A stretch of DNA of 64,000 nt, from assembly GCF_000195595.1 (NCBI RefSeq), contig NZ_GL882536.1, positions 1,280 through 65,279 of the forward strand. Reading direction: 5' to 3'. The notes below the pieces were generated by a model that saw only the letters and a program-made list of their open reading frames with translations, was not told the DNA's origin and did not search any database. Shown in pieces: positions 1 to 64,000 of the stretch. A program made the position numbers and the translations under genes. Source of the DNA: Actinomyces sp. oral taxon 170 str. F0386. Its GTDB lineage: Bacteria; Actinomycetota; Actinomycetes; Actinomycetales; Actinomycetaceae. The first letter of the stretch is position 1. Each line of letters opens with the position of its first letter.

Positions 1-1
1 A

Positions 2-550
2 CCCACCGGCACCAGCAAGGATGCGGACAAGGACTCTGGCAAGAGTGGTGGGGATCTTCCCAAGGCCGAGGGCCCGGTCGCCAAGGGCAGCGAGGGAGTC
101 ACGGTCAAACGAGGCGGCGGGGACGACAAGCTGACCTTCGTGCTCAAAGAGGTTACCCGCCGCGGCAAGTACCTCGTCGGTGAGGTCAAGGCCACCGGCG
201 GCCCCGGAGGCACCAAGACCGGCCCCGCCGACTGGCTGCAACCGACCCAGCTGGCCGGAAGCGCCCGTGGTGAGGAGGACACCAAGCTGCTGGGCGCGGT
301 CACAGGGCTGAGCCTGCTGACCGCCCAGACGCGCTACTACCCGGTCGACTACACCACCGCCCAAGGGGCCCACCACCCCCTGAGCGAGATCACCGCCGAC
401 AACAAGCTCGGAGACGGCGACGCCACCACCCTGACAGTGGTGTGGCCCGACACCGGGCAGGACACCGTCACCCTCGATCTCGAACCCTCCAAACGCCCCA
501 CCCGCCCCAACAACCCCTTCCGCCTCACCGACATCCCCATCAAAGGATGA
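2..550 (+). CDS. hypothetical protein, C-terminal part (5' end outside window)
   Basis: An open frame enters from the left edge and runs about 182 codons to a TGA. The first 45 or so visible residues are rich in Gly, Lys, Asp and Ser and look like a flexible linker, as after a lipoprotein or signal-peptide region. The rest is a compact, mostly beta-looking domain with YYPVDYTTAQG and TVVWPDTGQDTVTLDLEP stretches. I do not recognise the family. The terminal PFRLTDIPIKG has no membrane anchor or sorting motif. An exported or lipoprotein nature is only inferred from the linker composition, because the N-terminus is missing. Confidence 0.6.
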   Translation, partial: PTGTSKDADKDSGKSGGDLPKAEGPVAKGSEGVTVKRGGGDDKLTFVLKEVTRRGKYLVGEVKATGGPGGTKTGPADWLQPTQLAGSARGEEDTKLLGAVTGLSLLTAQTRYYPVDYTTAQGAHHPLSEITADNKLGDGDATTLTVVWPDTGQDTVTLDLEPSKRPTRPNNPFRLTDIPIKG

Positions 551-703
551 GTGAAGGCCACCGTCGATCGACTGCGGTACGTGCTCTCAACGGCTGGGAC
601 GCGGCGTTCCAGCCGGTTGCCGGATCTGGGACGGGCGGGCTGCCACGACACCTGACCAGCGCGTTCCTTCCGGATCCGGCAGCTCGACGCGCTCATCCGA
701 GCA

Positions 704-734
704 TTGACATCAAGGCAGCTTGATATAAAATCAA
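704..734 (+). promoter_or_regulatory. promoter plus inverted-repeat operator of the SmtB-like gene
   Basis: A consensus -35 box TTGACA (704-709) is followed after 16 nt by TAAAAT (726-731). An exact inverted repeat, TTGAT-ataaa-ATCAA (720-734), covers the -10 box. The ATG at 739 lies 7 nt past the -10 box, so transcription probably starts at the start codon (leaderless), and no Shine-Dalgarno site is visible. A dyad over the -10 is where SmtB/ArsR repressors usually bind; autoregulation is inferred. Confidence 0.65.
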
Positions 735-738
735 TTGT

Positions 739-1068
739 ATGCGAAAGGTCGCAACGCCACCGGAGGCCCCCCTCGGGGACGACTCCGCCGTGGTGCAGCT
801 GTTCAAGGCTCTCGCACACCCGATGAGAGCGAGCATCGTCCATCGCCTTATCAGCTCACCGGCGGATGTCACCGAACTGGTGACCTTCCTCGGCGTGTCA
901 CAACCACTGGTCTCCCATCATCTGCGGGTTCTGCGCAACGCCCATCTGGTCGAGTCGGTCCGCGATGGGCGCAGGCAGAGCTATTCCCTGATTGATGACC
1001 ACGTCGCATCGATCTTCATCGACACCCTCGAGCACACGAAGGAACATGATCATGACTGCCACCACTGA
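739..1068 (+). CDS. ArsR/SmtB-family metal-sensing repressor, probably zinc-responsive
   Basis: A 109-residue winged-helix protein with the ArsR/SmtB core: LFKALAHPMRASIVHRLI (about 21-38) and recognition region VSQPLVSHHLRVLRNAHLV (53-71). The last helix carries D86-x-H88, ten residues, H99-x-x-E102, which matches the alpha-5 zinc site DxHx10HxxE/H known from SmtB, CzrA and NmtR. The tail EHDHDCHH could bind more metal. In this family metal binding releases the repressor from DNA. The start ATG has no ribosome-binding site but sits 7 nt after a -10 box. Its 3' end overlaps the next gene by 17 nt, so the two are translated together. A Zn or Cd signal is likely; the exact metal is inference. 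Confidence 0.85.
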   Translation: MRKVATPPEAPLGDDSAVVQLFKALAHPMRASIVHRLISSPADVTELVTFLGVSQPLVSHHLRVLRNAHLVESVRDGRRQSYSLIDDHVASIFIDTLEHTKEHDHDCHH

Positions 1069-1375
1069 GCACCGCCCCGCTGAAGCCCACCACCACACTC
1101 ATGGCCCGGACTGCGGCCACCTTGCCGTTATCCACGGCGACCACGTGGACTACATCCACAACGGTCACGCCCACCACGAGGACAACGGCCACTACGACGA
1201 GTGCGACACCTGCTCGTGCGAGCACTGCTCGGACCCCTGCGCCGTGTGCGAGTGCACCGACTGCTCCTGCCCCACCTGCAACCACAACACCTGCTCGTGC
1301 GAGCACTGCTCGGACTCCTGCTCCTCGTGCTCCTGCGAGGACTGCTCCTGCCCCACCTGCACGCACGCCGCCTGA
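1052..1375 (+). CDS. His/Cys-rich metallothionein-like protein with tandem 27-residue repeats
   Basis: A 107-residue protein starting at the ATG 8 nt after AAGGA (1039-1043), inside the end of the repressor gene. The N-terminal half (about 12-50) is histidine-rich with HGPDCGH and HGDHVDYIHNGHAHH, a pattern I recall from small proteins next to ArsR genes in actinobacteria. The C-terminal half is two near-identical 27-residue repeats, TCSCEHCSDPCAVCECTDC... and TCSCEHCSDSCSSCSCEDC..., each ending SCPTC. In all there are 20 Cys, nearly all in CxC or CxxC spacing, with no signal peptide or membrane segment. This suggests cytoplasmic thiolate binding of Zn/Cd/Cu, as in metallothioneins, under control of the neighbouring SmtB-like protein. 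It does not match a classical bacterial SmtA/BmtA sequence that I can recognise. Confidence 0.75.
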   Translation: MTATTEHRPAEAHHHTHGPDCGHLAVIHGDHVDYIHNGHAHHEDNGHYDECDTCSCEHCSDPCAVCECTDCSCPTCNHNTCSCEHCSDSCSSCSCEDCSCPTCTHAA

Positions 1376-1395
1376 GCGCGCTAGCAGGACCACGA

Positions 1396-1429
1396 AAGGC
1401 CCGGAACCCACAGCGGGGTTCCGGGCCTT
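1396..1429. terminator. bidirectional terminator hairpin between the metal operon and aspS
   Basis: A 14-bp perfect stem (1396-1409 with 1416-1429, AAGGCCCGGAACCC) and a 6-nt loop lie between two convergent genes. There is no long T-run, as is common for terminators in high-GC actinobacteria. Confidence 0.75.
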
Positions 1430-1469
1430 CAACGCTCGAGTTCTCACAACGACGGCGTGTCAGTCCTCA

Positions 1470-3248
1470 TCAGTCGTCTGCGGACTGCGGGACAGCGTCG
1501 ACCCCGGTCTCCTTGCGCTGCTCGGGCGTGATCGGGGCGGGTGCCTCGGTCAGCGGGTCGAAGCCACCGCCAGACTTGGGGAAGGCGATGACGTCACGGA
1601 TGGAGTCGGCCCGGGTTAGCAGGGAGACGATGCGGTCCCAGCCGAAGGCGATGCCGCCGTGCGGCGGGGCGCCGAACTTGAAGGCGTCCAACAGGAAACC
1701 GAACTTCTCCTGAGCCTCCTGCTCGCCGATGCCCATGACGTTGAAGACGCGCTCCTGGACGTCGCTGCGGTGGATACGGATGGAGCCGCCACCGATCTCG
1801 TTACCGTTGCACACGATGTCGTAGGCGTAGGCCAGGGCGTTTCCCGGGTCGGTGTCGAAGGTGTCCAGGCACTCAGGCTTGGGCGAGGTGAAGGCGTGGT
1901 GGACTGCGGTCCAGGCGGACTTGCCCAGAGCAACATCGCCGTCGGCGCGCGCCTCAGCGGAGGGCTTGAACAGGGGAGCGTCCACCACCCAGACAAAGGA
2001 CCATTCGTCGTCATCGATGAGCCCGCAGCGCTTGCCGATCTCCAGGCGGGCGGCACCCAGCAGGGCACGCGAGGAGTCCACGGGGCCGGCGGCGAAGAAG
2101 ATGCAGTCGCCGGGATCGGCACCGGTAGCCTGGGCGAGTCCGGCCCGCTCGGTGTCGGTGATGTTCTTGGCGACGGGGCCGCCGAGGGTCCCGTCCTCGC
2201 CGACGGTGACGTAGGCCAGGCCCTTGGCGCCGCGCTGCTTGGCCCACTCCTGCCAGGCGTCGAAAGTCCGCCGCGACTGGGAGGCTCCGCCGGGCATGAC
2301 GACGGCGCCCACGTAGGGGTTCTGGAAGACCCGGAAGGTGGTGTCCTTGAAGTGGTCGGTCAGGTCCACCAGCTCGCAGCCGAAGCGCAGGTCGGGCTTG
2401 TCCGATCCGTACCTCTCCATGGCGTCGCGGTAGGTCATGCGAGGAATGGGGGTCGGTAGGTCGTAGCCGATGAGCGCCCATACCTCGCGCAGCACGTCCT
2501 CGGCGACGGCAATGACATCGTCCTGCTCGACGAAGCTCATCTCCACGTCGAGCTGGGTGAACTCGGGCTGGCGGTCGGCGCGGAAGTCCTCGTCCCGGTA
2601 GCAGCGGGCGATCTGGTAGTAGCGCTCCATGCCGGCGACCATGAGGAGCTGCTTGAACAGCTGCGGGCTCTGCGGCAGGGCGTACCAGGAGCCCGGTGTC
2701 AGGCGGGCGGGGACGAGGAAGTCGCGAGCTCCCTCCGGGGTGGAGCGGGTCAGGGTCGGGGTCTCGATCTCCACGAAGTCGTGGGAGTCCAGGACCCTGC
2801 GGGCGGCCTGGCTGACCTTGGAGCGCAGGCGGATGGCGTACTGCATGGAGCTGCGTCGCAGGTCGAGGTAGCGGTAGCGCAGCCGCGCCTCCTCACCGAC
2901 CTGCCCGGAGTCCTCGGCGTGGTCGGAGACCTGGAAGGGCAACGGGGCTGAGGCGTTGAGGATCTCGACGTCGGAGACGACGACCTCGATCTCGCCGGTG
3001 GGCAGGTTCGGGTTGGCGTTGCCCTCGGGACGGGCGCTCACCTCACCGGTGATGGCCAGGACGTACTCGGCGCGCAGATCGTGGGCGATCTCCTCACGGA
3101 TAACGACCTGGGCGATGCCCGAGGCATCCCGCAGATCGATGAAGGCCACGCCTCCGTGGTCACGACGCCGATCCACCCATCCGGTGAGGGTGACGACCTG
3201 GCCGATGTCTGAGGCGCGCAGGGAGCCTGCGGTGCGAGTTCGCAGCAC
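1470..3248 (-). CDS. aspS: aspartyl-tRNA synthetase
   Basis: A 592-residue class II synthetase. An N-terminal OB-fold anticodon domain (about 1-110, with [23 protein letters not shown]) is followed by the catalytic core. Motif 2 is seen in [26 protein letters not shown] and motif 3 in [13 protein letters not shown]. The GAD-type insertion of bacterial AspRS lies between them. The length is normal for bacteria. The start is GTG with AAGGA about 10 nt upstream. It charges tRNA-Asp; in actinobacteria that lack AsnRS the enzyme usually also charges tRNA-Asn, which is inference here. It is the last gene of a minus-strand run and ends at the hairpin shared with the metal operon. Confidence 0.97.
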
Positions 3249-3397
3249 GGTGCTGGGTTCCTTCCGTGTGGGGCACTGAACCGGTACCCGTCGGGGCGCA
3301 CCACGAGACGGGTGGGCGCCGGCGGCAGTTTACAAGGAGCTCGGCGCTCGGGCGTCAGGCGCAGTCTCGGTCGTGCCGCGGCCGTCGTATCCCACCA

Positions 3398-4180
3398 TCA
3401 AACCATGGCTCGACGGCGCTGATAGGTCGCCATCCTGCGACGGTTGACCGCCACGAGTACCGACAGCACGACCAGGATCATGCTGAGCATGAGGATGGAG
3501 GTTCCGATGATCGGAAAGCCGGTCGGTTCTGCACCTGGACCGGCCGCCTGAATGCCCGAGGCTCCAGAACCATGCGATCCACCCGTTGCGGCAACCTGGT
3601 GGGGTGGCGGCGTCGGTGCCGGCGGGACAGTGGGAGGGGCGGCTCCTCCAATGACTGTGACCCCTGAGACCGTGAAGTAGGGGCTCTTGTTGGTGTAGCC
3701 CGTCGCGATGCTCTCCTGGGAGGCCGCCCCCTGCGTTCCCGAGCCCCTGAATCGCAGCCAGTGATTGCCCTGCTCGACGTACTCCGGCAGCTCGAAGGAG
3801 CCGGAGGCGGTGCCGTCCTGCTCGATCGTGATGGAAGTGACCACCTCGGGCTCGGAGGAGCGAGAGGCGACCAGCGCGCCGTCATCGATGAGGACCTGCA
3901 CCGTCACACCAGCGGGAAACCCTGAGACCGTGTACATGATCGTTCCCCCGACGGCGACCGTTGACGGGCTGATGGTCGAGGCGGTTCCCGTGGTGGAGGG
4001 ATCGGTCCTGGTATCGGCTCTGACTGTGGGGCTCGTGGAGACCAGTACCACCAGGGAGGCGAGTAGGACGGAGCAGACGACGATGAGCATGTGCGGCGTC
4101 CCCGCGAGGCGGTGGCCACCGATCCGACGCAGAACCGCCGGCACACGACGATCACGCCGGGCGGGCTGAGTCCGGGTCAT
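3398..4180 (-). CDS. membrane-anchored surface protein with Ig-like domain
   Basis: A 260-residue protein. I chose the ATG at 4180 because a near-perfect Shine-Dalgarno sequence (GAAAGGAGGTGAG) lies about 8-10 nt upstream; the longer frame ignores it. After a basic N-terminus comes a signal or anchor segment HMLIVVCSVLLASLVVLV (about 30-50), then an extracellular beta-sandwich-like region beginning ISPSTVAVGGTIMYTVSGFPAG. A Pro-rich linker APPTVPPAPTPPPH and a C-terminal transmembrane helix (IIGTSILMLSMILVVLSVLVAV) with an RRR tail follow. No LPXTG motif is present. It lies 77 nt after the 740-residue surface protein, whose C-terminal domain has the same 'valley' motif (KVSAGEWVSVFVFPGA), so they are probably co-transcribed and related. 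Function unknown. Confidence 0.75.
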   Translation of the reverse strand: MTRTQPARRDRRVPAVLRRIGGHRLAGTPHMLIVVCSVLLASLVVLVSTSPTVRADTRTDPSTTGTASTISPSTVAVGGTIMYTVSGFPAGVTVQVLIDDGALVASRSSEPEVVTSITIEQDGTASGSFELPEYVEQGNHWLRFRGSGTQGAASQESIATGYTNKSPYFTVSGVTVIGGAAPPTVPPAPTPPPHQVAATGGSHGSGASGIQAAGPGAEPTGFPIIGTSILMLSMILVVLSVLVAVNRRRMATYQRRRAMV

Positions 4181-4257
4181 CTGCCCCTCACCTCCTTTCG
4201 GCAGCTGCATGTCCTGGCTCCTTGACGATGTCATTGACGATCTCCTGATGCGTCCCG

Positions 4258-6480
4258 TCAGCGCCTGCGTGGCATTCGCGGTCGCCGCGGAACTCGCGGA
4301 GCGCGAAGCGGCATCCCTGAGTACGCAGCCACCAGCAGGCTGCCGGCGCCGACGACCAGCAGTCCCCCGGCACCTCCCAGAAGCATGTCGTTGACGCTGA
4401 GTCCCCTGGAGGTCTGCGCCTCCTTGTCGTCCGGGAGCGTCAGAAGCTGGGCCTGTGCCGGGTTCCGGGGGTCGAAGGACGCTGAGGTGATCTCCAACTT
4501 CGCCCAGCCCAGAAGGCTGTTGTCACGATCGGCCACCGCGAGCTCGTAGGACCCGGACTCCAGCGTCGAGATGTCGATGGAGACGCTGTTGGTGTCGTCA
4601 ACCTGCACCCAGCCCTTGGTGGTGGCTCCGGGGAAGACGAACACCGATACCCACTCCCCCGCTGAGACCTTGGCCTTGGGGAGCACGAGGTTGACGATGT
4701 TGCCCTGCCGTGACCCCGACAGGGAGCCGGCGTTCTCCGCGCTCAGCTGCGCCGAGCTGGTCACCGGAGGAACCGGGTTCCGGTCAGGACGGACAGTCCG
4801 GTCCTCGGAGGCGGTTGTCTCATCTGAGGGCTGCGTTGAAGGCACGGACTCCTCCGAGTCAGAGGCCGTGCTGGCATTGCCCCGGCCACTGTCCTGAACC
4901 CGTTCCCGATCGGTGCCGGGCTCAGCCGGGACATCCGCAGCCGGCGAGCCGGCTCCCGATCTGCTGGAGCCCGAGGCTCCCTGGGATCCGCTGTTGGAGG
5001 CGGTATTTCCACCGGAACCGCTGCTGGTGCCATCAGGGCCGGGCGAGAGGGGGGAGCCCCAGTCGGCACCATTCCCGCGTGGACCGGCCATGATGGAGGG
5101 ACCTGAGGTCGACGCCGGGCCGACGGGCTGCGCGGGCCTGGCGGCGGGAGCGTGCGAGGGCTCGACAGCCGGGACAGACGACGGCTCTGGCGTCGGCTCG
5201 ATTGAAGGAGCTGGGGACGGATCTGGCGCCGGGCCGGTCGACGGCGTCGGAGACGATGTGGGCGCAGCGGTCGGTCCAGCGGTCGGAGCCGGATCATGAG
5301 CCGGGACCTCGTAGCTGAACACGTTGGTCGGCCTGGTCGGCCCCGTCCCGATGGGCGAGATCCGAAGGTAGTAGTCACTCGTCTCCAGATCGGCTCCCGC
5401 AAAGAGAGAGGAAAGGATGACCCGGGCGTCGAAAGATCCCCTGGTGAACGAGACGGGCACCGAGGCCGTTTGTGGGATGACATAGCCGCCGTAGGTGACC
5501 AGCTGAATCTCGATCGGCTTGTCGCCCTCCAGCATCGCGCCATTGTCGCACCAGTTGCTGCCGGAGAGCCTGATGCTGCTCTCAGGCTTGTAGACCGGGC
5601 GGGCGCCCCTGGGGGCCGAGCCATCGGGATTGAGGACGGTGACGGTCGGCTCCGCCTTGCAGGTTGCGTTCGTCGGAGTCGATACGGGGTCCGGCGCAAC
5701 CGTTGGCGTCGGCTGCGCAGAGGGCATCACTGTCGGCGATGGGCTCGGAGCCTGCGTCGGCTCTGGAGCTGGTTCCGTGGTCGGCTCCGGCTCGGGGCCG
5801 GCAGTCGGATCTGGCGTCGGCTGCGCGGTCGGCGCAGTGGTTGGTTCGACGCTCGGTTCCTCCGACGGCTCAGCCGTGGGCTCCGGAGAAGGAGGACTGA
5901 TGACGTCAGGGCTCTGCTTGACGAAGGAGAACATGCCCGTCGTAGCGCTGACCGTTCCGCTGGTGTAGGTGAGGCTGAAGAGCTTGGAACCGACGTCCCA
6001 GCTCTGGTCACCCGTTACTTCGCGCAGTCCTTTGACAAGATAGTCGGTGGGGAGGAAGGCACTCTGCTCACCACTCCCGAGCTCTGGATCGAGCTCGACC
6101 TTGAGCCCGGGAATGAGGTAGGAGGATACTGTACCCCCGTCAATGACATTCACAGTGACACTCGGGTCCGACAGGAGCCGACCACCGTCATGGCACCAGC
6201 CGGTCAGGACGGCATCGATTCCGACCCCGAAACCCGTCTCGTAAACCGGGACCACATACTCCGGCTTGGACTGCCCTTCAGGGTAGTTCACGAATGCTGC
6301 GGGGTGGCATTCGTTTGCCGCGCCGGCATCACTGACGACCTCGCTCTCTGTCAGAAGAGGCATGGCCGCAACACCCGCGGTGCTGGTCAGAACACCGCAG
6401 GCCGTCATGAAGCCAAGAATTGCGCGTGCACCGAGCCTGGTGGAGGGGCGGGCAACAAGCAGGCGCTGAGCGTAGTGCAT
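4258..6480 (-). CDS. large Pro-rich cell-surface protein, membrane-anchored
   Basis: A 740-residue protein read from the ATG at 6480, which gives a proper signal peptide (RLGARAILGFMTACGVLTSTAGVAA). The mature part has two related domains of about 130 residues. Each opens with a Cys pair (CHPAAFVNYPEG...GWCHDGGRLL and CKAEPTVTVLNPDG...NWCDNGAMLEG) and ends FSF or FSY, suggesting a disulfide-stapled beta fold used twice. They are separated by PSPEPTAEPSEEPSVEPT-type repeats, and a second Pro/Ala/Thr tract plus a Ser/Gly tract follow. A third beta domain (KAKVSAGEWVSVFVFPGATTKG) precedes a C-terminal transmembrane helix and an arginine tail. There is no sortase motif. The Pro-rich stalks suggest a wall-spanning adhesin or scaffold; this is inference. 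The Shine-Dalgarno site is weak. Confidence 0.75.
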   Translation of the reverse strand: MHYAQRLLVARPSTRLGARAILGFMTACGVLTSTAGVAAMPLLTESEVVSDAGAANECHPAAFVNYPEGQSKPEYVVPVYETGFGVGIDAVLTGWCHDGGRLLSDPSVTVNVIDGGTVSSYLIPGLKVELDPELGSGEQSAFLPTDYLVKGLREVTGDQSWDVGSKLFSLTYTSGTVSATTGMFSFVKQSPDVISPPSPEPTAEPSEEPSVEPTTAPTAQPTPDPTAGPEPEPTTEPAPEPTQAPSPSPTVMPSAQPTPTVAPDPVSTPTNATCKAEPTVTVLNPDGSAPRGARPVYKPESSIRLSGSNWCDNGAMLEGDKPIEIQLVTYGGYVIPQTASVPVSFTRGSFDARVILSSLFAGADLETSDYYLRISPIGTGPTRPTNVFSYEVPAHDPAPTAGPTAAPTSSPTPSTGPAPDPSPAPSIEPTPEPSSVPAVEPSHAPAARPAQPVGPASTSGPSIMAGPRGNGADWGSPLSPGPDGTSSGSGGNTASNSGSQGASGSSRSGAGSPAADVPAEPGTDRERVQDSGRGNASTASDSEESVPSTQPSDETTASEDRTVRPDRNPVPPVTSSAQLSAENAGSLSGSRQGNIVNLVLPKAKVSAGEWVSVFVFPGATTKGWVQVDDTNSVSIDISTLESGSYELAVADRDNSLLGWAKLEITSASFDPRNPAQAQLLTLPDDKEAQTSRGLSVNDMLLGGAGGLLVVGAGSLLVAAYSGMPLRAPRVPRRPRMPRRR

Positions 6481-6822
6481 CAAGTGGTCTCGTTCATGGG
6501 CAGGGACAGGTGGACGTACTCGTACGGCGCGCGGATAGTTTCCGTGGACGACGAGGAAAGGAACGCACCAGTCGGAGGGCACGACCGCCTTTCGCAGACG
6601 ATGATAGACGGACTACTCCCCTCTAAGAATCCACTATCTCCAGAGAACATCGCCTGCGGCGTCGATTCCTGATTAAGTATACACAGCGGTAACCCGACAA
6701 TCGGTCGGGTTGAGACCATTCGGAGCCGGGATCCTTGGGGAAACTCGAGCATCGGTAACGATAAGTCGGGGTACGTGACCCTTTTGTAGTCAAGATTTCT
6801 TTTAAGTCTCGGTTTTATTGTG
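6481..6822. other. AT-richer intergenic leader region, no gene seen
   Basis: This stretch upstream of the 740-residue surface protein gene is less GC-rich than its surroundings. It holds an 8-bp hairpin (AACCCGAC 6691-6698 with GTCGGGTT 6704-6711, 5-nt loop). The minus-strand promoter of the surface-protein pair probably lies here, but I cannot name convincing -35/-10 boxes. No coding frame has supporting features. Confidence 0.4.
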
Positions 6823-6877
6823 CAGTATGTCGGGGCCGTGCAGCGCATCCGCTGCGCTGCACGGCCCCGACATACTG
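6823..6877. terminator. 25-bp perfect hairpin, likely terminator of the LARTG protein gene
   Basis: A flawless 25-bp stem (6823-6847 with 6853-6877) and a 5-nt loop lie 39 nt past the stop codon of the beta-propeller gene. It has no U-tract on the minus strand, so it would act as an actinobacterial-type tail-less terminator or as an mRNA 3'-end stabiliser. Confidence 0.65.
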
Positions 6878-6915
6878 ACGGTCCGAGCGGATTGCGGTCA
6901 ATGACCGCTCCCCTC

Positions 6916-8526
6916 TCAGGCGCAATGTCGGACGCGCATGAGGAGGGCACCTCCGAGCAGAAGACCGGCAGCCACCACCCCCACACCGATCGAGGTACCG
7001 GTACGTGCCAGGCTTGAGCCGCGCTGATCGACTTCGGGCACACTGTTGGCCGCAGCCGCAACCGTGGCGCCCCCTGGAGCTGCTGCACCGAAGGTCACCG
7101 CAACGGGGGCACTGCTCGAGCCGTTGCTGAGGCTGCTACTCGTTGGATCGGCAGCCGCACCACTGGGATCAGTGAAGCCAGACGTGGGCGCACTGGAGCT
7201 GTCCGGGGCGGCGCCGGGCGATGCCCCGGCAACGAGAGAGAAGCGCTGGACATAGTCGTTCTTGGTGTTGCCATCGCGGCTGCCGCCCTTGTTGACGGCG
7301 TAGACGTTCCCCCGTCCGTCGAACTCGACGTGATTAGGGTTGCGTCCGGCGTCGATGGTCTGCCTGACGGCACCGTCAAGGTCGTGCACGGTTATGGTGC
7401 CGGCGTTGCGGTTGGTGACGTAGACCAACGAGTTGACCGAGTCGAGTGCCACGTTGAGTGCTCCGGAGGAGACGTCCTTGCCTTCGGCGTCCTTTACGCC
7501 TGTGGCGGTGACGACCTGGTTGACCACCGTGCCGTCCTTCTCGACGACGACGAGGTCGCCAGAGCCCTGGCTGGCGATATAGATCCGCCCGGTTGCCGGG
7601 TTGTAGGCGACTCCGGAGGCACGTGCGACACCGGCGGGCAGGGGCACCTCGGTGGCACTGCCGGAAGCGACATCGATGATGGCGGCCTTGGCGCTGGAAG
7701 CCGATACCGTCACAAGCGTCCCAGAGGCCTCATCGAAGGACAGGGACATGGCGCTGAAGTCGTCTGCGTCCTGCCCCACCGTGATATCGGCCAGCTGAGT
7801 GTTGGTCGACGTGTCGAACACGGCGATCTTGTTGGAGCGTGCACTGCTGACGTAGGCACGGTCGCGCGCCGCGTCGATGACGACGTCACGGCTGTGGGGG
7901 ACGATGTCCTTGTCGAACTGCTTGATGAGCTTGAGCGTGTCAGCGTCGTAGACGGCCACGGTGTTCTGACGGGTGTTGGTCACCCATACGGTGCCGCGCT
8001 CGTCATCGACGGCCACCCCGTAGACGGCGTAGCGGGCCCCCTCGAGCGGCTTGCCCTCACGGTCGATGGCGGTGGGGTCGATCTCCGGGACCGCGTGGTT
8101 CTGGTAGGCCAGTGTGTCGGCGTCGAGCTTGATCAGCGACGACTGGCTCACAGGAGGCCGACCGACGGCGGAGGTGACATAGAGGGAGTTGCGGCTCGGT
8201 GAGTAGGCGGTCTGATAGAGACCGGGGGCGACAGACGACTCGATCCCGGAGATGCTTCCGGGCTCATTGACGGTCCCCGGCACGGCGGTGACAGCGGCAT
8301 TCCTGTCAATCCCCGAAGGATCGGAGGCCGCGTCAACCACCGTGGCGGCAGGAGCGGGAGCCGGAGTCTCCTCGACGGCGTGGGCCGCCGAGGCGGCCAT
8401 CCCGGCAGTGCTCAGTGCCAGAACGGACGTCAGCGCTCCTGCCCTGGCCAGAAGACCCCGGCGCGAGCGGATCGTGGACGGATTCGTGGACTCGGGTGAC
8501 AGAACCTGAGTCGAGCGAGGGATCAT
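6916..8526 (-). CDS. Tat-exported YVTN-type beta-propeller protein with LARTG sorting signal
   Basis: A 536-residue protein. The N-terminus has a long n-region with the twin-arginine motif SRRGLL (21-26), a hydrophobic stretch and an AHA cleavage site near residue 50. The middle (about 80-420) shows repeats such as LYVTSAVGRPPVSQSSLIKLDADTL, VWVTNTRQNTVAVYDADTLKLIKQF, AYVSSARSNKIAVFDTSTN and VYVTNRNAGTITVHDLDGAV, typical of YncE/YVTN propellers. A Ser/Ala/Pro linker leads to L506-A-R-T-G510, a hydrophobic helix and MRVRHCA. LAxTG is the motif used by class E sortases of high-GC actinobacteria. The start ATG follows GGAGG. The ligand of the propeller is unknown; the gene lies downstream of an enterochelin-esterase-like gene but has its own promoter region. 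Confidence 0.85.
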   Translation of the reverse strand: MIPRSTQVLSPESTNPSTIRSRRGLLARAGALTSVLALSTAGMAASAAHAVEETPAPAPAATVVDAASDPSGIDRNAAVTAVPGTVNEPGSISGIESSVAPGLYQTAYSPSRNSLYVTSAVGRPPVSQSSLIKLDADTLAYQNHAVPEIDPTAIDREGKPLEGARYAVYGVAVDDERGTVWVTNTRQNTVAVYDADTLKLIKQFDKDIVPHSRDVVIDAARDRAYVSSARSNKIAVFDTSTNTQLADITVGQDADDFSAMSLSFDEASGTLVTVSASSAKAAIIDVASGSATEVPLPAGVARASGVAYNPATGRIYIASQGSGDLVVVEKDGTVVNQVVTATGVKDAEGKDVSSGALNVALDSVNSLVYVTNRNAGTITVHDLDGAVRQTIDAGRNPNHVEFDGRGNVYAVNKGGSRDGNTKNDYVQRFSLVAGASPGAAPDSSSAPTSGFTDPSGAAADPTSSSLSNGSSSAPVAVTFGAAAPGGATVAAAANSVPEVDQRGSSLARTGTSIGVGVVAAGLLLGGALLMRVRHCA

Positions 8527-8624
8527 GGCAACCTCCGTGAAAAAACCGGCGCTCAGTCCGGGATGTTCGGGGACGAGCCCGCTGAGCAGCGGGGCCGATT
8601 ACCTAGGACACCAGACCGACATGA

Positions 8625-8648
8625 ACTCAGGTACACCTAAGTAACATA
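8625..8648 (-). promoter_or_regulatory. palindromic operator candidate next to a -10 box
   Basis: On the minus strand a TATGTT -10-like box (8648-8643) is directly followed by an 18-bp near-palindrome, ACTTAGGT-gt-ACCTGAGT (8642-8625), with one mismatched pair. That is where a repressor would block the transcription start. No good -35 box is seen. Closer to the gene (about 8544-8549) a run of six T on the minus strand follows small hairpins, so attenuation is also possible. The rest of 8527-8801 holds nothing I can identify. Confidence 0.4.
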
Positions 8649-8801
8649 CGGCACGTTATCATTTCTTTTTTGTCGATCAGTGAGATGCCCGTCACCCTAG
8701 CTTGATCGGAGAGGACGTAAGGAACGCCCCGCCGCTCGGTTCTCAGCGTTGTCAGCCTCCCGCGCCTCTCTTAGAGACGGCAGCCGCGAGCGGGAGTGCC
8801 C

Positions 8802-10262
8802 TCAGGTAGCCCGGCCGCTAAGCCCCAGGTCCTGCTCATGAGCATCAAGCCCCCACGACAGGCCGTGACGCCACCAGGCGTAGTCGTGCCCGCCACGCTC
8901 CTCACGATACTCGAGCAGTGCCCCTTCGGCCGCGAGAAGCTCCGAGACCGCGCGAGCCCCCTGACGCAGGCCGCCCTCATGCACGCCGCACTGAACCACC
9001 AGTCGCGCCTCCAGCCCATCACCACCCTGTGAAGGCCGGCTTTTCTTCGGACGCTGCAGGCCCCGGGCCTCGGAGCGGTGGCGCAACCAGCTCACCAACT
9101 CCCCCTCACCCTCTCCTCGGCGCTCCGAGCCAAGCCAGAAGGAGCCGGACTGGACAATGGCACGGGCGGCCAGCTCGGGATGATGCAGAACGAGGTCGGC
9201 TGCGGCAACCCCTCCCAAGGACTGCCCGGCCACCACGATCCGATCCGGGCGCCACATGCAATCACCACCGTCCTCAGACGAGGCGGCAATCATGCGGCCC
9301 TGACCGCAGACCGCCCGTCGTGCCGCCTGCAGGCAACTGCGGAGCAGGTCTCTGCTGCGTCGCGGGTCCGCCAGGTCGCGTGTGCGCATCGCCAGGCTGC
9401 CGGAGTCGATGAGGAGCAGATCCCAGTGACAGGACCTGGGAGCCAGGTGGTCGACGGCGTCGTTACCGCGCCAGATGTTGCCGTCGAGCAGGATCAGCAG
9501 ACCGCGCTCACACCGCCTGCCGGAGGATCCCGGGACACGATCCCCGCACCACAGCGTGACTCGGCGCCCGGCATCGCCTGGCGCATCAAAACCTCTGAGA
9601 GCCTCATCCTCCAGGTCGAACCGGATGCCGTACCCGTGCTCACCACGGCTACGTATCGATATCGGGCCTGCCAGGGTCTCCGGAGCCGTCATCCAGTCCG
9701 GGTGCAGCACGGCCCTGGGGCCCTGCCACATCGAGGAGACGAGGCCGAAGCCGTCGTGCAGACGGTCGGAGTTGAAGGGATCCGCCCGCCCCTGGGCGTG
9801 AACGCGCCTCCAGCACTCGCGCCGGGCGCCGGCGTCGTCAGGGAGCGGGTCACGGGTCACGACGGTCCGGTAGCCCAGGAGAGCATCCTGGGGCAGCAGG
9901 ACGTGAAGCGCCCACCAGCTGGTTCCGGGAACCCGGGCGGCGAGCGCCGGAGCGATGTGGGTGCGATGGTTGTCCGTCAGGGTGTTGAGATGGATGAGAA
10001 CGCTGGGACTGGCGCCGTGCTGCTGGTCATCGCGCCACAGGAAGGTCGCCTCCACCATGTCGACCCCATCGACGACGTACGTGTCTCCTAGGACAGGCGT
10101 ACCAGAGGCTGCAACGGCCGCCAGGTCGGTATCGTCGGGAGCAGGCGGCCACCACGCCGGGGTGGTGCGAAGCGGGCCACCGTCCTGGGTCACAGGAGTT
10201 GGAACCAGCTGTCTCCACCGTGCCTGTGGCGCAGGCAGCTCGTCGCCACGCACCTCACTCAC
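8802..10262 (-). CDS. enterochelin esterase-like alpha/beta hydrolase
   Basis: A 486-residue protein if it begins at the GTG at 10262; an ATG at 10328 is the alternative, and neither has a clear ribosome-binding site. The N-terminal part (about 50-200) contains VDMVEATFLWRDDQQ and looks like the substrate-gating domain of Fes-type esterases. The C-terminal hydrolase has GRRCERGLLILLDGNIW, the nucleophile elbow GQSLGG (Ser348) and GGHDYAWWRHGL (His459), typical of the esterase D/Fes family. Such enzymes cut ferric catecholate siderophores to release iron in the cytoplasm, and no signal peptide is present. The region before 10262 is highly basic with no domain features, so I excluded it. Substrate specificity is inferred. 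Confidence 0.8.
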   Translation of the reverse strand: MSEVRGDELPAPQARWRQLVPTPVTQDGGPLRTTPAWWPPAPDDTDLAAVAASGTPVLGDTYVVDGVDMVEATFLWRDDQQHGASPSVLIHLNTLTDNHRTHIAPALAARVPGTSWWALHVLLPQDALLGYRTVVTRDPLPDDAGARRECWRRVHAQGRADPFNSDRLHDGFGLVSSMWQGPRAVLHPDWMTAPETLAGPISIRSRGEHGYGIRFDLEDEALRGFDAPGDAGRRVTLWCGDRVPGSSGRRCERGLLILLDGNIWRGNDAVDHLAPRSCHWDLLLIDSGSLAMRTRDLADPRRSRDLLRSCLQAARRAVCGQGRMIAASSEDGGDCMWRPDRIVVAGQSLGGVAAADLVLHHPELAARAIVQSGSFWLGSERRGEGEGELVSWLRHRSEARGLQRPKKSRPSQGGDGLEARLVVQCGVHEGGLRQGARAVSELLAAEGALLEYREERGGHDYAWWRHGLSWGLDAHEQDLGLSGRAT

Positions 10263-10344
10263 GCCGCCGACTCTACAGCGGCCCAGTATCGATTCCACAG
10301 TGATCCGGCGATGGGACGATCCCACCATGAGACGACTGGCAGGC

Positions 10345-10375
10345 TTGCATTGTTCCGGGGAGGGTGGCGTAGGGT
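10345..10375 (+). promoter_or_regulatory. promoter of the leaderless polycysteine ORF
   Basis: TTGCAT (10345-10350) and TAGGGT (10370-10375), spaced 19 nt, lie just ahead of the ATG at 10383. Seven nucleotides separate the -10 box from that ATG, the spacing typical of leaderless mRNAs in actinobacteria. The -35 box is imperfect. Confidence 0.5.
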
Positions 10376-10382
10376 AGCCGTC

Positions 10383-10478
10383 ATGACGCACATCGTTTTT
10401 ACGACCACGACCGCTCCCGGCGCACAGGCGCTCGCGGTCATGTGTGGTGCGCGGATGTGTTGTTGTCGAGCCTGTTGA
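10383..10478 (+). CDS. polycysteine leader peptide (putative cysteine-responsive attenuator ORF)
   Basis: A 31-codon frame that ends MCGARMCCCRAC-stop: five of the last twelve residues are Cys, three of them in a row (codons 10458-10466), all TGT. It has no Shine-Dalgarno site but begins 7 nt after a -10 box, so it is probably translated from the 5' end of a leaderless mRNA. Leaderless short ORFs with consecutive Cys codons upstream of sulfur-assimilation operons are known from mycobacteria, where slow translation at low cysteine opens expression of downstream genes. Here it lies 296 nt before a sulfonate-type ABC transporter operon in the same direction. The peptide itself is unlikely to have a function. 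An internal ATG (10440) would still keep the Cys cluster. Confidence 0.65.
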   Translation: MTHIVFTTTTAPGAQALAVMCGARMCCCRAC

Positions 10479-10774
10479 TTCCTTCCCCTCACCCGGTACT
10501 GGACCGGCCCGGGAGACGCGACGACGCCTCAAAACAGCTCTGACAACGGCCGAGAATAACGATCGGCCACATGACTTCCTGGGTTCCCGTGTCGCCACAT
10601 TTCATTCGTCAGAGCACGGGGGCGCCTTTCTGCAAGCCCTGATGGACTGAGGTTGTTTCCTCACCTGCCCAACTCGCTCCGCTCGGGCTTCTCGTGCTCC
10701 TCCTCCACCGTTTTCAAAGGGATGCTTCAGCATCTTGCGCATCGAGGCTCGTTCCCACCACCACAGGAGAAACC
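10479..10774 (+). promoter_or_regulatory. mRNA leader between polycysteine ORF and transporter operon
   Basis: There is no gene here. The leader can form small hairpins, for example GGCCGA 10548-10553 with TCGGCC 10563-10568. It contains CTCCTCCTCC (10697-10706), which can pair with the ribosome-binding site AGGAGA (10765-10770) of the first transporter gene. This would fit control by masking of the Shine-Dalgarno site; the pairing model is inference. Confidence 0.45.
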
Positions 10775-11953
10775 ATGTCCACGTCCTCGTCCTCTCAGCC
10801 GTCCCAGTCCTCAGACTCCTCGACCTCCGCTCCGTCAGATGCCGAGATCGTGGAGTCTCAGGAGGTCACGGCTGAGAACGCCGCCGCGATTCTGGCAGCC
10901 GATGACGGCATCGATGACCTTGATGCCAATGAGACGGACCGGTCGCATCGTGGCAAGCCGTCACGGCGCACGCTGCTCACGATTGGGGGGCTCGCAGCCG
11001 CTGCCGTGGTCGGTACCGGTGCGTACCTGACGATCCGGCGCGCCAACCAGGGAGTGATCGGGGCCCACGAGGCGCTCCCCCTGGTGATCGGCGGCGACAT
11101 CTGCGCCGCACCGCTGTACGCCGCCTACCACCAGGGCTTTTTCGACGACGCGGGACTGAAGGTCACGCTCGCGCGCACCCAGCAGACCGAGGACACCAAG
11201 GACGGCGTGGGCGCTGGTAAGTACATTGGTGCTCCTGGAATCTTCTTCTCCTGGCTGGAGCCGATCTACAACGGCCTCAACGCCAGGCTCACCGCGGGGC
11301 TCCACGCCGGCTGCCTGCGCCTGGTGGTGGGCAAGGACTCTCCGTATCAGAGCCTGGCTGACCTGAAAGGCGCCACCATCGGCGTGCCGTCACTGTCATC
11401 ATCCGCCTTCGCCTACTTCGCGATCGGACTGTCCGAGGCCGGCATCAACGTCAATCCGGATAGAGGTGACATCACGTGGCGCACAGTCGATGCGGACTCC
11501 TTGGGGACCGCTCTGGCTGACGGTCAGGTGGACGCCGTCATGGGTTCTGACCCCGGACCGCTGCTTCCCGTCTTCAACGGAACGGCCCGTGAGCTGGCCA
11601 ACAACGACGCTGAGGAGTTCTGCTGTTCGGTGGCACTCAACGGGGACTTCGTACGTAAGCAGCCCAAGGAGGCGAAGGCTCTGACCGAGGCATGGTTGAA
11701 GGGCTCGGCCTACGTGCCGGACCACATCGAGGAGATCGCCAAGATCGAGGTCGACAACGACTACGTTGCCGCGGACCAGGACGTCGTCGTCCGGGTGCTC
11801 AAAACATACGGGTTCAAGGCCTCGGCCTCCAGGTTCCGGGCCGCGATCGAGCCCGGCATCGAGAAGTTCAAGGGAACCGGTTTCATCACATCGGACGTCT
11901 CCGCCCGGAAGCTGACCGACACAGTCGTCGCCGACCTCGGCATCAAGGACTGA
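10775..11953 (+). CDS. ABC transporter substrate-binding protein, sulfonate/nitrate/taurine type
   Basis: A 392-residue protein started at the ATG 4 nt after AGGAGA. The first 60 residues are unusual: Ser-rich (STSSSSQPSQSSDSSTSAPS) and then acidic. Next comes PSRRTLL with a hydrophobic segment (about 63-88), a twin-arginine-type or uncleaved membrane anchor. The mature domain has the SsuA/TauA/NMT1 fold signs: LPLVIGGDICAAPLYAAYHQGFFDDAGLKVTL, SLADLKGATIGVP and ALADGQVDAVMGSDPGPLL. It would bind the substrate outside the membrane for the permease and ATPase encoded next. The polycysteine leader ORF upstream points to a sulfur compound (aliphatic sulfonate or taurine); that choice is inference, and no monooxygenase gene is adjacent. 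Confidence 0.85.
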   Translation: MSTSSSSQPSQSSDSSTSAPSDAEIVESQEVTAENAAAILAADDGIDDLDANETDRSHRGKPSRRTLLTIGGLAAAAVVGTGAYLTIRRANQGVIGAHEALPLVIGGDICAAPLYAAYHQGFFDDAGLKVTLARTQQTEDTKDGVGAGKYIGAPGIFFSWLEPIYNGLNARLTAGLHAGCLRLVVGKDSPYQSLADLKGATIGVPSLSSSAFAYFAIGLSEAGINVNPDRGDITWRTVDADSLGTALADGQVDAVMGSDPGPLLPVFNGTARELANNDAEEFCCSVALNGDFVRKQPKEAKALTEAWLKGSAYVPDHIEEIAKIEVDNDYVAADQDVVVRVLKTYGFKASASRFRAAIEPGIEKFKGTGFITSDVSARKLTDTVVADLGIKD

Positions 11954-11959
11954 TTGACG

Positions 11960-13036
11960 ATGCCCACCGAGGTGAGACCCACGACCACATCGACCACATC
12001 CGCCAAGCCCATCGACGACAGGCATCCGCAACCGCCCTCCTCCACAGTCAGGCAGAGTGCACCAAGCGATCGCCGTCCCGACGCAGGCTCTCTTCTGAGC
12101 ACCACGGCACTGTTCCTGTGGCTGGCCTACCTGGTCATCGTCATTGCCCTGCCGGAGGCAGACCTTCTCCGCAAGGGGTCAACCACTCCGGTCACAGTCC
12201 TCGCCGGTACATGGCTGATCGCCCTGATCGCGTGGACACTCACGGCACGGGTCCGACCGGCATCCTCGGCAGCGAGGTCACTGACTCACTTCCTGCCCTG
12301 GATCAATGCCGCCGGCGTATGGTTCATCGTCTGGCAGCTGACGACATCCAAGCTCGGACTGCTCACGCCCCCGTACTTCGCCGCCCCGGAAGTACTCATC
12401 GCCTCCTTCCTGGGTGATTGGAGGCTGCTGCTCAGCTGCCTGGGCGCCTCGGCGCTGCTCTTCATCATCGGGTACACGGCTGGATCGGTGCTGGGGTTCT
12501 TCACAGGCCTGCTCATGGGCTGGTCGAGGCGCGCCGACTACTGGTTCCATCCGCTCCTTCAGACCATCGGCCCGGTTCCTGCGGCCTCGCTCCTTCCACT
12601 GGCGCTGCTGCTGATCCCGACGACGTACGCCTCAGCGGCCTTCATCGTCGGCTTCGGCGCCTGGTTCCCCATGGCGACCATGACCCGCGCGGGCGTACGC
12701 TCCGTACGCCGCGACTACATCGATATGGCCCGCACGCTGGGAGCCGATGAGCTCTTCCTCATCAGACGGGTGGCCGTGCCGTCGGCGCTACCGGACATGC
12801 TCACCGGCCTGTTCACGGGGCTGGGCACCTCGCTCGCCGCCCTCATGACCGCCGAGCTGACCGGAGTCGACAAGGGCCTGGCCTGGTACATCAACTGGGT
12901 CAAGGGCTGGGCGGACTACCCCAGGATGTACGTGGGCCTCATCACTCTGGTGACCTTCTGCCGCACGCTCATGGTCCTCCTGTTCAAGATCCGCTCCTCG
13001 CTGCTGGCATGGCAGCAGAACCTTGTGAGGTGGTGA
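11960..13036 (+). CDS. ABC transporter permease, SsuC/TauC type
   Basis: A 358-residue membrane protein. I used the ATG at 11960; an in-frame TTG at 11954 is closer to AAGGA (11945-11949) and may be the true start. After a Thr/Pro-rich cytoplasmic start come about eight hydrophobic segments: two N-terminal ones (TALFLWLAYLVIVIALP and VLAGTWLIALIAWTL), then the six-helix BPD_transp_1 core. The ATPase-contact loop (EAA motif) reads DYIDMARTLGADELFLIRRVAVPSALP. It starts 6 nt after the binding-protein gene and ends 4 nt before the ATPase gene, a tight operon. It forms the transmembrane channel for the substrate delivered by the binding protein. Confidence 0.88.
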   Translation: MPTEVRPTTTSTTSAKPIDDRHPQPPSSTVRQSAPSDRRPDAGSLLSTTALFLWLAYLVIVIALPEADLLRKGSTTPVTVLAGTWLIALIAWTLTARVRPASSAARSLTHFLPWINAAGVWFIVWQLTTSKLGLLTPPYFAAPEVLIASFLGDWRLLLSCLGASALLFIIGYTAGSVLGFFTGLLMGWSRRADYWFHPLLQTIGPVPAASLLPLALLLIPTTYASAAFIVGFGAWFPMATMTRAGVRSVRRDYIDMARTLGADELFLIRRVAVPSALPDMLTGLFTGLGTSLAALMTAELTGVDKGLAWYINWVKGWADYPRMYVGLITLVTFCRTLMVLLFKIRSSLLAWQQNLVRW

Positions 13037-13040
13037 ACCG

Positions 13041-13922
13041 ATGTCTGCCGGTTCCACGACGGCTGCTGCCACGCCGCGGGTCTCGCCCCCATCCGTCCCC
13101 CGCGGCGCACAGGTCGATCTGACTGGTGTCTCCCACAGCTACCCCTTGTCCCATGACCTGGAGCACGGATGGTTCCATCTGCTGCTGCGCCAGGTCTCCC
13201 CCGCTGCGAGGGCTCGCTATGAGGCAGAGACTGCCAAGCCGGATCAGCTCCCCGTGCTCAATGACATCGACCTGACGGTCGCCCCTGGCGAGTTCGTCTC
13301 GCTGGTGGGGCCGTCCGGGTGCGGCAAGTCAACGATCCTGAGACTGCTGGCCGGGCTGGAGCAGCCTGTCGAGGGCAGCGTCACCGTCGATTCCAAGCAG
13401 GTGACCGGGCCCTCGCCTCTGCGTGCGCTTGCGTTCCAGGACGCCACGCTGCTGCCGTGGAGGACCGTGCGGGACAATGTCGCCCTGGGCCCTGAGGCCA
13501 GAGACCGTATGGAGCGCGACCAGCGCCGGGTGGAGGCCGCCCTGCAGATCGTGGGGCTGCGAGACTTCGCCGACGCCTACCCCGCCACGCTCTCAGGCGG
13601 TATGGCTCAGCGGGCCTCGCTGGCCCGGGCCCTGGTCAACCGGCCCCGGCTCTTCCTCCTGGACGAGCCCCTGGGCAAGCTCGACGCCCTGACACGCCTC
13701 CAGCTCCAGGACGAGATCATCAAGCTGTGGGAGTCCCAGCGCTTCACGGCCGTCCTGGTCACCCACGACGTCGACGAGGCCCTGCGCCTGTCCCACCGAG
13801 TGGTCGTCCTGTCCGAGCGCCCCGCGCGCATCGTCGCCGACATCGAGGTGCCCGAGCACGACGAGTCGAGTGACGAGGTCCGTGAGCTGCGTCGAAAGAT
13901 CCTCGGCCTGCTGGGCCGGTGA
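13041..13922 (+). CDS. ABC transporter ATP-binding protein, SsuB/TauB type
   Basis: A 293-residue ATPase with Walker A GPSGCGKST (90-98), Q-loop AFQDATLLPWRTV (131-143), signature LSGGMAQ (184-190), Walker B LFLLDEP (204-210) and the switch His in THDVDEAL (242). It powers import by the permease. Between the first strand (VDLTGVSHSYP) and the second (LPVLNDIDL) there is an extra segment of about 35 residues (36-70) with HGWFHLLLRQVSPAARARY that normal SsuB proteins lack as far as I know. It is the third and last gene of the transporter operon. Confidence 0.9.
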   Translation: MSAGSTTAAATPRVSPPSVPRGAQVDLTGVSHSYPLSHDLEHGWFHLLLRQVSPAARARYEAETAKPDQLPVLNDIDLTVAPGEFVSLVGPSGCGKSTILRLLAGLEQPVEGSVTVDSKQVTGPSPLRALAFQDATLLPWRTVRDNVALGPEARDRMERDQRRVEAALQIVGLRDFADAYPATLSGGMAQRASLARALVNRPRLFLLDEPLGKLDALTRLQLQDEIIKLWESQRFTAVLVTHDVDEALRLSHRVVVLSERPARIVADIEVPEHDESSDEVRELRRKILGLLGR

Positions 13923-14229
13923 GTGGGACACGAGACGGACCTCACCTGTGATCCGGCTCGTGGAGGCGCAGAATACTGCCATTCTCCCGTAGCCTGGGAT
14001 GCAGGAGCGATCCGTGCCCTGTTGACCCCGTTCGGGTCCTGCCACACCTGGTGTGCGGCAAGAGTGTCCCGTGAGTCTGTGCGTATTAGCCCATGAGCCA
14101 TCCGGTCATGTCCGGGTGCGGGGCGAGTGTGGTGGGCCAGGTACGGCAAAGAGCGGAGGACAAAAGGTCCTCCCCCACACTCCGCCGCAGTCCCCGACCA
14201 CGTCAAGGGGACAGATATGGGAAAACTTC
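13923..14229 (+). other. intergenic region and helicase mRNA leader with hairpin
   Basis: There is no gene here. A 7-bp hairpin GGAGGAC (14155-14161) with GTCCTCC (14167-14173) lies in the likely 5' leader of the RNA helicase gene. Leaders of DEAD-box helicase genes are often self-regulatory, but I see no proof of that here. No clear terminator follows the transporter operon. Confidence 0.35.
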
Positions 14230-16788
14230 ATGACTACCTCCAGCAGCAGTGTGCCCGGCGCCTCCGACGACGCTCAGAGCACCGAGGGCAGCGGCCCCCT
14301 GAGCCTCGATGCGCTCTTCTCCGCCGAGCTCTCCGGCGGCCGACCGGCTGCCCCCGCCGACACAGACAGCGACGACGGCGCCGACCGTGCTGATGACGTC
14401 GTCGCACCGCACCACTCCGACGGCTTCTCCTCACCCGAGGACTTCGCCACTCCCGCCTCCTCCGACTCCCCGGAGGACCCAGCGGACGTCGGTCACGAGG
14501 ACGAGGCGGACGACGTCGACCAAGACCGCCCAGAGGCCGACCCGGAGGACGGGGCCGACGACTCCGAGGAGGACGACGGCGTCGACATCGATGAGGACGA
14601 GGTCGACGGGCACACCCCCTTCATCGACACCGACACTGATTCCGGCGAGCGCCAGCAGGACGACGAGATCACCTTCGCGGACCTGGGCCTTCCCAGTGAC
14701 CTGCTCAAGGCCGTCACCGACATGGGCTTTGTGAGCCCGACCGCCATCCAGAAGGAGGCGATCCCGGTCCTGCTGTCCGGCCGTGACGTCGTCGGTGTCG
14801 CCCAGACCGGAACCGGGAAGACGGCGGCCTTCGGGCTGCCGCTCCTGGACGCCGTCGACTCCCGTGACAGCGTGGTCCAGGCCCTCGTCCTGGCACCCAC
14901 CCGCGAGCTCGCCCTCCAGAGCGCCGAGGCCATCACCGATATGGCCGCCCGCTCCCGCGGGCTGGACGTGGTCGCCGTGTACGGCGGCGCCCCCTACGGC
15001 CCCCAGATTGGCGCGCTCAAGGGTGGTGCCCAGGTCGTCGTCGGCACGCCCGGACGCGTCATCGACCTCATCGACAAGGGAGCTCTCCAGCTCGACGACG
15101 TGCGCTACTTCGTCCTGGACGAGGCCGACGAGATGCTGCGCATGGGCTTCGCCGAGGACGTTGAGACGATCGCGGAGTCGCTCCCCACCGAGCGGCGCAC
15201 CGCACTGTTCTCCGCAACGATGCCTCCGGCCATCCAGGCCGTGGCGCGCCAGCACCTTCACGAGCCCGTTCAGGTTGAGGTCTCGCGGCCGGCCTCCACG
15301 GTCGCCACCGTGCACCAGACCTACGCAGTGGTGCCCTTCCGCCACAAGATCGGCGCTGTCTCCCGGGTCCTGGCCGTCACCGACGCCGAGGCTGCCATCG
15401 TGTTCGTGCGTACCAAGTCCACGGCCGAGGACGTCGCCATCGAGCTGGCTGGCCGGGGCATCCAGGCCGCTGCGATCTCCGGCGATGTTCCCCAGCGTGA
15501 GCGTGAGCGTCTGGTGGAGCGTCTGCGCGCCGGAACCCTCGACGTGCTCGTGGCCACCGACGTGGCCGCCCGAGGACTGGACGTGGACCGTATCGGACTG
15601 GTCGTCAACTTCGACGTGCCCCGTGAGGCAGAGGCCTACGTGCACCGCATCGGTCGCACTGGTCGCGCCGGCCGCCATGGTGAGGCCGTCACCTTCCTGA
15701 CCCCCAAGGAGAAGGGCAAGCTCCGCCAGATCGAGCGCCTCACCGGCAGCCGCCTGGAGGAGATCACCCTTCCCTCCCCCGCCGACGTCTCCGAGCATCG
15801 GGCCCGAAAGCTGTTGTCGAAGGCCGCCGCCCGCCACGAGCGCGGCCGTCTGGACATGTACCTGCCGCTGGTGACCAGCTCTGCCCGGGATCTGGACATC
15901 GACGTCGAGGAGCTGGCGGCCACGCTGCTGGCTCTCGCCGTCGGAGACGAGGGGCCGCGTAGGCGCGAGGACCGTGACCGCGGCGAACGCCCCCATCGCG
16001 CGCGCCGGGAGGAGAACCTCGACTCCGAGGGGACCTTCCTGTCGGCCTCCTTCGAGGGCGGGCGGGAGAAGAACCGCCGCGGGGACCGGGGTGACCGCGG
16101 TGAGGGACACCGTTCGGCCATACGTTCAGGGCGCCGCGAGCACGAGGGCCCTGGGACCGTCTACCGCGTTGAGGTGGGCCACCGCGACCGGGTTCTTCCC
16201 GGCGCGATCGTGGGTGCCCTGGCCAACGAGGGCGGCATTGAAGGCTCTGACATCGGAAAGATCGACATCCTCCAGTCCTTCTCACTGGTTACCATCTACG
16301 CCGATCTCAGCCCCGAGCAGCTGAGCGTCATGGGCCGGGCCACCTTCGCCGGTCGCGAGCTGCGGATCCGTCCTGATGAGGGTCCGGGGCACGGCTGGTC
16401 CGGTCCCAACGGCGGGGAGCGTCGTCCCAAGCGACGCGACTGGGACGACCGCGGTGATCGCAGTGAGCGCGGGGATCGGTCGGACCGAGGATTCCGTCCG
16501 CGCCGTGACGACGGTGATCGTGGCTGGAAGGACCGTGACGGGCGCGGTGGTCGGGGCGGTTACGACCGCGGGGACCGCCGTGACAACCGCCGGTGGGAAG
16601 ACCGTCGCGGAGACCGGGACGGCTTCCGGGGACGGCGTGACGACCGGGGTGGACGCGGCTACGACCGCGACGGCCGCCGGAATGATCGTGGCAATGGCCG
16701 TGGTTATGGCGACCGCAACCAGAACCGCTTCGGCGGCGGCCGCGGGGACCACCGAGGCGGTTTCCGCGGAGGGCGCGGCGATCGCTGA
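14230..16788 (+). CDS. deaD: DEAD-box ATP-dependent RNA helicase, DeaD/CsdA type
   Basis: An 852-residue protein started at the ATG 7 nt after GGGA. Residues 1-140 are acidic and disordered (DEADDVDQDRPEADPEDGADDSEEDD). The helicase core follows: Q motif ITFADLGLPSDLLKAVTDMGFVSPTAIQ, motif I AQTGTGKT, Ia PTRELA, DEAD box LDEADEML, motif III SAT, and VARGLDVDRI plus HRIGRTGRAGR of the second RecA domain. A DbpA-type RNA-binding domain (GTVYRVEVGHRDRVLPGAIVGALANEGGIEGSDIGKIDI) comes next, then a tail of about 130 residues packed with RGD/RGG repeats. It acts on ribosome assembly and cold-shock mRNA in the cytoplasm. The charged N- and C-terminal tails make it longer than E. coli DeaD. Confidence 0.93.
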   Translation: MTTSSSSVPGASDDAQSTEGSGPLSLDALFSAELSGGRPAAPADTDSDDGADRADDVVAPHHSDGFSSPEDFATPASSDSPEDPADVGHEDEADDVDQDRPEADPEDGADDSEEDDGVDIDEDEVDGHTPFIDTDTDSGERQQDDEITFADLGLPSDLLKAVTDMGFVSPTAIQKEAIPVLLSGRDVVGVAQTGTGKTAAFGLPLLDAVDSRDSVVQALVLAPTRELALQSAEAITDMAARSRGLDVVAVYGGAPYGPQIGALKGGAQVVVGTPGRVIDLIDKGALQLDDVRYFVLDEADEMLRMGFAEDVETIAESLPTERRTALFSATMPPAIQAVARQHLHEPVQVEVSRPASTVATVHQTYAVVPFRHKIGAVSRVLAVTDAEAAIVFVRTKSTAEDVAIELAGRGIQAAAISGDVPQRERERLVERLRAGTLDVLVATDVAARGLDVDRIGLVVNFDVPREAEAYVHRIGRTGRAGRHGEAVTFLTPKEKGKLRQIERLTGSRLEEITLPSPADVSEHRARKLLSKAAARHERGRLDMYLPLVTSSARDLDIDVEELAATLLALAVGDEGPRRREDRDRGERPHRARREENLDSEGTFLSASFEGGREKNRRGDRGDRGEGHRSAIRSGRREHEGPGTVYRVEVGHRDRVLPGAIVGALANEGGIEGSDIGKIDILQSFSLVTIYADLSPEQLSVMGRATFAGRELRIRPDEGPGHGWSGPNGGERRPKRRDWDDRGDRSERGDRSDRGFRPRRDDGDRGWKDRDGRGGRGGYDRGDRRDNRRWEDRRGDRDGFRGRRDDRGGRGYDRDGRRNDRGNGRGYGDRNQNRFGGGRGDHRGGFRGGRGDR

Positions 16789-16818
16789 GCACCCGCTGAG
16801 TACCTGAGAGCTGACTGA

Positions 16819-16860
16819 CACGGGCTGGGACGACGGCATGAGTTGTCGTCCCAGCCCGTG
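16819..16860. terminator. bidirectional terminator between helicase and DUF4097 gene
   Basis: A perfect 16-bp stem (16819-16834 with 16845-16860) and a 10-nt loop lie between convergent genes. Confidence 0.8.
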
Positions 16861-16892
16861 CTGCCGACGGTGATCGTCGCGCTGACGGCCGA

Positions 16893-17627
16893 TCAGGCTC
16901 GACGGACCCGGACGGTCCCCATCTGGGCGCGAGCCCGCAGCTCGAGACGTCGTTCAAGCGACTCGGGATCGCTCTGACGAGGCAGGTCAGTGGTCACCCG
17001 GCCGAACTCGGAATGGCAGTCGGCCAGGACCGCAGTCCCCTCGGGCACTCCCACCGACACAGTCCCCAGCTGGCTGGACAGGTCCAGGAATCCTTCATAC
17101 GCCTCAAGGACCTTGACGGAGCCGGCCTCCGTGTGGGCCGACACCGTGCCGGTCGTGGAGCGGATGCGCACCGAGCCGGCCTGGGCCCTCACACTTCCAT
17201 CATGGAGCGTGCCGATGACGATGGAGCCGGCGTCGGCGTGCACCTGGGCACTCACGCAGTCACCCAGCCGGATCGACCCTGCCGAGGTACGCACCTGCAC
17301 CTGCTCCCACCGGTGCTCCGCACTGATCGATCCGGCATCAATACTGGCGTCAAGGCGCGTGTTGTCGGGCACCGTCACACGCACACGAGATGCCTCCGGG
17401 CCCCATGGCCAGATACCAGCGAAACGCTCACGCCCCACGAGCGCGGTCTGACGGATGATCACCATGGCGCCGTCAGCAGTGACATCCAGAAGCGGTTCCA
17501 GAAGCTCATCAGCCTCGACAGTGACTGTGCACCCCACCCCCGGAGCGGTCACCACGCTCAGGGAGGACAGGTCCAGGATGAGGTTCGGCTGGGCGTCATC
17601 GGGAAGGTCGAAGGTCCAAATCGGCAT
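16893..17627 (-). CDS. DUF4097-type beta-solenoid protein
   Basis: A 244-residue protein without signal peptide or membrane segment. Its centre is a row of short beta repeats with the repeated phrase AGSI/AGSV: LDASIDAGSISAEHRW, VRTSAGSIRLGD, VHADAGSIVIGTL, VRAQAGSVRIRST and HTEAGSVKVLE. It ends LGTVSVGVPEGTAV...MGTVRVRRA. This is the pattern of the DUF4097 / putative adhesin-like family, a single-stranded beta helix. Cellular role unknown. It follows the ribbon-helix-helix gene by 117 nt on the same strand, with AGGAG just before its start, so the two may be co-transcribed and under that gene's operator. Confidence 0.8.
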   Translation of the reverse strand: MPIWTFDLPDDAQPNLILDLSSLSVVTAPGVGCTVTVEADELLEPLLDVTADGAMVIIRQTALVGRERFAGIWPWGPEASRVRVTVPDNTRLDASIDAGSISAEHRWEQVQVRTSAGSIRLGDCVSAQVHADAGSIVIGTLHDGSVRAQAGSVRIRSTTGTVSAHTEAGSVKVLEAYEGFLDLSSQLGTVSVGVPEGTAVLADCHSEFGRVTTDLPRQSDPESLERRLELRARAQMGTVRVRRA

Positions 17628-17744
17628 AGGAGTTCTCCTCGGGTTCCGGGTATCTGCGCGCTCCGCCGCAAGAGGATCGGGCAGCGGACAAGTTGGGGAG
17701 ATTGGGGGTGCGTAGGTCAGTGGCAGACGATGCGGCGGTACGGG

Positions 17745-18365
17745 TCAGCCGAACCACCCAGTGAGCGTCACCCCCGAGGTCTGCCGTTCTGTCGGTCCAG
17801 CGGGCCAGCCGGAGCGGCTTCCGGCGCCGTCGAACTCACTGGCACCATGAGCGGCCCCAGTGCCAGCAGTCCAGGTGCCCGCTGAGCTCCATGAGCCTGA
17901 CGGCGACTCATGTCCTACCAGCGCGCTGCGAGCCGCCTCGACGAGCCAGGCGTTGACCGAGCGCCCCTGGGCCCGGGCTGCAGCGTCGATCTGCTGCTTG
18001 AGGGACTCGGGCAGGCGCAGTGTGGTGCGAACCTCGTTACCTTCCTGGGTCATAGGTTCCTGAGACGCTTGGCGAGTGTTCCGCACCGGCACACCGACGG
18101 ATTCTGCGTCCTGGTTCAGCGGCGCAGCCTGATTGATCAGGAGATGAGGGGTCGAGCCGTCCATCACAACGGCGACGTGTACGCCGTCGAGCTCGCTGTT
18201 GATCTCATCGGCGGTATCCGTGAGCATCTGCAGAGTGACGAGTCGTAGAGCCGGATCGAGCGCAGCCGTCAGGGAGTGGGCCACTTCCTGAGTCCGCTCG
18301 TCGCCCAGGGACGAGGTCTCCATGAGAGTCCGGCGCAATGTCTCGGTGTAGGCATCCAAACGCAT
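17745..18365 (-). CDS. ribbon-helix-helix transcriptional regulator
   Basis: A 206-residue protein. Residues 1-100 form a mainly helical/beta domain of unknown type. Residues 111-149 (EVRTTLRLPESLKQQIDAAARAQGRSVNAWLVEAARSAL) are a clear Arc/MetJ-like ribbon-helix-helix DNA-binding module, as found in HicB and other antitoxins. The last 50 residues are a flexible Ser/Gly/Thr tail. The start codon lies inside the first of four TGACATCAT-type repeats, so the protein almost surely represses itself. No toxin gene is adjacent; the next gene downstream encodes a DUF4097 protein. It may therefore be a stand-alone regulator of the pair. The domain order (RHH in the middle) is uncommon. Confidence 0.8.
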   Translation of the reverse strand: MRLDAYTETLRRTLMETSSLGDERTQEVAHSLTAALDPALRLVTLQMLTDTADEINSELDGVHVAVVMDGSTPHLLINQAAPLNQDAESVGVPVRNTRQASQEPMTQEGNEVRTTLRLPESLKQQIDAAARAQGRSVNAWLVEAARSALVGHESPSGSWSSAGTWTAGTGAAHGASEFDGAGSRSGWPAGPTERQTSGVTLTGWFG

Positions 18366-18427
18366 GACATCATATTGACATCATTAATCGCGTCTGTCCA
18401 GAGACTATGACGTCATGATGACATCAT
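18365..18427. promoter_or_regulatory. phased TGACATCAT operator array of the RHH gene
   Basis: Four copies of TGAC(A/G)TCAT on the plus strand begin at 18365, 18376, 18408 and 18419. Spacings are 11, 32 and 11 nt, so all copies lie on the same face of the helix. The third copy is the perfect palindrome ATGACGTCAT (18407-18416). Ribbon-helix-helix dimers bind such tandem direct repeats cooperatively. The array fills the whole gap between the upstream GTPase stop and the RHH start codon. Confidence 0.7.
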
Positions 18428-20146
18428 TCAGTGCGAGCCAATGGTGTCATTCGAGATGATTCGATCCAGAGTCCGCGCGAGCTCCGCCCAACGTTTTGTC
18501 TCCGTCATCAGTGGCTCAATGAGCTCGGTATCAACGACCTCATCGGTGGCCAGACGTAGGCGACGAGCGACCCGCCTGCCGTGGCGCCTGGCCTGGAAGC
18601 GGGCCAGGAACGTGCCCATACCGGCCAGGACCAGCCCGATCAGCAGACCGCCGATCAGCAGGACGGCAGGCCAGGGAACTCTCCCCCATCGAGGAACGTC
18701 GATGGTGATCAGAAGGAGGTAATCCTCCAGGACACGGATCGCCACCAGCCACACCCAACCGACCAGCGCGGTCAGCGCGGTCACCCACTGCAGCACGTTC
18801 GCCGCCCCCCACCAGGCCGGGCGTTTCCAGGACCCGTAATCCGCTGCGGAAACAGCCCGGTCCAGCGGTGCAGCGAGGTTCTCGGCGCGCTCATCACTGC
18901 GGAGGACGGCCTGCGTCGCCAAGTCATCAGGTAGTCCCGAACTGGCCTCCATGGCGTAGACGTGAGCGGTGCTGCGCAGCCTGCCCGTTGCCGCCGGTCC
19001 GGCGGGAGGCAGGGAGCTGAGGTCAACCACGCCCGGTCCCAGCCCACCATCGGAGTGCTGAGCATCCTCGAGCCCTGGAGAGGACAGACGTCCAGTCCCC
19101 AGGTGGAGCGCTCGCAGCGGGTCACGTCGTAGACGCTCGATCCACCGCAGCCAGAACCAGCCAACCCGGGTGCGGGCTCGGTGCCGGTCAGATGCCTCCA
19201 CGGCCCGCGTGACGACATCGACCCCGGCGACGCCGGCAGCCGCCTGCCTGAGCGCGGTCAGGGACTGCTGGAGCTGCTGAGCCTGAGTGACTTCCACCCG
19301 ATGTTCACTGGTGCTTGTGAGAACCGGAGCGATGAGTCCGGTCCGATCGCCCAGATCCTTGGCGGCGCGACGAGCGTGAGCGGCAAGGCTGCGGGCGCTG
19401 GCCAGGCGTTCGGAGGCCACCGAGGCCACGGTGCGGACCAAGGTCTCGACACCGTCACCGGTGTGGGCGCTGACGGACACCACCGAGGTACGTCCCAGCC
19501 CTTCGCGCTCCAGGATCCGCTTGAGGTCCGAGACCACGGCGTCACGGCTCTCAGGAGTGAGGCGATCCACCTGATTGAGGGCGACGACCATGACCTCGGC
19601 GTGAGCCGCCATGGGAATAAGGAAGTCTCGATGAACGACGCCGTCGGCGTACTTCTCCGGGTCAAGGACCCACACCAGGACGTCGACCTTGCCGGCCATG
19701 CGCTCGGCGATGGCCCGGTGCCCCGGTTCGTCGGAGTCGATGTCGGGCAGGTCGACGAGCACCGTGGCCTCACCCAGCGTCCAGGTTCGATCGACGCGCA
19801 CCCGTCGGCTGATGTCGAGCCAGTCCAGCAACGCGGTGGCCTCGGCCGCGGTGTCCGGGACGACGGCGAGGGGCTGGGTGGTGGTGGGACGGGTGCGAGC
19901 GGTGCGGGAGACCTCGGAACCGGTCAGCGCGTTGGTGAGGCTGGACTTACCCGATCCGGTCGCGCCCAGGAGAGCGACCACCGTGGTCCCCGGCGCCAGC
20001 CGCCTGCGCTGAGAGGCCTGTGCGAGGACGTCCCGTGCCGGGGCGATCCCGTCCTGCACGCCGAGCTGCCCAGCCAGATCGACGGCATGTTCCAGGTCTT
20101 CGAGAACGGGGGCGAGGCCGGTGGCATCGTTGTGGTCAGCTGTCAC
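18428..20146 (-). CDS. dynamin-like membrane GTPase, second of a tandem pair
   Basis: A 572-residue protein. G1 is GATGSGKSS (61-69), G3 is VDLPDIDSDEPGH and G4 is NQVD. The switch I threonines are in RTRPTTTQPLAV. After a helical middle it has two transmembrane segments (WVTALTALVGWVWLVAIRVL and WPAVLLIGGLLIGLVLAGMGTF) and a basic helical C-terminus. It starts with GTG overlapping the stop of the preceding GTPase gene (GTGA) after AGGAGG, so translation is coupled. Such paired GTPases occur in many actinobacteria and resemble bacterial dynamin-like or YfjP-type proteins acting at the membrane; their exact job is unknown. Confidence 0.82.
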   Translation of the reverse strand: MTADHNDATGLAPVLEDLEHAVDLAGQLGVQDGIAPARDVLAQASQRRRLAPGTTVVALLGATGSGKSSLTNALTGSEVSRTARTRPTTTQPLAVVPDTAAEATALLDWLDISRRVRVDRTWTLGEATVLVDLPDIDSDEPGHRAIAERMAGKVDVLVWVLDPEKYADGVVHRDFLIPMAAHAEVMVVALNQVDRLTPESRDAVVSDLKRILEREGLGRTSVVSVSAHTGDGVETLVRTVASVASERLASARSLAAHARRAAKDLGDRTGLIAPVLTSTSEHRVEVTQAQQLQQSLTALRQAAAGVAGVDVVTRAVEASDRHRARTRVGWFWLRWIERLRRDPLRALHLGTGRLSSPGLEDAQHSDGGLGPGVVDLSSLPPAGPAATGRLRSTAHVYAMEASSGLPDDLATQAVLRSDERAENLAAPLDRAVSAADYGSWKRPAWWGAANVLQWVTALTALVGWVWLVAIRVLEDYLLLITIDVPRWGRVPWPAVLLIGGLLIGLVLAGMGTFLARFQARRHGRRVARRLRLATDEVVDTELIEPLMTETKRWAELARTLDRIISNDTIGSH

Positions 20147-21936
20147 CGGACCCTCCTACCAGCCGGCCGACGGCTTCGGGAGGACGTGGTGCGCAGCACG
20201 GTTGCCGCCTCCTGACAGGCCTGGAGCTGCTCTCGCAGCGTGCCTGCGCTGGGGGCCGGAGTCGGAAGAGCATCGGTGAAGCACTTGGACTGGTTGGCGA
20301 ACAGGGCGGTAGCGCGCTTGGTGAGGTCCTCGCGGGCTCTCTTCGTCATTCCCCGCATGGCCTGGTCACCGAAGACCGCTTCCAGGACCCTCTGGGCCAG
20401 GATGGCGGTTCCTCCCGCGATACCCACCTCTCCCCCGGTCAGGCCACCGGTGTGGGCGAAGACGAGGATCATGAGGACGACACCGGCACCGTTGACCCCC
20501 AGGGACAGCAAACGAGCGGTGAGCCGTTTGTCAGCCCCCTCGGCCCGGATCAGTGCGAGTACCTCTCGCTGCCAGTCGTGGACGAGAGCCGCGGCGATGA
20601 CCTCAAGACCGGTCTGGGTCGGCACCTCCGCCAGGGCACGGTTGAGGGCCTGCTGAGAGGTTCCGGCGCGCCTCCAGGAGCGTTCGGTGGCCAGGCAGGC
20701 CCGTTGGGACTCGGCGACGAGCAGCTCGACCAGCGATGAGCCGATCGCCTGCTCGACGCGCTTGGCCGGTGCCGGACGTCCTCGCAGAAGCGAGGTGATA
20801 CGGTCACGCACCCGCCCCACCTGAACCTCCAGCGACCGGAACAAGTCACCGGTTCCCACGAACTCCTGCCAGCGGGCCAGCACCTCGCCGTGCAGCATGG
20901 AACCGTCCTCGGTGGCCTCGATGACGCGCTCCAGGGCGTCGTCGTGCTCGGAGGTCGCGGCGCGGCGGAGCTCAGCGTGCTCAGCCTCCTGGGAGTCGAA
21001 CTCGACGGCGAGCAGCTCGCTCTGCGCCAGGACGGCACCAACGGCCCCGGTCAGGCTGCGGTGGGCGATGTCCTGGCGAGCAGCCGCGTCGGAAGCCAGC
21101 GCGCCCAGCCACTGGCGCACCGGCGAGACGCAGGACTCGGGCAGGAAACCGTCGTCGTCGAGAGCCGTCTCAGGAATCGTGAAGACCGGAGCCTCCTCCA
21201 GGCCTGCGGATACGAGCCGGCGCCGCAGGTCGGCCTCGACCTCAGTCTCCGCGCCGGCCGGCACCCGGTCCAAAACGATGGCGGCCGTGATGCGTCGTTG
21301 CGCCGCGGCCCGTAGGTGCTCCCACGGGACGGCGTCCGCGTAACGCGCTGCCGTGGTGACGAAGATCCACAGGTCCGCGCCGGCCAGGAGAGTGGCGGCC
21401 AGGTCCCGGTTGTCCTCGACCACGGAGTCGACGTCAGGGGCGTCCACGATCGCCAGCCCCTCGGGAAGTCCCTTGCAGGCTCGTAGCTCGAGCTCTCGCG
21501 GCGTGTGGTCGGTGAGGGGGCTTGCAGGAGCGTCGCTATCCACGCGCAGGCGTGACAGGGAGCCCAGGACCCGGTCGGTATCGAACCAGGCGGCATCGGC
21601 CGGCGCGTGCAGCAGTAGGGGGCGGCGCGTGGTGGGGCGGATCGCTGAGGCCCTGGCCACCTGCCGGCGCACGAGGGAGGAGACGAGGGTCGACTTGCCC
21701 GCTCCGGTGGAGCCGCCGACAACGGCCAGCAAGGGCGCGTCCAGGCTGGCCAGGCGGGGCAGGATGTAGTCACCGAGCTGGTCGCGGATCAGCGTGGCCT
21801 TGTCCGAGGCGGCGGCAGTGCCCTGCAAGACATAGGGCATGGACAGGGCGGTCAGACTGTCCCGCAACGCGGACAGTGCTCTGGTCGCCTGCTGGACCTT
21901 CTGGGTGCTGCTGGAGTCGGCCCTGCTCTCGGTCAT
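20143..21936 (-). CDS. dynamin-like membrane GTPase, first of a tandem pair
   Basis: A 597-residue protein. G1 is GGSTGAGKST (74-83), switch I RPTTRRPLLL and G3 VDAPDVDSVVEDN. A long coiled-coil-like helical region includes EAEHAELRRAATSEHDDALERVIEATED, and a hydrophobic hairpin near residue 500 (GVNGAGVVLMILVFAHTGGLTGGEVGIAGGTAILAQ) may insert in membranes. No standard NKxD is evident in the usual place. It overlaps hisS by 4 nt upstream and the second GTPase by 4 nt downstream. The two proteins probably act as a heteromeric pair, as in other tandem dynamin-like systems (inference). Confidence 0.8.
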   Translation of the reverse strand: MTESRADSSSTQKVQQATRALSALRDSLTALSMPYVLQGTAAASDKATLIRDQLGDYILPRLASLDAPLLAVVGGSTGAGKSTLVSSLVRRQVARASAIRPTTRRPLLLHAPADAAWFDTDRVLGSLSRLRVDSDAPASPLTDHTPRELELRACKGLPEGLAIVDAPDVDSVVEDNRDLAATLLAGADLWIFVTTAARYADAVPWEHLRAAAQRRITAAIVLDRVPAGAETEVEADLRRRLVSAGLEEAPVFTIPETALDDDGFLPESCVSPVRQWLGALASDAAARQDIAHRSLTGAVGAVLAQSELLAVEFDSQEAEHAELRRAATSEHDDALERVIEATEDGSMLHGEVLARWQEFVGTGDLFRSLEVQVGRVRDRITSLLRGRPAPAKRVEQAIGSSLVELLVAESQRACLATERSWRRAGTSQQALNRALAEVPTQTGLEVIAAALVHDWQREVLALIRAEGADKRLTARLLSLGVNGAGVVLMILVFAHTGGLTGGEVGIAGGTAILAQRVLEAVFGDQAMRGMTKRAREDLTKRATALFANQSKCFTDALPTPAPSAGTLREQLQACQEAATVLRTTSSRSRRPAGRRVR

Positions 21937-23354
21937 GAGGCGGAATCAGCCTCGGCGTCAGCCACGGCTGCGCACCCCATGACCTGCGGGACGGCGTCGT
22001 CGTGGGGAGGCCGCCAGGTGGCGGCGTCGGCCTCGACCTGTTCGCCGGAGCGGATGTCCTTGACCGAGTCAGGAGCCCCGTCGGCGCCGGGAAACCACAC
22101 GAAGGGGATGGAACGCTTGTCAGCGGCCTTGATCTGCTTGCCGAACTTGGCAGCGCTGGGGGCGACGTCGGCGCTGATGCCTCGGGCACGCAGCGCATCG
22201 GCGATCGCGTCGGAGGCGGAGCGGTGGGCCTCGTCGGTGACGGCCACGAGCACCGCCGTGGGGACGGGGCGGCTGACCTCCACGAGCTCCTCACCGATGA
22301 CACGCGCCAGGAGCCGCGACAGGCCGATGGAGATGCCCACGCCGGGGAAGGTGCGCTTGCCGTTGGTGGCCAGGGAGTCGTAGCGGCCGCCTGAGCACAC
22401 CGAGCCGAGGTCCTCGTGACCGGTCATGAAGGACTCGTAGACGGTACCGGTGTAGTAGTCCAGTCCGCGAGCGATCTTGAGGTCAGCGATGATGGCGCCC
22501 GGACGGCGTCGGCCGGCGGCCTCGAGCAGGGCGGTTATCTCAGCCAGGCCCTCCTCCAGGAGCTCAGTGGGCTCGGCCCCGGCCAGGGCCCGCAAGACCT
22601 GACCAGAGACGTCCTGACCATCAGTTCCGGCGATGGTGGCGAGCCTGAGGGCCTGCGCCGCCTGCTGCGCGCTCGCGCCGACGCTCTGAGTGAGCTCGGC
22701 GGCCACCTTCTCAGGGCCGATCTTGTCGAGCTTGTCGACGACTCGAAGAATCTCGATGAGCTGGTCGGAGTCGATGCCGATGGACTGGTAGAAGCCCTGG
22801 GCCACCTTGCGGTTGGAGACGTGGATCGTAACCGGGGGCACCGGTAGTGCGCTGAGCGCCTCGTGCATGATGAGGGGCACTTCGACGTCGTGGTAGAGGG
22901 GCAGGGAGCCGTCGCCGACGATGTCGATATCGGCCTGAATGAACTCGCGGAAGCGCCCCTCCTGGGGCCGTTCCCCTCGCCAGACCTTCTGGATCTGGTA
23001 GCGCTTGAACGGGAAGGTGAGGAGCCCGGCGTTGTCGACGACGTAGCGGGCGAAGGGGACGGTTAGGTCGAAGTGGAGCCCCAGCTGCTTGCGAGGGTCC
23101 GCCTCGGCGTCGGCCTCGGCGGGATCCGCCTGCAGGCGGTTGAGGAGGTAGACCTCCTTGGAGGTCTCTCCCTTTCTGGTCAGCTCGCTCAGTGGTTCGA
23201 CGGCGCGGGTCTGGATACCGCTGAAGCCGTGGAGCTCGAAGGTACGGCGCAGGATGTCGACGAAGTGCTGCTCGACGATGTGCCCCGCGGGCAGCCACTC
23301 GGGGAAGCCGGATAGTGAGGAGAGGGCTTGTCGTACCTGTGCCATGGTCCGCAT
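21933..23354 (-). CDS. hisS: histidyl-tRNA synthetase
   Basis: A 473-residue class II synthetase. The N-terminal core includes GFSGIQTRAVEPLSELTRKGETSKEVYLL and FDLTVPFARYV. Motif 2 lies around RYQIQKVWRGERPQEGRFREFIQADIDIVG, and the histidine-A signature is ARGLDYYTGTVYE. The C-terminal anticodon domain has VLVAVTDEAHRSASDAIADALRARGISADV. The first ATG is taken as start; a second ATG three codons later (23345) is equally possible since neither has a clear ribosome-binding site. The position next to an MBL-fold hydrolase gene is conserved in actinobacteria. A coupled 4-nt overlap joins it to the GTPase pair. Confidence 0.96.
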   Translation of the reverse strand: MRTMAQVRQALSSLSGFPEWLPAGHIVEQHFVDILRRTFELHGFSGIQTRAVEPLSELTRKGETSKEVYLLNRLQADPAEADAEADPRKQLGLHFDLTVPFARYVVDNAGLLTFPFKRYQIQKVWRGERPQEGRFREFIQADIDIVGDGSLPLYHDVEVPLIMHEALSALPVPPVTIHVSNRKVAQGFYQSIGIDSDQLIEILRVVDKLDKIGPEKVAAELTQSVGASAQQAAQALRLATIAGTDGQDVSGQVLRALAGAEPTELLEEGLAEITALLEAAGRRRPGAIIADLKIARGLDYYTGTVYESFMTGHEDLGSVCSGGRYDSLATNGKRTFPGVGISIGLSRLLARVIGEELVEVSRPVPTAVLVAVTDEAHRSASDAIADALRARGISADVAPSAAKFGKQIKAADKRSIPFVWFPGADGAPDSVKDIRSGEQVEADAATWRPPHDDAVPQVMGCAAVADAEADSAS

Positions 23355-23389
23355 TGTGTCATGACGGGCAGCTCGACGGTGTACCGTCG

Positions 23390-24205
23390 TCAGGCCTTGA
23401 GGTCCCCTCCACGGATCTTGGCCTCGGCGAGGTAGGGGTTGCCGTGGTGCTCGTGCTCCATGGTGGTCACGGCGCCGTGCCCGGGCAGCAGGATCGTGGC
23501 CGGGTCGATGGCGCTGGCCAGGAACCGCAGGGTGCCGAGCATCTGCACCTGGTCACCGCCGGGCAGGTCGGTGCGTCCGACGGATCCCTTGAAGATGACG
23601 TCGCCGTCGAGGGCCATGAGGTAGGCGCGCTCCTCGTCGGCGGTGGAGGGGTCATCCTCGATGACCTCGGCCTCGTAAAGCAGGGCGTTGTCCGCCAGCC
23701 GGGCCTCGAAGAAGAACAGGGTGGATCCCTCCGAGTGGCCCGGAGCCGGGACCGCCCGCATGGCGATGCCGGGGACAAGGTCGACAGCGTGAGAGAAGCC
23801 GTCCCCAGGGAAGAGACGGATGTCCGCCGGCTGCCTCCAGGGGGTGCCGGCCATGTCGGTGAAGTTCATGCCGTTCGCACTGATGCCGGTGGTGACGTCG
23901 GGCTCCTCGAGCCGGTACCGGTCGGGTTCGGGGATGTAGACCGGCACGTCGACGGCATCGTCGCTGGCGAGCATGCCCTCACCATGGGCGGTCTCGATGA
24001 GGGCCTGGGCGTCCCACACGTGGTCGGCGTGACCGTGGGTGAGCAGGATCGCTCCCAGGGTGAGGCGGTTGGATCGAAGGAGGGCCAGGGCGCCGCCGGC
24101 GGAACCGGCCCCCGGGTCAACGACGAGGGCGGGCTCGCCCGGGCCGGCGGCCAGGACGTAGCAGTTGGCTGCGAACACGGGTGCGATGGTGCGCTCCAGG
24201 ATCAT
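23390..24205 (-). CDS. metallo-beta-lactamase-fold hydrolase, glyoxalase II-like
   Basis: A 271-residue protein with the metal motif THGHADH (56-62), GHSEGSTLFFF with the next His ligand, and a C-terminal LLPGHGAVTTMEHEHHGNPYL carrying the last His. This is the layout of single-domain glyoxalase II / YcbL hydrolases, which cleave thioesters such as S-lactoyl-thiols with two Zn or Fe ions in the cytoplasm. It lies 35 nt upstream of hisS on the same strand. The natural thiol (mycothiol or other) cannot be read from the sequence. Confidence 0.85.
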   Translation of the reverse strand: MILERTIAPVFAANCYVLAAGPGEPALVVDPGAGSAGGALALLRSNRLTLGAILLTHGHADHVWDAQALIETAHGEGMLASDDAVDVPVYIPEPDRYRLEEPDVTTGISANGMNFTDMAGTPWRQPADIRLFPGDGFSHAVDLVPGIAMRAVPAPGHSEGSTLFFFEARLADNALLYEAEVIEDDPSTADEERAYLMALDGDVIFKGSVGRTDLPGGDQVQMLGTLRFLASAIDPATILLPGHGAVTTMEHEHHGNPYLAEAKIRGGDLKA

Positions 24206-24293
24206 GCCCCCAGCCTACTTCGGTCGCCCGGAACCCGTGTCAATACGCTTCACAACGATGAACGATGTACGAGCTCAGAGGACTCACAGCCTC

Positions 24294-25907
24294 TCAGTGC
24301 AGGTGGAGCCGCCGCCCCCACCAGTGCTCATTGAGCCAGCGATCATGACTGGCGACGATCAGCGTGCCCGCCCATGGCCTCAGAGAGGCCTCGAGCATCT
24401 CGAGGGCGTCCAGGTCCAGGTAGTTCGTGGGCTCGTCGACGATAAGCACCTCGGGCCCGGCAGCGGCGGCCAGGGCCAGCTGGGCACGGCGCTGGTTGCC
24501 GTCGGAGAGCCCGCTGATGGGACGGTTCCACAGGCGCGGATGCAGAGCACCTTGGCCACGGTCACCGACTCCCCCGGTCCACACGTCCTCTTCCACCCCG
24601 GGGTCGCCGAGGACCGGCAGGTGCTGGGGTATCCAGAACACCGAGCCGGATACCGTGAGACTGCCGCTGGAGTCCTCCGTGGGCGCTGACCGTCGCCCCA
24701 GCCAGGTCAGAAGCGTGGACTTGCCGCTCCCGTTGACGCCGGTGACCAGAAGGTGCTCCCCGGCCATGACGTCGACCGTGACCGGTGCAAGGCGCCCAGG
24801 CACAGCGGCCGACCGGGCCGAGACCGCCATTCCTCTTCGCGGTGCCGGTTCAGTCAGGCGCAGCTGAAGCTCGTAGGAGCGTGGCCTGCGCACCTCGGTG
24901 TCGGCGAGCGCCTCCAGCCGGCGGTCGTCCTGCGTCTGGCGCCGGGTGGAGACGCGCTGGGCGCGGTCGGCGTAGAACTTGCGGGCTATGCGGGCCTCGG
25001 TCCTGGGTGCTGCCCCTTTGTGACCAACGATCTCGGAGTCCCGCCGGTGACGCGTGAGCTTGCGCCGCTGCTCCTGCTGACGCTGGTGAAGGCTGCGGTG
25101 GAACGACCTGGCGTGCGCCTTCTCCACGAGGTAGTCGCTGTATCGCCCCGAGCACCTGTAGGCGCCGATGGGCCTCTTGTCCCCGGCGGCGGTGGCGAGT
25201 GCCTGCCACGGGGCTGTGTCGAGGTCGACGACGGCGGTGGCCACCTCGTCGATGAAGGCACGATCGTGGGTGGTGAACAGGACCGGTCCGGGCCATGACA
25301 CCATCATGTGGCTCAGGTAGTCGCTGCTACCGGCATCCAGGTGGTTGGTGGGTTCGTCGAGCACCAGCGCCTGACCGGATGAAAGGAGCAGGGCGGCAAG
25401 CTCCAGCCTTCCCCGTTGCCCCGGTGACAGGGAAGAGACAAGGCGGCTTGCGTCCACCTGTCCCAGTCCCAGCCCGGCGAGCGCCTCAGCGCGCCGGGCC
25501 GGCAGGTTCCAGGCGTCAAGCACCTCAAGCCGGGCCAGTAGTGAGTCGTAGTCCTCGGCGAGAGAGCCAGTTTCGACTCCGTCCTGGGCCATGGCCTCGT
25601 TCACGCTCTCGAAGCGGCACAGGGCGTCCAAGGTCTCAGCGCAGACGGCGTCGAGGTAGCCCTTGATCGACGTCGCAATCGACTCCGACGAGCCGGCTGC
25701 GGGCAGGACGCCGTGCTCGGGGACAGTGATGCTCCCTCGATCAGGGAACAGTTCGCCGGTGGCCAGGCGCAGAAGCGTGGACTTCCCCGATCCGTTGGGA
25801 CCGACGATGCAGACGCGTTCGCCGTCGGAGACCGTAAAACTGATGTTCTCCAGCAGAGGCTCAGAGCTGTAAGAGAAGCTGACACAGGAAAAGCTGATCG
25901 CGGGCAT
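24294..25907 (-). CDS. ABC-F family ATP-binding protein
   Basis: A 537-residue soluble protein with two ABC domains. The start ATG at 25907 follows AAGGA. Domain 1 has Walker A GPNGSGKST (36-44) and signature LSPGQRGRLELAALL. Domain 2 has Walker A GVNGSGKST and signature LSDGNQRRAQLALAAA followed by LIVDEPTNYLDLDALEM. They are joined by a charged linker of the P-site type (RQQEQRRKLTRHRRDSEIVGHKGAAPRTEARIARKFYADRAQ). No membrane segment is present. ABC-F proteins bind the ribosome; some protect it from antibiotics and others tune translation. Which kind this is cannot be decided by eye. Its isolated position between conserved blocks suggests an accessory gene. Confidence 0.88.
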   Translation of the reverse strand: MPAISFSCVSFSYSSEPLLENISFTVSDGERVCIVGPNGSGKSTLLRLATGELFPDRGSITVPEHGVLPAAGSSESIATSIKGYLDAVCAETLDALCRFESVNEAMAQDGVETGSLAEDYDSLLARLEVLDAWNLPARRAEALAGLGLGQVDASRLVSSLSPGQRGRLELAALLLSSGQALVLDEPTNHLDAGSSDYLSHMMVSWPGPVLFTTHDRAFIDEVATAVVDLDTAPWQALATAAGDKRPIGAYRCSGRYSDYLVEKAHARSFHRSLHQRQQEQRRKLTRHRRDSEIVGHKGAAPRTEARIARKFYADRAQRVSTRRQTQDDRRLEALADTEVRRPRSYELQLRLTEPAPRRGMAVSARSAAVPGRLAPVTVDVMAGEHLLVTGVNGSGKSTLLTWLGRRSAPTEDSSGSLTVSGSVFWIPQHLPVLGDPGVEEDVWTGGVGDRGQGALHPRLWNRPISGLSDGNQRRAQLALAAAAGPEVLIVDEPTNYLDLDALEMLEASLRPWAGTLIVASHDRWLNEHWWGRRLHLH

Positions 25908-26228
25908 GACTCGTCCTTGGCATGAGGCGGTGGGGGTACAAGAGCAAGTCACGCGAGCATGGCGGGAGTCTATCAGTACCTATCCGCACAGGCCGTTGAC
26001 GAGGCCTGAGCCGATACGGCGCAGGGTGAGCTCACAAGCAGGCGGACTATCAACGAATCAACTGAAGTCGTTGGGGCGAAGGATGGTGGTGGCCGCCCGC
26101 AGGAACGTAGACTCTCGGCACTGCCGTCCTCCGGCGGCACGTCACCACCACCCGGCCTGACGGCCGGGCGCGAACGGAACGGAGCGGTCATCCCGCTCCC
26201 TCCCCGTCAACCCATGAAGGAGCACCCC
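25908..26228. other. divergent promoter region, no gene seen
   Basis: This 321-nt gap between the ABC-F gene (minus) and the DUF349 gene (plus) contains a 7-bp GC hairpin CCCGGCC (26151-26157) with GGCCGGG (26162-26168) in the likely leader of the plus-strand gene. I see no convincing promoter boxes or leader peptide. Confidence 0.3.
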
Positions 26229-27881
26229 GTGACCGAGCGGATCCAGCCCGACAACCGGCCTGACAGCCAGCCCAACGCTGAGCAGACCGACCAGCCGACC
26301 AGTCCTGACGAGTCGGCAGCGCCCACCCCGACGGAGCCGGCACCCGAGGCCGGTTCCTCCCCCGTCACCGACTCAACGGCCGACGCCGAGGTTCCGAAGG
26401 AGTCCGAGTCCGGCGAGCCACCGACCCAGCCCACCGAGGAGTCCGCCTCAGTTGTGTCTGACGAGTCGGCCTCCCCGGTTTCCGCGAACGCCGCGCCGAC
26501 TGAGCAGCCGGCTGGGGAGGCTCAGAGGCCTGAGACCACGGAGGCCCCCCAGGAGGACACCACACCGACTCCTGCCGAGGTTCCCGCCCCGGCAGCGGCA
26601 CCTGCGGCGCCCGCCGAGCCCGCCGTCGACCCGCAGGAGGCGATGGACGCCGCCAAGTGGGGACGCGTGGACGGCGAGGGCCGGGTCTACGTCCAGGACG
26701 GTGGCGCAGAGCGTGAGGTCGGCCAGTTCCCCGATGCTCCCATCGCCGAGGCGATGGCCTTCTACGTGCGCCGCTATCTGGATCTCAAGGCCACCATCGA
26801 CCTGTTCGCCACCCGGCTGCCCCAGCTCAGTGTCCGCGAGATCGACACGACCCTGTCCTCCATCTCCGAGTCCCTCACCGAGCCCGCCGCCGTCGGCGAC
26901 CTGGAGGGGCTGCGAGCCCGTTTCGCCGCCCTGAAGGCCGTGGCCGCCGAGCGCCGTGAGGCCGTGGCCGCCGAGCGCGCGGCAGCCAAGGAGCAGGCGC
27001 TCAAGGAGCGTACGGCGATCGTCGAGCGCGCCGAGGCCATCGCTGAGCAGGACCCGGCACGCACGCAGTGGAAGAACTCCGGCGCCGAGCTGCGTGAGCT
27101 GCTCGAGTCCTGGAAGGCCGCGCAGCGGCGCGGCCCGCGCCTGGACCGCCCCACCGAGGACGGCCTGTGGAAGCGCTTCTCCCACGCGCGCACCACCTTC
27201 GACCGCCACCGTCGCCAGTTCTTCAGCGAGCTCGATGCCAAGCAGGCGCAGGTGCGAGCCGCCAAGGAGACGCTCATCAAGCGCGCCGAGGAGATGCAGA
27301 ACTCCACCGACTGGGCCGGTACCTCGGCGAAGTACCGTGACCTGCTGGCCGAGTGGAAGAAGGCCGGCCGGGCTTCCCGCAAGGAGGATGACGCCCTGTG
27401 GGCCCGCTTCCGGGCCGCCCAGCAGGTCTTCTACGACGCCCGCCGCGCCAAGGACGAGGCCGTCGACGCCGAGTTCGCCGAGAACCTCAAGGTCAAGGAG
27501 GCGCTCGTGGCCAAGGCCGAGGCGCTCCTGCCCGTCAAGGACGTCAAGGCGGCCAAGAAGGCGCTGCGCCCGATCCAGGACGCCTGGGAGGAGGCCGGGC
27601 GGGTCCCCCGCGGTGCCGTGCGTCGCATCGAGGGCCGCATGCGCGCCGTCGAGGACGCGATCCGTGAGGCGGAGAACGCCGAGTGGCGCCGCACCGACCC
27701 GGAGACCAAGGCCCGTGCCGAGGGCTTGGCCGGTCAGCTCCAGGACGCGATCGCAGGTCTGGAGAAGGACCTGGCCGCGGCTCAGGCCGCCGGCGATGCC
27801 AAGAAGATCGCTGAGGCCGAGGCTGCGCTGACGGCTCGCCGCGCATGGCTCGAGCAGGTGCTGCGCTCGGCCAAGGCGTGA
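26229..27881 (+). CDS. DUF349 domain protein
   Basis: A 550-residue protein. I chose the GTG at 26229 because AAGGAG (26217-26222) lies exactly 6 nt upstream; the ATG at 26214 overlaps that site. Residues 1-135 are disordered and rich in Pro, Ala, Glu, Ser and Thr. The rest is charged helical repeats of the DUF349 type, with repeated phrases such as DRPTEDGLWKRFSHARTTFDRHR, KKAGRASRKEDDALWARFRAAQQVFYDARRAKDEAVD and EEAGRVPRGAVRRIEGRM. A C-terminal coiled coil (AEGLAGQLQDAIAGLEKDLAAAQAAGDAKKIAEAEAAL) ends it. It is predicted cytoplasmic. DUF349 genes are found near rel in actinobacteria. Molecular function unknown. Confidence 0.85.
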   Translation: MTERIQPDNRPDSQPNAEQTDQPTSPDESAAPTPTEPAPEAGSSPVTDSTADAEVPKESESGEPPTQPTEESASVVSDESASPVSANAAPTEQPAGEAQRPETTEAPQEDTTPTPAEVPAPAAAPAAPAEPAVDPQEAMDAAKWGRVDGEGRVYVQDGGAEREVGQFPDAPIAEAMAFYVRRYLDLKATIDLFATRLPQLSVREIDTTLSSISESLTEPAAVGDLEGLRARFAALKAVAAERREAVAAERAAAKEQALKERTAIVERAEAIAEQDPARTQWKNSGAELRELLESWKAAQRRGPRLDRPTEDGLWKRFSHARTTFDRHRRQFFSELDAKQAQVRAAKETLIKRAEEMQNSTDWAGTSAKYRDLLAEWKKAGRASRKEDDALWARFRAAQQVFYDARRAKDEAVDAEFAENLKVKEALVAKAEALLPVKDVKAAKKALRPIQDAWEEAGRVPRGAVRRIEGRMRAVEDAIREAENAEWRRTDPETKARAEGLAGQLQDAIAGLEKDLAAAQAAGDAKKIAEAEAALTARRAWLEQVLRSAKA

Positions 27882-27921
27882 CCCGAGCACGTTCTGCTCA
27901 GCTCTGAGGCTCAGGAGCACC

Positions 27922-27964
27922 TGAGGCGGGGCCGACACCACCCACCGGTGTCGGCCCCGCCTCA
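27922..27964. terminator. bidirectional terminator between DUF349 gene and merR-type gene
   Basis: A perfect 18-bp stem (27922-27939 with 27947-27964) and a 7-nt loop lie between convergent genes. Confidence 0.8.
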
Positions 27965-27987
27965 CCGCCTCCGCCCAGGAGATCTAC

Positions 27988-28839
27988 CTACTCCCAGGCA
28001 ACAGTGTCAGGGTCGATGCCCTCAGACCGGGCGCCGGAGTCGATGACGTCCTTGAGCCAGGCGGCCAACCCCGGCGCACGCTTGTCGTAGTAACGTGCGA
28101 AGCGCTCATCGGCGACGTATCCGCGACCGATGAGTACCTGCTTGGAGATAGAGACCTCGAACCACCGGTTGAGGTCCTTGCGGTGCCACTGAGCCAGGAC
28201 ATTGGCCTCGGGGCTGCCCGGCTCGACGCCGCTGAGCATCGCCTCGACCAGCGCGGTCTCCAGGGCGACGGTCTCCTCGTGCGCCTGCTCCCAGTCGGCG
28301 CGCGACATCCGGGCCTTGCGGCGGGAGGACTCGGCCCACTCCTGGGTGTCGCCCCACTGGGCCTGGGCCTCCTCGATGTAGACAGGATCCCAGTCCGTCC
28401 CCCAGATCTCCACCATCTCAGCCACGGAGAGATGTGCCCCCAGCAGCTGTATCTCCATGACCGTGTCGATCGAGCGGAGCATGTGCTGCAAGTGGGAGAC
28501 CTGTCCTTGAAGAAGGTCACGTTGGCGACGCAGATGGGCCACGGCGTCCGCCTTCGGATCGTCGAGGACCGTCTTGATGTCGGCCAGGCTCATGCCGGTC
28601 TGCCGGTAGACGAGGACCTGCTGGATGCGCATGATGTCCGTCTCGGAGTAGAGGCGATACCCGGCGTCACTGCGCTGAGAGGGGCGCACCAGACCGGTCT
28701 CGTCCCAGTGGTGCAGCGCTCTGACACTGACGCCCAGGAGCGTTGAGACCTCACCGACTGTCCGTGCGATATCCGCACCGTCTCCTGCAGCATCAACCGC
28801 TGCGTCGAGCACCTGCTCCTGCTCGCAGTCCGTCACCAT
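27988..28839 (-). CDS. MerR-family regulator with TipAS-like ligand domain
   Basis: A 283-residue protein. Residues about 27-95 are a MerR winged helix (TVGEVSTLLGVSVRALHHWDETGLVRPSQRSDAGYRLYSETDIMRIQQVLVYRQTGMSLADIKTVLDD). A dimerising helix (HLRRQRDLLQGQVSHLQHMLRSID) follows. The C-terminal half (about 150-280) has WEQAHEETVALETALVEAMLSG and HRKDLNRWFEVSISKQVLIGRGYVADERFARYYDKRAPGLAAWLKDVI, like the TipA drug-binding domain. TipA-type proteins bind diverse antibiotics and activate promoters with long spacers; such a promoter lies upstream. GGGAGG is very close to the ATG (1 nt), so the next codon, GTG (28836), may also serve as start. Confidence 0.88.
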   Translation of the reverse strand: MVTDCEQEQVLDAAVDAAGDGADIARTVGEVSTLLGVSVRALHHWDETGLVRPSQRSDAGYRLYSETDIMRIQQVLVYRQTGMSLADIKTVLDDPKADAVAHLRRQRDLLQGQVSHLQHMLRSIDTVMEIQLLGAHLSVAEMVEIWGTDWDPVYIEEAQAQWGDTQEWAESSRRKARMSRADWEQAHEETVALETALVEAMLSGVEPGSPEANVLAQWHRKDLNRWFEVSISKQVLIGRGYVADERFARYYDKRAPGLAAWLKDVIDSGARSEGIDPDTVAWE

Positions 28840-28894
28840 GCCTCCCTACGTCAGCCCTTGCCTTGTCGAGTCCCTACTGTGGCACGTATCGAGC

Positions 28895-28926
28895 ACCTTG
28901 GCGCCTTCCCCTACGTGAGGGTCAAG
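28895..28926 (-). promoter_or_regulatory. MerR-type promoter with 19-nt spacer and dyad
   Basis: On the minus strand TTGACC (28925-28920) and CAAGGT (28900-28895) are 19 nt apart, the over-long spacing typical of MerR-controlled promoters. A 9-5-9 imperfect dyad (28904-28926, CCTTCCCCT-acgtg-AGGGTCAAG on plus) sits across the spacer, with 7 of 9 pairs matching. Autoactivation of the TipA-like gene is likely. Confidence 0.6.
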
Positions 28927-29009
28927 TCCTCCGCCTAATGGCGGCCAGGTTTTCCACAGGCAGTCGGCTCGCTGTAGCGTCGGATACAGGAAAAGGTCCA
29001 CGATGGCGT

Positions 29010-29603
29010 ATGGCTCGTTTCATCCCGGTACCCGGTCACGCCGCCGTGGCCCACCTGACCGCCCAGCCTCTTTCCCCGGCCCTAGGCACGCTCCCACCTC
29101 AGGACATGCAGTTGCTGCGGTGCGCCGAACTCGACTCCCACCTGCTGGTCGACGTCCTAGGCAGCCTGCAGCCGACCGACCTCCTGCGATCAGCAGAGGG
29201 ACGACTACGGGCCGTCACCGCTGCCATGCCCTGCCGGGGAGTACTTCTAGCGAGTACGGCCCTGTGGGTGCACGTCGGTGGACCGCCGCCGGACATGCTC
29301 GAGGTCTGCCTGCCGGGAGGGCGCCGAAGTCGTGTGTCCTACCTGGTGACCAGACGAGGCAGGCTGCCACGTTCCGATACCACCGTGATCAACGGTGTCA
29401 CCTGCGCGACCATCGCTCGAGCCGCTGTTGACGTCGCCCGCCTGGGACCGCCTGCGGCCGCCGTCCAGGCCATCATGACTGCCCGCGATCATGGGGTCAG
29501 CCGAATTCGTCTCCTGCTGACGCTCAACCACTGTCGAGGAGCGGCTAGCAGGGGCTGCCCACGGGCTCGGCACATCATCGAGTCCGTCGTATTTCATCAG
29601 TAA
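29010..29603 (+). pseudogene. AbiEi-like / DUF559-associated protein, apparently 3'-truncated
   Basis: A 197-residue frame. It resembles the actinobacterial proteins that combine an AbiEi-antitoxin-like region with a C-terminal Vsr/DUF559 nuclease-like domain. The recognisable part is RLRAVTAAMPCRGVLLASTALWVHVGGPPPDMLEVCLPGG, then VINGVTCATIARAAVDVARLGPPAAAVQAIMTARDHG and a final ARHIIESVVFHQ. Full-length relatives, as I know them, go on for about 100 residues after this point. The frame stops where the base composition changes sharply from high GC to AT-rich (after 29603). I read this as a gene cut by an insertion; it could also be a short but intact antitoxin-like protein. The start at 29010 has only a distant AAAAGG. 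Confidence 0.5.
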
Positions 29604-29664
29604 ATCGCGACTCAATTTCAAAGAAAATAAGTTCTCATCCCCTGTGCTGAGTGCCAGACAGAGA

Positions 29665-29694
29665 TTCGCTATACCACAGAGACTTCACTATACT
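29665..29694 (+). promoter_or_regulatory. putative promoter of the low-GC membrane protein gene
   Basis: TTCGCT (29665-29670), an 18-nt spacer and TATACT (29689-29694) lie about 50 nt before the ATG at 29745. The -10 box is good and the -35 box is weak. Confidence 0.45.
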
Positions 29695-29744
29695 GTTGGT
29701 GAACCTATTCACGACTCCCCACCAAAGGCATTAGCGTTATTGAC

Positions 29745-30407
29745 ATGAAGTATGTTCCGTCTCCTCTCGAACTTGCCATGATTCTCGGCATCATCATTAA
29801 GCTGGGATTGGACCACTTCGACCGAGTGACCGGCTCCGCCATGACAGAAGATGGCGTTGCACGATCAAAACCGCCACAATATCAGCTGCTCGGCGGCGGA
29901 GGAGTGTTATTTATCGGTCTAGTCGCCCTCTGGCTCGGCTGCAGGCGATGGATCAACCCTTCATTTTCTGACGATGACGCCGGCGTCGCTACCATGTGGC
30001 TCGTGTTCGCCATCATACTTATCACTTTAGGAGCTGGAGTAATCCTCCAAACTAACGATAACTACATCGAGGTCGGGCCAGGATACATCGAGAAGCACTC
30101 CTTCCTTGACGGGACAACTCGAATCGACTTCGAAGACATAACGTCATGCTCATATAAGTATTCAAGCAATCCGCAACAGACCAGCAACCTTGTCATACGT
30201 TCTTCCGATCGACGCAAGATTAAATTTTCGCCCAAAGATTACAAAGGAGAGCATGTGACATCCGTCATCACCTTCCGCCTCCGCGAAAGTCGTTGGCCAT
30301 CCTTATTGGATGAATTCGACCAGCTTGCCGTTATGGAGGCAGCCGCAAATGGCTCCGGCGAGTCCTATTTACGAAGAGTCCGTAGTATCAGGCTAAATGC
30401 CACGTAA
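29745..30407 (+). CDS. hypothetical membrane protein, low GC, probably acquired
   Basis: A 220-residue protein with an N-terminal hydrophobic stretch (LELAMILGIIIKLGL) and two clear transmembrane segments (LLGGGGVLFIGLVALWLGC and MWLVFAIILITLGAGVIL). A soluble C-terminal domain (about 110-220) has NDNYIEVGPGYIEKHSFLDGTTRIDFEDITSCSY, similar in outline to PH-like domains of small bacterial membrane proteins. The gene uses at least four TTA leucine codons as well as ATA and AGA, which are almost absent from its neighbours, and its GC content is visibly lower. It is flanked by a truncated gene on one side and rel on the other. I do not recognise the family. It may be a foreign or recently gained gene. 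Confidence 0.7.
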   Translation: MKYVPSPLELAMILGIIIKLGLDHFDRVTGSAMTEDGVARSKPPQYQLLGGGGVLFIGLVALWLGCRRWINPSFSDDDAGVATMWLVFAIILITLGAGVILQTNDNYIEVGPGYIEKHSFLDGTTRIDFEDITSCSYKYSSNPQQTSNLVIRSSDRRKIKFSPKDYKGEHVTSVITFRLRESRWPSLLDEFDQLAVMEAAANGSGESYLRRVRSIRLNAT

Positions 30408-30447
30408 CGATCCGTAGTCAAGTGACACCACTCGTCCTCAATCTTTT

Positions 30448-32772
30448 TCATCGACGACGTGTCGTGGACAGGCTCCTACGTGCCTCGAAGACGCCGTCGA
30501 TGCGTCGCAGCGCCGCCAGCGTATGGTCCAGGTGGCCGACCTCAGCCAGCTCGACGACGAACCTTCCGGCGACGACCCGGTCACGACTGGTGGCGATGTT
30601 GGCACTGACGAGGTTGACGTGACTGTCCGCCAGGGCACGAGTGACGTCGGCGAGCAGGCCTCCGCGATCGAGCGCCTCGACCTCCACCTGGACCAGGTAG
30701 GCGGACTGGGCGTGATCCGCCCAGGAGACGGTGATGAGTCGCTCGGGCTCGCGCTGGAGCTGGTCGACGTTCTGGCAGTCCGCCCGGTGGACCGAGACAC
30801 CCGAGCCCCTGGTGATGAAGCCGACGATGGGATCACCCGGCATGGGGGTGCAGCACCGTGCCAGCTTGACGTAGATGTCACCCTCCTCCATGCCGGCGAC
30901 AACGACTCCGGCGTCGGCCGTGCGTGGACGCCGGTGCGCGGTTGCCCGGGTGGGCAGAACTCCTTCTGCCAGAGTCTCCTCTGCGCCGTCCTCCCCGCCC
31001 ATGGTGGCCACCAGGGTGTCGACGACATGCTGAGCCGAGACGTGTCCCTCCCCCACAGCCGCGTAGAGGCCGTCGATGTCGACCTTGTCGAGGGTCTTGG
31101 CCACGTTCATGAGGGTCTCGTGGCTCATGAGGCGCTGGATGGGCAGGTTCTGCTTGCGCAGGGTGCGGGCGATGGCCCCTTTGCCCTCCTCGATGGCCTC
31201 CTCACGGCGCTCCTTGGAGAACCAGGAGCGGATCTTGTTGCGGGCGCGGGTGGAGCCGACGAAGGTGAGCCAGTCTCGCGAAGGGCCTGCGTTGATGGCC
31301 TTGGAGGTGAAGACTTCCACCGTGTCACCGTTCTCCAGGCGCGTATCCAGGGGAACCAGGCGGCTGTTGACCCGGGCTCCCACTGTGCGGTGGCCGACCT
31401 CGGTGTGGACGGCGTAGGCGAAGTCAACGGGGGTGGCCCCCGCGGGCAGGGCCAGGACGTCGCCCTTGGGGGTGAAGACGTAGACCTGGTCGCCGGCCAT
31501 CTCGTAGCGCAGAGCGTCAAGGAACTCAGAGGGATCCTGGGTCTCCTTCTGCCAGTCGACGAGCTGGCGCAGCCAGCCCATGTCTCCTTGGTCGGAGTCT
31601 CCAAGCCGGCCCCCCACGGCGCTTGGACCCGAGGCGTTGGGGTCCTCCTTGTAGCGCCAGTGCGCGGCCACGCCGTACTCGGCCATGCGGTGCATCTCGT
31701 GGGTACGGATCTGGATCTCCACCGGCTTACCGCCCGGCCCCACAACAGTCGTGTGCAGCGACTGGTAGAGGTTGAACTTGGGGACAGCGATGTAGTCCTT
31801 GAATCGCCCGCTCATAGGAGTCCAGCGCGAGTGCAGGGAGCCGAGCACCGCGTAGCAGTCCTGGACGGTGTCGACGATGACGCGCACCGCCACCAGGTCG
31901 TAGATGTCGTCGAAGTCCTTCCCCCGCACGATCATCTTCTGGTAAATCGAGTAGTAGTGCTTGGGGCGGCCGGTGACGGCCCCCTTGATCTTGTTGACCC
32001 GCAGGTCCTCCTCGATCTGAAGGCGCACCTGGCGCAGGTACTCCTCGCGCGCCGGGGCGCGCTCAGCCACCATGTGCTCGATCTCCTCGTAGACGCCCGG
32101 GTAGAGGGCCCTGAAGGAACGATCCTCCAGCTCCCACTTGATCGTGTTCATCCCCAGCCGATGGGCCAGGGGCGCGTAGATCTCCAGGGTCTCCTTGGCC
32201 TTGCGGGCGGCGTTCTGCGCAGAGACGTACTTCCAGGTGCGGGCGTTATGGAGACGGTCGCCGAGCTTGATGAGCAGGACACGGATGTCCTTGGACATCG
32301 CGATGATCATCTTGCGCACGGTCTCGGCCTGAGCGGCCTCCCCGTACTGGAGCTTATCGAGCTTGGTGACGCCGTCGACGAGCAGCGTGATCTCGTCACC
32401 GAAATCGGCGCGCAGGCGATCGAGGGTGTAGTCGGTGTCCTCCACGGTGTCGTGCAGGACCGCGGCTGCCAGCGTCTGAGCCGTCATGCCCAGCTCGGCG
32501 AGGATGGTCGCCACCGCCACCGGGTGGGTGATGTAGGGCTCCCCGGACTTGCGACGCTGCCCGGCGTGGGCCTTCTCGGCCACCTCGTAGGCGCGCACGA
32601 TGAGACTCGTGTCCGCCTTGGGGTGGTTGGCGCGTACCGCCCGCAGAAGCGGCTCGATGGCGGCCGGAGTTGAGTGCCCACGGGACCCGAACCAGGCCAG
32701 ACGACTGCGCACGCGCGAGCCGGGGACAACACTGTCGCCTGACGTGTCTGGGCTGCTCTTCGTCTCCGTCAT
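30448..32772 (-). CDS. rel: bifunctional (p)ppGpp synthetase/hydrolase RelA/SpoT homologue
   Basis: A 774-residue protein. The HD hydrolase domain (about 50-190) has [14 protein letters not shown] and [16 protein letters not shown]. The synthetase domain (about 240-350) has [17 protein letters not shown] and [33 protein letters not shown] domain ([33 protein letters not shown]) and a C-terminal ACT domain ([23 protein letters not shown]) follow. Both active sites look intact, so it should make and break the stringent-response alarmone. I prefer the ATG at 32772, which lies 6 nt past a TATGAT box (leaderless); an in-frame ATG at 32793 has no better signal. It follows apt, as in other actinobacteria. 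Confidence 0.95.
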
Positions 32773-32828
32773 TGACGCATCATATAGCGGCATGTACGCG
32801 GAGGCCCGCCGGCACTGCCAGTACCGTC

Positions 32829-32863
32829 CGCGGTGTCGCGTCCGTCAGGGGCACGACACCGCG
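32829..32863. terminator. hairpin between apt and rel
   Basis: A 10-bp stem (CGCGGTGTCG 32829-32838 with 32854-32863) and a 15-nt loop lie after the apt stop codon. It may end the secDF-apt transcript, which fits a separate promoter for rel. There is no U-tract. Confidence 0.45.
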
Positions 32864-32925
32864 CACAGGTCAGCCGTCAGTCGCCGCCATCGGTTGAGCA
32901 GCGGCCCCTCAGGCCCGTTGTCGCC

Positions 32926-33483
32926 TCAGAAAATGACGATCGAGTCGATCTCCCGTCCCGGAAGCTGGCGCCGACCACCGAGGTCGGCCAGCTCCAGGAG
33001 CATGCAGATGGCCTCCACCGAGGCACCGGCCTGCTCGATGAGAGAGATGGAGGCGGCGGCGGTCCCTCCGGTGGCCAGGACGTCGTCGATCACGAGGACG
33101 CGTAACCCCGGGGTGACGGTCTCAGGACGCAGCTCCATCCGCGCGGTGCCGTACTCCAGGGAGTAGTCCACGCCGATGACCGGACCGGGCAGCTTGCCGC
33201 CCTTGCGCACGGTGATCATCCCGATCCCGAGGCTGACCGCCAGGGGAGCCGCCAGGATGAAACCGCGCGACTCCAGACCCGCTACGGCGTCGATCCTGCC
33301 GCGGTAGTGGTCGGCGAGCCCCTCGACGAGCTCCGTGAAAGCCTGCCCGTCAGCCAGCAGCGGGGTGATGTCCCGGAAGAGAACCCCGGGCTCGGGGAAG
33401 TCGGGAATCTCCCGCAGGTGGTTCATGACCAGTCTGGTCAGCGACTCAGGGACCGTCTCAGAGTGGACCACGGAGCTGGTCAT
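32926..33483 (-). CDS. apt: adenine phosphoribosyltransferase
   Basis: A 185-residue type I PRTase. It has HLREIPDFPEPGVLFRDITPLLADG at the start, GLESRGFILAAPLA (the pyrophosphate loop region) and the PRPP motif VLVIDDVLATGGTAAA. It turns adenine and PRPP into AMP for purine salvage. The length is typical. Its ATG overlaps the secF stop codon by 4 nt, so it is translated with the Sec genes. The order secD-secF-apt-rel is conserved in actinobacteria. Confidence 0.96.
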   Translation of the reverse strand: MTSSVVHSETVPESLTRLVMNHLREIPDFPEPGVLFRDITPLLADGQAFTELVEGLADHYRGRIDAVAGLESRGFILAAPLAVSLGIGMITVRKGGKLPGPVIGVDYSLEYGTARMELRPETVTPGLRVLVIDDVLATGGTAAASISLIEQAGASVEAICMLLELADLGGRRQLPGREIDSIVIF

Positions 33484-34583
33484 CTGCGCTTCTTCTTCCT
33501 CTTGGGCTGTGCCGCCACACCGAGGTGGTGGCCAGGGGTGACGGGCGAGGCGGCCGGGGCCGCGTCAATCTTAGCCAGCTCCTCGACGTCGTCGCCGGCC
33601 TCCTCCCGACGCTGCTGACGCGCCGCTGCCACCTTGGCGTCGTGCTCCTTGATGCGCTTCTCGCGTGAGCGCATGTCCACCAGGAGCGGAGTGGCCAGGA
33701 AGATCGAGGAGAGCGTTCCGGCGATCATGCCGATGAACAGGGTCAGGGCGATGTCGCGCAGCGTTCCTGCCCCCAGGATGAAGGCGCCGACAACCAGAAG
33801 CGAGGCCACCGGCAGCACGCCGACCACGGAGGTGTTGATCGAGCGGATGAAGGTCTGGTTGACCGCGAGGTTCGCGAGTTCCGCGTACGTGGAGCGACTC
33901 TGGGACTCGAATCCCTCGGTGTTCTCACGGATCTTGTCGAAGACGACCACCGTGTCGTAGAGCGAGTACCCCAGGATCGTCAGCACACCGATGATCGTGG
34001 CCGGGGTGACCTCGAAGCCGGACAGGGCGTAGATGCCCACTGTGACGACGATGTCGTGACACAGGGCCAGCAGGGCGGCCGCCGCCATCTTCCAGGTGCG
34101 GAAGTAGGCCCAGATGAGCAGACCCACGAAGATGAAGAACAGGACCAGGCCTCGAGCGGCCTTCTTGGTGACGTCGGACGACCAGGTCGGTCCCACGGTC
34201 GTGGCAGACACGTTGGAGGCATCCGTCTTGTAGGCGGTGGCGAGCTCGCCCGCCAGCGAGTCGAGGCGATCCTTGCTCAGCTGGCTGGTCTGGACGCGCA
34301 CTGAGGACGAGCCCATAGTCGTCACCGACGAGCCGGCCGTCAGGTCATCCTTGGACAGGACGTCATTGGCGGGGCGCTCCGACGGGGAGGACAGGCCCGT
34401 CACCGTGATCTCAGAACCGCCCTTGAAGTCGATTCCCGGAGTGAGTCCCACGGCGCCCAGTAGCGCGGCGGAGCCGGCGATGACGACGACGGCGATGAGG
34501 TACCAGATCCGTCGCCTTTGAACGAAGGGGATGGACGTCTTGGCCGAGTAGAGCTCGTTACCGAGCGTGGCGAGAGACTTCAC
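33480..34583 (-). CDS. secF: protein translocase subunit SecF
   Basis: A 367-residue membrane protein with the SecF start (RRIWYLIAVVVIAGSAALLGAVGLTPGIDFKGGSEITV). A short external domain and five further transmembrane helices follow, including IIGVLTILGYSLYDTVVVFDKIRENTE, the RND-type signature shared by SecD/SecF. A charged C-terminal tail ends KRKKKRR. With SecD it uses the proton gradient to help SecYEG move proteins outward. It overlaps secD by 4 nt at its start and apt by 4 nt at its end. Confidence 0.96.
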   Translation of the reverse strand: MKSLATLGNELYSAKTSIPFVQRRRIWYLIAVVVIAGSAALLGAVGLTPGIDFKGGSEITVTGLSSPSERPANDVLSKDDLTAGSSVTTMGSSSVRVQTSQLSKDRLDSLAGELATAYKTDASNVSATTVGPTWSSDVTKKAARGLVLFFIFVGLLIWAYFRTWKMAAAALLALCHDIVVTVGIYALSGFEVTPATIIGVLTILGYSLYDTVVVFDKIRENTEGFESQSRSTYAELANLAVNQTFIRSINTSVVGVLPVASLLVVGAFILGAGTLRDIALTLFIGMIAGTLSSIFLATPLLVDMRSREKRIKEHDAKVAAARQQRREEAGDDVEELAKIDAAPAASPVTPGHHLGVAAQPKRKKKRR

Positions 34584-36694
34584 TTCGTCTCACCGTCCTT
34601 TCCCTTGTCGGCCGCGGCATCGACCGCATCACCCGCCTCCTGCTCAACCGCATCATCGACGATTTCGTCCTCGGCCTCCTCCGCAGCACCATCATCCGGG
34701 TTCTCGGCGGCCTTGCGGGCCTCGGCCTTGCGGCGCGCCAGGGATCCGGCGACGCGGTCGGCCACCGCCTCGCGCCCCCTACCGTAGGTAGAGGATGCCG
34801 TGGCCCCGAGGTGCTCGGGGTCGAGGCCGGAGAGCCGGTGCCCCTCGCCGAAGAAGCGGAAGCAGACGATCCACTCCATGAACGGATGGGTGAAGAAGAT
34901 GATGATGGCCAGGTCCACGCAGGTGGTAACGCCCAGGGTGAAGGCGAATCCCTGCACCCCGCCGACGGCGAGGAAGTACAGGACGATCGCGGCCACGAGG
35001 TTGACGGCGTCGGAGACGAGGATCGTGCGCCGGGCGTGCTTCCACCCCTCATCGATCGCGGTCTTGAGGGTCCGCCCCTGACGCACCTCATCACGAACGC
35101 GTTCGAAGTAGATGATGAAGGAGTCCACCGTGATACCGATGGAGATGATGAGTCCGGCCACGCCCGCCAGGGACAGACGATATCCCATGAGTGAGCTCAG
35201 TGCGGCGATGACGAGGTAGGTTCCGGCTGCGGCCACCACCAGCGAGGCCACGGCCACCACCGCCAGACCGCGGTACTGCCAGGCCAGGTAGAGAATGATG
35301 AGGCCGAAGCCGATGAGGCCGGCGATGAGGCCGTTGCGCAGCTGCTCGGTTCCCAGTGTGGCGGAGATCTGCTGCTCCGACTGGACCGTGAAGCTCAGCG
35401 GCAGCGAGCCGAAGGAGAGCTGGTTGGCCAGTGTGTTGGCCTGATTCTGGTTGAAGCTGCCGGTGATCTGGACCCGTCCGTCGGTGATCGGTGAGTGGAC
35501 GTCGGAGTTGAAGCCGGAGGCCATGATGGTCAAGCCGTCCAGGACGATGGCGAACTGAGCCTTGGCCTGGCTGTCCTGGTTCTGAGCTCCTTGGGCGCCC
35601 TGGGCACCGGCGGCTGCCGCCTGGTCGCGGTAGGCCAGCAGCCGCTTGGACAGCTCGGAGAACTTCTTGGTGCCGTCGGGGTTGAAGGCCAACGAGACGA
35701 CCCACTTGTTGGTGGTCTGTCCGCGCGAGTCGGTCTCCAGTCCAGAATTGGCGCTCTTGAGCTCGGTGCCGGTGATGTCGGCCGGGCCGAGGATGTAGGC
35801 GCCGTGCTGCTGGGAACCGGCGTCCTTGTCCTTGGAGCAGGAGATGACGGCGACCTTGGGATCCTGCGTCTGACCGGTGAGGTTCTTCGGGTCGGAGCAG
35901 TCGGTCATGTAGCCGTCGTAGAGGAGCTGCTCGGTGATCCAGGAGTCCGAGGAATTGTCCTGGGAGGTGGCGGGCAGCGGGTCGGAGGAGATGACACCGT
36001 CCTGGTTGACGTCCGCCAGCTGCGTGGCGATCTCCTCGGGAGTTCTGGCCTGGGTCGACGGCTGGGCGGTGGGCTCCGGGGTGGCGGCGGGTTGCTCAGC
36101 CGAAGCGCCTTCCTGACCTTCCTGGCCGGTTGCCTGCTCGCCCTCGCTGCCCGCGGCGTCCTCGGCCGGCTGAGTCGCCTCCTGGGCGGCATTCGGGTCG
36201 GGCTGGGCCTCGGCCTGGGCGGTCGGTTGATCAGTGGGCGCCTGGGTGGCCTCGCCGGAGGGGTTCTGACTGGCGATGTTCTTGGCGGCCTGCTGGGCGC
36301 TGCCCGGCAGGATACGAAGGACCGGCCGGAAGTACATGACAGCGGAGGTGCGCACCAGTTCCAGGGTCGCCTGGCTGGGCTTTCCAGGCAGGGACACTAC
36401 GATATTCTGCCCGCCCTGGCGGGAGATCTGAGCCTCGGAGACGCCGGAGGCGTCCACACGTTGGCGGATCACCTCAATGGCCTGCTCGACATCGTTGTCA
36501 CTGATCGCCGAGCCGTCGGAGGTCGTAGGCGTCAGGATGATCTGGGTACCGCCTTCGAGGTCAAGAGCCAGGCCCGGCGTCAGCGACGCCTTGTGCCTCA
36601 TGGTTCCCGCCACGAGAGCACCGAAACCGATGACGATGACGAGGATGAACATCAGGAGGCGGCGCCCTGGCCGCTTTCGCTGCTTGCTGGACAC
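34580..36694 (-). CDS. secD: protein translocase subunit SecD
   Basis: A 704-residue protein. The start is the GTG at 36694, preceded by AGGAAGGGA; the longer ATG frame is not supported. TM1 is RLLMFILVIVIGFGALVAG, followed by GLALDLEGGTQIIL. The external P1 domain carries a low-complexity insert of about 75 residues (roughly 145-218) made of Gln, Ala, Pro, Glu and Thr, absent from ordinary SecD. The C-terminal five-helix domain begins about residue 490 and contains GVAGLIISIGITVDSFIIYFERVRDEVR. It partners with SecF and YajC in secretion. Its mRNA probably also covers yajC upstream. Confidence 0.95.
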   Translation of the reverse strand: MSSKQRKRPGRRLLMFILVIVIGFGALVAGTMRHKASLTPGLALDLEGGTQIILTPTTSDGSAISDNDVEQAIEVIRQRVDASGVSEAQISRQGGQNIVVSLPGKPSQATLELVRTSAVMYFRPVLRILPGSAQQAAKNIASQNPSGEATQAPTDQPTAQAEAQPDPNAAQEATQPAEDAAGSEGEQATGQEGQEGASAEQPAATPEPTAQPSTQARTPEEIATQLADVNQDGVISSDPLPATSQDNSSDSWITEQLLYDGYMTDCSDPKNLTGQTQDPKVAVISCSKDKDAGSQQHGAYILGPADITGTELKSANSGLETDSRGQTTNKWVVSLAFNPDGTKKFSELSKRLLAYRDQAAAAGAQGAQGAQNQDSQAKAQFAIVLDGLTIMASGFNSDVHSPITDGRVQITGSFNQNQANTLANQLSFGSLPLSFTVQSEQQISATLGTEQLRNGLIAGLIGFGLIILYLAWQYRGLAVVAVASLVVAAAGTYLVIAALSSLMGYRLSLAGVAGLIISIGITVDSFIIYFERVRDEVRQGRTLKTAIDEGWKHARRTILVSDAVNLVAAIVLYFLAVGGVQGFAFTLGVTTCVDLAIIIFFTHPFMEWIVCFRFFGEGHRLSGLDPEHLGATASSTYGRGREAVADRVAGSLARRKAEARKAAENPDDGAAEEAEDEIVDDAVEQEAGDAVDAAADKGKDGETK

Positions 36695-36912
36695 GTGGTC
36701 CCTTCCTGGGGTGGGGTGGGTTCGGGTGCATGACCCGACGGCGGGGTGAATGTGGGGAGGGCTGCCGGGCGCCACGGGCTGAGCCGGTCGGGCACTCAGG
36801 GCGGTGAGATTGAGCTGCTCAGCAGGGCCGGGGCCCGCTCGGGGCCGCCACAAGTCGTCGATGCGAGGTCGTCAGGTCATCGGGGCACGGAGTCATGATC
36901 GATCGTGCTCCC

Positions 36913-37284
36913 TCAGGACTGCGGCTCGGCCGTGTCCTGCTCGGACTCACGGGCGTCGTCGGCCTGCTCGACGTCGTCCTCGCTGTCCTCACGGCTCTCC
37001 TCGTGGGCACCGGCCGAGCCGAAGGGCGGCTCCTCGATGGCGGCGATGGCCCGCTTGCTCCACAGGGTCTCGTCGCCCAGCGGTGTAGCCAGGGTCACCA
37101 CGTCACCGTCAACCTCCACGACCGTGCCGTAGAAGCCGCCGATCGTGCGCACCCAGTTTCCAGGGACCAGGCCCTTCTCGGTGCGGCGCTGCTGCTCCTC
37201 CTGCATCGCGCGCTGCCTACGGCTGACGAACCACATCATCAGGAGCATCCCGATGAGCATGATCCAGAGGAAATAGGACGGCAT
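36913..37284 (-). CDS. yajC: preprotein translocase accessory subunit YajC
   Basis: A 123-residue single-span protein from the ATG at 37284 (preceded by GGAGAAG). The N-terminal helix is SYFLWIMLIGMLLMMWFVS. The conserved YajC core follows (RRTEKGLVPGNWVRTIGGFYGTVVEVDGDVVTLATP), then an acidic, disordered tail (EESREDSEDDVEQADDARESEQD). It associates with SecDF. A gap of 218 nt to secD (36695-36912) shows no gene and no clear hairpin. ruvB precedes it, the usual actinobacterial order. Confidence 0.93.
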   Translation of the reverse strand: MPSYFLWIMLIGMLLMMWFVSRRQRAMQEEQQRRTEKGLVPGNWVRTIGGFYGTVVEVDGDVVTLATPLGDETLWSKRAIAAIEEPPFGSAGAHEESREDSEDDVEQADDARESEQDTAEPQS

Positions 37285-37454
37285 GGAGGCTTCTCCGTTT
37301 CGACTAGGCAGTCTCGGCTGATGCGGACCCATGTCACAGGCCGGCGATGGTGAGTCTAGGACACGTGGGCAAGAGCGCGACCTGCCGCCGGCGAGTGGTC
37401 GGGCACAACTGGGTACCAACCGGTCACAAAATGATCACATTACCCGGTGACGGG

Positions 37455-38495
37455 TCAGGAGAACAATGCCCCGTCCGCGGGCGGTTCAAGCCCCAGGTGG
37501 CTGTAGGCCGCCGGCGTGGCTGCGCGTCCCCGCGGAGTGCGCACCACCAGGCCCTCACGCACGAGGTAGGGCTCGGCCACGGTCTCCACCGTCTCGGGCT
37601 CCTCCCCCACACTGACCGCCAGCGTCGTCAGCCCCACCGGGCCGCCCCCGAATCGGGTGCACAGTGCCTCGAGCACCTGACGGTCAAGACGATCCAGGCC
37701 CAGGGCGTCGACCTCGAAGATATCCAGGGCGCTGCGGGCCGCCGTCAGGTCGAGGCGACCGGGCCGCCCGTGGACCTCCGCCCAGTCCTGAACCCGGCGC
37801 AGCAGACGGTTGGCGATACGGGGCGTGCCGCGGGAGCGTGAAGCCAGCTCCCTGGCGGCGTCCGCATCCAGACTCACTCCCAGCAGCCCCGCACTGCGCG
37901 TGAGGATCCGGGTGAGCTCGCCCGGGCCGTAGTAGTCCAGGTGGCCGGTGAAGCCGAAGCGGTCTCGCAGCGGGGCGGGCAGCAGCCCCGCACGCGTGGT
38001 GGCACCGACAACGGTGAAGGGCGGCAAGGACAGAGGGATGGAGGTGGCGCCCGGCCCCTTTCCGACGACGATGTCGACTCGGAAGTCCTCCATCGCCAAG
38101 TAGAGCATCTCCTCGGCGGTACGTGCCAGCCGGTGGATCTCGTCGATGAATAGCACGTCGCCCTCCTCCAAGGAGGACAGGATGGCGGCAAGATCCCCGG
38201 CGTGCTGGATGGCGGGGCCCGAGGTCAGGCGCAGGGAGCCCTCCACCTCGGCGGCGATGATCATGGCCAGAGTGGTCTTACCCAGCCCGGGCGGGCCGGA
38301 CAGCAGGACGTGGTCGGCCGTCACCCCGCGAGCCAGGGCCGAACGCAGGACCACCGAGAGCTGGCCGCGCACCACCTCCTGGCCGGTGAAGTCCTCCAGA
38401 CGCTTGGGCCGCAGAGCGGCCTCGGCGGCCCGTTCGGTGGCATCAGCCTCACCGCCGACCAGACGCTCGTGGCCATCCTGCCCCGTATCAGCCAC
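37455..38495 (-). CDS. ruvB: Holliday junction branch migration ATPase RuvB
   Basis: A 346-residue AAA+ ATPase with [21 protein letters not shown], Walker [10 protein letters not shown] (67-75) and Walker [11 protein letters not shown]. The sensor and arginine-finger region is [19 protein letters not shown], and a C-terminal winged helix ([36 protein letters not shown]) closes it. It drives branch migration together with RuvA. It overlaps ruvA by 8 nt. The pair lies behind an SOS-type promoter. Confidence 0.97.
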
Positions 38496-39144
38496 GGTTC
38501 CCGCCTCCCAGCCACCTCAGTGAGGCCCGCAGCAAGGCCGCCATGTCCGGGTTCTCACCGGCCTCGGCGTAGTCAGCCTCGACGGCGGTCACGGCCTGGC
38601 GGGCGCTGGCCTCGTTCCATCCGAGCTGGACCAGGGCGGCGACGACGTCGGCACTGGGCTGCGCACCCTCCGAGAAGGTTTCGACTCCCTTGTCACCGAT
38701 GGCCTTCGCGGCCGGCATCGCGGTGTCGGCATCGTCCCCGGTGACGGGACCGAGTTTGTCGGCCACATCCAGGATGACGCGCTGGGCTCCCTTGGGACCG
38801 AGCCCGGGAACCCGGGTGAGGGCGGCGACGTCCTGGGAGGCGATGGCGCGCCGGAGCATGTTGGGGGTGTGGACGGCCAGCATCGCCAGCGCCAGCTTGG
38901 CTCCGACACCCTTGGCGCTCATGAGGGTGCGGAAGCTGTCCCGCTCATCGACGTCGGTGAATCCGAACAGCGTCAGTGAGTCCTCTCGGACAACCAGCTC
39001 GGTGTGAACGAGAACCTCCTCACCAATCCGCAGGCCCGACAGTGTGGTGGGCGTGGCCTGAATGCTCATGCCGACACCACCTGTCTCGATGACGGCACCG
39101 GTCAGGCCGACACTGAGAACAGTGCCGCGCAGCGAGGCGATCAT
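38488..39144 (-). CDS. ruvA: Holliday junction DNA-binding protein RuvA
   Basis: A 218-residue protein. The OB-fold domain starts [28 protein letters not shown]. Tandem HhH motifs lie around [20 protein letters not shown] and [25 protein letters not shown], and domain III at the end ([26 protein letters not shown]) binds RuvB. The length is normal. It forms the tetrameric platform on four-way junctions. Transcription probably begins at the promoter with an SOS box about 50-80 nt upstream. Confidence 0.97.
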
Positions 39145-39190
39145 GGGCAGCTTCTCCTGGAGTACTCAGTGAGTCGATGAGCCGAGCGGG

Positions 39191-39227
39191 CTCATACGGA
39201 CACGGGTAGGATCGAACAACTGTTCGG
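39191..39227 (-). promoter_or_regulatory. SOS (LexA) box over the ruvAB promoter
   Basis: CGAAC-aact-GTTCG (39213-39226) fits the GAACN4GTTC LexA site of Gram-positive bacteria. It overlaps a minus-strand -35 box TTGTTC (39219-39214), with -10 TATGAG (39196-39191) at a 17-nt spacing. A small hairpin (ATGAGCC 39177-39183 with GGCTCAT 39189-39195) lies at the transcript start. It makes ruvA and ruvB DNA-damage inducible, separate from ruvC. Confidence 0.75.
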
Positions 39228-39256
39228 ATCCTAACAGCCCGTGGTTGTCAGCGCAG

Positions 39257-39928
39257 TCAGCGCCGCACCCGCCGCGGGTCGACGGCACCGGTGCGCCGGG
39301 CCGCGGCCTGGGCGGCGGCCCACTGGCGCTGGGCGGGGGTGCGGGCGGAGACGCGCACCGCTCCCCCGGCCGAAACCATCTCGGTGGCGTCATCCGTCCC
39401 CGTTCCACCACCGCGCCAGCCGTGACAGATCGCCTGGGCGAGCGCATCGGCGGCATCGGCCGGCCGGGGCGGGGCATCCAGACCGAGAACGCGGGTCACC
39501 ATGGCCTGGACCTGGGTCTTGTCCGCGGTCCCTGAGCCGGTCACGGCGGCCTTGGCCTCACTGGGCGTGTGCTGAGCCACCTCCAGACCGGAGCGCGCAG
39601 CGGTGGCCATCGCAGTGCCCATGACCTGGGCGACGCCGATGACGGAGCGCAGGTTGTCCTGAGCGAAGACCCGCTCGATGGAGACCACTGAGGGGCCCAG
39701 GCGGGCGATCCAGTCCTCGATGGTCTCGGTGATGGTCAGCAGCCGCAGCTCGGGGCTCTGCGACGGTGGGGTCCGCACGACACCGACCTCCACCAGGCGG
39801 ACCTGGCGACGAGGATCGATGTCCACGCACCCCAGGCCGCAACGGGTCAGCCCGGGGTCGATACCGAGGACCCGTTGCTGGGCGACGACGGCATGAGCCG
39901 AGCGCGGCCGGGGACCTGAAGCGCCCAG
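39257..39928 (-). CDS. ruvC: Holliday junction resolvase RuvC, apparent CTG start
   Basis: A RuvC endonuclease of about 223 residues. The catalytic carboxylates lie in [29 protein letters not shown] and [12 protein letters not shown], and the [22 protein letters not shown] region is typical. It cuts four-way junctions after RuvAB action. No ATG, GTG or TTG exists in frame near the N-terminus: the nearest are at 40054-40060, some 120 nt inside yebC. A CTG at 39928 lies 8 nt after GAGGA and just past the yebC stop, so I propose it as a coupled non-standard start. An Ala/Arg/Pro-rich tail ends the protein. Confidence 0.85.
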
Positions 39929-39932
39929 GAGC

Positions 39933-40697
39933 TCAGTCCTCGTCGGTGGCGAACTCGGCGGCCACCTCGGGGCTGAGGTCCACGGAGGTGTAGACGTTCT
40001 GGACGTCGTCGGAGTCCTCCAGGGCGTCGATGAGACGGAAGACCTTGCGCGCACCGTCAACGTCGACCTCGACCTTGGTTCCGGCGACGAACTGGACCTC
40101 GGCGGAGTCGTAGTCCATCCCGGCCTCCGTCAGAGCGGTGCGCACGGCGACGATGTCACCGGGCTCGGAGTAGATCTCGAAGGACTCCCCCATATCCTCG
40201 ACCTCCTCGGCACCGGCGTCCAGAACGGCCATGAGGATGGAGTCCTCGTCCACGCCGTCGGTCTTGGCCACCTCGACGACGCCCTTGCGGGTGAAGTTGT
40301 AGGCCACCGAGCCGGGATCGGCCAGGTTGCCGCCGTTGCGGGAGAAGGCCACGCGCACGTCGGATGCGGCCCGGTTGCGGTTGTCGGTGAGGCACTCGAC
40401 GAGGAAGGCGACGCCGCCGGGGCCGTAGCCCTCGTACATGATGGTCTGCCAGTCGGCGCCGCCAGCCTCCTCACCGCTGCCGCGCTTGACGGCGCGGGTG
40501 ATGTTGTCCGCCGGGACGGAGTTCTTCTTGGCCTTCTGGATGGCGTCGAACAGGGTGGGGTTGCCGGTCGGGTCACCGCCACCGGTGCGAGCGGCAACCT
40601 CGATGTTCTTGATAAGGCGCGCGAAGAGCTTGCCGCGCTTGGCGTCAATGGCGGCCTTCTTGTGCTTGGTGGTGGCCCACTTGGAGTGACCCGACAT
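39933..40697 (-). CDS. yebC: YebC/PmpR family protein (transcription or translation factor)
   Basis: A 254-residue protein of the highly conserved YebC/TACO1 family: [40 protein letters not shown] at the start, [13 protein letters not shown] and [23 protein letters not shown] in the middle. Long considered a DNA-binding regulator, the family has more recently been linked to translation of proline-rich stretches; which applies here is not shown. It lies between pdxT and ruvC, the usual actinobacterial place. Confidence 0.95.
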
Positions 40698-40742
40698 ATG
40701 TGCTCCTTGGGAGTCGAGGATGGGGGCGCAGCCAGGCGGTAC

Positions 40743-41480
40743 TCAGGCCCGGCGCGTCACCATGGAGACGAAGACGTCGTGGACCCGGTGGTCGCCCCCC
40801 ACCTCCGGGTGGAAGGACGTGGCGAGCAGGGCCCCATGACGAACTGCGACGATCCTACCGCCGTCGACCCCGCTGACCCCAGCCGCACGTCCTGTGCGGG
40901 TCGTGGCGAGGATCTCGACACCGGGCCCCACGGACTCCACCCAGGGAGCCCGGATGAAGACGGCGTGCAACGGCCGGTCCTTGCCCGCTCCCAGACCCGG
41001 GGCGATGAGGTCCTCCTCGTAGGAGTCCACCTGGCGGCCGAAGGCGTTGCGGCGCACGGTCATATCGATCCCACCCAGAAGGGCCTGGCCCTCCTCCGCC
41101 CCTTCGACGCGGTCGGCCAGCAAGATCATCCCGGCACACGATCCGTAGGCGGGCAGGCCTGCTGCGATGAGCTCACGCAGAGGCAGGAGCATGTCGAAGG
41201 AGGTCAGCAACGTGCTCATCGTCGTCGACTCTCCGCCGGGGATCACCAGACCGTCGAGCCGGTCACCAGGAGCATCGCCCAGGTCGGTGGCGCGGCGTAC
41301 GGCGACGGGGCGTGCGCCGGCCGCCTCGAGGGCCAGGGAGTGCTCGCGTACGTCGCCCTGGAGCGCCAGGATACCGATCGTGAGGCGGGAGTCGGTCGAC
41401 ACGGTTGCGGGGAAGAGCGCCCGGGGGTGGCGCGCATCCATCATTTGAGCACGCTGATAGGCGGGGTTCGGGCTAGTCAT
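40743..41480 (-). CDS. pdxT: pyridoxal 5'-phosphate synthase glutaminase subunit PdxT
   Basis: A 245-residue class I glutaminase starting at the ATG at 41480 (GAGGA upstream). It has [38 protein letters not shown], the nucleophile in [12 protein letters not shown] (Cys115) and the catalytic His/Glu in SFHPEVGGD near the end. It feeds ammonia to PdxS for vitamin B6 synthesis. The first 33 residues are an extension not found in most PdxT. It overlaps the Nudix gene by 8 nt, so the order is pdxS-Nudix-pdxT in one operon. Confidence 0.94.
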
Positions 41481-42177
41481 GGGTGTCCTCGGAGGTCGGT
41501 GCGGGCGGCTGGTGGGCCGTGAGCTCAGCCAGGACCTCGGCATCCACTGGGTCGGTGAGGTCGAGCGGCTCGCCGCTCCAGCCGGCGGCGAGCTCCAGCG
41601 CGAGCCCCGGCAGACTTACCGGGTAGATCTCCTGGCCCCGTTCCTGGGCGACTCGCAGGTCATGGGGGCTCCACCAGGCAATGGAGTCGACGACGTCGCG
41701 TTCCAGGTCGGTCCAGCCCTCCTTCGCCACAGGACACCTGGCCGGAAGGCGCAGGAGGTAGAAGATCTCGTCCTGACGGCAGGCTACGGAGGCGAAGCGG
41801 AAGAGCGCCTCCCGGTGGGCGACGGGCCCCTCGAGGTCGGCGGGGGCGACGTCGATCCCGGACTCCTCAGCCAGTTCGCGCACGGCACCGGCACGCGGGT
41901 CCTCCCCGGGGCGGAGGCCTCCTCCTGGGGTGAAGACCCAGCTGTGATTCGGATCGGCGGCGTCGTGCCCCACCAGGAGCAGCATGTCTCCCCGCCGGGT
42001 GACGACCAGGACCCGCGCCGCCGTTCTGAAGGGCAGGCCGTCGCGGCCCAGAACCCACTCCGAGGAGTCGAGGTGCCGGTCCCAGTTCTCGGGAACCAGC
42101 ACCGGGTGGCGTCCCTCGGCCGGGTAGTCCGAGGAGCCACCGCCAACGCGACCAGGACCGTCCGGGGAGCCGGTCAC
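41473..42177 (-). CDS. Nudix hydrolase inserted between pdxS and pdxT
   Basis: A 234-residue protein with a Nudix box ([25 protein letters not shown], matching GX5EX7REUXEEXGU) within a normal Nudix fold ([31 protein letters not shown]). It hydrolyses some nucleoside-diphosphate-linked compound; the substrate is unknown. The start overlaps pdxS by 4 nt and the end overlaps pdxT by 8 nt. In mycobacteria this slot holds a thioesterase gene (tesB2), so here a different enzyme has the place. A link to vitamin B6 metabolism is possible but unproven. Confidence 0.88.
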
Positions 42178-43076
42178 CAGCCGCGTTCCGCCAGGCGGTG
42201 GGGCTCGGGGATCTCGTCGACATTGATCCCGACCATGGCCTCACCCAGACCGCGTGAGACCTCGGCGATGACGTCGGGGGCATCGAACTGGGCGGTGGCA
42301 CGCACGATGGCGGCGGCGCGCTTGGCGGGGTCACCGGACTTGAAGATGCCCGAGCCCACGAACACGCCCTCAGCGCCCATCTGCATCATCATGGCGGCGT
42401 CGGCCGGCGTGGCGATGCCGCCGGCGGTGAACAGGACGACGGGCAGGTGGCCGGTGCGGGCGACCTCGGCGACGAGCTCATAGGGCGCGGCGAGCTCCTT
42501 GGCGGCCACGTAGAGCTCGTCCTCGGGAAGCGAGGTCAGGCGGCGGATCTCGTCACGGATCGTGCGCATGTGGGTTACCGCGTTAGAGACGTCCCCGGTG
42601 CCCGCCTCGCCCTTGGAGCGGATCATGGCCGCGCCCTCGGTGATGCGGCGCAACGCCTCTCCCAGGTTGGTGGCTCCGCAGACGAAGGGGACCGTGAAGG
42701 ACTGCTTGTCGATGTGGTGGGCATAGTCGGCCGGGGTAAGGACCTCTGATTCGTCGATGTAGTCCACGCCGAGGCTCTGGAGGACCTGGGCCTCCACGAA
42801 GTGACCGATGCGGGCCTTGGCCATGACCGGGATGGAGACCGCCTCGAGGATGCCGGTGATGAGGTCGGGGTCGCTCATACGGGCCACGCCTCCCTGGGCG
42901 CGGATGTCGGCGGGGACGCGCTCGAGGGCCATCACGGCAACGGCGCCCGCGTCCTGGGCGATGCGGGCCTGCTCGGGCGTGACGACGTCCATGATGACGC
43001 CGCCTTTGAGCATGTCCGCCATGCCACGCTTGACGGTGAGGGTACCGGTGCTGGGAGTGCTCTGCTCTGTGCTCAA
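42174..43076 (-). CDS. pdxS: pyridoxal 5'-phosphate synthase subunit PdxS
   Basis: A 300-residue TIM-barrel protein. I chose the TTG at 43076, 7 nt after GAGGA, giving the usual family length. Signature segments are [74 protein letters not shown] and [21 protein letters not shown]. It condenses ribose 5-phosphate, glyceraldehyde 3-phosphate and ammonia into PLP. It is first of the pdxS-Nudix-pdxT operon; the 199-nt gap upstream holds no gene. Confidence 0.96.
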
Positions 43077-43275
43077 TGGTGGTCCTCGGTCCGTGGGCCG
43101 TCGTTCGAATCCACGCCGGGACGACGTCGACGGCACCGTGAAAAGATGCTGACAAGACGCATGCTACTCCTCAGCTCGCGGACGGCTCGACGTGCTCGCG
43201 CTGTGAGACCCGAACCGCCCGCGAGTGTCTGCGCCTGCCAACGCCCACGGGCTCCGGGAGGTTCTCACTCGGTTC

Positions 43276-44559
43276 CTACACGGTTCCGATGAAGGTGCGG
43301 CGCGCCGATGTGATGCGGTCGAGCAGTTCGGTCTCCCTGTCGGAGAAATCGGCCTGGGCGTGGCCGTCCACGGCCTGCTGACGCAGCTGTGCGAGCTCTG
43401 CCGCCCCCTTCTGGAAGGCAGTCATCGCGTACACCGCCTGCTGTCCCCGGGTGGCGGCCCACCGCTTGCCCGCTTTCCGTCCACCGCCGGTGGTGAGCAT
43501 CTGGACCTCGGCCGGAGCGAACCAGCCGGCGCGGGCGTAGTCGTCCAGGCGGCTTCGCATCGTCATCCGCTCGGCCCAGCGCAGCCATGCCACGATCCCC
43601 ATGCAGATGATGAAGACCGGAAGATCCACCAGGAGGAACATGACCAGAGGGCTTCCAGCGGAAGCGATGACGCCATTCCAGATGGCATGGAGGATGATGG
43701 CGCAGACCAGGCCGATGGGGGTCATCCAGACCCAGGCCGCCGTCGAACGACGCCGCGAGGACACGCCGATGGCCAGGCCCGTGCAGGCGGTGAATGTCAC
43801 GTGCGCGAAGGGAGAGAACACGCCCCTGACGATGAAGATGCTGGTGATGGAGTCCCAGTACCTGATGAAGTAGCCGATGTTCTCGGCGAAGGCGAAGCCC
43901 GCGGCCACGACGGCGGCGTAGACGATCCCGTCGACGGCCCCGTTGAAGGTGCGTCTCCAGATGAGGAAGATGACAAGGACACCAAGCCCTTTGGTGGTCT
44001 CCTCGATCAGCGGTGCCGAGACCACTGCGGAGATCTGAAAGGCCCCCTCCAGACTGAGTGTCGACTCGGCCGCGGCATAGAGCACGGTGGTGTTGACCAG
44101 CATGGAGACGGCGGTGGCGACGCCGGCTCCCCACAGGAAGGCGATGACGAGGGTGGGCAGTGGCTCGGGCTCCCAACGGTCGATCCAGAACACGACGACG
44201 AGTACCAGCCCCAGAGGGATGAGGGCCAGAGCGATCGTTGTGAAAAGCACGGAGGAGTCCGAGGCTGACAAGGAGGCGATCCAGATGACGACGATCATGA
44301 GAGCGGCCCCGACGAACGCGAGCACCAGACGCGCGATGAGCTCACCCGTTCTTCTCCGGGAGTGGGGACCCGGCCGGGTCCAGGCCGGAGCCGCCTGCTG
44401 CGGGGCCTGTCCCGTCTGGACGAAGGGGGCGGTCTCCCGGTGAATCTGGTAACGCTGGCCCGTTCCGGGAAGCGGACTGGGGTCGGTGGCGGTCTGGGGC
44501 AGTGCGTTGGAGCGCTGGTACCCGGGGCGGGGCGCCCAGGGGCTGGGAGTCGTACTCAT
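43276..44559 (-). CDS. PrsW-family intramembrane metalloprotease
   Basis: A 427-residue protein. Residues 1-70 are a Pro/Gln-rich cytoplasmic region. About eight transmembrane segments follow, with the PrsW motifs APLIEETTKGLGVLV (E186, E187), FAFAENIGYF (E226), FSPFAHVTFTACTGLAIG (H253) and CAIILHAIWNGV. The C-terminal 90 residues are soluble and charged. PrsW of Bacillus cuts an anti-sigma factor inside the membrane; the substrate here is unknown. It stands at the end of the thrS-pgsA-pimA run, 9 nt after the LemA-like gene, so these two probably work together or at least share an mRNA. Confidence 0.88.
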   Translation of the reverse strand: MSTTPSPWAPRPGYQRSNALPQTATDPSPLPGTGQRYQIHRETAPFVQTGQAPQQAAPAWTRPGPHSRRRTGELIARLVLAFVGAALMIVVIWIASLSASDSSVLFTTIALALIPLGLVLVVVFWIDRWEPEPLPTLVIAFLWGAGVATAVSMLVNTTVLYAAAESTLSLEGAFQISAVVSAPLIEETTKGLGVLVIFLIWRRTFNGAVDGIVYAAVVAAGFAFAENIGYFIRYWDSITSIFIVRGVFSPFAHVTFTACTGLAIGVSSRRRSTAAWVWMTPIGLVCAIILHAIWNGVIASAGSPLVMFLLVDLPVFIICMGIVAWLRWAERMTMRSRLDDYARAGWFAPAEVQMLTTGGGRKAGKRWAATRGQQAVYAMTAFQKGAAELAQLRQQAVDGHAQADFSDRETELLDRITSARRTFIGTV

Positions 44560-44568
44560 TGGTTCACC

Positions 44569-45288
44569 TCAGTTGCACCTAGTCTCTTGGGCAGGTTGCG
44601 CCTCAGGGGTGGTGTCGTCGTCGGCGTCGAAGGTCTGGGGCACAGGAGCGTGCCCGGCCAGGTGGAAGACTCTCACGAGCAGCCGTCCTCTGAGCGCCTG
44701 GGCCTCGCTGACGTGGGTGTTGTGGAACCTGCGGGCCAGCACCAGGCGGGAGCAGGCCCGATCCAGGCGGTTGAGGGCCGGAACGCTCAACGGGTCCTCG
44801 GACAGGTCGCGTCGAGCAGACTCGGAGACCACTGTACGGAGTACCCGACTGAGGTCGGACTCGATAAGCGCCCGGCTGCGGCTGGTTGGCATGGCGTCTA
44901 CTGCTGCGGTGTCGAGACGAGGAGAGGTGTCCAGGCCGTCGTCGACGATGGGCCCCTCGGCGTCCAGCGCCTCACGGGCCGCCCGACTGAGCAGCAGGCT
45001 GGATGCCGGGTCCAGAGCGCGGGCAGTGGCCAGATCCGCCGCTGCCTCGGCTCGATGAGCGAGCTGGGCCTCAAGGGTGGCTCGCGATCCCAGGACCTGT
45101 CGGTGCAGCCGGTCCACCCTCACGGCCCTGGCGTACAGGGCCCACCCGATGGCCGCGGCCAGCCCGACAAGCATCACGACGACACTCCACACCGGCACCA
45201 TCGTGGCAGGCGCCGCGGAGCTCTGTACCGGGAAGGACGCGGTTGCGCCTATACGGAGACCAATCGCTTCGGTCACGGCTGTCGTCAT
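44569..45288 (-). CDS. LemA-like membrane-anchored protein
   Basis: A 239-residue protein with one N-terminal transmembrane helix (VPWSVVVMLVGLAAAIGWALY) after a short outer segment. A helical domain follows: RVDRLHRQVLGSRATLEAQLAHRAEAAADLA resembles the LemA opening (arginine, then 'LEAQLxRRAD'), and RRFHNTHVSEAQALRGRLLVRVFHLAGHAPVPQTFD resembles the LemA end. The similarity is distant and recognised by eye only. GAGGAG precedes its ATG. Its place between pimA and a PrsW protease gene is not part of the standard actinobacterial block I know. Confidence 0.6.
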   Translation of the reverse strand: MTTAVTEAIGLRIGATASFPVQSSAAPATMVPVWSVVVMLVGLAAAIGWALYARAVRVDRLHRQVLGSRATLEAQLAHRAEAAADLATARALDPASSLLLSRAAREALDAEGPIVDDGLDTSPRLDTAAVDAMPTSRSRALIESDLSRVLRTVVSESARRDLSEDPLSVPALNRLDRACSRLVLARRFHNTHVSEAQALRGRLLVRVFHLAGHAPVPQTFDADDDTTPEAQPAQETRCN

Positions 45289-45320
45289 AGAAAACTCCTC
45301 GCCACTTCTGCAATCAGCTG

Positions 45321-46502
45321 CTAGTCGTCCAGGGCGTCGCGCAGTCGGCCCAGCATCGTGCGGGACCCGGGCGCCGGTGCCACCCGGGTATGAGCGGTGG
45401 ACAGGGCCATGTCGTAGACGTCGAGCACCTCATCGGTGACCGCGGACCAGTCGTAGCGTCCCACGACCTGGGAGGCCGCCTTCTGGCGGACCTGAGCCGC
45501 AGGGACGTCCCGCAGCGTGTCGATGATGACTCGAGCCAGGTCGCCGCCGTCCTCGTTGCGGAACAGCGCTCCGTAACGTCCTTCGCCGAGCACGTCCGAG
45601 AACGCCTTGAGGTCGGAGGCGACGACCCGGGTGCCTGCGGCCATGGCCTCCACCAGGACGATGCCGAAGGACTCTCCGCCGGTCTGCGGAGCCACGTAGC
45701 AGGTGGCCGAGGCCAGCATGGAGGCCTTGTCCTCATCGCTGACGCCCCCCAGGAAGACCACGGAGTCTCCGAAGCGCGCGAGCTCGTCGCGGATATCCTG
45801 GGCCTGGCCGCGACCGGCGATGAGGAAGCGTGCCTCCGACACGGACTCCAGCACGGCGGGAATGGCGTCGGCGAGGACCCGCAGCCCCTTGCGAGGCTCA
45901 TCGAGGCGTCCCAGGAAGGAGATGGTGGGTGCCTCGTCCGTTCCCCGGAAGCGGGGGTCGTCCCTGGACGCACTGGCGAAGGGAGCGACGTTGACCCCGT
46001 TGGGAATGACGACGGCGTCACCGCCGTGATACTGAATGAGAGTGCGGCGCGCCTCCTCCGAGACAGCGATACGGGCGGAGAGCTTCTCCATGAGCGGCAC
46101 CGTCGCCGGGCTCAGCAGCTCACGTGCCAGTGAACGGTCCATGGCGGCGTGGAAGGTGCCCACCACCGGGCCGGTGGCGGCCTGGAGGGTCAGCATCCCC
46201 ACGCTGGGGGTGATGGGCTCGTGGATGTGAAGGATGTCGAAGTCCCCGGCCTCCAGCCAGCGCCGGGCCCGCCGAGCCACGAGCGCACCAAAGTTCAGCC
46301 GCGCCACCGAGCCGTTGTAGGGGATGGCGATGGAGTCCCCGGCGCTGGTCACCCAGTCCGGCAGCACAGTGCCCTGGGAGGCCGGTGCGAGGACCTGAAC
46401 CTCGTGTCCGCGCCGGAAGAGCTCATCGGCCAGGTCCATGACGTGGACCTGGACGCCTCCGTGCGCGTCGAAGGAGTACGGGCAGACGATGCCGACCCTC
46501 AT
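45321..46502 (-). CDS. pimA: phosphatidylinositol alpha-mannosyltransferase PimA
   Basis: A 393-residue GT4 glycosyltransferase. The acceptor loop is GIVCPYSFDAHGGVQVHVMDLADEL and the donor domain contains ISFLGRLDEPRKGLRVLADAI and the EX7E motif around ESFGIVLVEAMAAG. It transfers the first mannose from GDP-mannose to phosphatidylinositol on the inner face of the membrane. The order pgsA-acyltransferase-pimA, with 4-nt overlaps, is the conserved actinobacterial PIM cluster, which supports the assignment. Confidence 0.92.
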   Translation of the reverse strand: MRVGIVCPYSFDAHGGVQVHVMDLADELFRRGHEVQVLAPASQGTVLPDWVTSAGDSIAIPYNGSVARLNFGALVARRARRWLEAGDFDILHIHEPITPSVGMLTLQAATGPVVGTFHAAMDRSLARELLSPATVPLMEKLSARIAVSEEARRTLIQYHGGDAVVIPNGVNVAPFASASRDDPRFRGTDEAPTISFLGRLDEPRKGLRVLADAIPAVLESVSEARFLIAGRGQAQDIRDELARFGDSVVFLGGVSDEDKASMLASATCYVAPQTGGESFGIVLVEAMAAGTRVVASDLKAFSDVLGEGRYGALFRNEDGGDLARVIIDTLRDVPAAQVRQKAASQVVGRYDWSAVTDEVLDVYDMALSTAHTRVAPAPGSRTMLGRLRDALDD

Positions 46503-47503
46503 GCGTCCTCCTTCTGCGTGTGACCGTTCTGCTGCTCGCGGGCGTGGCTACGGGCCAGGCGCTCCCGATCCAGGTCTGCATCGAAGACCGGCTGGAGCAT
46601 GTGCCAGTCCTGGGCGTGCTCGGCGATCAACGGCTCCAGCTCGGCGACCCAGGCGCGAGTGTGCGCGACGACCCGCTCGTGTCCCTCCAGGTTCTGCGGC
46701 TGCGGAACCTTGCGTGCGGTCAGGACCAGTCCCCACGGTGATCCTGCCCGACGACGTCGCTCGCCCGTGAGAGGTTCATAGTGGATCGACGCAGCGTAAA
46801 GAGGACGGCCCAGACGCTGGGCGATCGCAGCGGGCCCGGCAGCCACCCGTGCGGTGGCGCTGCCCAGCGTGACGGTGATCCCGGCCGAGGACAGGTCCCG
46901 GTCGGCCAGAAGGGCGACGACGTAGTGCCCCCGGCTCGCCGTCTCCAGCAGGCGGTCGAAGACCTTCTCCCCGTGGGCCTGGCCGATGATTCGCATGCCC
47001 AACCCCTCACGGAAGGAGACGAACTGCTCGAAGAGGTCATCGGGCTTGAGACGCTCGGCCACAGTCAGGACGGTGGCGAGCTCACGGCAGGCCCAGGCTC
47101 CGATGAGGTCCCAGTTGCCCATGTGCGGCAACGCCATGACAACGCTGCCTACGCGCACGTCCTCGTGCAGCCGTGGGTCGACGTCGGCACGCACACGCGC
47201 AAGGACCTGGTCCGGCGTGATGCCGGGCAGGGCGAAGGCCTCGTAGAAGTAGCGCATGTAGGAGCGCATCCCTGCCCGTGCGCTCCGGCGCAGTGCTCGC
47301 AGCGGCGTACCCGAAGGAAGGAGGCGGGACAGGTTACGCTCGAGCTGTCCTACACCGGTGGTGGCGCGTCTCAGGCGGTGCCAGGCCCACAGGACGTCAG
47401 CGACGGTGTGCGCCAGGCCGTAGCCCACGGAGGTGGGCAGATGACGTGTGCCGTGCCAGGCCACACGGTAGGCGTCGGATACCCGGGGCAGTCGCAGTCT
47501 CAT
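46499..47503 (-). CDS. phosphatidylinositol mannoside acyltransferase (HtrB/LpxL-like)
   Basis: A 334-residue protein from the ATG at 47503, preceded by AAGGAG; the longer frame is an artefact. It has the HX4D acyltransferase motif in LPHMGNWD (H127, D132), and LLADRDLSSAGITVTLGSATARVAAGPAAIAQRLGRPLY later. This matches the PatA-type enzyme that acylates a mannose of PIM with an acyl-CoA. It is peripheral to the membrane. It overlaps pgsA and pimA by 4 nt each. Confidence 0.92.
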   Translation of the reverse strand: MRLRLPRVSDAYRVAWHGTRHLPTSVGYGLAHTVADVLWAWHRLRRATTGVGQLERNLSRLLPSGTPLRALRRSARAGMRSYMRYFYEAFALPGITPDQVLARVRADVDPRLHEDVRVGSVVMALPHMGNWDLIGAWACRELATVLTVAERLKPDDLFEQFVSFREGLGMRIIGQAHGEKVFDRLLETASRGHYVVALLADRDLSSAGITVTLGSATARVAAGPAAIAQRLGRPLYAASIHYEPLTGERRRRAGSPWGLVLTARKVPQPQNLEGHERVVAHTRAWVAELEPLIAEHAQDWHMLQPVFDADLDRERLARSHAREQQNGHTQKEDA

Positions 47504-48144
47504 GCAGTCGCTCCTTCCGACCGAGTCTGCCGGTAGGTCTGCTGGTAGACGGTCCACACACGTTGAACCACGGTGATGAAGGAGGCAATCGCCACATAGA
47601 CCAGTGCGATGGTGAGCACCCACTGGGACGCTCCCAGGCCCACGATGAAGGTGGCGCCGAGCGCCACGATGAGCCGGTCGGTGCGCTCGGCGATCCCTAC
47701 ATTGGCGGTGGCGCCGATGGACTCGGCCCGGGCGCGGGCGTAAGGGACGGTGGCGGCGAGAATCATGCCCGCCAGAGCGGCCACGACCGTCACCGTCCGG
47801 AGCGCGCCAACGGACATGGACAGTGCGGCCCACGCAGCCAATGATCCCAGGACGGCGCCGTCGGCCAGACGGTCCATCGTGGAGTCCAGGAAAGCCCCGA
47901 AGACCGAGCTCGTACCGGTGGCTCGGGCCAGGATGCCGTCGAAGGAGTCCGCTACGAGCACTACGAGGAGAACGAGAGGCCCGGCCACGAAGTGCCCCTG
48001 CGGCAGCAGGGTGACTGCCGCTGTCACCGTCAGAACCGTCCCGGCGACGGTGAGCATGTTGGGACTCACCCCGAGCCGCCCCAGCGCCAGGGCGGGGCGG
48101 GTGAACAGGGCCCTGGTCAGACCGCGACCGTGGTTTCCGAGCAC
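47500..48144 (-). CDS. pgsA: CDP-alcohol phosphatidyltransferase (phosphatidylinositol phosphate synthase)
   Basis: A 214-residue membrane protein with about six helices. The complete CDP-alcohol motif DSFDGILARATGTSSVFGAFLDSTMD supplies D66, D69, G70, A73, R74, G83, D87 and D91. In actinobacteria the enzyme at this locus joins CDP-diacylglycerol to inositol 1-phosphate to make phosphatidylinositol phosphate for PIM synthesis. Naming follows the locus pgsA1 of mycobacteria. It overlaps the acyltransferase gene by 4 nt. Confidence 0.92.
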   Translation of the reverse strand: MLGNHGRGLTRALFTRPALALGRLGVSPNMLTVAGTVLTVTAAVTLLPQGHFVAGPLVLLVVLVADSFDGILARATGTSSVFGAFLDSTMDRLADGAVLGSLAAWAALSMSVGALRTVTVVAALAGMILAATVPYARARAESIGATANVGIAERTDRLIVALGATFIVGLGASQWVLTIALVYVAIASFITVVQRVWTVYQQTYRQTRSEGATA

Positions 48145-48150
48145 GGGGTA

Positions 48151-48777
48151 TCAGTCCCCAGGCTCCTGGAGATGGTCCGCCCAGGCCGAGGCGAGCATGT
48201 CGCGCTGCTCACCAAGCAGCTGGGGCACGGGCTTGGTGCGCCCGATGATCGGCATGAAGTTCGCGTCCCCCTTCCAGCGCGGCACGATGTGCTGGTGGAG
48301 GTGGGCGGCGATCCCTGCGCCGGCGACCTCACCCTGGTTCATACCCAGGTTGAAGCCGTGCGGGTGACTCACCGAACGTACGACGCTCATGGCCGTGGCC
48401 GTCAGCTCACTGATCTCCACCCGCTCGGCCGCTGTGGCCTCGGTCAAGTCGGAGATGTGGCGGTAGGGGCACACGAGCAGGTGGCCGGTGTTGTAGGGGT
48501 AGAGGTTCATGATGACGTAGCTGGTCTCACCCCGATAGACGATGAGCGACTCCTCGTCGCTGCGAGCCGGCCCCGTGCAGAAGGGGCACTGGGCGGGGGT
48601 GTCGTCAGAGGGCTTGTTCTGCCCCCCGATGTAGGCCATGCGGTGCGGGGTCCACAGGCGCTGGAAGGCCTGCGGAGCGCCCTCGTGGTAGAAGGGCGCC
48701 TCCACCGTAACCCCCTCACCAGCGGTGCCGCCGCCAGGAAGGTCATTGTTCGTCTCCGCAGTCACATCCTCAGTCAC
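48151..48777 (-). CDS. HIT-family nucleotide hydrolase/phosphorylase
   Basis: A 208-residue protein from the GTG at 48777, which overlaps the thrS stop region by 8 nt. A CPFC motif (64-67) probably binds zinc with later residues. The HIT catalytic triad is [10 protein letters not shown] (H159, H161, H163). [29 protein letters not shown] is the family core. Such actinobacterial proteins next to thrS and pgsA act on Ap4A or related dinucleotides. It is cytoplasmic. Confidence 0.9.
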
Positions 48778-50821
48778 TGTGCAGCTTCTCCCCCGCCGGG
48801 TCGTTGATACGGGCGTCGATGACGCTGACGATATGCGCCACCGCCTCCTTGACGGCAACACCGTTGGTCTGCTCGCCGTCACGGAAGCGGAAGGAGACGG
48901 CTCCGGCCTCGGCGTCCTCCCCACCGGCGATGAGGGTGAAGGGGATCTTGTCCTTGGAGGCGTTGCGGATCTTCTTGCCGAAGCGGTCGTCGGAGTGGTC
49001 CACCTCGACGCGCACCCCTTGAGCGCGCAGCTGGGCGGCGACGTCGTCGACGTAGTCGTCGAAGGCCTCGGCCACGGGAATGAGCCGGACCTGCACCGGG
49101 GAGAGCCAGGTGGGGAAGGCGCCTGCGTAGTGCTCAGTGAGTACCCCGATGAAGCGCTCCACGCTGCCCAGCTTGGCCGAGTGGATCATGATGGGGCGCT
49201 GGTGGGTGCCGTCAGCGGCCGTGTACTCCAGGTCGAAGCGCTCGGGCTGGTTGAAGTCGTACTGGATGGTGGACATCTGCCAGGTTCGGCCGATGGCGTC
49301 CTTGACCTGAACGGAGACCTTGGGGCCGTAGAAGGCCGCGCCGCCGGGGTCCGGGACGACCTCGAGCCCGGAGGCGTCGCAGGCGTCCTGAAGGGCCCGG
49401 GTGGCGGCGGCCCAGTCCGCGTCGGAGCCGATGAACTTGTCCTTCTTGGCTCCGTCCTCGTCGCGGGTGGACAGCTCGAGGTAGAAGTCGGTCAGTCCGA
49501 AGGCCTTGAGGATGGACAGGAAGAAGTCGATCTGGGCGCGGATCTCCTCACCAGCCTGCTCAGGGGTGCAGTAGGTGTGGGAGTCGTCCTGGGTGAAGCC
49601 GCGCATACGGGTCAGTCCGTGGACGACGCCGGACTTCTCGTAACGGTAATCGTGGCCCATCTCGAAGAAGCGCAACGGCAGCTCGCGGTAGGAACGGCCC
49701 CGGGAGCGGAAGATGAGGTTGTGCATCGGACAGTTCATGGCCTTGAGGTAGTACTCCTGGCCTGCCTTGGTGATGTTGCCCTGTCCGTCGCGCTCCTCGT
49801 CGGCGAGCATGGGTGGGAACATGGTGTCGGCGTAGTAGGGCAGATGGCCCGAGGTGTGGAACAGTCCGCCCTTGGAGATCTCGGGGGTGTGGACGAAGTC
49901 GAAGCCGTAGTCCTGGTGGCGGTCGACGACGTACTGCTCGATCTGGTGGCGCAGCATGGCCCCCTTGGGGTGGAAGACCACCAGGCCGGGGCCGATCTCC
50001 TCGGGGAAGGAGTAGAGGTCGAGCTCGGCGCCGAGCTTGCGGTGGTCGCGCTTGGCGGCCTCAGCCAGACGGGTCTGATAGGCCTTGAGGTCGTCCTTGC
50101 TGGCCCAGGCGGTGCCGTAGATGCGCTGGAGGGAGTCGCCGGACTGGTCTCCCTTCCAGTAGGCCGACGACGACTTGGTCAGCGCGAAGCCCTGTCCGAT
50201 GAGACGGGTGGAGGGCAGGTGGGGGCCGCGGCACAGGTCGGTCCAGGCGACGCTGCCGTCGCGTCGGACGTTGTCGTACATGGTCAGCCCGCCGGCGCCG
50301 ACCTCCACCGAGGCGCCCTCGGCGCCCGCGCCCTTGGTGGTGATGAGCTCGAGCTTGTAGGGCTGGTCCGCCAGCTCCTCACGCCCCTGGGCCTCGGTGA
50401 TGTCGCGGCGCACAAAGCGCTGCCCCTCCTTGACGATGTGCTTCATGCGCTTCTCGATCTCGCGCAGCATCTCGGGGGTGACGGCGTCGATGGCGCCGAA
50501 GTCGTAGTAGAAGCCGTCGGTGATGAAGGGGCCGATGCCGAGGTTGACCTGCGGGAACATCTCCTGAACGGCCTGCGCCATGACGTGGGTGGCGCTGTGG
50601 CGCAGGATGTTGAGGCCGTCCTCGCTGGCCAGGGTGATGGGCTCGACGACGGCGCCCGCCGGGACCTGGCGGTCCAGGTCCCAGGGCTCACCGTTGACGC
50701 GCATCGCGACGACACCGCCCTTCTTGACGGAGTCCTGCAGCAGGAGCGTTCCCGTGGTGCCCGTCTCGATGGTGCGCGGTACGCCATCGAGGGTGATGTT
50801 GATCGTGGGCTGGTCTGACAC
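48770..50821 (-). CDS. thrS: threonyl-tRNA synthetase
   Basis: A 683-residue class II synthetase from the GTG at 50821, 7 nt after AGGAG. It has an N-terminal TGS domain ([18 protein letters not shown]), an editing domain with [16 protein letters not shown], and a catalytic core with [59 protein letters not shown] and [15 protein letters not shown]. The C-terminal anticodon domain contains [33 protein letters not shown]. It is complete and of normal length. It lies between the cell-wall ligase genes and the HIT/PIM genes in one minus-strand run. Confidence 0.97.
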
Positions 50822-50905
50822 GGGCTCGTCTCCTCTGCATCGGTGTGGGGCGCTGCACTGGTGCACCCCGGTTCGGCCGCGAGTCTACGTCCTGACCCCG
50901 CGAGC

Positions 50906-52237
50906 TCAGTCCTGCCGTGAGCCACGCCGCGCGCGCAGTGCGTCACGCAGGCGCTTGGCGGTGGACATCCCGGAGTAGATGAACCGGGAGACCGGGACGT
51001 CCCAGGCTCCGTCGACCTCGGTAACGTGCTGGGCGTAGCGCTTCTTGTACTGCCCTACGGTGTAGAGCGAGGGGACTCTGGTGGAGCCGGCCCCCATGAG
51101 GTCCAGACCGCGGTAGCCCTCCTGGGCCAGAGTGCAGGCGGCCCACCAGTCCAGGGCCTCGGCCCCGCGGAAGGTGCGCGACTCATTGGAGGAGGCGCCG
51201 TAGTAGGCCACGGAGTCCTTGCCCGAGGTGAGGATGAGGTCCCAGGCATGGGGGACACCGTCCTTGCGCAGGACGAACAGGCGGGCGTTCTTCTCCCCCA
51301 GGGCCGTCAGCATGGTCCAGTAGACCTCGGCGTCGTGGGGCTTGAAGCCGTCGCGCTCGGCGGTCTCGCGCAGGACCTCGTAGACCTTGTCGAACTCCTC
51401 GCGGCTCAGACCGGTCTCGTCGCTGATGGTGCAGCCGGCCTCCCGGGCCACGCGCTCGGCGCGCTTGACCGCGCGGCGGCCGTCCTTGGGCATGACCGCG
51501 GCCATCTTCTCCGGCGTCCTGGGCACCAGGTCGATGACGTAGGTGCGGTCGTAGGTGATGGTGGACAGCAGCTCGCGCAGGTCGGTGTCGCGGTAGCGGG
51601 CGTGCATGCGGATGAAGCGCACGGAGCGGTCTCGCTCCTTGACCACTGAGCGCAGCAGGCGGCGCAGGTGGGCCTCACGCTCGGGCGACTGCTCCTTGAG
51701 CCAGACCGGGCCGTGCTTGGCCCACAGGAAGGTCTGGCCGCCCATCTCGTAGCGGTACAGGGCGATGGCGGCCACCGGCTTGCCCTCGTCCTCGTAGAGG
51801 TAGCGCCCCCACAGCGGACGCCCCATGGCCTCCTCGAAGCGCTCCCAGGCCTCGGTCTGCTCGACCGGGAAGGGGCTGTTACCCACCGCCAGGCGCATCT
51901 CGCGCCCATCGACACGGCGTAGGGTCTCGGAGCGGTCCGAGGTGGAGTGCACCGGCTCGGGGTGCGTGGGCCGAGAGGCCTGAGGCCTGTCAGTTTCGGC
52001 GGTCTTGGCAACCTTGTCGGTCTTCTCGACCTTCTGTCCCTTCTCCTTCGGCCGAGTCGCCTGAGCCTTCTCGGCGTCCTCAACCGCCTCAGCTTTCTGG
52101 GGCCTGTCGGCGGTGGCCTCGGAAGCGGTATCCGTGGCGCCGTCCGTCGCGGTCTGAGGGGCCTCGGGGGTCTGTGCGGCAGTATCGGTCGTGGCGTCGG
52201 GGGTGGTGCTGTCGGGCATGTTCTCGTTCTCGGGCAT
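50906..52237 (-). CDS. FemAB-family aminoacyl-tRNA-dependent peptide bridge ligase
   Basis: A 443-residue protein. Residues 1-105 are disordered and rich in Thr, Ala, Lys and Pro. The rest is two GNAT-like FemX domains: GNSPFPVEQTEAWERFEEAMGRPLWGRYLYEDEGKPVAAIAL and VPHAWDLILTSGKDSVAYYGASSNESRTFRGAEALDWWA, with YRGLDLMGAGS near the end and KKRYAQHVTEVDG as the usual closing motif. FemAB enzymes add an L-amino acid from tRNA to the peptidoglycan precursor stem at the membrane. The ATG directly follows the stop of the ATP-grasp gene (no gap), so the two are coupled. The amino acid is unknown. Confidence 0.85.
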   Translation of the reverse strand: MPENENMPDSTTPDATTDTAAQTPEAPQTATDGATDTASEATADRPQKAEAVEDAEKAQATRPKEKGQKVEKTDKVAKTAETDRPQASRPTHPEPVHSTSDRSETLRRVDGREMRLAVGNSPFPVEQTEAWERFEEAMGRPLWGRYLYEDEGKPVAAIALYRYEMGGQTFLWAKHGPVWLKEQSPEREAHLRRLLRSVVKERDRSVRFIRMHARYRDTDLRELLSTITYDRTYVIDLVPRTPEKMAAVMPKDGRRAVKRAERVAREAGCTISDETGLSREEFDKVYEVLRETAERDGFKPHDAEVYWTMLTALGEKNARLFVLRKDGVPHAWDLILTSGKDSVAYYGASSNESRTFRGAEALDWWAACTLAQEGYRGLDLMGAGSTRVPSLYTVGQYKKRYAQHVTEVDGAWDVPVSRFIYSGMSTAKRLRDALRARRGSRQD

Positions 52238-53485
52238 TCAGCGGGACCTGTCGACTCGTTGCGGATAGTTGCGGGCGAACTTGCGGTAGTGGTTGAGGCG
52301 CTGGAGCTCGATCGTGACGCGCCGGCGAAGCGAGTGCTCAGCAGGGTCGCGCAGCGGGTCGATGCCCCGCCCCAGGGTCTTGGCCCTGCGGCGCAGCACC
52401 TCATCGGACACATAGCGTGCGATGACGCCGTCGGGAACCAGGGAGTAGAGGACCTGCCGGGTCACCTCGGTGGGCTCGTCGCGCTGGTCCAGGACCAGGT
52501 CCTTGAGCATGACGGCCATGGGATTGGCGCCGGCGGCGGTCAGGTAGAAGGAATTGCGACCGATACGGGGATTGACCTCGAAGAAGAGCTCACGTCCGTC
52601 ACGGGGATCCACCTTGATGTCGAGGTTGGCGAATCCGCGGTATCCGGCGTGGCGCAGCAGACGGCTCGTGGCGTCCCACAGGTCGGGGAAGGCCTCGGTG
52701 ATCATGGCGACCGGGTTGCCGATCATGGTGGGTGCATGGTCCTGAAGAAGGACGCGCGCCGAGCCGATAAGACGCAGCTCGCCGGTGGAGTCCATGTAGG
52801 CGGTCACCGAGCGCATGGCGGTGTCGTCACCGGGGATGCACTCCTGAACCAGGAAGGTGGAGCGGTAGCCGGCGTCCTTCAGGCTCCTCCACATGCCTGC
52901 CAGCTCGGCGGCGTCGTCGATAAACCAGATCTTGCGCTTGCCAGGGAAGGAGATGCGGTCGTAGTCGGCGCCGATGGCGGCCTTGGCCACGAGCGGGAAC
53001 TCCATGCCGAGTTCGGAGGCGGAGGTCGGAGGCTCGCAGTCGGGGTCAGCCAGGTCGACGACGACCTCCCGGGGCGTAAGGACCCCCACCTCGGCGCACA
53101 GGCGGGAGAAGGAGGCCTTGTCGCTGACGGCGTCGAGCACGTCGATGTCCGGGAAGGGCAGGACATAGGCGGGTTCGAGCTCGTCCCGGTGAGCGGAGAC
53201 CATGGCCGCAGCGGCGTCGGTGTTGGCCATGAGCACGGCGCTGCGGGGCTCGCGCCCCTCGGCCAGACGCTGCAGCAGCGCGATCGTCCTCTCCGGCGGC
53301 GCACCGGCCGCCTGGTGGACGACGGTGATGTAGGAGGACTCGGAGATCGCCACAATCGGGTCCGAGGCCACGATCGTCACCGGGGTTCCGGTGACCTCGT
53401 GGAGCTGCCGCGCCAGGGCGTAGGCGCCGATATCGCCACCGAGGACCACGGGCAGCAGGTGCCTGAAGCGTTCCGTCATAACCAT
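52238..53485 (-). CDS. ATP-grasp ligase, possibly D-amino acid ligase of the peptidoglycan bridge
   Basis: A 415-residue protein with an ATP-grasp fold: LPVVLGGDIGAYALARQLHEVTG at the N-terminus, DKASFSRLCAEVGVLTPREVV, FPLVAKAAIGADYDR (ATP-binding Lys), STFLVQECIPGDD, and the metal site ELFFEVNPRIGRNSFYL. It has no signal or membrane segment. ATP-grasp ligases of this shape, such as the D-aspartate ligase of enterococci, add D-amino acids to the stem peptide. Genus Actinomyces walls have bridges with Lys/Orn and D-Glu (from memory), which this gene plus the FemAB gene could make. Another carboxylate-amine ligase role is possible. Confidence 0.75.
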   Translation of the reverse strand: MVMTERFRHLLPVVLGGDIGAYALARQLHEVTGTPVTIVASDPIVAISESSYITVVHQAAGAPPERTIALLQRLAEGREPRSAVLMANTDAAAAMVSAHRDELEPAYVLPFPDIDVLDAVSDKASFSRLCAEVGVLTPREVVVDLADPDCEPPTSASELGMEFPLVAKAAIGADYDRISFPGKRKIWFIDDAAELAGMWRSLKDAGYRSTFLVQECIPGDDTAMRSVTAYMDSTGELRLIGSARVLLQDHAPTMIGNPVAMITEAFPDLWDATSRLLRHAGYRGFANLDIKVDPRDGRELFFEVNPRIGRNSFYLTAAGANPMAVMLKDLVLDQRDEPTEVTRQVLYSLVPDGVIARYVSDEVLRRRAKTLGRGIDPLRDPAEHSLRRRVTIELQRLNHYRKFARNYPQRVDRSR

Positions 53486-53611
53486 CCGTTTCTTGCCGCA
53501 GGGACCGACTCCTCCCCAGATGGTAGAGCACGCTGGAACGCCTCGTTCCCGACCATCGTGGAAACATCACGACCCGAACACACGGCCGACCCCGACCACT
53601 GCCGCCACACT

Positions 53612-53635
53612 CCTGGAATCCAGCAGGATTCCAGG
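53612..53635. repeat. perfect 10-bp hairpin upstream of the ATP-grasp gene
   Basis: CCTGGAATCC (53612-53621), loop agca, GGATTCCAGG (53626-53635). It lies in the 254-nt gap between the tRNA terminator and the ATP-grasp gene, probably in that gene's leader. No T-run follows, so it is not a clear terminator. Nothing else was recognised in 53486-53739. Confidence 0.45.
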
Positions 53636-53739
53636 CAATTCCCCCATGGCTCAGCGATGAGATCGCAGTTCTCGGTGACACATACCACCCGGCACTCCCC
53701 TCGACGACGAGCCGTCGGAACACACGATCCACCAGCATG

Positions 53740-53768
53740 AAAAAAGCCCGGAGCGCTGAGCTCCGAGC
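53740..53768 (-). terminator. Rho-independent terminator of the tRNA operon
   Basis: On the minus strand a 9-bp GC-rich stem (53768-53760 with 53754-53746, one G-U pair, 5-nt loop) is followed at once by six T (53745-53740), 18 nt past the end of tRNA-Val. Confidence 0.85.
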
Positions 53769-53785
53769 CGGTCTCTTCTCGATTC

Positions 53786-53860
53786 TGGTGGGCGATACTG
53801 GGATCGAACCAGTGACCTCTTCCGTGTCAGGGAAGCGCGCTCCCGCTGCGCCAATCGCCC
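53786..53860 (-). tRNA. tRNA-Val (GAC)
   Basis: The 7-bp acceptor stem GGGCGAT/ATCGCCC is complete. The anticodon loop CTGACAC gives GAC, and the T arm has the GGTTCGATCC core. Discriminator A and an encoded CCA end (53788-53786) are present. It is the second tRNA of the operon. Confidence 0.95.
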
Positions 53861-53861
53861 G

Positions 53862-53934
53862 AGCGGATGACGGGACTCGAACCCGCGACCCTCACCTTGG
53901 CAAGGTGATGCTCTACCAACTGAGCCACATCCGC
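53862..53934 (-). tRNA. tRNA-Gly (GCC)
   Basis: The acceptor stem GCGGATG/CATCCGC is complete. The anticodon loop TTGCCAA gives GCC, the T loop is TTCGAGT, and discriminator U is as expected for bacterial tRNA-Gly. No CCA is encoded, and only one nucleotide (53861) separates it from tRNA-Val. Confidence 0.95.
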
Positions 53935-53961
53935 GTGACACCCTTGTGGGGTGCGGGAAGA

Positions 53962-53990
53962 AAGTTAGCAGAGGTATCCGTCGGAGGCAA
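53962..53990 (-). promoter_or_regulatory. promoter of the tRNA-Gly/tRNA-Val operon
   Basis: On the minus strand TTGCCT (53990-53985), a 17-nt spacer and TAACTT (53967-53962) place the transcription start about 20 nt before tRNA-Gly. Confidence 0.65.
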
Positions 53991-54199
53991 AACTGGTCCG
54001 ACCTCGATCCTTCATGAGGTGTCTCACGCTCCAGCCAGCTCCTCTCACGACCATAGGAGGCGCAGAGGACATGGGGCGACGCGAGGTGACATGAGGATGG
54101 CTCGGCAGGGGCGGGGCGGGCCCTGTGCGGCGGTTCGACGTGACATGTCTTTCTCCCACACGCCTGTCTTCACACTTCAGTCGTGGCAGGGTAGTCCCC

Positions 54200-56407
<2,208 letters not shown>

Positions 56408-56493
56408 GAACCCGAGGCAGGCCGACGCACAACCGAACACGCACAGGCAACAGCGCACCGCCCGACGTAGACCAGACGAGCTCAGGAAGTCAC

Positions 56494-59130
56494 ATGACCG
56501 ACGCAGTGGACGCAGCAGTGGATAAGGCCGGTTCGGCGGATTCTGCGGAGATACCCGCATATGCCCCCTGGTCGGGGCACGTGCCGGCGCCCGAGCACCG
56601 CACGCCAGTGACCACCTACCGCCTCCAGCTGGGAGCAGGCCTCACCTTCGCCGACGCCAAGGCCCTGGTTCCATACCTGGCCGATCTCGGGGTCACCGAC
56701 CTCTACCTCTCCCCGGTGCTGACGGCCGCGCCGGGCTCTACACACGGCTACGACGTCGTCGACCACCGCCGGATCTCCGCCGTCATGGGCGGACGCGACC
56801 AGCTGGAGTCCCTGTCCGCCGAGGCTCGGACTCATGGAATGGGCATCGTGGTGGACATCGTCCCCAACCATATGGCGGTCCCGACCCCAGGCTGGCACAA
56901 CCTGCCCCTGTGGTCGGTACTGCGCGAGGGCCCGGACTCCCCCTACGCCGCCTGGTTCGACCTCTCCCTGGACGAGCCCATCCTCATGCCGATCCTGGGC
57001 AAGCGCATCGGCGCGGTCCTGGCCGACGAGGAGCTCACCCTGGAGCAGACGGTGGTTCCGGGGCAGGAGGACCTGGGTGAGCAGTGGGTACTGCGCTACT
57101 ACGACCATGCCTTTCCCGTCGCGCAGGGGACCGAGTCCCTGCCGATGCACGTCCTCGTCGAGCGCCAGCACTACCGGCTGGCCTACTGGAAGGTCGGCGA
57201 CGAGGAGATCAACTACCGGCGGTTCTTCGACGTGGGCACCCTGGCCGCGATCCGGGTGGAGGATCCCGATGTCTTCGCCGGCAGCCACTCCCTCATCCTG
57301 GAGCTCATGCAGGCCGGGGTCATCGGCGCCCTGCGGGTCGATCATCCCGACGGTCTGGCCGACCCCGGTGGCTACCTCACTCAGCTGGCCGACGCCACCG
57401 ACGGAGCGTGGATCGCTGCGGAGAAGATCCTGGCGCCCGATGAGTCCCTGCCCACCTCATGGCCGGTGGCCGGAACCACCGGGTACGACGCCGCCTGGAG
57501 GATCGACCAGCTCCAGGTCGACCCCGCCGGCGCCGCCAGGCTGGGCGGGCTCATGCAAGAGCTCACCGGGGACGCGCCGGTGGACTACGACCGCATCGTG
57601 GAGGAGGCCAAGCGCGAGGTGATCGCCGGGTCGCTGGCCTCGGAGGTCGATCGTCTGGCCCGTGTTCTGGACTCTTTGACCTCCCAGGACGTCCGCCTGC
57701 GCGACCACACCCTGCGTGACCTGAGGGCCTGCGTCGTCGAGCTGCTCGTGGCCGCCGACCAGTACCGGGTCTACGTCGTACCGGGCACGCCTCCCAGCCC
57801 TGAGACGGCCGCCGTCCTTTACGCCGACGCCGAACGCGCCCGTCAGCGTCTTGAGCCGGACCAGGGTGAGACCCTCGACCTGGTAGTCGCCATTCTTCTG
57901 GGAGAACCAGTCGGGTCGGAGGGGTTGTCGGAGTCCTCAGAACGGGCCGAGGCCGTCATCCGCTTCCAGCAGGTGTGTGGGGCCGTTACCGCCAAGGGAG
58001 TGGAGGACACTGCCTTCTACCGCTGGACCCACCTGACCAGTCTCACCGAGGTGGGTGGTAACCCGGTCGGTTTCGCGCTGAGTGCCGACGAAGCCCACGC
58101 CTGGGCCGACCGGGTCCAGAACACCTGGCCCGACACGATGGTCACCTCCACGACCCATGACACCAAGCGCGGTGAGGACGTGCGCGCACGTTTGGACGTC
58201 CTGGCCTCCTACGCCGACGAGTGGAGCGACCTCGTCCACCGTCTACGAGCCATGACCGTCCAGGCCCGCCCTCTGGACCTCGACGGACGCAGCGAGAACC
58301 TGTTGTGGCAGACCCTGTGGGGCACGTGGATGCCCGACAGCGATGACCCGATGACCCCCGAGCGACTGAGCGCCTATCTCATCAAGGCCTCCCGGGAGCA
58401 GAAGTTCTGGACCACCTGGACCGCCCCGGACCTGGCCCGCGAGCAGGCCCTGACCGACTACGCCGCTCATCTGCTCAGCAATGCGGAGGTCGCGCGCGAG
58501 CTGGAGGACTTCGCGGTTCTGACGGCCAAGGCCGCACGCACCGCGATTCTCGCCAACAAGGCGCTGACCCTGACTTGGATAGGAGTCAGCGACATCTACC
58601 AGGGCAGCGAGACCACCCGTTCCTCCCTGGTCGACCCCGACAACCGCCGCCCGGTCGACTACACCGGGCCCGGTGGGCTCATCAGTCTCCTGGAGCGCCT
58701 CGACTCCGGTGCCACCCCGCGCAACCTCGACGAGGACAAGCTCTTCCTCACCTCGCGTCTGGCGCGCCTTCGCGCCTCAAGGCCCGACACCTTCGTCGGT
58801 CCCCGCTCGGGCTACCGGACGATCCCGGTGACGACCTCTTTCGCCTTCGCCTACGCCCGCCTGCTTGATGAGGTCCCCGATGTCGTCGTCATCATCAGGC
58901 GCCTGTCCAAGCGTCTTGAGCAGCTGGGCGGCTGGCGTGAGGAGAGCGTCGTCCTACCCGAGGGAGCATGGGAGGACGTCCTGCACGGCGGCACCGTGAA
59001 GGGCGGCAACCAGCCCCTGGCCGAGGTGGTCGGGGACGCACCGGTCGTCGTCCTGGCCAAGATCGTCTCTCAGCCCTCCACGACCGAGGCCGACCGTCCC
59101 GACCAGAACGCCCAGGAGGTCACCCCGTGA
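56494..59130 (+). CDS. treY: maltooligosyl trehalose synthase
   Basis: An 878-residue GH13 enzyme. The start is the ATG after an AGGAAG-type site. Conserved parts are TTYRLQLGAGLTFADAKALVPYLADLGVTDLYLSPVLTAAPGSTHGYDVVDH, IVVDIVPNHMAV, GALRVDHPDGLADPGGYL (nucleophile Asp) and WIAAEKILAPDE (Glu). The late motifs AKGVEDTAFYRW and TSTTHDTKRGEDVRAR are TreY-specific. It turns the reducing end of maltodextrin into a trehalose unit. It lies 86 nt after glgX and overlaps treZ by 4 nt. Confidence 0.96.
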   Translation: MTDAVDAAVDKAGSADSAEIPAYAPWSGHVPAPEHRTPVTTYRLQLGAGLTFADAKALVPYLADLGVTDLYLSPVLTAAPGSTHGYDVVDHRRISAVMGGRDQLESLSAEARTHGMGIVVDIVPNHMAVPTPGWHNLPLWSVLREGPDSPYAAWFDLSLDEPILMPILGKRIGAVLADEELTLEQTVVPGQEDLGEQWVLRYYDHAFPVAQGTESLPMHVLVERQHYRLAYWKVGDEEINYRRFFDVGTLAAIRVEDPDVFAGSHSLILELMQAGVIGALRVDHPDGLADPGGYLTQLADATDGAWIAAEKILAPDESLPTSWPVAGTTGYDAAWRIDQLQVDPAGAARLGGLMQELTGDAPVDYDRIVEEAKREVIAGSLASEVDRLARVLDSLTSQDVRLRDHTLRDLRACVVELLVAADQYRVYVVPGTPPSPETAAVLYADAERARQRLEPDQGETLDLVVAILLGEPVGSEGLSESSERAEAVIRFQQVCGAVTAKGVEDTAFYRWTHLTSLTEVGGNPVGFALSADEAHAWADRVQNTWPDTMVTSTTHDTKRGEDVRARLDVLASYADEWSDLVHRLRAMTVQARPLDLDGRSENLLWQTLWGTWMPDSDDPMTPERLSAYLIKASREQKFWTTWTAPDLAREQALTDYAAHLLSNAEVARELEDFAVLTAKAARTAILANKALTLTWIGVSDIYQGSETTRSSLVDPDNRRPVDYTGPGGLISLLERLDSGATPRNLDEDKLFLTSRLARLRASRPDTFVGPRSGYRTIPVTTSFAFAYARLLDEVPDVVVIIRRLSKRLEQLGGWREESVVLPEGAWEDVLHGGTVKGGNQPLAEVVGDAPVVVLAKIVSQPSTTEADRPDQNAQEVTP

Positions 59131-60914
59131 GCCCGACGCGCCGGACCTGGACCTCCCCCGCGCTTCCCGTAGGACCACGGGTACCAGTGTGGGCCCCCGA
59201 CGCGCACACGGTCGAGCTGCACCTGCCGGGTGAGGAGCGTCTCGTCGACATGGTCCCGGTACCGGGCGGCTGGTGGACCGCTCCTTTCGACCTGGAGCCC
59301 GGCACCGACTACGCCTACCGCGTGGACGGCTCACCGAACCGTCCAGACCCTCGCAGCGCCCTGCAGCCCGACGGCGTCCACGGCCACTCGCGCACCGTGG
59401 ACCCGGCCACCTGGCAGTGGACCGACCAGGACTGGGAGGGCAAGGACCTGCGAGGTTCGGTCATCTACGAGCTGCATGTGGGCACCTTCACCCCCGAGGG
59501 CACCCTGGACGCCGCCATCTCACGCCTGGACCACCTGGCCGAGCTGGGGGTCGATATCATCGAGCTCATGCCGCTGGCGGCATTTCCCGGCAAAACCGGC
59601 TGGGGCTATGACGGAGTGGCCCTGTGGGCCGTCCATGAGACCTACGGCGGCCCCGAGGCACTGGCCCGATTCGTCGACGCCGCCCACAGCACCGGTATTG
59701 GCGTGTGTCTCGACGTCGTCTACAACCACCTGGGCCCGTCGGGCAACTACCTCAGTGTCTTCGGCCCCTACTTCACCCAGGCGCACCATACGCCCTGGGG
59801 CGAGGCCGTCAACTACGACCACGACGGCAGCCAGCAGGTGCGCGCCTTCGTCATCGACTCCGCCCTGCGATGGCTGCGTGACTTCCACGTCGACGCCCTG
59901 CGCCTGGACGCCATCCACGAGATCAAGGACGACGCCGCGGCCGCCGACCCGCCCCAGCCGCACGTCCTGGCCGAGCTCTCCGACGCCGTGGCAGCGCTGT
60001 CCGCCGAGCTCTGCCGCCCCCTGAGCCTGGTGGCGGAGGCCGACCTCAACGACGTCGGCGTCATCACCCCCACCGACGAGCAGCCGCCGGCCAAGGCTCC
60101 GAGCCTGGGCATGACCGCCCAGTGGGCAGACGACGTCCACCACGCCCTGCACGCCCGTCTCACCGGCGAGACCCAGGGCTACTACGGAGACTTCGCCGAG
60201 GCCGGTGCCTGGGCCAAGGCCTACGGACGCGCCTTCCTCCACAACGGCACCTGGTCCACCTTCCGGGAGAGGAACTGGGGCGCGCCGGTGCCCGAGGACA
60301 CCGATCCCCGGCGCTTCGTCGTCTTCGGATCCGATCATGACCAGATCGGCAACCGTGCCGTCGGCGACCGCCCCTCCACCAGCCTCGACGACGCCACCCT
60401 GGCGGCCACCGCCGCTCTGGTTCTCCTGTCCCCCTATACGCCGATGCTCTTCATGGGCGAGGAGTGGGGAACGCGCACCCCCTTCCAGTTCTTCACGGAC
60501 CACGAGGAGGAGGACCTGGCCCGCAGCGTCAGTGAGGGCCGCGTCAGGGAGTTCGCCGGATTCGGCTGGGACGCCGACGAGATCCCCGACCCTCAGGCCG
60601 CCGAAACCGTCGACGCCTCGCGCCTGCGCTGGGATGAGCTGAACGAGGCCGAGCACATCCGCATGCTGGCCTGGTACCAGGCGCTGACCGCCCTGCGCCG
60701 CGATCTGACATGGTCCCAGCGCACCGCCTGGCCTCAGGTCGAGGATATCAACGGCGTGCTCACAGTGACCTACGAGGACATCGTCGTGGCGACCAACCTC
60801 TCCGGTCAGGAGCGTCCCGCTCCCGCCTTGACTACGGTGCTCCTGTCCTGGGACCCGGTCGATGACGCCGCACCGTCTCTGTCCTCCGGCCAGACGCTCA
60901 TCGCGCGGCGGTGA
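59127..60914 (+). CDS. treZ: maltooligosyltrehalose trehalohydrolase
   Basis: A 595-residue GH13 enzyme from the GTG at 59127, 7 nt after AGGAGG and overlapping the treY stop. An N-terminal CBM48 domain (VWAPDAHTVELHLPG) is followed by the barrel with VIYELHVGTFTPEGTLDAAI, VCLDVVYNHLGPSGNYL, DALRLDAIHEIKD (nucleophile Asp), SLVAEADLND (Glu) and FGSDHDQIGNRAVGDR. It releases trehalose from the TreY product. The last gene of the operon glgX-treY-treZ, it makes an osmoprotectant and stress sugar in the cytoplasm. Confidence 0.96.
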   Translation: MSPTRRTWTSPALPVGPRVPVWAPDAHTVELHLPGEERLVDMVPVPGGWWTAPFDLEPGTDYAYRVDGSPNRPDPRSALQPDGVHGHSRTVDPATWQWTDQDWEGKDLRGSVIYELHVGTFTPEGTLDAAISRLDHLAELGVDIIELMPLAAFPGKTGWGYDGVALWAVHETYGGPEALARFVDAAHSTGIGVCLDVVYNHLGPSGNYLSVFGPYFTQAHHTPWGEAVNYDHDGSQQVRAFVIDSALRWLRDFHVDALRLDAIHEIKDDAAAADPPQPHVLAELSDAVAALSAELCRPLSLVAEADLNDVGVITPTDEQPPAKAPSLGMTAQWADDVHHALHARLTGETQGYYGDFAEAGAWAKAYGRAFLHNGTWSTFRERNWGAPVPEDTDPRRFVVFGSDHDQIGNRAVGDRPSTSLDDATLAATAALVLLSPYTPMLFMGEEWGTRTPFQFFTDHEEEDLARSVSEGRVREFAGFGWDADEIPDPQAAETVDASRLRWDELNEAEHIRMLAWYQALTALRRDLTWSQRTAWPQVEDINGVLTVTYEDIVVATNLSGQERPAPALTTVLLSWDPVDDAAPSLSSGQTLIARR

Positions 60915-61058
60915 CGGGGCCCGCAGAAGGATGCACCGCGCACCGCCGCACCACGACTCAACCGATGCACATCCGTTCAGAAAGGCGGGCACCTCGTTGA
61001 CACAATGCAACCCTCCGCGCGGCGTGGCTTCATGTGCCCGCCGCGGTAGCGCACTAGC

Positions 61059-61664
61059 GTGGCATCCGTGACTGTCAATGGTAGGCCGCGCCAGAACGAG
61101 GCAGGTGCCATCCCCGAACGATTCGAGGAAGCGCTCCTGTCTCTTCGTGACGCGCCCCGCCCACGCGGGCTCCTCATGGAAGAGATTCCCGCGCCCAGGA
61201 AGCTGGCCCCCTACTCCGCCGCGCTGACGGCCGAGACCGTGGAGACCGTCGGAGCCACTCCCCTGGCCACCGGGCGCTTCGTCGTCCTGTACGACCCCAA
61301 CGGCCAGGACGCCTGGGACGGAGACTTCCGTGTCGTGATTCAGGCCCGCGCTCGTATCGACGACGAGGTCGGTATGGATCCCGTCTTCGAGTCCGCGGCC
61401 TGGAGCTGGCTCACCGACGGTCTCGAGGACTCCCGCGCCGGTTACCGGGCACTCGTGGGAACCGTCACCAGGGTCTTGTCGGAGACCTTTGGCGGACTGA
61501 CTCTCACTGACTCCTGTGCCCACGCGGAGATCCGAGCCTCCTGGTCCCCTACGACCGCCCAGCTCGGCCCCCACCTGACCGCCTGGCACGAGCTTCTCCT
61601 GGTCGCCTCCGGCCATGAACCGGCGGCGGTCCACCCTCTCACCCTCGCCGGAGTCGCCAGGTGA
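61059..61664 (+). CDS. DUF3000 domain protein
   Basis: A 201-residue protein of the actinobacterial DUF3000 family, which is regularly found just before the ribonuclease D gene. Typical parts are RFEEALLSLRDAPRPRGLLMEEIPAPRKLAPYSAALTAE, GRFVVLYDPNGQDAWDGDFRVV, ARIDDEVGMDPVFESAAWSWL and SCAHAEIRASWSPT. Function unknown; soluble. Start is GTG at 61059 or at 61068, which lies 7 nt after a TAGCGT box and could be leaderless. Its end overlaps rnd (GTGA). Confidence 0.88.
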   Translation: MASVTVNGRPRQNEAGAIPERFEEALLSLRDAPRPRGLLMEEIPAPRKLAPYSAALTAETVETVGATPLATGRFVVLYDPNGQDAWDGDFRVVIQARARIDDEVGMDPVFESAAWSWLTDGLEDSRAGYRALVGTVTRVLSETFGGLTLTDSCAHAEIRASWSPTTAQLGPHLTAWHELLLVASGHEPAAVHPLTLAGVAR

Positions 61665-62986
61665 CGACCCGCGCAACCGACACTCTCCGCCCAGCCGTTT
61701 CCTCGGCCGTGCCGCGCCCAGCCGTACCCCCCGGGACGACGGACCATCCCATCAGTCCTCACGATGTCGTCGCCTACCCGCGTCCCCGGGACGGGCTGCC
61801 GGAAGTCATCAGCACGCCCAGTCAGCTGAGCCGAGCCGCCCGGGACCTGGCCGCCGGGCAAGGCCCTGTGGCCGTGGACGCCGAGCGGGCCTCCGGCTTC
61901 CGCTACGGGCAGGACGCCTATCTCGTGCAGCTCAGACGCGACGGCGTTGGCACTCTCCTCATCGACCCGGTCACCTGCGGCCCCCTGACGACCGAGCTGG
62001 CCGCCGTCCTCGACGGCCCGGAGTGGATCCTTCACGCCGCCGACCAGGACATTCCCTGCCTGACCGCACTCGGCCTGAGGTCCGCCTCACTGTTCGACAC
62101 TGAGCTGGCCGCCCGGCTCCTGGGCCGCCAGCACGTGGGACTGGGCGCCGTCATCGAGGAGACCCTGGGACTGCGCCTGGCCAAGGACCACGCCGCAGCA
62201 GACTGGTCCACCAGGCCCCTGCCCGCCTCCTGGCTCATCTACGCCGCACTCGACGTCGAGCTTCTCATCGACCTGCGCGACGCCCTGGCCGCCGAGCTTG
62301 AGACAGACGGCAAGTCGCAGTGGGCCGCCCAGGAGTTCGAGCACGTACGGACCAGACCCGCCAGACCGGCCAAGATCGACCCGTGGCGCAAGACCCCACG
62401 AGCAGGAAGCGCCGTGCGCTCCCCCCGCTCGCTCGCCATCCTGCGCGAGCTGTGGCAGTCACGGGAGGAGCTGGCCGCCGAGCTCGACCGAACCCCCTCC
62501 AAGGTCCTGTCCCACCAGGCGCTGATCGCTGCTGCCGTGGCCCGGCCCCGCTCACGACGCAAGATGACCGGCCTCAAAGAATTCTCCTCCCGACAGGCGC
62601 GCCAGAACCAGGAGCGCTGGTGGCGGGCCATCGAACGCGCCCTGGAGCTACCCGACGACGAGCTGCCCTCCACTCGCGCCCCCATGGGCCCCGACGAGCT
62701 CCCCCACCCGCGCACCTGGCAGCGCCATCACGCAGAAGCCGCCAACCAGCTCAATCGCGTACGCGCAGCCGTCAGGCAGCGCGCCGAGGAGATCCGCGTC
62801 CCCCAGGAGCTGCTTCTGGCGCCGGGCTGCCAACGTCGTCTGGCCTGGGACCTCGGCGAGGAGATCGAGGCCGAGTGCACCCGGACTATGAGCACCCGGG
62901 AGATCAGTGAGCGCCTGGCTGCCATGGGCGCCAGGCCGTGGCAGATTGAGCAGGCCGCACCCGCCCTGGCGGCAGCACTGAGCTGA
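61661..62986 (+). CDS. rnd: ribonuclease D with HRDC domain
   Basis: A 441-residue protein with a DEDD 3'-5' exonuclease domain: VAVDAERASGFRYGQDAYLVQL (D73, E75), ILHAADQDIPCL (D128) and the third motif YAALDVELLIDL. An HRDC domain (AILRELWQSREELAAELDRTPSKVLSHQALI) and a second helical C-terminal domain (EAANQLNRVRAAVRQRAEEIRVPQELLLAP) follow. It trims the 3' ends of tRNA and other stable RNA. It starts with GTG overlapping the DUF3000 stop. Residues 1-45 are a Pro-rich extension. Confidence 0.95.
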   Translation: MTTRATDTLRPAVSSAVPRPAVPPGTTDHPISPHDVVAYPRPRDGLPEVISTPSQLSRAARDLAAGQGPVAVDAERASGFRYGQDAYLVQLRRDGVGTLLIDPVTCGPLTTELAAVLDGPEWILHAADQDIPCLTALGLRSASLFDTELAARLLGRQHVGLGAVIEETLGLRLAKDHAAADWSTRPLPASWLIYAALDVELLIDLRDALAAELETDGKSQWAAQEFEHVRTRPARPAKIDPWRKTPRAGSAVRSPRSLAILRELWQSREELAAELDRTPSKVLSHQALIAAAVARPRSRRKMTGLKEFSSRQARQNQERWWRAIERALELPDDELPSTRAPMGPDELPHPRTWQRHHAEAANQLNRVRAAVRQRAEEIRVPQELLLAPGCQRRLAWDLGEEIEAECTRTMSTREISERLAAMGARPWQIEQAAPALAAALS

Positions 62987-63010
62987 ACAGGCCAACAGTC
63001 TTCGAACATG

Positions 63011-63053
63011 CGACGGTGTGCCATCCACCTTGGCAGTGGATGGCACACCGTCG
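63011..63053. terminator. bidirectional terminator between rnd and pflA
   Basis: A perfect 18-bp stem (63011-63028 with 63036-63053) and a 7-nt loop lie between convergent genes. Confidence 0.8.
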
Positions 63054-63101
63054 TCTCTGTCTCCTCCGGTACCCGGCGGCCTCTGAGAGGCTCCGTGAGT
63101 C

Positions 63102-63977
63102 TCAGTGAACCTCAAAACCGTAGGAACGGAAGATCGCGCGAGTGGACTCCACGAGCTCCGGCTCCGGAGGCCTGGTGTCACGCAGCTGATACGTCAGGCC
63201 CAGAGCATCCCACTTATCGGTACCCATCTGATGGAAGGGCAGTACCTCAACGCGGCTGACCGAGCCCCAGCGCTCGATGATCCGAGCCACGTTGTGGACG
63301 TTCTCAGGATCGTCCGTCAGGTCTGGAACCAGAACGAACCGGGCCCAGATCTCGATCCCCTTGGCCGCCAGCCGATCGCCGAAGGTGATCGTCGGGGCCA
63401 GGGAGCGCCCCGTCACCCTCTTGTAGGTCTCCTCATCGCCGCTCTTGACATCGAGCAGGACCAGATCGATGTTGTCGAGCATCTCATCACTGGCATTGGC
63501 CCCCAGGAAACCGGAGGTGTCGATGCAGGTGTGGATGCCCATCTTCTTGGCACCGGACAGAAGCCTGCCCGCGAAGGCGGGCTGCATGAGAACCTCGCCG
63601 CCTGACAGCGTGATTCCGCCCTTGGACGCGCGGAACACTCCCCGGTAGCGGCGCATGCGGCGCAGAAGCTCCGAGGCCTCAACCGGCTCTCCGTCCTTCA
63701 TGAGGAAGGTGTCGGGATTGTGGCAGTACAGACACCGCAGGGGACATCCATTGAGGAAGACGGTCATCCGGGTACCGGGGCCGTCCACCGCGGTGACGAG
63801 TTCCCAGGAGTGGATCGAGCCCAGCTCGCCCGCCCGCATCCGCGCCAGGCGCTCAGAGCGCTGAAGATCCGTCAGCTCCTCGAGCCCGCCGATACCCGCC
63901 CCGCGCAAACGGGCGGCCGGGGCCAGGAAGTCCTGGTCCCGACCGCCGTCGCGCACGGTCGTCGTGGTCTGCGTCAT
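63102..63977 (-). CDS. pflA: pyruvate formate-lyase activating enzyme
   Basis: A 291-residue radical SAM enzyme. The iron-sulfur motif CPLRCLYC (C78, C82, C85; CX3CX2C) and the SAM motif GGITLSGGEVLMQP are present, with DTSGFLG and LVLLDVKSGDEETYKRVTG further on. It makes the glycyl radical of pyruvate formate-lyase under anaerobic conditions. The first 50 residues (including DLQRSERLARMRAGELGSIHS) are an extension over the E. coli enzyme, and no inner start is clearly better. pflB is probably upstream beyond the right edge. This indicates a fermenting, anaerobic or facultative lifestyle. Confidence 0.95.
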   Translation of the reverse strand: MTQTTTTVRDGGRDQDFLAPAARLRGAGIGGLEELTDLQRSERLARMRAGELGSIHSWELVTAVDGPGTRMTVFLNGCPLRCLYCHNPDTFLMKDGEPVEASELLRRMRRYRGVFRASKGGITLSGGEVLMQPAFAGRLLSGAKKMGIHTCIDTSGFLGANASDEMLDNIDLVLLDVKSGDEETYKRVTGRSLAPTITFGDRLAAKGIEIWARFVLVPDLTDDPENVHNVARIIERWGSVSRVEVLPFHQMGTDKWDALGLTYQLRDTRPPEPELVESTRAIFRSYGFEVH

Positions 63978-64000
63978 GGACCGCTCGCCGTGCTCCAGGG

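Follow-up and report, generated by a model that had tools for sequence, protein, structure and literature searches.

A candidate cysteine-responsive leader with a leaderless Cys-rich ORF upstream of an ABC importer operon in Actinomyces

It is known that in attenuators of the mycobacterial type a structure in the leader RNA hides the downstream ribosome-binding site (RBS) unless a ribosome stalls. Polycysteine leaderless short ORFs of mycobacteria have reportedly been studied experimentally by Canestrari et al. 2020 (Mol Microbiol). The experimental mycobacterial precedent for a Cys-sensing leader is summarised in passages of PMC9031893 and PMC13236596, and Cys-rich uORFs in mycobacteria are noted in passages of a 2015 paper on leaderless mycobacterial transcripts (PMC4633059). 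Passages of PMC1262725 (Seliverstov et al. 2005) describe Cys leader peptides predicted in Mycobacterium, Propionibacterium acnes and Bifidobacterium longum. Actinomyces naeslundii was among the genomes of that study; a Cys leader for this species is absent from the same passages.

We analysed a stretch of 64,000 nt from Actinomyces sp. oral taxon 170 (the window), in which an earlier note had pointed to a leaderless polycysteine ORF before an ABC transporter operon. The note's account of the sequence at 10345-10774 (frame, -10 box, Cys codons, CT-rich stretch and RBS) is exact to the base. The features of the locus are as follows.

10345..10350, + strand: -35-like hexamer TTGCAT, 19 nt upstream of the -10 box
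10370..10375, + strand: -10 box TAGGGT, ending 7 nt before the uORF ATG
10383..10478, + strand: predicted leaderless Cys-rich uORF, 31 codons and TGA, homologous in 28 of 28 operon-bearing genomes
10410..10438, + strand: hairpin within the uORF, immediately upstream of the Cys codons (clade A1 pair probability 0.99 and 0.93)
10443..10475, + strand: putative sensing codons, five Cys codons, all TGT (10443, 10458, 10461, 10464, 10473), read from the sequence
10459..10550, + strand: possible hairpin of the Cys codons and stop (10459-10478) with 10529-10550 (clade A1 probability 0.83-0.89)
10697..10706, + strand: CT-rich stretch CTCCTCCTCC, kept in 5 window-clade leaders, its role unsupported by folding
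10721..10734, + strand: small hairpin GATGC-TTCA-GCATC between the CT-rich stretch and the Shine-Dalgarno (SD) sequence (probability 0.94), with no T run after it
10765..10770, + strand: SD sequence AGGAGA of the transporter, read from the sequence
10775..11953, + strand: ABC substrate-binding protein, NMT1/SsuA-like (PF09084, 1.2e-14; TIGR01728, 69.4 bits against a cut-off of 163.5)
11954..13036, + strand: ABC permease (PF00528, 1.9e-19)
13041..13922, + strand: ABC ATPase (PF00005, 9.6e-34)

Translation of 10383-10478 gives MTHIVFTTTTAPGAQALAVMCGARMCCCRAC (31 codons) followed by the stop. Codons 26-28, at 10458-10466, are Cys codons, with others at 10443-10445 and 10473-10475. As in the mycobacterial polycysteine ORFs described in passages of PMC9031893, PMC9094748 and PMC13236596, the ORF appears leaderless and its Cys codons are clustered, those ORFs standing before sulfur-related genes. 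It differs from them in its genus, in preceding an ABC importer operon and in having, in a sister clade, a covarying partner of the Cys codons, and it is known here from sequence. The leaders in the passages of PMC1262725 are similar as well: short ORFs located before cys operons (before cbs in B. longum), in which runs of Cys codons lie close to the stop. No description of an Actinomyces Cys leader or of the operon was found in the literature among the titles listed. Given the precedents in mycobacteria, the type of control is a known one, while the Actinomyces member and its operon appear undescribed with respect to these titles.

Orthologues of the binding protein (E-value 1e-30 or better) were present in 28 of the 213 genomes searched in the family, all from the window's genus, which has 49 genomes in the set. 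Among ten loci with relatives of this protein nine belong to named Actinomyces: A. oris (two), A. johnsonii, A. naeslundii, A. timonensis, A. denticolens, A. haliotis, A. gaoshouyii and Actinomyces sp. ZJ308; the remaining locus, in a Geopsychrobacter MAG, matched only weakly. By these relatives the window would stand near A. oris. The earlier note had expected Cys codons to be conserved among relatives while the DNA around them drifted, and both expectations were borne out. A Cys-rich short ORF occupies the equivalent place in all 28 genomes having the transporter operon (27 were caught by the Cys-ORF filter; the 28th, L015, was found by reading its sequence), at least three Cys codons are present in 27 of the 28 uORFs, with two in L015, and one Cys column is invariant across the 25 distinct peptides. 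A profile of these 25 peptides matched all 28 operon-bearing genomes at E 1.6e-7 or better; among 30 genomes outside the genus the best match reached only E 0.006. Within codons 2-21 differences at the first, second and third codon positions were equally frequent (0.34, 0.31 and 0.33, respectively; 24 leaders), therefore the N-terminal part is not under ordinary protein selection. In the last eight codons third positions vary more than second ones (0.435 versus 0.283).

Three leaders (L008, L009 and L033) have a uORF of 39 residues, in which seven residues are inserted close to the Cys codons and the N-terminal part differs. Genome G061 matched the profile at 8.6e-7 though its operon is decayed; at this locus (L099, G061:C15:5400-9900) the uORF and the pairing element are kept, the TANNNT box is absent, the binding-protein gene is lost and the permease frame is broken. 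Twelve stretches from weaker profile matches were read, one of which was this decayed operon, and the other 11 were judged not to be leaders. A match in G032 (1.7e-5) was rejected as a leader because it sits inside another frame.

The distance from the TANNNT box to the ATG is 7 nt in 27 of the 28 operon-bearing genomes (6 nt in L013); as the filter admitted gaps of 5-9 nt, the constant spacing is a result and not an input. All nine leaders of clades A1 and A2, the window's included, have TTGCAT at a distance of 19 nt from the -10 box, and a TTG-type hexamer is found 17-20 nt upstream of the box in 17 of the 28 leaders tabulated. A sigma-70 scan of 10200-10900 returned no promoter; the generic consensus demands a spacer of 16-18 nt, versus 19 nt here.

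TGT accounts for all five Cys codons of the uORF, although it is in the minority, with 3 of 16 Cys codons, in six genes of the window; it makes up 91 of the 127 Cys codons over 28 leaders (27 operon-bearing and the decayed L099). With a leaderless-like ORF defined as TANNNT, a gap of 5-9 nt and an ATG opening a frame of 10-60 aa, both strands of the 64-kb window contain four such ORFs, of which only 10383-10478 has at least three Cys among its last 12 residues; no leaderless-like ORF with a Cys-rich end was found in 51 further selected loci (175,339 bp). Two tRNAs were the only Rfam elements at gathering score in the window, with no match for the leader. The divergent frame beside the leader (8802-10598, minus strand) encodes an enterochelin-esterase-like hydrolase (PF11806, PF00756).

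A second Cys-rich uORF, MMAATVMRAMSVMPLCRCCRCR, was observed ∼240 nt upstream of cysK in the same genome. It has a Shine-Dalgarno sequence and is therefore not leaderless. The cysK gene is present in 48 of the 49 genomes of the genus, and a short ORF with at least three Cys precedes it in 29 of the 30 genus loci examined; the thirtieth (L161) has two Cys. The cysK leader is possibly another cysteine attenuator, built differently, and two operons with Cys-rich leader ORFs would fit what is expected of a cysteine-sensed regulon. In the printed stretches of the cysK leaders (L132, which is G000:C37, and L133-L161) a conserved TAGRGCGCC..GGCC follows the uORF, and a hairpin-like repeat GTGCGCG/CGCGCA also lies downstream of it. 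When 8 of the 11 PALP and Cys/Met PLP loci of the genome were inspected for other Cys uORFs, only cysK was convincing; two Cys-containing frames were seen near L122. A genome-wide scan for TGYTGYTGY (G000) was uninformative, with 277 matches versus 1006 for the reversed control.

For analysis of RNA structure the leaders were grouped by eye into A1 (five, with the window), A2 (four), C (three) and B, the sister clade (15); L021 was left out downstream. A significant downstream complement (core CCTG[AG]CAG) to the uORF end (core CTGTCAGG) exists in 14 of the 15 B leaders, significance meaning a score above 95% of shuffles, which L019 misses with p 0.098. It lies 46-112 nt upstream of the transporter's start codon, the value for L011 being approximate. 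Only one of the 12 leaders of groups A and C has a significant complement of the Cys segment, and in clade C (three leaders, the 39-residue variant) no pairing was significant. The B-type leaders have one helix of 13 pairs between the uORF end and the complement and another of six pairs between the nucleotides just past the stop and those just past the complement; both are paired in 90.6% of cells (16 B-type leaders, that is 15 and the decayed L099; 14 distinct rows). The covariation score was 0.143 versus 0.087 in shuffles, none of 500 being as high, and at most 0.086 when the pieces were slid; these pieces were hand-chosen, three of them by alignment and not by the automatic rule, and relatedness inflates such scores. 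Two-sided changes were observed at five pairs (16 of 500 shuffles were equally high). At one covarying pair the third base of an Ala codon varies synonymously, and 11 of the 14 rows pair there (8 GC, 2 UA and 1 AU). Considered leader by leader, the six-pair helix scored below 0.05 in none of the 16 leaders, and an upstream control block often scored equally.

Together the two helices would possibly make an H-type pseudoknot. In this respect the leader resembles the LEU element of leuA, in which, according to passages of PMC1262725, the codons with a regulatory role engage in long-range pairing and a pseudoknot is possible; the LEU element concerns leucine and its codon run pairs with the Shine-Dalgarno box, whereas such pairing was not seen in Actinomyces. 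In the mycobacterial Cys leaders no conserved hairpins are reported in passages of the same paper, unlike the sister-clade pairing described here. The uORFC-8-2 motif before cysS of Rhodobacterales (passages of PMC8632094) likewise has a uORF with tandem Cys codons in a stem; that motif finishes with a run of U resembling an intrinsic terminator, of which none was found around the Actinomyces leader (10200-10900). One could speculate, though we think it rather unlikely, that the genus has a cysteine regulon sensed by ribosomes, that in the sister clade the Cys codons form a strand of a pseudoknot unpicked by the stalled ribosome, and that the partner has moved within the genus, from near the RBS in the sister clade to just behind the stop in the window's clade.

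In the window's own leader a hairpin within the uORF pairs 10410-10414 with 10434-10438 and 10419-10423 with 10428-10432; across 24 leaders (19 distinct rows, leaving aside clade C, L021 and L099) 91.1% of its cells are paired. Its covariation exceeded that of all 500 shuffles, but five of the six two-sided changes fall at one pair, and two other measures did not stand out (189 and 329 of 500 shuffles reached them). For the possible hairpin of the Cys codons the fold of the window has a z of -2.06, and in the window's clade neither pair counts nor covariation were better than in shuffles. Local folds of this hairpin beat shuffles in the window and in L006 (6 and 2 of 200 as good), were marginal in L031 (11 of 200) and were no better than shuffles in L003, L007 and L032. 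The pairing element in this clade ends >220 nt before the transporter ATG. With regard to RNA structure, then, the evidence is good in the sister clade but weak in the window's own leader.

Downstream of the leader the genes are ordered binding protein, permease and ATPase. The earlier note had called this transporter sulfonate-type; the label is not supported, given that the likeness to the SsuA family lies below the curated cut-off. TauD gave no match in the window's genome, and the three luciferase-like proteins encoded there match other subfamilies only (E up to 1e-10) and no sulfonate monooxygenase model; sulfonate use therefore lacks support. A search of solved structures with the binding protein returned one weak match (E 0.012), useless with respect to substrate. 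It is likely, solely because of the Cys-rich leader, that the cargo is some sulfur compound.

Comparison at the level of sequence demonstrates the ORF, its promoter spacing, the Cys codons and the second Cys-rich uORF on cysK. The leader is probably a ribosome-mediated, cysteine-responsive attenuator that is ON when Cys-tRNA is short. RNA polymerase would start at the ATG of the leaderless ORF, as the conserved promoter spacing suggests. With charged Cys-tRNA in short supply, the translating ribosome would slow where the Cys codons cluster close to the stop and block their RNA from pairing with a downstream element of the leader, and the importer genes would be expressed, allowing uptake of a sulfur compound. 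With enough cysteine the ribosome would depart, the Cys-codon RNA would pair and expression would drop, if the sign of the response is as we infer. This reading, by a wide margin the strongest, is favoured by the presence of the ORF in every operon-bearing genome, the nearly constant gap, the conserved Cys codons, the drifting N-terminus, the covariation in clade B, the uORF of cysK, the experimental precedent in mycobacteria and the still recognisable ORF in the decayed L099. Counting against it are the inconsistent SD opening energies (see below), the pairing in the window's clade that is no better than in shuffles, the distance of >220 nt between its pairing element and the ATG, and the mere two Cys codons of L015. 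The candidate attenuator of the earlier note has thus fared well with regard to conservation and to the Cys-rich uORF of cysK; its proposed output step has not.

As to that step, we prefer translation of the transporter, to which we give about an even chance; Rho-dependent termination is a more doubtful alternative. The earlier note had the CT-rich stretch at 10697-10706 mask the Shine-Dalgarno sequence. The leaders of the window's clade retain this stretch, its CTCC is by eye complementary to GGAG, and opening the SD of the window's own leader becomes cheaper, from 6.1 to 3.9-4.0 kcal/mol, when a stalled ribosome covers the uORF; but an equal drop (4.0) follows with the ribosome at the stop, and in near relatives (L002, L003 and L004) the cost moves in the opposite direction. 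Over 25 leaders (L011, L015 and L021 excluded; nested folds, which do not cover pseudoknots) the mean SD opening cost did not drop on stalling: it was 5.2 kcal/mol for the free leader, 5.4-5.5 with the ribosome stalled at the Cys codons and 5.6 with it at the stop. For a wider RBS region around the start codon the means were 9.5, 9.2-9.1 and 9.1, respectively, a small shift in the expected direction; there the cost drops on stalling in L014 (14.8 to 10.0) and L019 (13.2 to 8.8). In L017 the opening cost rises (8.3 to 10.4). Moreover, the clade consensus fold pairs the SD with a different segment, and the sister-clade leaders L011, L013, L014 and L019 are, by eye, C-rich past the pairing element but have no CTCC stretch there. 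With opening energies so inconsistent across leaders, these nested folds give masking by the CT-rich stretch no consistent support, and we hold it to be improbable. If Rho acted instead, ample cysteine would let the ribosome leave at the stop, the untranslated C-rich leader would bind Rho and transcription would end early; at low cysteine the stalled ribosome would shield the first part of the Rho site. C exceeds G in all 28 leaders tabulated, as would suit this explanation. The C excess of the window's leader (0.118) is matched by just 4.1% of 296-nt windows on both strands, no intrinsic terminator (GC-rich hairpin and T run) was found in 10200-10900, and Rho is proposed for mycobacterial cys leaders in passages of PMC1262725, where the prediction is called rather weak. 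Still, composition alone cannot call Rho sites, and Rho alone does not account for the sister-clade element complementary to the Cys codons.

A different view of the ORF is that it encodes a small Cys-rich protein, with a metal or redox role, as the first gene of the operon. Conservation of Cys and the greater variation at third than at second positions in the last eight codons would agree with this; however, codons 2-21 show no third-position excess, RNA pairing accounts for part of the conservation of the uORF, and no extra copy of it was found besides that in the decayed operon of G061, so that we hold a protein function to be very unlikely. Any lone short ORF may arise by chance, but conservation in 28 of 28 genomes with a nearly fixed promoter spacing, along with the lack of such an ORF in 175 kb of other loci, strongly disfavours this, and a functionless chance ORF is hardly credible.

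With the leader read as a cysteine-responsive attenuator, ribosome-sensed cysteine control would reach beyond mycobacteria to Actinomyces, an actinobacterial genus of the human mouth, and an importer of unassigned cargo would become tied to the need for cysteine. The 28 natural variants of the leader offer material for testing whether the output step works through access to the RBS or through Rho.
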